From: Dehalococcoidia bacterium
GTDB taxonomy: Bacteria; Chloroflexota; Dehalococcoidia; JAUSJJ01
Reading direction: 5' to 3'
Assembly (NCBI GenBank): GCA_030647705.1
Contig: JAUSJJ010000120.1
Coordinates: 1 to 11,784, forward strand
Length of the DNA: 11,784 nt
The position numbers and the translations under genes were made by a program. The notes under the pieces were generated by a model that saw only the letters and a list, made by a program, of their open reading frames with translations, was not told where the DNA came from and did not search any database. Below are positions 1 through 11,784 of the stretch, in pieces (the stretch's first letter is position 1; the number at the start of each line of letters is the position of its first letter).

Positions 1-2
1 AG

Positions 3-713
3 ACCCTCACTCAGGACTCGGTGTCCCCCGGCGAGACGTTCTATGCCGACCTGGAGACGGAGATCACTTGGCTTGCCGAGTCCACTCCACCTTTCCCCCT
101 CAGCGCCTTGATGAATTTCCAGGTTACCCCGCTGTACCAAATTGTGGCCGTGGCAAAAGGCGATGGCAGCGAACACGTGCTGGGGGCTTCGGAGATGACG
201 ATAGGACCATTCCGTAATGTGAAAGCTGGGGACAAGTTCAAGTTCCAGCAGCACATCGCCCTGGTTTTCCCTGTCGAAGCCCAGATGGGAGACTACACCG
301 TAATCGTGCGGCCGGTAGGACTGAAGGGCATGATGAGCATCTTTTGGGGTGAGGTCAAGGGCATGCTGCCGCAGGAATACGCCCTCGGCAGCGTCGGACT
401 GGCAGCGGAGCAGCCAACACCCACGCCCACTCCGACGCCTGCTCCACAGCCGACGCCGACGCCTGTGGCCACCGTTGCTCCTGCGCCTTCGCCAACTCCA
501 TTGTTCGCATCGACGCCAACGGCGCCCACGGCCACACCGGCTGCGGTTTCGCCAACGCCGACGCCGGAACAATCCTCGCCGCCACAGGACGCCTACACCG
601 GCAAGCCGGGCTGGTTGGCCTCGGTCGGGGTAGCTGTCTGGGTGTTAACCTTCGCGGGGCTCATTGTCGGCGCATCCCTCAATCGGAGGCTCCAGGGGCC
701 GAAGGGGCGGTAA
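3..713 (+). CDS. Surface protein with Thr-Pro linker and C-terminal membrane anchor (5' partial)
   Basis: The reading frame is open from the left edge (position 3) through a GTG at 21, so the true start is probably outside the window. The first ~130 visible residues look like a beta-rich extracellular domain, with alternating hydrophobic and polar segments such as DYTVIVRPVG. Next comes a ~65-residue low-complexity Thr/Pro/Ala linker with repeated TPTP. The protein ends in a single hydrophobic helix (about WLASVGVAVWVLTFAGLIVG) followed by a short basic tail (NRRLQGPKGR). This order fits a protein displayed outside the cell and held by a C-terminal helix with the basic end in the cytoplasm. 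Similar Thr-Pro linkers are common in Chloroflexota exported proteins (general knowledge). I do not recognise the folded domain and assign no function. The next gene on this strand is tRNA-Lys, 113 nt downstream. Confidence 0.75.
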   Translation, partial: TLTQDSVSPGETFYADLETEITWLAESTPPFPLSALMNFQVTPLYQIVAVAKGDGSEHVLGASEMTIGPFRNVKAGDKFKFQQHIALVFPVEAQMGDYTVIVRPVGLKGMMSIFWGEVKGMLPQEYALGSVGLAAEQPTPTPTPTPAPQPTPTPVATVAPAPSPTPLFASTPTAPTATPAAVSPTPTPEQSSPPQDAYTGKPGWLASVGVAVWVLTFAGLIVGASLNRRLQGPKGR

Positions 714-826
714 CCCGTGCGGTTGCAGACACAGAGCGACGCACGAGGGTATCACTGGCCGAGCTTGTAGGATTGAGCGGATTTTGATAAACTGATGCTG
801 ACAATCCCGCAGATTGCCTTGCAGAC

Positions 827-898
827 GGGCCGTTAGCTCAGTGGTAGAGCACCTGACTTTTAATCAGGGTGTCGTGGGTTCGACCCCCACACGGCTCA
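827..898 (+). tRNA. tRNA-Lys (anticodon UUU)
   Basis: A complete cloverleaf can be drawn by eye. The acceptor stem is GGGCCGT (827-833) with ACGGCTC (891-897), including one G-T wobble. The D stem is GCTC/GAGC. The anticodon stem is CCTGA/TCAGG around loop CTTTTAA, which puts TTT at 859-861. The T arm is GTGGG/CCCAC with loop TTCGACC, and the discriminator base is A898. The 3' CCA is not encoded; the next bases are CA then TTA. The preceding 113 nt show no convincing promoter. The 3' end lies two bases from the stop codon of the convergent SDR gene, so no separate terminator fits between them. Confidence 0.96.
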
Positions 899-900
899 CA

Positions 901-1683
901 TTAACTCTGGGACGGGATTCCGAGCATTCCGCCCCTGACCATCAGCGTCTCCCCGGTCACCCAGTCTGCCGCATCTGAGGCCAGATACAGGGCTGCCGCT
1001 GCTATGTCCTGAGGGCGTCCCAGGCGCCCCAATGGGATGGTCTTTATGCGGTACTCTCTCAACCCGGGCTGGGTGCTGTACAGCTTGTCGGTCAGGTCCG
1101 TTTCGACGGAGCCCGGAGCGATGGCGTTGACCCGGACCTTGTGGGGCGCCAGTTCCATGGCGAGCGTTTGAGTCAGGTTCGCCACGGCGGCTTTCGCCGC
1201 GCCATAGTGCGGGGCCGCAGTAAACGGGACGAATCCGGCCAGGGAGCTGATGTTGACTATGGCGCCCCTTTTTTGCCTGACCATCACCTTGCCTACTGCC
1301 TTGCAGCACAGGAAGGCACCCTTGAGATTGAGCTCGATGCACCTGTCCCAGTCTTGCTCTTCGATGCCCAGCACAGGAGAGAACACAGTCCATCCGCCCG
1401 CGTTGTTGACCAGGATATCTATTTTACCGAACTCCTTCAGTGTCTGTTCTACCACATGGTCAACTTGACTCGCGATGCGGACATCCGTGGGCGCCACCAG
1501 CGCTTTTCGGCCTTTGGCTCTGATTTCGCCGGCCGTTTCTTCGGCGAGAGCCGGGTCGATCTCGGCAATCACTATATCAGCCCCGGCCTCGGCGAAACCC
1601 AGCGCAATCCCCTTGCCGATGCCCCTGCCGGCGCCGGTGACAATGGCCACTCGATTCGTCAGCCCAAACAAGGATAGAATCAT
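901..1683 (-). CDS. Short-chain dehydrogenase/reductase (SDR, FabG-like)
   Basis: This is a 260-residue classical SDR, the normal length for the family. The Rossmann glycine motif TGAGRGIG is at residues 16-23 and the structural NNAG at 93-96. The catalytic set is N119, S147, Y160 and K164, within YGAAK. The end of beta-2 reads VIAEID, so an acidic residue may favour NAD(H) over NADP(H), but I cannot settle this. Such enzymes interconvert hydroxyl and keto groups, often on acyl-CoA or acyl-ACP. The ATG at 1683 is preceded by AAGGAG (1691-1696) at 7 nt spacing. It is the last gene of the operon with the crotonase (38 nt upstream), DUF35 protein and thiolase-like protein, so its substrate is probably a CoA-pathway intermediate or an aldehyde/ketone released by cleavage. 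The exact substrate cannot be read from the sequence. Confidence 0.93.
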   Translation of the reverse strand: MILSLFGLTNRVAIVTGAGRGIGKGIALGFAEAGADIVIAEIDPALAEETAGEIRAKGRKALVAPTDVRIASQVDHVVEQTLKEFGKIDILVNNAGGWTVFSPVLGIEEQDWDRCIELNLKGAFLCCKAVGKVMVRQKRGAIVNISSLAGFVPFTAAPHYGAAKAAVANLTQTLAMELAPHKVRVNAIAPGSVETDLTDKLYSTQPGLREYRIKTIPLGRLGRPQDIAAAALYLASDAADWVTGETLMVRGGMLGIPSQS

Positions 1684-1721
1684 CGCGTCACTCCTTTAGT
1701 CACAAAGCCTTCCAAGAACTG

Positions 1722-2552
1722 CTAACCTTTCTTCCCCATGAACGCCTGCCCCGGCTGCTCAGGCGGTATCACCTTGTAGTGCGGCGCGAAGGCGCACAGA
1801 TAGGAGAACCTCAGCGCCTGCCGCAGGTCGGTGTCCATCGCAACGTTGATGCTCACCTTGGCCATGCGGACGGCTTCCGGCTTCATCGAGGCGATGGTCT
1901 TGGCCAGGTTCACGGCCTCGGCAAGATACCTGTCCGGCGGATAGCACTCCTGGGCGAAGCCGATGGACAGCGCCTCTTTGCCGTTGTATATCCTGCCCGT
2001 CCATACCATCTGCTTGGCCTTGGCCGCTCCCACCAGCCGGGCTATCCGGGGCGTGGCCCCCGATCCACCGATCTGCCCCATGTTCTTCACATGCAGGTCG
2101 CTGACCTCAGCGGTCTCCGATACTATCCTGAGATCGCAGCTCGATGCCAGCTCGATGCCGCCCGCGGTGCAGGGGCCATCGATGGCGGCGATAGACGGTT
2201 TGGGCGAGGCCTCGATCTTCTCGAATATCCTCTGCGATTCATGAAGCGGCTCCGACCAGTCGAAGATGGCTTCGGCGCGGTCGAAGATGTTCTCCGGCCC
2301 CAGGGCCTCGAAGAAGCCCATGGTGCGGAACTCCTTGATGTCGCCGCCCACCGAGAAGACCGGACGGCCGTCGGGACGATTGGCGCCGGTGAACACCATA
2401 CAGCGCACCTCGGGGTCGCGCTCGATCTCGTCCACCGCCGCCGAAAGCTCGAGCGTGCAGCGTTTGCTCAGCGAGTTGAGCCGCTCCGGCCTGTTGATGG
2501 TGACGACCACCACCCCGTCCTTTTTCTCATAGAGCAGGTCCTGGTAGTCCAT
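1722..2552 (-). CDS. Crotonase-fold enoyl-CoA hydratase/isomerase family protein
   Basis: This is a 276-residue crotonase-superfamily protein. The N-terminal strand VVVVTINRPERLNSL and the oxyanion-hole segments FSVGGDIKEF (66-75) and GPCTAGGIELASSCDLRI (126-143) are typical. The first catalytic glutamate of classical hydratases is present (E134 in GGIELA). By eye alignment the second is replaced: the segment after the first helix reads VSDLHVKNMG, placing His or a neighbour (about H154) where hydratases have Glu. It may therefore be a hydratase with altered chemistry, an isomerase, a dienoyl-CoA or ring-opening hydrolase, or another crotonase. An insertion of about 20 residues (FFEALGPENIFDRAEAIFDW) follows the first oxyanion segment. 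The ATG at 2552 has a strong Shine-Dalgarno GAGGAGG (2560-2566, 7 nt spacing). The gene lies 35 nt after the DUF35 gene and 38 nt before the SDR in the same operon. Confidence 0.9.
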   Translation of the reverse strand: MDYQDLLYEKKDGVVVVTINRPERLNSLSKRCTLELSAAVDEIERDPEVRCMVFTGANRPDGRPVFSVGGDIKEFRTMGFFEALGPENIFDRAEAIFDWSEPLHESQRIFEKIEASPKPSIAAIDGPCTAGGIELASSCDLRIVSETAEVSDLHVKNMGQIGGSGATPRIARLVGAAKAKQMVWTGRIYNGKEALSIGFAQECYPPDRYLAEAVNLAKTIASMKPEAVRMAKVSINVAMDTDLRQALRFSYLCAFAPHYKVIPPEQPGQAFMGKKG

Positions 2553-2587
2553 ATCCGTGCCTCCTCATCTGTGTTTGATCCTCAACA

Positions 2588-3007
2588 TCACTCTTCGGAC
2601 GGCCTCCACCTGGGCAGGGTGAACTCCGGTGTCACATCCTCGAACACCACCTCCACTTTCATCCCGGCCTCGATATCCTCCGGCCTGCACCCGACGATAT
2701 TCCCTGGAACGCGCAGGTCTTCCTGTTCGTCAAGCTGCACCAGCACCACAGCGTAAGGGACGTCGCCGGCGAAGTCCGGATGCGTGGCATAGTGTACCAC
2801 AAACCAGGAGTACACTCTGCCCCTGCCGCCGACCTTTTTCCATTCCCGGTCAAGTGAGTTGCAGCCGGGACACATCGGGTCGGGCGGGAACATGTAGACG
2901 CCGCAGTGAGGGCACCACTGCATGACAAGCTCATGTCTCCTGGCAGCATCCCAGTAGCCCTGGGTGTACTGGTCAGGGATGGGCAAGGGCTTCCTGTAAT
3001 CGGCCAT
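2588..3007 (-). CDS. DUF35 family Zn-ribbon/OB-fold acyl-CoA-associated protein
   Basis: This is a 139-residue protein starting MADYRKPL. The N-terminal rubredoxin-like zinc ribbon is C32-x2-C35-x10-C46-x2-C49 (CPHC and CPGC). An OB-fold beta domain follows (residues ~55-139, GRGRVYSWFVVHY to RVPGNIVGC and onward). This is the DUF35/OB_aCoA_assoc architecture. These proteins bind and are needed by thiolase-like partners; the ChsH2 DUF35 domain, for example, activates the aldolase Ltp2 (established for that system). A longer in-frame start exists at 3052, but I prefer the ATG at 3007 because GGAGGT (3014-3019) sits 6 nt upstream. That site overlaps the last codons of the thiolase-like gene, whose stop is only 4 nt away. 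This suggests translational coupling and roughly matched production of the two partners. Confidence 0.92.
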   Translation of the reverse strand: MADYRKPLPIPDQYTQGYWDAARRHELVMQWCPHCGVYMFPPDPMCPGCNSLDREWKKVGGRGRVYSWFVVHYATHPDFAGDVPYAVVLVQLDEQEDLRVPGNIVGCRPEDIEAGMKVEVVFEDVTPEFTLPRWRPSEE

Positions 3008-3011
3008 CGGC

Positions 3012-4184
3012 TTACCTCCGCAGCAGCAGCGCCCCACCCACCGTGAGCCCAACTCCAGTGCTGAGGGCGATCTCGGCGTCTTTCACCTGGCGCAGCCCGG
3101 CCTCGCCTCGAAGCTGCTGCACCGCCTCGACGACGTGGTTCAGCCCGTGAATGTAGCCTTCGGAGAGGAAGCCGCCGTGGGTGTTGACCGGCAGTTCCCC
3201 GCCCAACTCGATCCTGCCTCCCTCGACGAAAGGTCCGCCTTCGCCCTTTTTGCAGAAGCCATAGTCCTCGAGCTGAAAGATGGTGGCGAAGGTCATCTCA
3301 TCGTATAGCTCTGCCACGTCCACGTCTTTGGGCGCGATGCCCGCCATGCCGAAGAGGTGCGGCGCGACGTATTTGGCGTAGGTGTCGCCATGGCTGGGCG
3401 TTCGGAGGAAGCCGGCAGTGTTTGGGCTAAAGCCGGATACCTTGGGCCCACCGCCCATGGCCGCCGCCATGATATACACCGGGCGATGTTTCAGGTTGCG
3501 CGCTCGTTCAGCGGAGGTCACCACCACCGCACAGGCGCCGTCGGTCTCCAGGCAGATGTCGAGCAGCCTGAACGGGTCGGCGACCATCCGCGAATTCAGA
3601 TAGTCCTGCATGGTGATCGGTTTGCGGAGTTGAGCCCGTTCGTTCAGCGCGCCGTGCTTGCGGGCGGCGATAGTCACCGCGCCGAAGTGCTCCGGCCTGG
3701 TGCCATAGAGCACCATGTGCCGCCGGGCGAAGATGGCGCAGGCGTGCACGAAGCTGGTCCAGCCGTAAGGGATGAGGAACTGGTCTTCGCCTCTTGGCGC
3801 GGGATGCTCTCCACTGCCGCCGGGACGCCTTCCGGAGCGCCCGTTCATGGAGCGGAAGACCACCACGTTGTCCGCCAGGCCGCAGGCCACCGCCATTGCC
3901 GCATCAGCGACCATGGCCGGCGCGCTGGTGCCGCCTCCCCAGCGTTCCAGGTGATACCTCAGCTCAGGCAGCCCCAGAGAAGCGGCGACCCACTGCGGCG
4001 ACACCGAGTCGTTGACGTTGAAGGTGACCACGCCATCAATGTCCCTGACGCGCAGGCCGCTGTCCTCGATGGCTTTCTTGCAGGCTTCGTCGGCCAGGTG
4101 AAGCGTGCTTTTCCCCGAGGCGCGCGAGTACTCGGTCCAGCCGATGCCGACGATGGCGGTCCTGTCTTTGAAGGTCGTTCCCAC
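3012..4184 (-). CDS. SCP-x thiolase-like protein lacking the nucleophilic Cys (Ltp2-type aldolase candidate)
   Basis: This is a 390-residue thiolase-fold protein with the usual N-terminal RTAIVGIGWTEYSR and a C-terminal GVGLTVGGALLLRR. The segment where a true thiolase carries its nucleophilic Cys reads WGGGTSAPAMV (82-92), with no Cys. The motif corresponding to NxNGG...GHP is NTHGG (334-338) followed by EGY, so Tyr344 takes the place of the thiolase catalytic His. Y294 lies in ELYDEM, near another active-site segment. From memory, active-site tyrosines with this kind of placement matter in Ltp2 retro-aldolases that shorten steroid side chains with a DUF35 partner; an alignment is needed to confirm equivalence. 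The next gene encodes exactly such a partner. The start is GTG at 4184, with GAGGGGG-type Shine-Dalgarno (4192-4199) 7 nt upstream. It is the first gene of the operon. Ordinary thiolysis is unlikely, and aldol cleavage is my inference. Confidence 0.9.
   Translation of the reverse strand: MGTTFKDRTAIVGIGWTEYSRASGKSTLHLADEACKKAIEDSGLRVRDIDGVVTFNVNDSVSPQWVAASLGLPELRYHLERWGGGTSAPAMVADAAMAVACGLADNVVVFRSMNGRSGRRPGGSGEHPAPRGEDQFLIPYGWTSFVHACAIFARRHMVLYGTRPEHFGAVTIAARKHGALNERAQLRKPITMQDYLNSRMVADPFRLLDICLETDGACAVVVTSAERARNLKHRPVYIMAAAMGGGPKVSGFSPNTAGFLRTPSHGDTYAKYVAPHLFGMAGIAPKDVDVAELYDEMTFATIFQLEDYGFCKKGEGGPFVEGGRIELGGELPVNTHGGFLSEGYIHGLNHVVEAVQQLRGEAGLRQVKDAEIALSTGVGLTVGGALLLRR
3014..3019 (-). promoter_or_regulatory. 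Ribosome binding site deciding the DUF35 start
   Basis: The minus strand reads GGAGGT here, 6 nt before the ATG at 3007 and inside the last codons of the thiolase-like gene. It supports the short start over the in-frame start at 3052 and points to translational coupling. Confidence 0.7.
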
Positions 4185-4278
4185 TTGGCGGCCCCCCTCG
4201 AGTCAGTACAGCCTGAGCTTAATCGGCGCCCAGAGAAGGGAGTCCTCTGGGTTCCTCACCCCCTGTAACCCCTGCCAA

Positions 4279-4291
4279 AGGGCTTCGCCCT
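4279..4291 (-). other. Small GC-rich hairpin in the operon leader
   Basis: The minus strand reads AGGGC-GAA-GCCCT, a perfect 5-bp stem with a 3-base loop. It begins just downstream of the predicted transcription start for the thiolase operon. No U-tract follows, so a strong intrinsic terminator is unlikely. It may stabilise the 5' end or be a remnant of a dispersed palindromic repeat. Confidence 0.35.
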
Positions 4292-4301
4292 CTGAACGCT
4301 C

Positions 4302-4330
4302 ATTTTATTCCTTCGCAATGGTCGATGCAA
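4302..4330 (-). promoter_or_regulatory. Possible sigma-70 promoter of the thiolase/DUF35/crotonase/SDR operon
   Basis: The minus strand shows TTGCAT (4325-4330), a 17-nt spacer, then TAAAAT (4302-4307). The -10 matches consensus at 5 of 6 positions and the -35 at 3 of 6. Transcription would start near 4295 and give a leader of about 110 nt before the GTG at 4184. It lies just after the stop of the E2 remnant, where an operon promoter would be expected. No operator is obvious. Confidence 0.4.
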
Positions 4331-4348
4331 TCGGGGAAAGGCGGATTG

Positions 4349-4681
4349 TCACGCAAACAGCAGATACGGGTTCTCCAACAGGCTGCCCACGTAGACGGCG
4401 AACTCCATGGCCGGCGCCCCGTCGACCACCTGGTGGTCCACGGTCATGCTCAGGTGCATGATGTGACGAATGACGATCTGCCCGTTGTATACAGCCGGCT
4501 TCTCCCGGATCACGCCGACTCCCAGGATGCCCACCTCAGGCGTATTCACGATAGGCGTGATGATATCGGTATTATACATGCCCATGCTGCTCACCGTGAA
4601 GGTGCCCCCGCTGACATCGTCCAGGGTCAGCTTGCCGCTCTTGGCCTTCTGCCCCAGCTCCTTGCTCTCCCTGGCAGTCTT
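4349..4681 (-). pseudogene. C-terminal remnant of 2-oxoacid dehydrogenase E2 (dihydrolipoamide acyltransferase)
   Basis: An open frame upstream of the GTG at 4594 continues back to a stop at 4688-4690. Its translation runs from ARESKELGQKAKSGKLTLDD through GGTFTVSSMGMYNTDIITP to the active-site segment SMTVDHQVVDGA and the normal C-terminus ENPYLLFA. This is the last ~110 residues of the E2 catalytic domain. The HxxxDG catalytic motif is present as HQVVDG. The lipoyl domain, the E1/E3-binding domain and the first half of the catalytic domain are absent, and homology stops abruptly near 4676-4681. An E2 cannot work without these parts, so I call it a truncated remnant. A 7-bp inverted pair, TTACCAG (4680-4686) and CTGGTAA (4720-4726), brackets the break. 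The E2 may have belonged with the CoA operon downstream, but this is unproven. Confidence 0.85.
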
Positions 4682-4776
4682 ACCAGGTTATTTCCCGGCA
4701 AACTCGTCTTGCGAATATACTGGTAACGTCTCAGGTGAACTGCCTGGCGTTTCGCAGTGGTACCCTATGGGGTAAA

Positions 4777-7416
4777 CTACATATCTTCATGTCGTTGCTT
4801 GCCTAGTTTGAGCAGGGTGATATCCCGGCCAAATAGCGAGGACAGCAGCCAGTCCAAAAGGATTCTGATCCGATTATAGGTCCCTGTGATCAACGATGCG
4901 TAGGCCACAAGCCATATCAGCCGCGCGGCGAGGCCATAGAGCCGCAGGCCGTAAAAGCGAAACACAGCTTTGGAAGCCCCCAGCGAGACTATTTCCGCAG
5001 TATTGGCGTAACGATAGCTCTTCTTGTCCCTGCCTCGAATCTCGGCCAGGATGTTGTGGGCGACAACTTTGGCCTGGCGTACTGCCGTGTGCGCCCGTGG
5101 TGGAATAGGCTGGCCGGACCTGGGGTCTTCAAAGTGGGCGCAATCACCAACGGCGTATACGCCCGGAAAGCCTGGCACTTCAAGATACTCGTTGACCATA
5201 ACTCGGCCCTGTGCATCCGTTTCCGCATCGAGCTCAGCGACTCGCGGGTTGGCCACCACCCCGGCAACCCAGATGAGGGTGCTCATCGGCACAATCTCCG
5301 TGCCATTGATCTCCAAACCTTGTTCCGTGACACGACTGACCTTTGACCGCAATCTGACCTCTATTCCCGTCTGCTGAAGGTGCTTCATGACATAGGCCCC
5401 GAGCTTGGTGTGCAGCTCTGCGACAATCTTGCGCTCCGCTTCGACCAGAATGACCTTGATCTCAGACGGATCGACAGTCTTGTAGAACCTGAGCAGGCTT
5501 CTGAAGATGAAGTCTCTTAGCTCGGTCACCAGTTGGATGCCGGTGTAGCCGCCGCCGGAGACGACAAAGGTAAGCAATTGTCTGCGCCGCTCCGGATCGC
5601 GCTCCAGACTGGCTCTTTCGAAGACACCGATGATGTGATTCCTGATCAACATCGAATCGCGCAGCGTCTTGAGGGTGAACACGTTGTTTCCGACGGAGCC
5701 CAGGTCCGGCACGTGAGTGGTGCTGCCCAGCGCCAGGACCAGGTAATCGAAATCCAGAGTCCCACTGCTTGTAAGGACTTTGCGGCTGGATAGGTCTATC
5801 TTCTCCACATCGGCCAGAACGAACTCAAACCTGTCTCTCCAATGGAGTCTTCTGATCGGATAGGCAATATGCCGCGTCTCTATTCTACCCATTGCTACTT
5901 CGTGGAGCAAAGGCAAGAACAGGAAGAAATTCTCGTTGCTCACCATCGTGATTTGTGCGTTCTCGTTTCGATTCAAGGAGTGGACCAGATTCCGCAAGGT
6001 ATACGTGCCGCCGAAGCCGCTGCCCAATATTAGTATGCGCTTGCCGCCCACGTGCAATCGCTTTGGATAGGCGCCCTTCTTCTTTGACACTGCGCTCCAA
6101 CTCTCCCGGAAAAAGGCCAATAGCAGTCTGGCTATTGAAGCGGGGGCAAAGGCCATCCCGGCCATGGCCCTGTAGCTGTAGCTTCCGGTGAACATGCCCC
6201 AGGTGACTCTGGTAAAGCTCTGGGGCCCACTGGTGTTGTCCTGCTCATCCCCGATGAGGCGGTGTTGTGCCAGAAGGAAAGCGCGTGAATCCTTGGCCCT
6301 GTCATGTATGGAGAATAACACTCCGCCACAGGAGTTGTCTGACTGTATGGCACGACAAAGGGGCTGGTAGCCAAGCTCAAAATCGCGCTGGGATAAGCCG
6401 CGGTGGACCGCAGTGCGGGCAGCCTCGCGGGCCGTCAGCAATGCTGAGCCAATGCCATCCTTGTAGAGCCTGGATACTGCGGCATCGCCGATGGCGACGA
6501 ACCTGTCTGCACAGTAGTTGCGTGCCGGGCCAATCACCGCCCTGGGCCGGCAGCCACACGTCCTCATGTAGTCGGCGGGCAGCAGGCTGCGCACCATCTC
6601 TTGGTTCAGGAAATCGGCGACCGAAACAGGGAGCCTGCCATTACCCAGGACTGAGACGTTTATGAAGGGCCCTTTGGGCACGAGGGCGCCGAAGATCAAT
6701 CCCGAACCTGGAATCAGGAAAATGTGAGCCGTGTTTCCGAGCCGGGACTCCACCTGAGCAGCGCCTGCATACAGTTCATCCTGCGCCATTGTCCGTGTCC
6801 TCGGAGGAACATAGCGAAGCCCGGAGATCGCCGTCGGCCTCGCGTTCACGCCTGATGCCAGCACCACCAGATCGTACTCCAGCCTCGCTCCGGCAACCTC
6901 TATTGCTGCCCCGACCCCCAGGAAAACGCGGGACACTGGCTGGTTCTCGACCCTTGCGCCTTGTCGTTGCGCCTCGCTCAGCAGCCACCTATCGAAGCTG
7001 GCGTTATGGCTGTCTCGAATTCTGTGCGGCCCGCCTGCGCGGTAGATGCTCAGAATCGCCGATTCCTTTTCAGGTTTGCTGATGCTTATCGAAGTGTAGG
7101 GGCTGTGGACCAAGAATCGCTCTATCCTGCTCTTGATTACTCCCTCAGGGATGCTGAGTCCCAACTCATCCAGGTTTTTGACCAGGGATGGGGAGAGAAC
7201 GCCGGCGCAGCCTTTGCATCCCTTTGGCCCAGTGCTGTCGAAATCCCGCTGTTCGTAAATGGTGACTTCAGGAAAGCTGTTCCTTTCCCGTGCATAACAC
7301 AGGAGGTACAGCGCAAAGAAGCTGCCCGCTGGGCCACCGCCGATAACGGCGACCTTTGTGCCAGTCTGGATTCTGTCTGGGTTCTTGTTCATGACATCGC
7401 CCAAACCTTCAAGCAT
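4777..7416 (-). CDS. Fusion flavoprotein: geranylgeranyl-reductase-type FAD oxidoreductase plus type II NADH dehydrogenase
   Basis: This is an 879-residue fusion of two flavoproteins. Residues ~20-440 are a geranylgeranyl reductase/PHBH-type FAD domain. It has dinucleotide motif GGGPAG (26-31), GCKGCAG (66-72), the family-typical SFDRWLL (140-146) and GDAA (310-313) followed by GIGSALLTAREAA. Residues ~455-879 are a full type II NADH:quinone oxidoreductase. It has FAD motif GSGFGG (465-470), NADH motif GGGYTG (621-626), WVAGV (716-720), YAVGDCAHF (754-762), a quinone-site-like AHTAVRQAKVVAHNI and a C-terminal amphipathic membrane anchor (~815-870). Known GGRs reduce isoprenoid double bonds and NDH-2 oxidises NADH at the membrane. 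I infer an NADH-fed reductase for lipid or quinone prenyl chains. The ATG at 7416 has no clear Shine-Dalgarno; ATG 7392 is an alternative with a distant GAAGG. No frameshift is seen across the junction. Confidence 0.9.
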   Translation of the reverse strand: MLEGLGDVMNKNPDRIQTGTKVAVIGGGPAGSFFALYLLCYARERNSFPEVTIYEQRDFDSTGPKGCKGCAGVLSPSLVKNLDELGLSIPEGVIKSRIERFLVHSPYTSISISKPEKESAILSIYRAGGPHRIRDSHNASFDRWLLSEAQRQGARVENQPVSRVFLGVGAAIEVAGARLEYDLVVLASGVNARPTAISGLRYVPPRTRTMAQDELYAGAAQVESRLGNTAHIFLIPGSGLIFGALVPKGPFINVSVLGNGRLPVSVADFLNQEMVRSLLPADYMRTCGCRPRAVIGPARNYCADRFVAIGDAAVSRLYKDGIGSALLTAREAARTAVHRGLSQRDFELGYQPLCRAIQSDNSCGGVLFSIHDRAKDSRAFLLAQHRLIGDEQDNTSGPQSFTRVTWGMFTGSYSYRAMAGMAFAPASIARLLLAFFRESWSAVSKKKGAYPKRLHVGGKRILILGSGFGGTYTLRNLVHSLNRNENAQITMVSNENFFLFLPLLHEVAMGRIETRHIAYPIRRLHWRDRFEFVLADVEKIDLSSRKVLTSSGTLDFDYLVLALGSTTHVPDLGSVGNNVFTLKTLRDSMLIRNHIIGVFERASLERDPERRRQLLTFVVSGGGYTGIQLVTELRDFIFRSLLRFYKTVDPSEIKVILVEAERKIVAELHTKLGAYVMKHLQQTGIEVRLRSKVSRVTEQGLEINGTEIVPMSTLIWVAGVVANPRVAELDAETDAQGRVMVNEYLEVPGFPGVYAVGDCAHFEDPRSGQPIPPRAHTAVRQAKVVAHNILAEIRGRDKKSYRYANTAEIVSLGASKAVFRFYGLRLYGLAARLIWLVAYASLITGTYNRIRILLDWLLSSLFGRDITLLKLGKQRHEDM

Positions 7417-7957
7417 CTCGGAGGATTACGTACCATAGTAACGACTTTTGTGTCAAATTGCCAATTGCCGTTCGCCCGATTGACAAGTGTGTTGCACAGC
7501 CAATAATCGAGGTTGGTGTCTGAACCGACAAGAGCAGGACGACATGCTGAACGAATTCTGGGAGTCTGATAGAGGGCTGCTGCACGAAAAACATCAAATG
7601 GTCGTAGAAGCGGCCAGAGGGAAGCGGATACATCGCCACGAACCCCACGGTGAAGGTGTCGGGGAGTTCACGCACGGCCGGTTGTCAGCCGCCGGTTGGT
7701 CGCACATCGCCGTGCGCATCGCTCGGCTTGCTGGCCGACATGGGGTGTTTCCGCTGAAGGCTCAGGCTCACTCTCAAGATTACTTCTGGAGGAACCCCGT
7801 CTGAACCTTCCGAAGGGATGTGGCCGCTGGCCGTGGGAGAGAACGCCACTGTTGGTGGAGAGGACGAGGTAAGGGTTGGCCAGGGCGCGTGCGGAGGGAA
7901 GCGCCTAGGTAGGCCGCCGGTCAAGAAGGACAGATGGTGGCCGGTCAGGTCCGCCAC
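7417..7957. other. 541-nt region without a convincing gene
   Basis: Open frames here on both strands are unsupported: no recognisable domain and no good ribosome binding site. Next to the fusion gene, the minus strand carries a perfect TTGACA (7451-7456), but no acceptable -10 at 16-18 nt. A second TTGACA on the plus strand (7480-7485) makes a 6-bp inverted pair, which could be an operator or chance. The part near 7957 continues the archease frame but no longer resembles archease. A degraded remnant is possible. Confidence 0.5.
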
Positions 7958-8243
7958 TTCGCTAAAGACGGCGACCCGCAGCCTCGTTGAGGATACCCCA
8001 ACGATGTTGAAGCGGCGCAGCAACAGTCGCTCCGTGTCGAAGATATAGATAAGCTCGTTCAGCCATCCCATCAGAAGTGCTAACTTGTCCGAGGCTGCTC
8101 CCTCCACCTCGGTCACGCCTTTGAGGTCCGCTATGAGGCTGAACATCCCCAAAAGGGGCGTGGGCGAAAGCGTCCGCCAGGTCCTTGCCACAGGCGGCAA
8201 TGCCGGCGTCGGCGGTATGCTCCAGTAACATGAACTTGGGCAT
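7958..8243 (-). pseudogene. Archease remnant, frameshifted and C-terminally degraded
   Basis: Two frames join into one archease. From the ATG at 8243 the first frame reads MPKFMLLEHTADAGIAACGK, then DLADAFAHAPF, the typical archease N-terminus with the HTAD(A/V)GI signature. The second frame continues GMFSLIADLKGV, then LLMGWLNELIYIFDTERLLL and LRVAVFSE. The shift falls in the minus-strand run CCCCTTTTGGGG (8147-8158), and removing one base there restores a single frame. After VFSE (~7958) the expected conserved end (a TYH-containing strand and final hydrophobic-Asp segment) is missing in all three minus frames. Archease activates the RNA ligase RtcB, which is not in this window. The single shift alone could be a sequencing error or a slippage site, but the lost C-terminus favours a real pseudogene. 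Upstream is GGGGA, a weak Shine-Dalgarno. Confidence 0.85.
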
Positions 8244-8640
8244 GGTGTTCCCCAAGTCCATTACATACCCGAGAGAGTATGCGGCCGCGCTTTGCGCCGC
8301 AGGTTATGCACTTGTTCGACGGCAGTTCAAGCTCGATCAAACGCCATCTCGAAACGAGCGTCTGCTAATCTCGGTCGGCCGTGGTTGGTCCGCCATTTTG
8401 ATGCGCTACAGCGGTCAGAGTTGGACAAAGCCCAGCGGTGCCTCGCCACAGTCCGACGAACACGGTACCGGAATGGTACGCGAATCGCGAAGAACCAGGG
8501 GCGACCCACGACAAGATACGGCTTCGGGCAAACCCTGCCCAGCGCGTCTAAACTTGGCTATGCGTCCCCGACTCCACTTCGTCAGACAAGGCACTCGTCG
8601 TTCCGCCTGCCCTCGTTTCGCCGGAGGACCTGGCAGCGAC
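8244..8640. other. 397-nt region with no recognisable gene
   Basis: Several overlapping frames are open on both strands, as expected at high GC, but none has a recognised domain together with a ribosome binding site. A minus frame just upstream of the archease start contains CITCGAKRG, a lone CxxC. It runs into the archease in another frame and I do not call it. Small hairpins such as GTACC-GGAAT-GGTAC (8465-8479) occur without a U-tract, so no terminator for the small gene to the right is evident. Confidence 0.45.
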
Positions 8641-8811
8641 TCACTCTCGGCTCCGACTGCGCTCCTTAGCTCGGCCGCGATCAACCTTTCGGTCTTTCTC
8701 CGATGCAGCATCGGAAGGCCCCACGGGCTGCTTCTTCACGGCGAGCTTCTTTGGTGTCTTCTCCGGCCCACCTCGCGTAGCTTCAGTTGCGTCTTCAGGC
8801 TTTTTCGGCAT
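8641..8811 (-). CDS. 56-aa charged small protein next to a RiPP radical SAM enzyme; candidate precursor peptide
   Basis: The ORF starts MPKKPEDATEATRGG and ends RAKERSRSRE. GGAGG (8822-8826) lies 10 nt before the ATG at 8811, which argues for translation from this start rather than the in-frame GTG at 8832. The peptide has 10 Lys, 7 Arg and 10 Asp/Glu, and no Cys, Phe, His, Ile, Asn, Trp or Tyr, so it should be unfolded. It lies 66 nt downstream of the radical SAM gene on the same strand, probably in the same transcript. The middle segment KKLAVKKQPV resembles the K-L-x-hydrophobic-x-K pattern seen in leaders of several RiPP precursor families (from memory, inference). If so, the tail after about VDRG would be the core. 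I know of no family match. Alternatives are a small nucleic-acid-binding protein or an untranslated chance ORF. Confidence 0.5.
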   Translation of the reverse strand: MPKKPEDATEATRGGPEKTPKKLAVKKQPVGPSDAASEKDRKVDRGRAKERSRSRE

Positions 8812-8821
8812 GGTCTCTGTT

Positions 8822-8826
8822 CCTCC
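8822..8826 (-). promoter_or_regulatory. Ribosome binding site for the small charged ORF
   Basis: The minus strand reads GGAGG, followed after 10 nt by the ATG at 8811. It lies inside the longer GTG-start version of the ORF, so it favours the 56-residue form and is the main sequence evidence that this small ORF is translated. Confidence 0.5.
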
Positions 8827-8877
8827 AATCACGATTCTTCACCCGCGTTTCGCGTGGACACATCCGCTGCGGCAGTC

Positions 8878-10833
8878 TCAGCCCGCGCTGTGCATTCGCC
8901 TTGACCCTGCGTGAGGGGCCGCACGTTCGGCCACCGCCAAGCTGAGAAAGCGGCTTCCCTCATGGTAGACCAGACGCGCATCGACGAGCTCTAGGAGGAA
9001 GGCCTCTACATCGTGGGATGACGGCATCTCACGGCCGTCGGCAGCAAGATGCCTACACACCGCCTCCGCCGTAGCTCCGGCATCGCACGCGAGATAGATG
9101 CTGGCCTCCATTTCATCGAACGTGTAGTTGGCACGTTCAAGCCCTGGACGCCTGTCCCGAACAACAAGAAAACCCGGACCACGGCGATAACTGAGAGAAC
9201 GGAACCCATCCTTGCTCGACGCGCGCCAGCGAGCAACTGCTTCCGCCAACTCGACAGTGTACGATGCCGGAACACGACCATCGAGATAACGGTGCTCGAA
9301 ATCGTAAGCAAGGTCAGCGAGCGATTCGGCGGGCACGTGATAGAGAAAGCGATAGTATGGCATCGGGCCCATGATCTGTAGTCCGAACTCGGCGGGTCTC
9401 TCGAAATACGGGCTGAAGCGCTGAATTTGTATGGGAGAGAGTTTCGGAGGTTTCAAGTGGATGATGGACGGAACTAACTCGGCCATCAGCTTATACTCCT
9501 CCGGTGGCTCGCCGGGGAACCCAAAAAGCAGATTCCAATCCACGCTAATACCAATCTCCGCACACCACTTGAGAAAACGAATGTTTTGCAGAGCAGTGAT
9601 GCCCTTCCGCATCAGTCGCAAGATCGGTGTGCTCAGGCTTTCTATTCCCGGCTGGATCTGATTGACACCGGCAGCGTAAAAAGCTAGCAGATTATCTTTG
9701 GTGAGATTCGCCTTGGTTTCGTAGTAGATCTCAAGATCACTGTCCGCGGCTCGGATCAGCGGTAGCAACTCACGAACATGCGCCAAACCAATAATGTCAT
9801 CCACTGCGGTGAAATTGAGGACCTCGTACCGTCTGGCCAGGCTAAGAACCTCTTCCGCAACACGTTCCGCCGGCTTACTCCGGAACGGCGTCCTCGCACT
9901 GTTCGTCCCGCAGAATGTGCAGTGAGACTTGGCGCCCCACCAGCAGCCACGGGAACTCTCAAAGAGAATGGCTACGTTGGGCAACAATTCTGCGCGAAGC
10001 GGGCTGCGTGCGAGTCGCTCGAAGTATTCGTCGTAGATTGGCGACGGTACGTCGTCCATGCAAAGCTGCGGTTTGGCCTCTTGCGGCACCACTACAGACT
10101 GGCCCTCGGCGCGGTAGCATAGACCGGGTTGTGGACGGATCGGCCGTCCGGAGAGCACATCACGCACCACTTCAACGAGGACACGTTCGCCTTCACCGCG
10201 AACTACCAAGTCGATCCAAGGAAAACACTTGTGGAGGGCCGACCCCATGGCGCCATCGCAGTTGCCTCCACCGAACACGATGGTTAACGACGGGTCCCGG
10301 GCCTTGAGCATCTTCGCCAGTACCAGGGAAGCTACATTCTGCTGAAACACCGTTGAGAATCCGACTATCCGTGGTGCGTCCGCGAGCAACTCCTCTGCCG
10401 CGGCCATGAGAAACTGGGGGACTAACGCCTTCATGCGAACGGCGGTCGCCACGGCCTCCTCAGGTACCCCGGTGCTGCGCACATAGGCCAAGAAGTCGTC
10501 GTCTTCTGGCGAGGGCTCAGCGTACGGCGGGACCATGAAAATCCAGTCTCCGAGTTGGACGACAAAGTCCTTGCATGCAACGTCATGGTAGTCGTCTATG
10601 CAGAGCGGTCTGTTGACCGAGTCGCCGGAGGTTGCCGCGTGCAGGTGCTCCATGAACGCGAGGTCCAAAGAATGGGAGCGGGCCCCGATTCCGGCCCGGA
10701 GGAGCGTGTGCTCGAGGATGCCAAGCTGTATCGGCGGGTCCCAGAGAGCCTTAAATGGCATCGAGACCAAGCTCACCATCGCCGGCCCGGAACTGCGCGT
10801 TATGGGATCGTCCCAAAGCGGCGCCATAGGCAC
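8878..10833 (-). CDS. Cobalamin-binding radical SAM enzyme, RiPP maturation (C-methyltransferase) type
   Basis: This 651-residue protein matches the 'RiPP maturation radical SAM protein 1' type in length and signature segments. It opens with MVSLVSMPFKALWDPPIQLG (19-38). A B12-binding Rossmann domain (~85-240) contains VGFSTVFQQN and VFGGGNCDG (186-194) and lacks the DxHxxG base-off motif. The iron-sulfur segment is RGCWWGAKSHCTFCGTN, with C297-x7-C305-x2-C308 instead of canonical Cx3Cx2C. NFTAVDDIIGL and GIESLSTPILRLMRKG follow in the radical SAM barrel. Residues ~520-651 form a C-terminal accessory domain, possibly substrate-binding. Relatives are thought to methylate unactivated carbons of ribosomal peptides using SAM and methylcobalamin. 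GTG 10833 has GGAGG at 5 nt; ATG 10827 has AGAGG at 5 nt, so both starts are possible. A strong promoter lies upstream and a candidate precursor downstream. No transporter, protease or second modifying enzyme is visible nearby. Confidence 0.92.
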   Translation of the reverse strand: MPMAPLWDDPITRSSGPAMVSLVSMPFKALWDPPIQLGILEHTLLRAGIGARSHSLDLAFMEHLHAATSGDSVNRPLCIDDYHDVACKDFVVQLGDWIFMVPPYAEPSPEDDDFLAYVRSTGVPEEAVATAVRMKALVPQFLMAAAEELLADAPRIVGFSTVFQQNVASLVLAKMLKARDPSLTIVFGGGNCDGAMGSALHKCFPWIDLVVRGEGERVLVEVVRDVLSGRPIRPQPGLCYRAEGQSVVVPQEAKPQLCMDDVPSPIYDEYFERLARSPLRAELLPNVAILFESSRGCWWGAKSHCTFCGTNSARTPFRSKPAERVAEEVLSLARRYEVLNFTAVDDIIGLAHVRELLPLIRAADSDLEIYYETKANLTKDNLLAFYAAGVNQIQPGIESLSTPILRLMRKGITALQNIRFLKWCAEIGISVDWNLLFGFPGEPPEEYKLMAELVPSIIHLKPPKLSPIQIQRFSPYFERPAEFGLQIMGPMPYYRFLYHVPAESLADLAYDFEHRYLDGRVPASYTVELAEAVARWRASSKDGFRSLSYRRGPGFLVVRDRRPGLERANYTFDEMEASIYLACDAGATAEAVCRHLAADGREMPSSHDVEAFLLELVDARLVYHEGSRFLSLAVAERAAPHAGSRRMHSAG

Positions 10834-10971
10834 CTCTTCCTCCGCAGTGGTACTGGCTACCGTAAGCGTATCGCGACCGTATGCCGACGGCGTTTCGTCG
10901 AACTGGGCGGCGGATCATCTACCTATTCGGGGTCTAACAGTATCCTGCATGCCCATGACATCGGATGGCTC

Positions 10972-11000
10972 ATCATAATTCTATGCTCGGGGAATGTCAA
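10972..11000 (-). promoter_or_regulatory. Near-consensus sigma-70 promoter of the radical SAM unit
   Basis: The minus strand reads TTGACA (10995-11000), exactly 17 nt, then TATGAT (10972-10977). That is 11 of 12 consensus positions at optimal spacing. Transcription should begin near 10965, giving a leader of about 130 nt before the radical SAM start. It is the best promoter in the window and lies directly upstream of the gene it would serve. The leader has small hairpins (for example CGACG/CGTCG) but no complete riboswitch that I recognise. Confidence 0.75.
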
Positions 11001-11220
11001 GGACGATTTGGCTTGCTCCAGAGATCATAGATCATCTGCATTTCCCCCACTGGTTGCATTCTCTCAACAGAAGTGCTCAAGTGACTAAGGCAAACCGTGA
11101 GCGGCCTTGGATCGCCAACGGCCTGGCCGGTGTAGAACGCCTACCCCATTGTGGTTTGTCAAAGAACTCTCTGAGAAATCGCCGCGACAGAATAATCTCT
11201 GAACCTCCCAGCCGATATTG
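11001..11220. other. Gene-poor stretch right of the radical SAM promoter
   Basis: The plus strand has an 84-codon open frame from 10994 to 11248. It has no recognised domain and no properly spaced Shine-Dalgarno, its start overlaps the -35 box of the opposite promoter, and its end lies in the repeat array. I therefore do not call it. One isolated CTGAGAA copy (11171-11177) and a partial CTCTGAA (11197-11203) precede the main array. Confidence 0.45.
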
Positions 11221-11223
11221 GAT

Positions 11224-11330
11224 CAGAGAAATCCTGAGAACGCTCTGAGAAAAAGAGAGAGTTTCGTCCTTGGAGAAGAGCGCAATGGGTCTATGTCGAT
11301 TTTTCTCAGCAATTTCTCAGAGTCTCTCAG
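11224..11330. repeat. Dyad-symmetric array of helically phased CTGAGAA repeats
   Basis: The left arm holds CAGAGAA (11224), CTGAGAA (11234) and CTGAGAA (11245), spaced 10 and 11 nt. The right arm holds the reverse complements ending at 11330, 11320 and 11309, again spaced 10 and 11 nt. All three pairs are centred exactly on 11277. The 31-nt arms (11224-11254 and 11300-11330) match at 23 of 31 positions. This includes a perfect 10-bp core CTGAGAAAAA/TTTTTCTCAG, around a 45-nt centre. One full copy lies outside at 11171-11177. One-turn spacing suggests protein sites on one face of the helix. The pairing could equally form a long imperfect hairpin in RNA or single-stranded DNA. Confidence 0.8.
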
Positions 11331-11340
11331 CGAAGGTCTT

Positions 11341-11784
11341 GAGAATGACACCAGCGGACACGGCGTGCACATGTTAAAACTGATAGACTCAAACGACACA
11401 GGGGACTACTGCTGACAGGTCGGCGATGCGGCTGCACAAGACGATGGATTGTTGAATGCTGGGCCAAGGCCACAGGAGGGTTGACAACCGCAGCCAGACT
11501 GTGAGTAAATAATAGTGGATGCCACGGGGCATCCAGTGTCCATGAGGAGGTGCAGGGTGAGGCTTCAAGCAGTATTAGGAGTCTGGAACGTGGACAGGCA
11601 AGGCCCTGCTCAGGCGCTGGGCAGGGCACGCTTAGACGCGAGCCTGACTCGACCCACATGAAGGGGACTATTCTCCTAGACGGAGAAACCCAATACGGTT
11701 GTGATAACCGCGATTGAGTTGGGTTCGATACATAGAACCACATGGAACCGAATAGAATATGTTAACTGGGAGCATCCGGCCGGA
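11341..11784 (+). ncRNA. Structured RNA region, probably the 5' part of a group II intron (3' end outside window)
   Basis: No coding signal is convincing, but hairpins are dense: GGCC-AA-GGCC near 11462, a perfect 7-bp GGATGCC/GGCATCC (about 11517-11534), a perfect 7-bp GCCCTGC/GCAGGGC (about 11603-11627), CTCC/GGAG (about 11673-11685), and GGTTC/GAACC around 11721-11738. The run of purine-rich internal loops and the stretch ending with GAATATGTTAAC look like domains I-III of a bacterial group II intron before its reverse-transcriptase ORF. That identification comes from remembered sequence style. The 5' boundary is unknown; GTGCAC at 11365 is near the GUGYG consensus. Domain V and the RT would lie to the right of the window. 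Another structured RNA is possible. Confidence 0.5.

Follow-up and report, generated by a model that had tools for sequence, protein, structure and literature searches.

Among the described systems, the radical SAM enzymes of TIGR03975 (rSAM_ocin_1) come closest to the locus studied here, and they share the architecture and the score class of its enzyme. The bottromycin enzymes are, we assume, members of this model. C-methylation in RiPP pathways is described for bottromycin (PMC11285071) and for clavusporin (PMC12257519). In bottromycin the residues C-methylated by radical SAM enzymes are Phe, Val and Pro (PMC11285071), and in clavusporin biosynthesis amino acids are reported to be C-methylated by a B12-rSAM/DUF5825 pair that is homologous (PMC12257519). 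A TIGR03975-type enzyme of Streptomyces clavuligerus adjoins a separate DUF5825 gene, whereas in the window (the whole stretch of 11,784 nucleotides that was analysed) the DUF5825 match falls within the C-terminus of the enzyme. Radical SAM C-methylation of polar residues is reported for Mmp10 and MgmA, which act on methyl-coenzyme M reductase; the residue targeted by Mmp10 is presumably Arg. Their substrate is a metabolic enzyme, whereas the presumed substrate in the window is a leader-bearing peptide. The C-terminal domain of the window enzyme shares its fold with PqqD and with TbiB1 (PDB 5v1v, a complex of RRE and leader). We take TbiB1 to belong to a lasso peptide pathway; in contrast to it, the RRE-like domain of the window forms part of a B12 radical SAM protein, and the two are 14% identical. 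What further sets the locus apart from TIGR03975 systems is a precursor family with an LSVKKQAV leader and an Arg-rich tandem core, for which Pfam and NCBIfam have no model. In our view the locus probably encodes a minimal RiPP system, in which a precursor is accompanied by an RRE-fused B12 radical SAM enzyme that modifies the Arg-rich core, most likely by C-methylation.

The enzyme gene (8878..10833, minus strand) reads from a GTG at 10833 to 8878 and encodes 651 aa. Its database copy, P0001, has 649 aa, consistent with an ATG start at 10827, which is perhaps the true start. The protein scores 589.7 bits against TIGR03975, the model for RiPP maturation radical SAM C-methyltransferases (cut-off 281.85; model positions 1-606 of 606). 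In Pfam, Radical_SAM and DUF5825 lie above their cut-offs and the B12-binding family PF02310 reaches 26.8 bits, below its cut-off of 32.1. The structure model (pLDDT 91.5) matches TokK, TsrM, CysS, MgmA and OxsB over its whole length, and MgmA (9ccb) is matched in both sequence and fold. The three Cys of the presumed [4Fe-4S] motif C297-x7-C305-x2-C308 (9910..9945, minus strand) are invariant in 83 aligned sequences. A B12-binding and radical SAM layout with three cysteines is thus recognisable from the modelled fold and the invariant residues, cofactor binding being putative. The C-terminal domain (8920..9216, minus strand) is modelled as a winged helix, with a three-stranded sheet and three helices as in solved RREs, and is the presumed leader-binding site. 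The window enzyme falls short of the PqqD cut-off of 23.4 bits, scoring 15.9 bits (E 0.017), and 9 of 46 members match PqqD at E <= 0.1; among the 50 VIA-align matches listed for the domain, TbiB1 is the sole RRE. Of 7997 scored candidates, at least 4193 are homologues of the enzyme at E <= 1e-20, and 119 others among the matches listed are 53-70% identical to it.

Enzyme family and fold make C-methylation the likeliest chemistry. The main alternative is that the peptide is indeed the substrate, and that the enzyme crosslinks (C-C), epimerises or oxidises the core instead of methylating it. B12 radical SAM enzymes of RiPP pathways can crosslink: PbsB joins ortho-tyrosines (PMC12257519). OxsB, which is among the best fold matches, is a ring-contracting B12-rSAM according to the same paper. 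Moreover, the second-best NCBIfam match of the window enzyme is ApyD, at 86.6 bits and far under the cut-off of 750. However, PbsB targets aromatic side chains, which are absent from the window core and few in the cores of the family, and TIGR03975 is named as a C-methyltransferase, with the closest solved folds being mainly methylases. We therefore regard a non-methylating reaction as rather unlikely.

The presumed precursor gene (8641..8811, minus strand) lies behind the enzyme and encodes 56 aa from an ATG at 8811 to a stop at 8641; a GTG 21 nt upstream of this ATG would give 63 aa. As stated by the first-pass annotation, which proposed a RiPP-type enzyme followed by a small ORF, 66 nt separate the enzyme stop from the ATG, and the clear Shine-Dalgarno that it reported is GGAGG (8822..8826, minus strand), as read from the sequence. 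Its observation that the peptide lacks aromatic residues and Cys agrees with the composition count, which extends it to His (Cys, Phe, Trp, Tyr and His, none; Lys 10, Arg 7 and Glu 6 of 56). The leader motif PKKLAVKKQPV (8722..8754, minus strand), presumably the stretch bound by the enzyme, corresponds to the consensus P-R-R-L-S-V-K-K-Q-A-V of a 26-row peptide alignment, in which leader residues L23, V25, K27 and V30 are invariant. The presumed core (8644..8721, minus strand) consists of one V-D-R-G-R unit and an RSRSR tail; R45 and R47 are invariant in the same alignment, and the core holds one VxRxR unit and no DVxRxRxR unit. The window peptide matched no family in Pfam or NCBIfam, and as sole query it retrieved no homologue from the protein database. 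When a family HMM that excludes the window peptide was run on the 304 window frames, the frame of this peptide ranked first (E 0.0011, 13.7 bits). The peptide scores 14.0 bits (E 0.001) against the family HMM and the best of 5000 same-letter shuffles 13.3 bits, so that composition supplies much of the score; the L044 peptide alone (see below) matches the window peptide at E 0.022. We consider the motif, judged on sequence, to be stronger evidence for the window peptide than the HMM score.

Relatives of the enzyme on genome contigs were compared at the best 80 of 572 loci, two of which are at least 60% identical to the window enzyme, namely L044 (67%) and L045 (70%). The contig of L045 breaks off within the enzyme gene. 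In L044 an 86-aa ORF starts 47 nt behind the enzyme and carries PRRLSVKKQAV where the window has PKKLAVKKQPV. The motif KLxVKKxxV had been named from the window alone, before L044 was seen. The expectation of a downstream ORF with this motif was borne out at L044 in the form RLxVKKxxV, with R for the first K, whereas L046 (51%) has other ORFs behind the enzyme and lacks the small leader ORF. A loose leader pattern matched several places in the 80 loci, but a small ORF behind the enzyme only in L044, which suggests that the leader is tied to the close clade and not to TIGR03975 at large. The first-pass annotation had named two signs that would speak against the pair, close relatives with no such ORF and substitutions that ignore its reading frame. 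The one close relative that could be read, L044, has the ORF, and over the 11 leader codons it differs from the window at 3, 2 and 8 sites in codon positions 1, 2 and 3 (3 codons identical, 4 synonymous and 4 non-synonymous), which indicates that the frame is respected. A short ORF adjoins the maturase, as in RiPP precursor loci, in the window and in L044, the only two cases in which DNA beside an enzyme with this ORF was read. L044 is titled Acidobacteria, but over 1474 nt its DNA is 86% identical to that of L045, a Verrucomicrobia contig of similar sample name that also has the gene order rpoN-dciA-enzyme, so the label is doubtful and L044 is probably a misbinned contig.

The window ORF could also be decayed, or have arisen by chance behind an orphan enzyme, the true substrates being the database peptides described below. 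Its weak score, close to that of same-letter shuffles, would agree with this reading, as would the position of the window enzyme on a different branch of the enzyme tree and the adjoining archease, which reads in two frames. Against it, the place, the start, the Shine-Dalgarno and the leader motif are all right, with LxVKKxxV arising in 102 and LxVKKQxV in 4 of 2,000,000 shuffles of the window peptide, and the substitutions between window and L044 keep the frame. This reading is improbable, and we retain the small ORF as a presumed precursor gene.

A profile built from the window and L044 peptides retrieved 25 proteins at E <= 10, of which 24 at E < 1e-3 (best 8.4e-38), and these 24 carry the same leader; together with the L044 ORF they support the RiPP pair. 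Peptides of this kind, with the leader and repeated Arg-rich tails, occur in metagenomes. The common leader is, with small variation, M-x-K-K-S-E-G-K-P-[RK]-R-L-S-V-K-K-Q-A-V-K-T-G-G. An Arg-rich tail follows in all profile matches except P0145 (E 2.3), which has the leader and a different, Lys/Gly/His-rich tail. The core units, mostly in tandem and 12 or 14 aa long, are built around D-V-x-R-I-R-Q-R. Two or more DVxRxRxR units occur in 17 of 27 peptides (the 25 matches, L044 and the window), spaced by 14 or 12 residues and once by 24; the other ten, including the window peptide, have one or none. With P0145 left out, 63 units were anchored on [VILAT]-x-R-x-R, an anchor that itself fixes two Args, which do not count as evidence; 56 of these units have a preceding D, 53 have I between the Args and 51 a third Arg. 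Leaders that are almost the same precede different numbers of repeats: P0142 and P0138 are two 12-aa units (24 aa) apart in length, and P0134 and P0129 one 14-aa unit. The conserved leader and variable core expected of RiPP precursors are found in the 26-row alignment; the overall score of the window's own peptide is weak. The profile matches are 55-100% identical to the L044 peptide and 35-43% to that of the window, so that the latter is an outlier among them. The first reading did not foresee tandem repeats in the related peptides. In searches of Pfam and NCBIfam with 26 members, no family matched more than two of them (best E 0.003), and neither phages nor plasmids gave a match to the L044 peptide. 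The related peptides are basic, with Arg making up about one fifth and Lys about one eighth of residues, as in an unmodified protein, for example a nucleic-acid-binding one, that merely lies beside the enzyme; the conserved leader with tandem cores of variable copy number, the tie to one enzyme clade, the RRE-like domain of the enzyme and the lack of any shared family model make this very improbable.

Peptides and enzymes could also be linked by their sources. Three of 25 peptide clusters match enzyme clusters (n=115) in exact longest-contig size and source (2941 lgn, 34917 jgi and 4349 jgi); a null with jittered sizes gave a mean of 0.07 pairs and reached three in 0 of 20,000 trials. This match is circumstantial evidence for a link between peptide and enzyme. 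In the order of genome G375, where at most 14 candidates were scored per genome, the peptide profile was found in 1 of 397 genomes and the close enzyme in 1 of 397, the same genome. In an enzyme tree of 112 rows, made with a quick method, the rows tied to repeat peptides (P0004, P0010, P0034 and L044) fall within one 23-row clade with 99% support. Over the entire tree the peptide-linked label shows no clustering: it requires 5 changes, and 500 of 500 shuffles required no more. The window enzyme stands outside the 23-row clade on a separate branch of length 0.44, with P0013, P0057, P0059 and P0082 as nearest rows, and its product may therefore differ from those of the repeat-peptide subclade. 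On sequence, the window appears to be a cousin that has kept the leader and the layout, and whose core is a degenerate single unit, V-D-R-G-R-A-K-E-R-S-R-S-R. Taken together, the pairing of enzyme and peptide is well supported.

Close relatives of the enzyme are rare. A first scan of genome contigs with the enzyme alone found no relative, nor did the enzyme alignment among viral contigs. Three surveys, of 213, 397 and 387 genomes, each recovered a close enzyme in a single genome, the one on which the survey was centred. Within the phylum of the window, 7 of 301 genomes match the enzyme at E <= 1e-60, the other six at 34-42% identity. Horizontal transfer was considered as one possibility. G055, a genome of the same class as the window, has three TIGR03975 enzymes (L127, L128 and L129; 37-38% identity) and a weak match to the peptide profile (E 0.83). 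Applied to the genome that contains the window, the two-peptide profile picked up the window ORF and, weakly, one other place (E 0.08). The 26-row profile gave one strong match, G375, in ten genomes with TIGR03975 relatives; four further weak places in them (E >= 0.025) were not counted. In the order of G376, 182 genomes gave no match to the same profile, a null that shows little because there was no positive control among them.

No protease or exporter was recognised among the eight window proteins scanned with Pfam (six of these also with NCBIfam), in line with the first reading, or among the scanned neighbours of L044 (rpoN, dciA and a TPR protein). An archease (PF01951; 7685-8261, minus strand) is split over two overlapping frames, one of which encodes the N-terminal part and the other the remainder, by either a frameshift or a sequencing error. 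An 879-aa protein (4777-7416, minus strand) resembles a fusion of a geranylgeranyl-reductase-like flavoprotein and an NDH2-like pyridine nucleotide oxidoreductase. Upstream of the enzyme, about 950 bases (10834-11784) are without an evident gene, and short TCTGAGA/TCTCAGA repeats were seen by eye at about 11170-11330.

In the proposed mechanism, the small ORF would yield a precursor with the N-terminal leader P-[KR]-[KR]-L-[AS]-V-K-K-Q-[AP]-V, which presumably docks on the enzyme's C-terminal RRE-fold domain; the alternating L-x-V of the leader would suit strand pairing to an RRE. Docking would present the C-terminal Arg-rich core, a series of tandem 12- or 14-aa units in most related peptides and one degenerate unit in the window, to the B12 radical SAM site. 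There, most likely, methyl groups from methylcobalamin would be transferred to unactivated core carbons, one or more per unit. Arg, or an adjacent Val or Ile, would be the likeliest site, and it is Arg that the repeat family and the window have in common. The first-pass suggestion of an Arg-rich core as target and a +14 Da shift remains a reasonable prediction, the chemistry and its site being deduced from enzyme family and core. Release of the product would fall to a protease or exporter encoded elsewhere. It is tempting to speculate, as a tentative and rather doubtful extension, that one enzyme with a built-in RRE repeatedly C-methylates the arginines of tandem D-V-x-R-x-R-x-R units, and that these systems form a soil RiPP family whose products are multi-copy methyl-arginine peptides, the LxVKKQxV leader being conserved and the cores having diverged from one enzyme subclade to another.

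The enzyme belongs to a known family. What appears to be new is the precursor family with its leader and its Arg-rich tandem core, because these peptides have no family model and no description of an Arg-rich peptide family with an LxVKKQxV leader was found in the open-licence literature. With a charged Arg/Glu-rich tandem core in a two-gene system, enzymes of this class would have a broader range of substrates, and if Arg is the site, one enzyme would suffice to make C-methylated Arg peptides. In addition, the conserved leader would serve as a tag to find or engineer substrates of a large uncharacterised enzyme clade of at least 4193 proteins.
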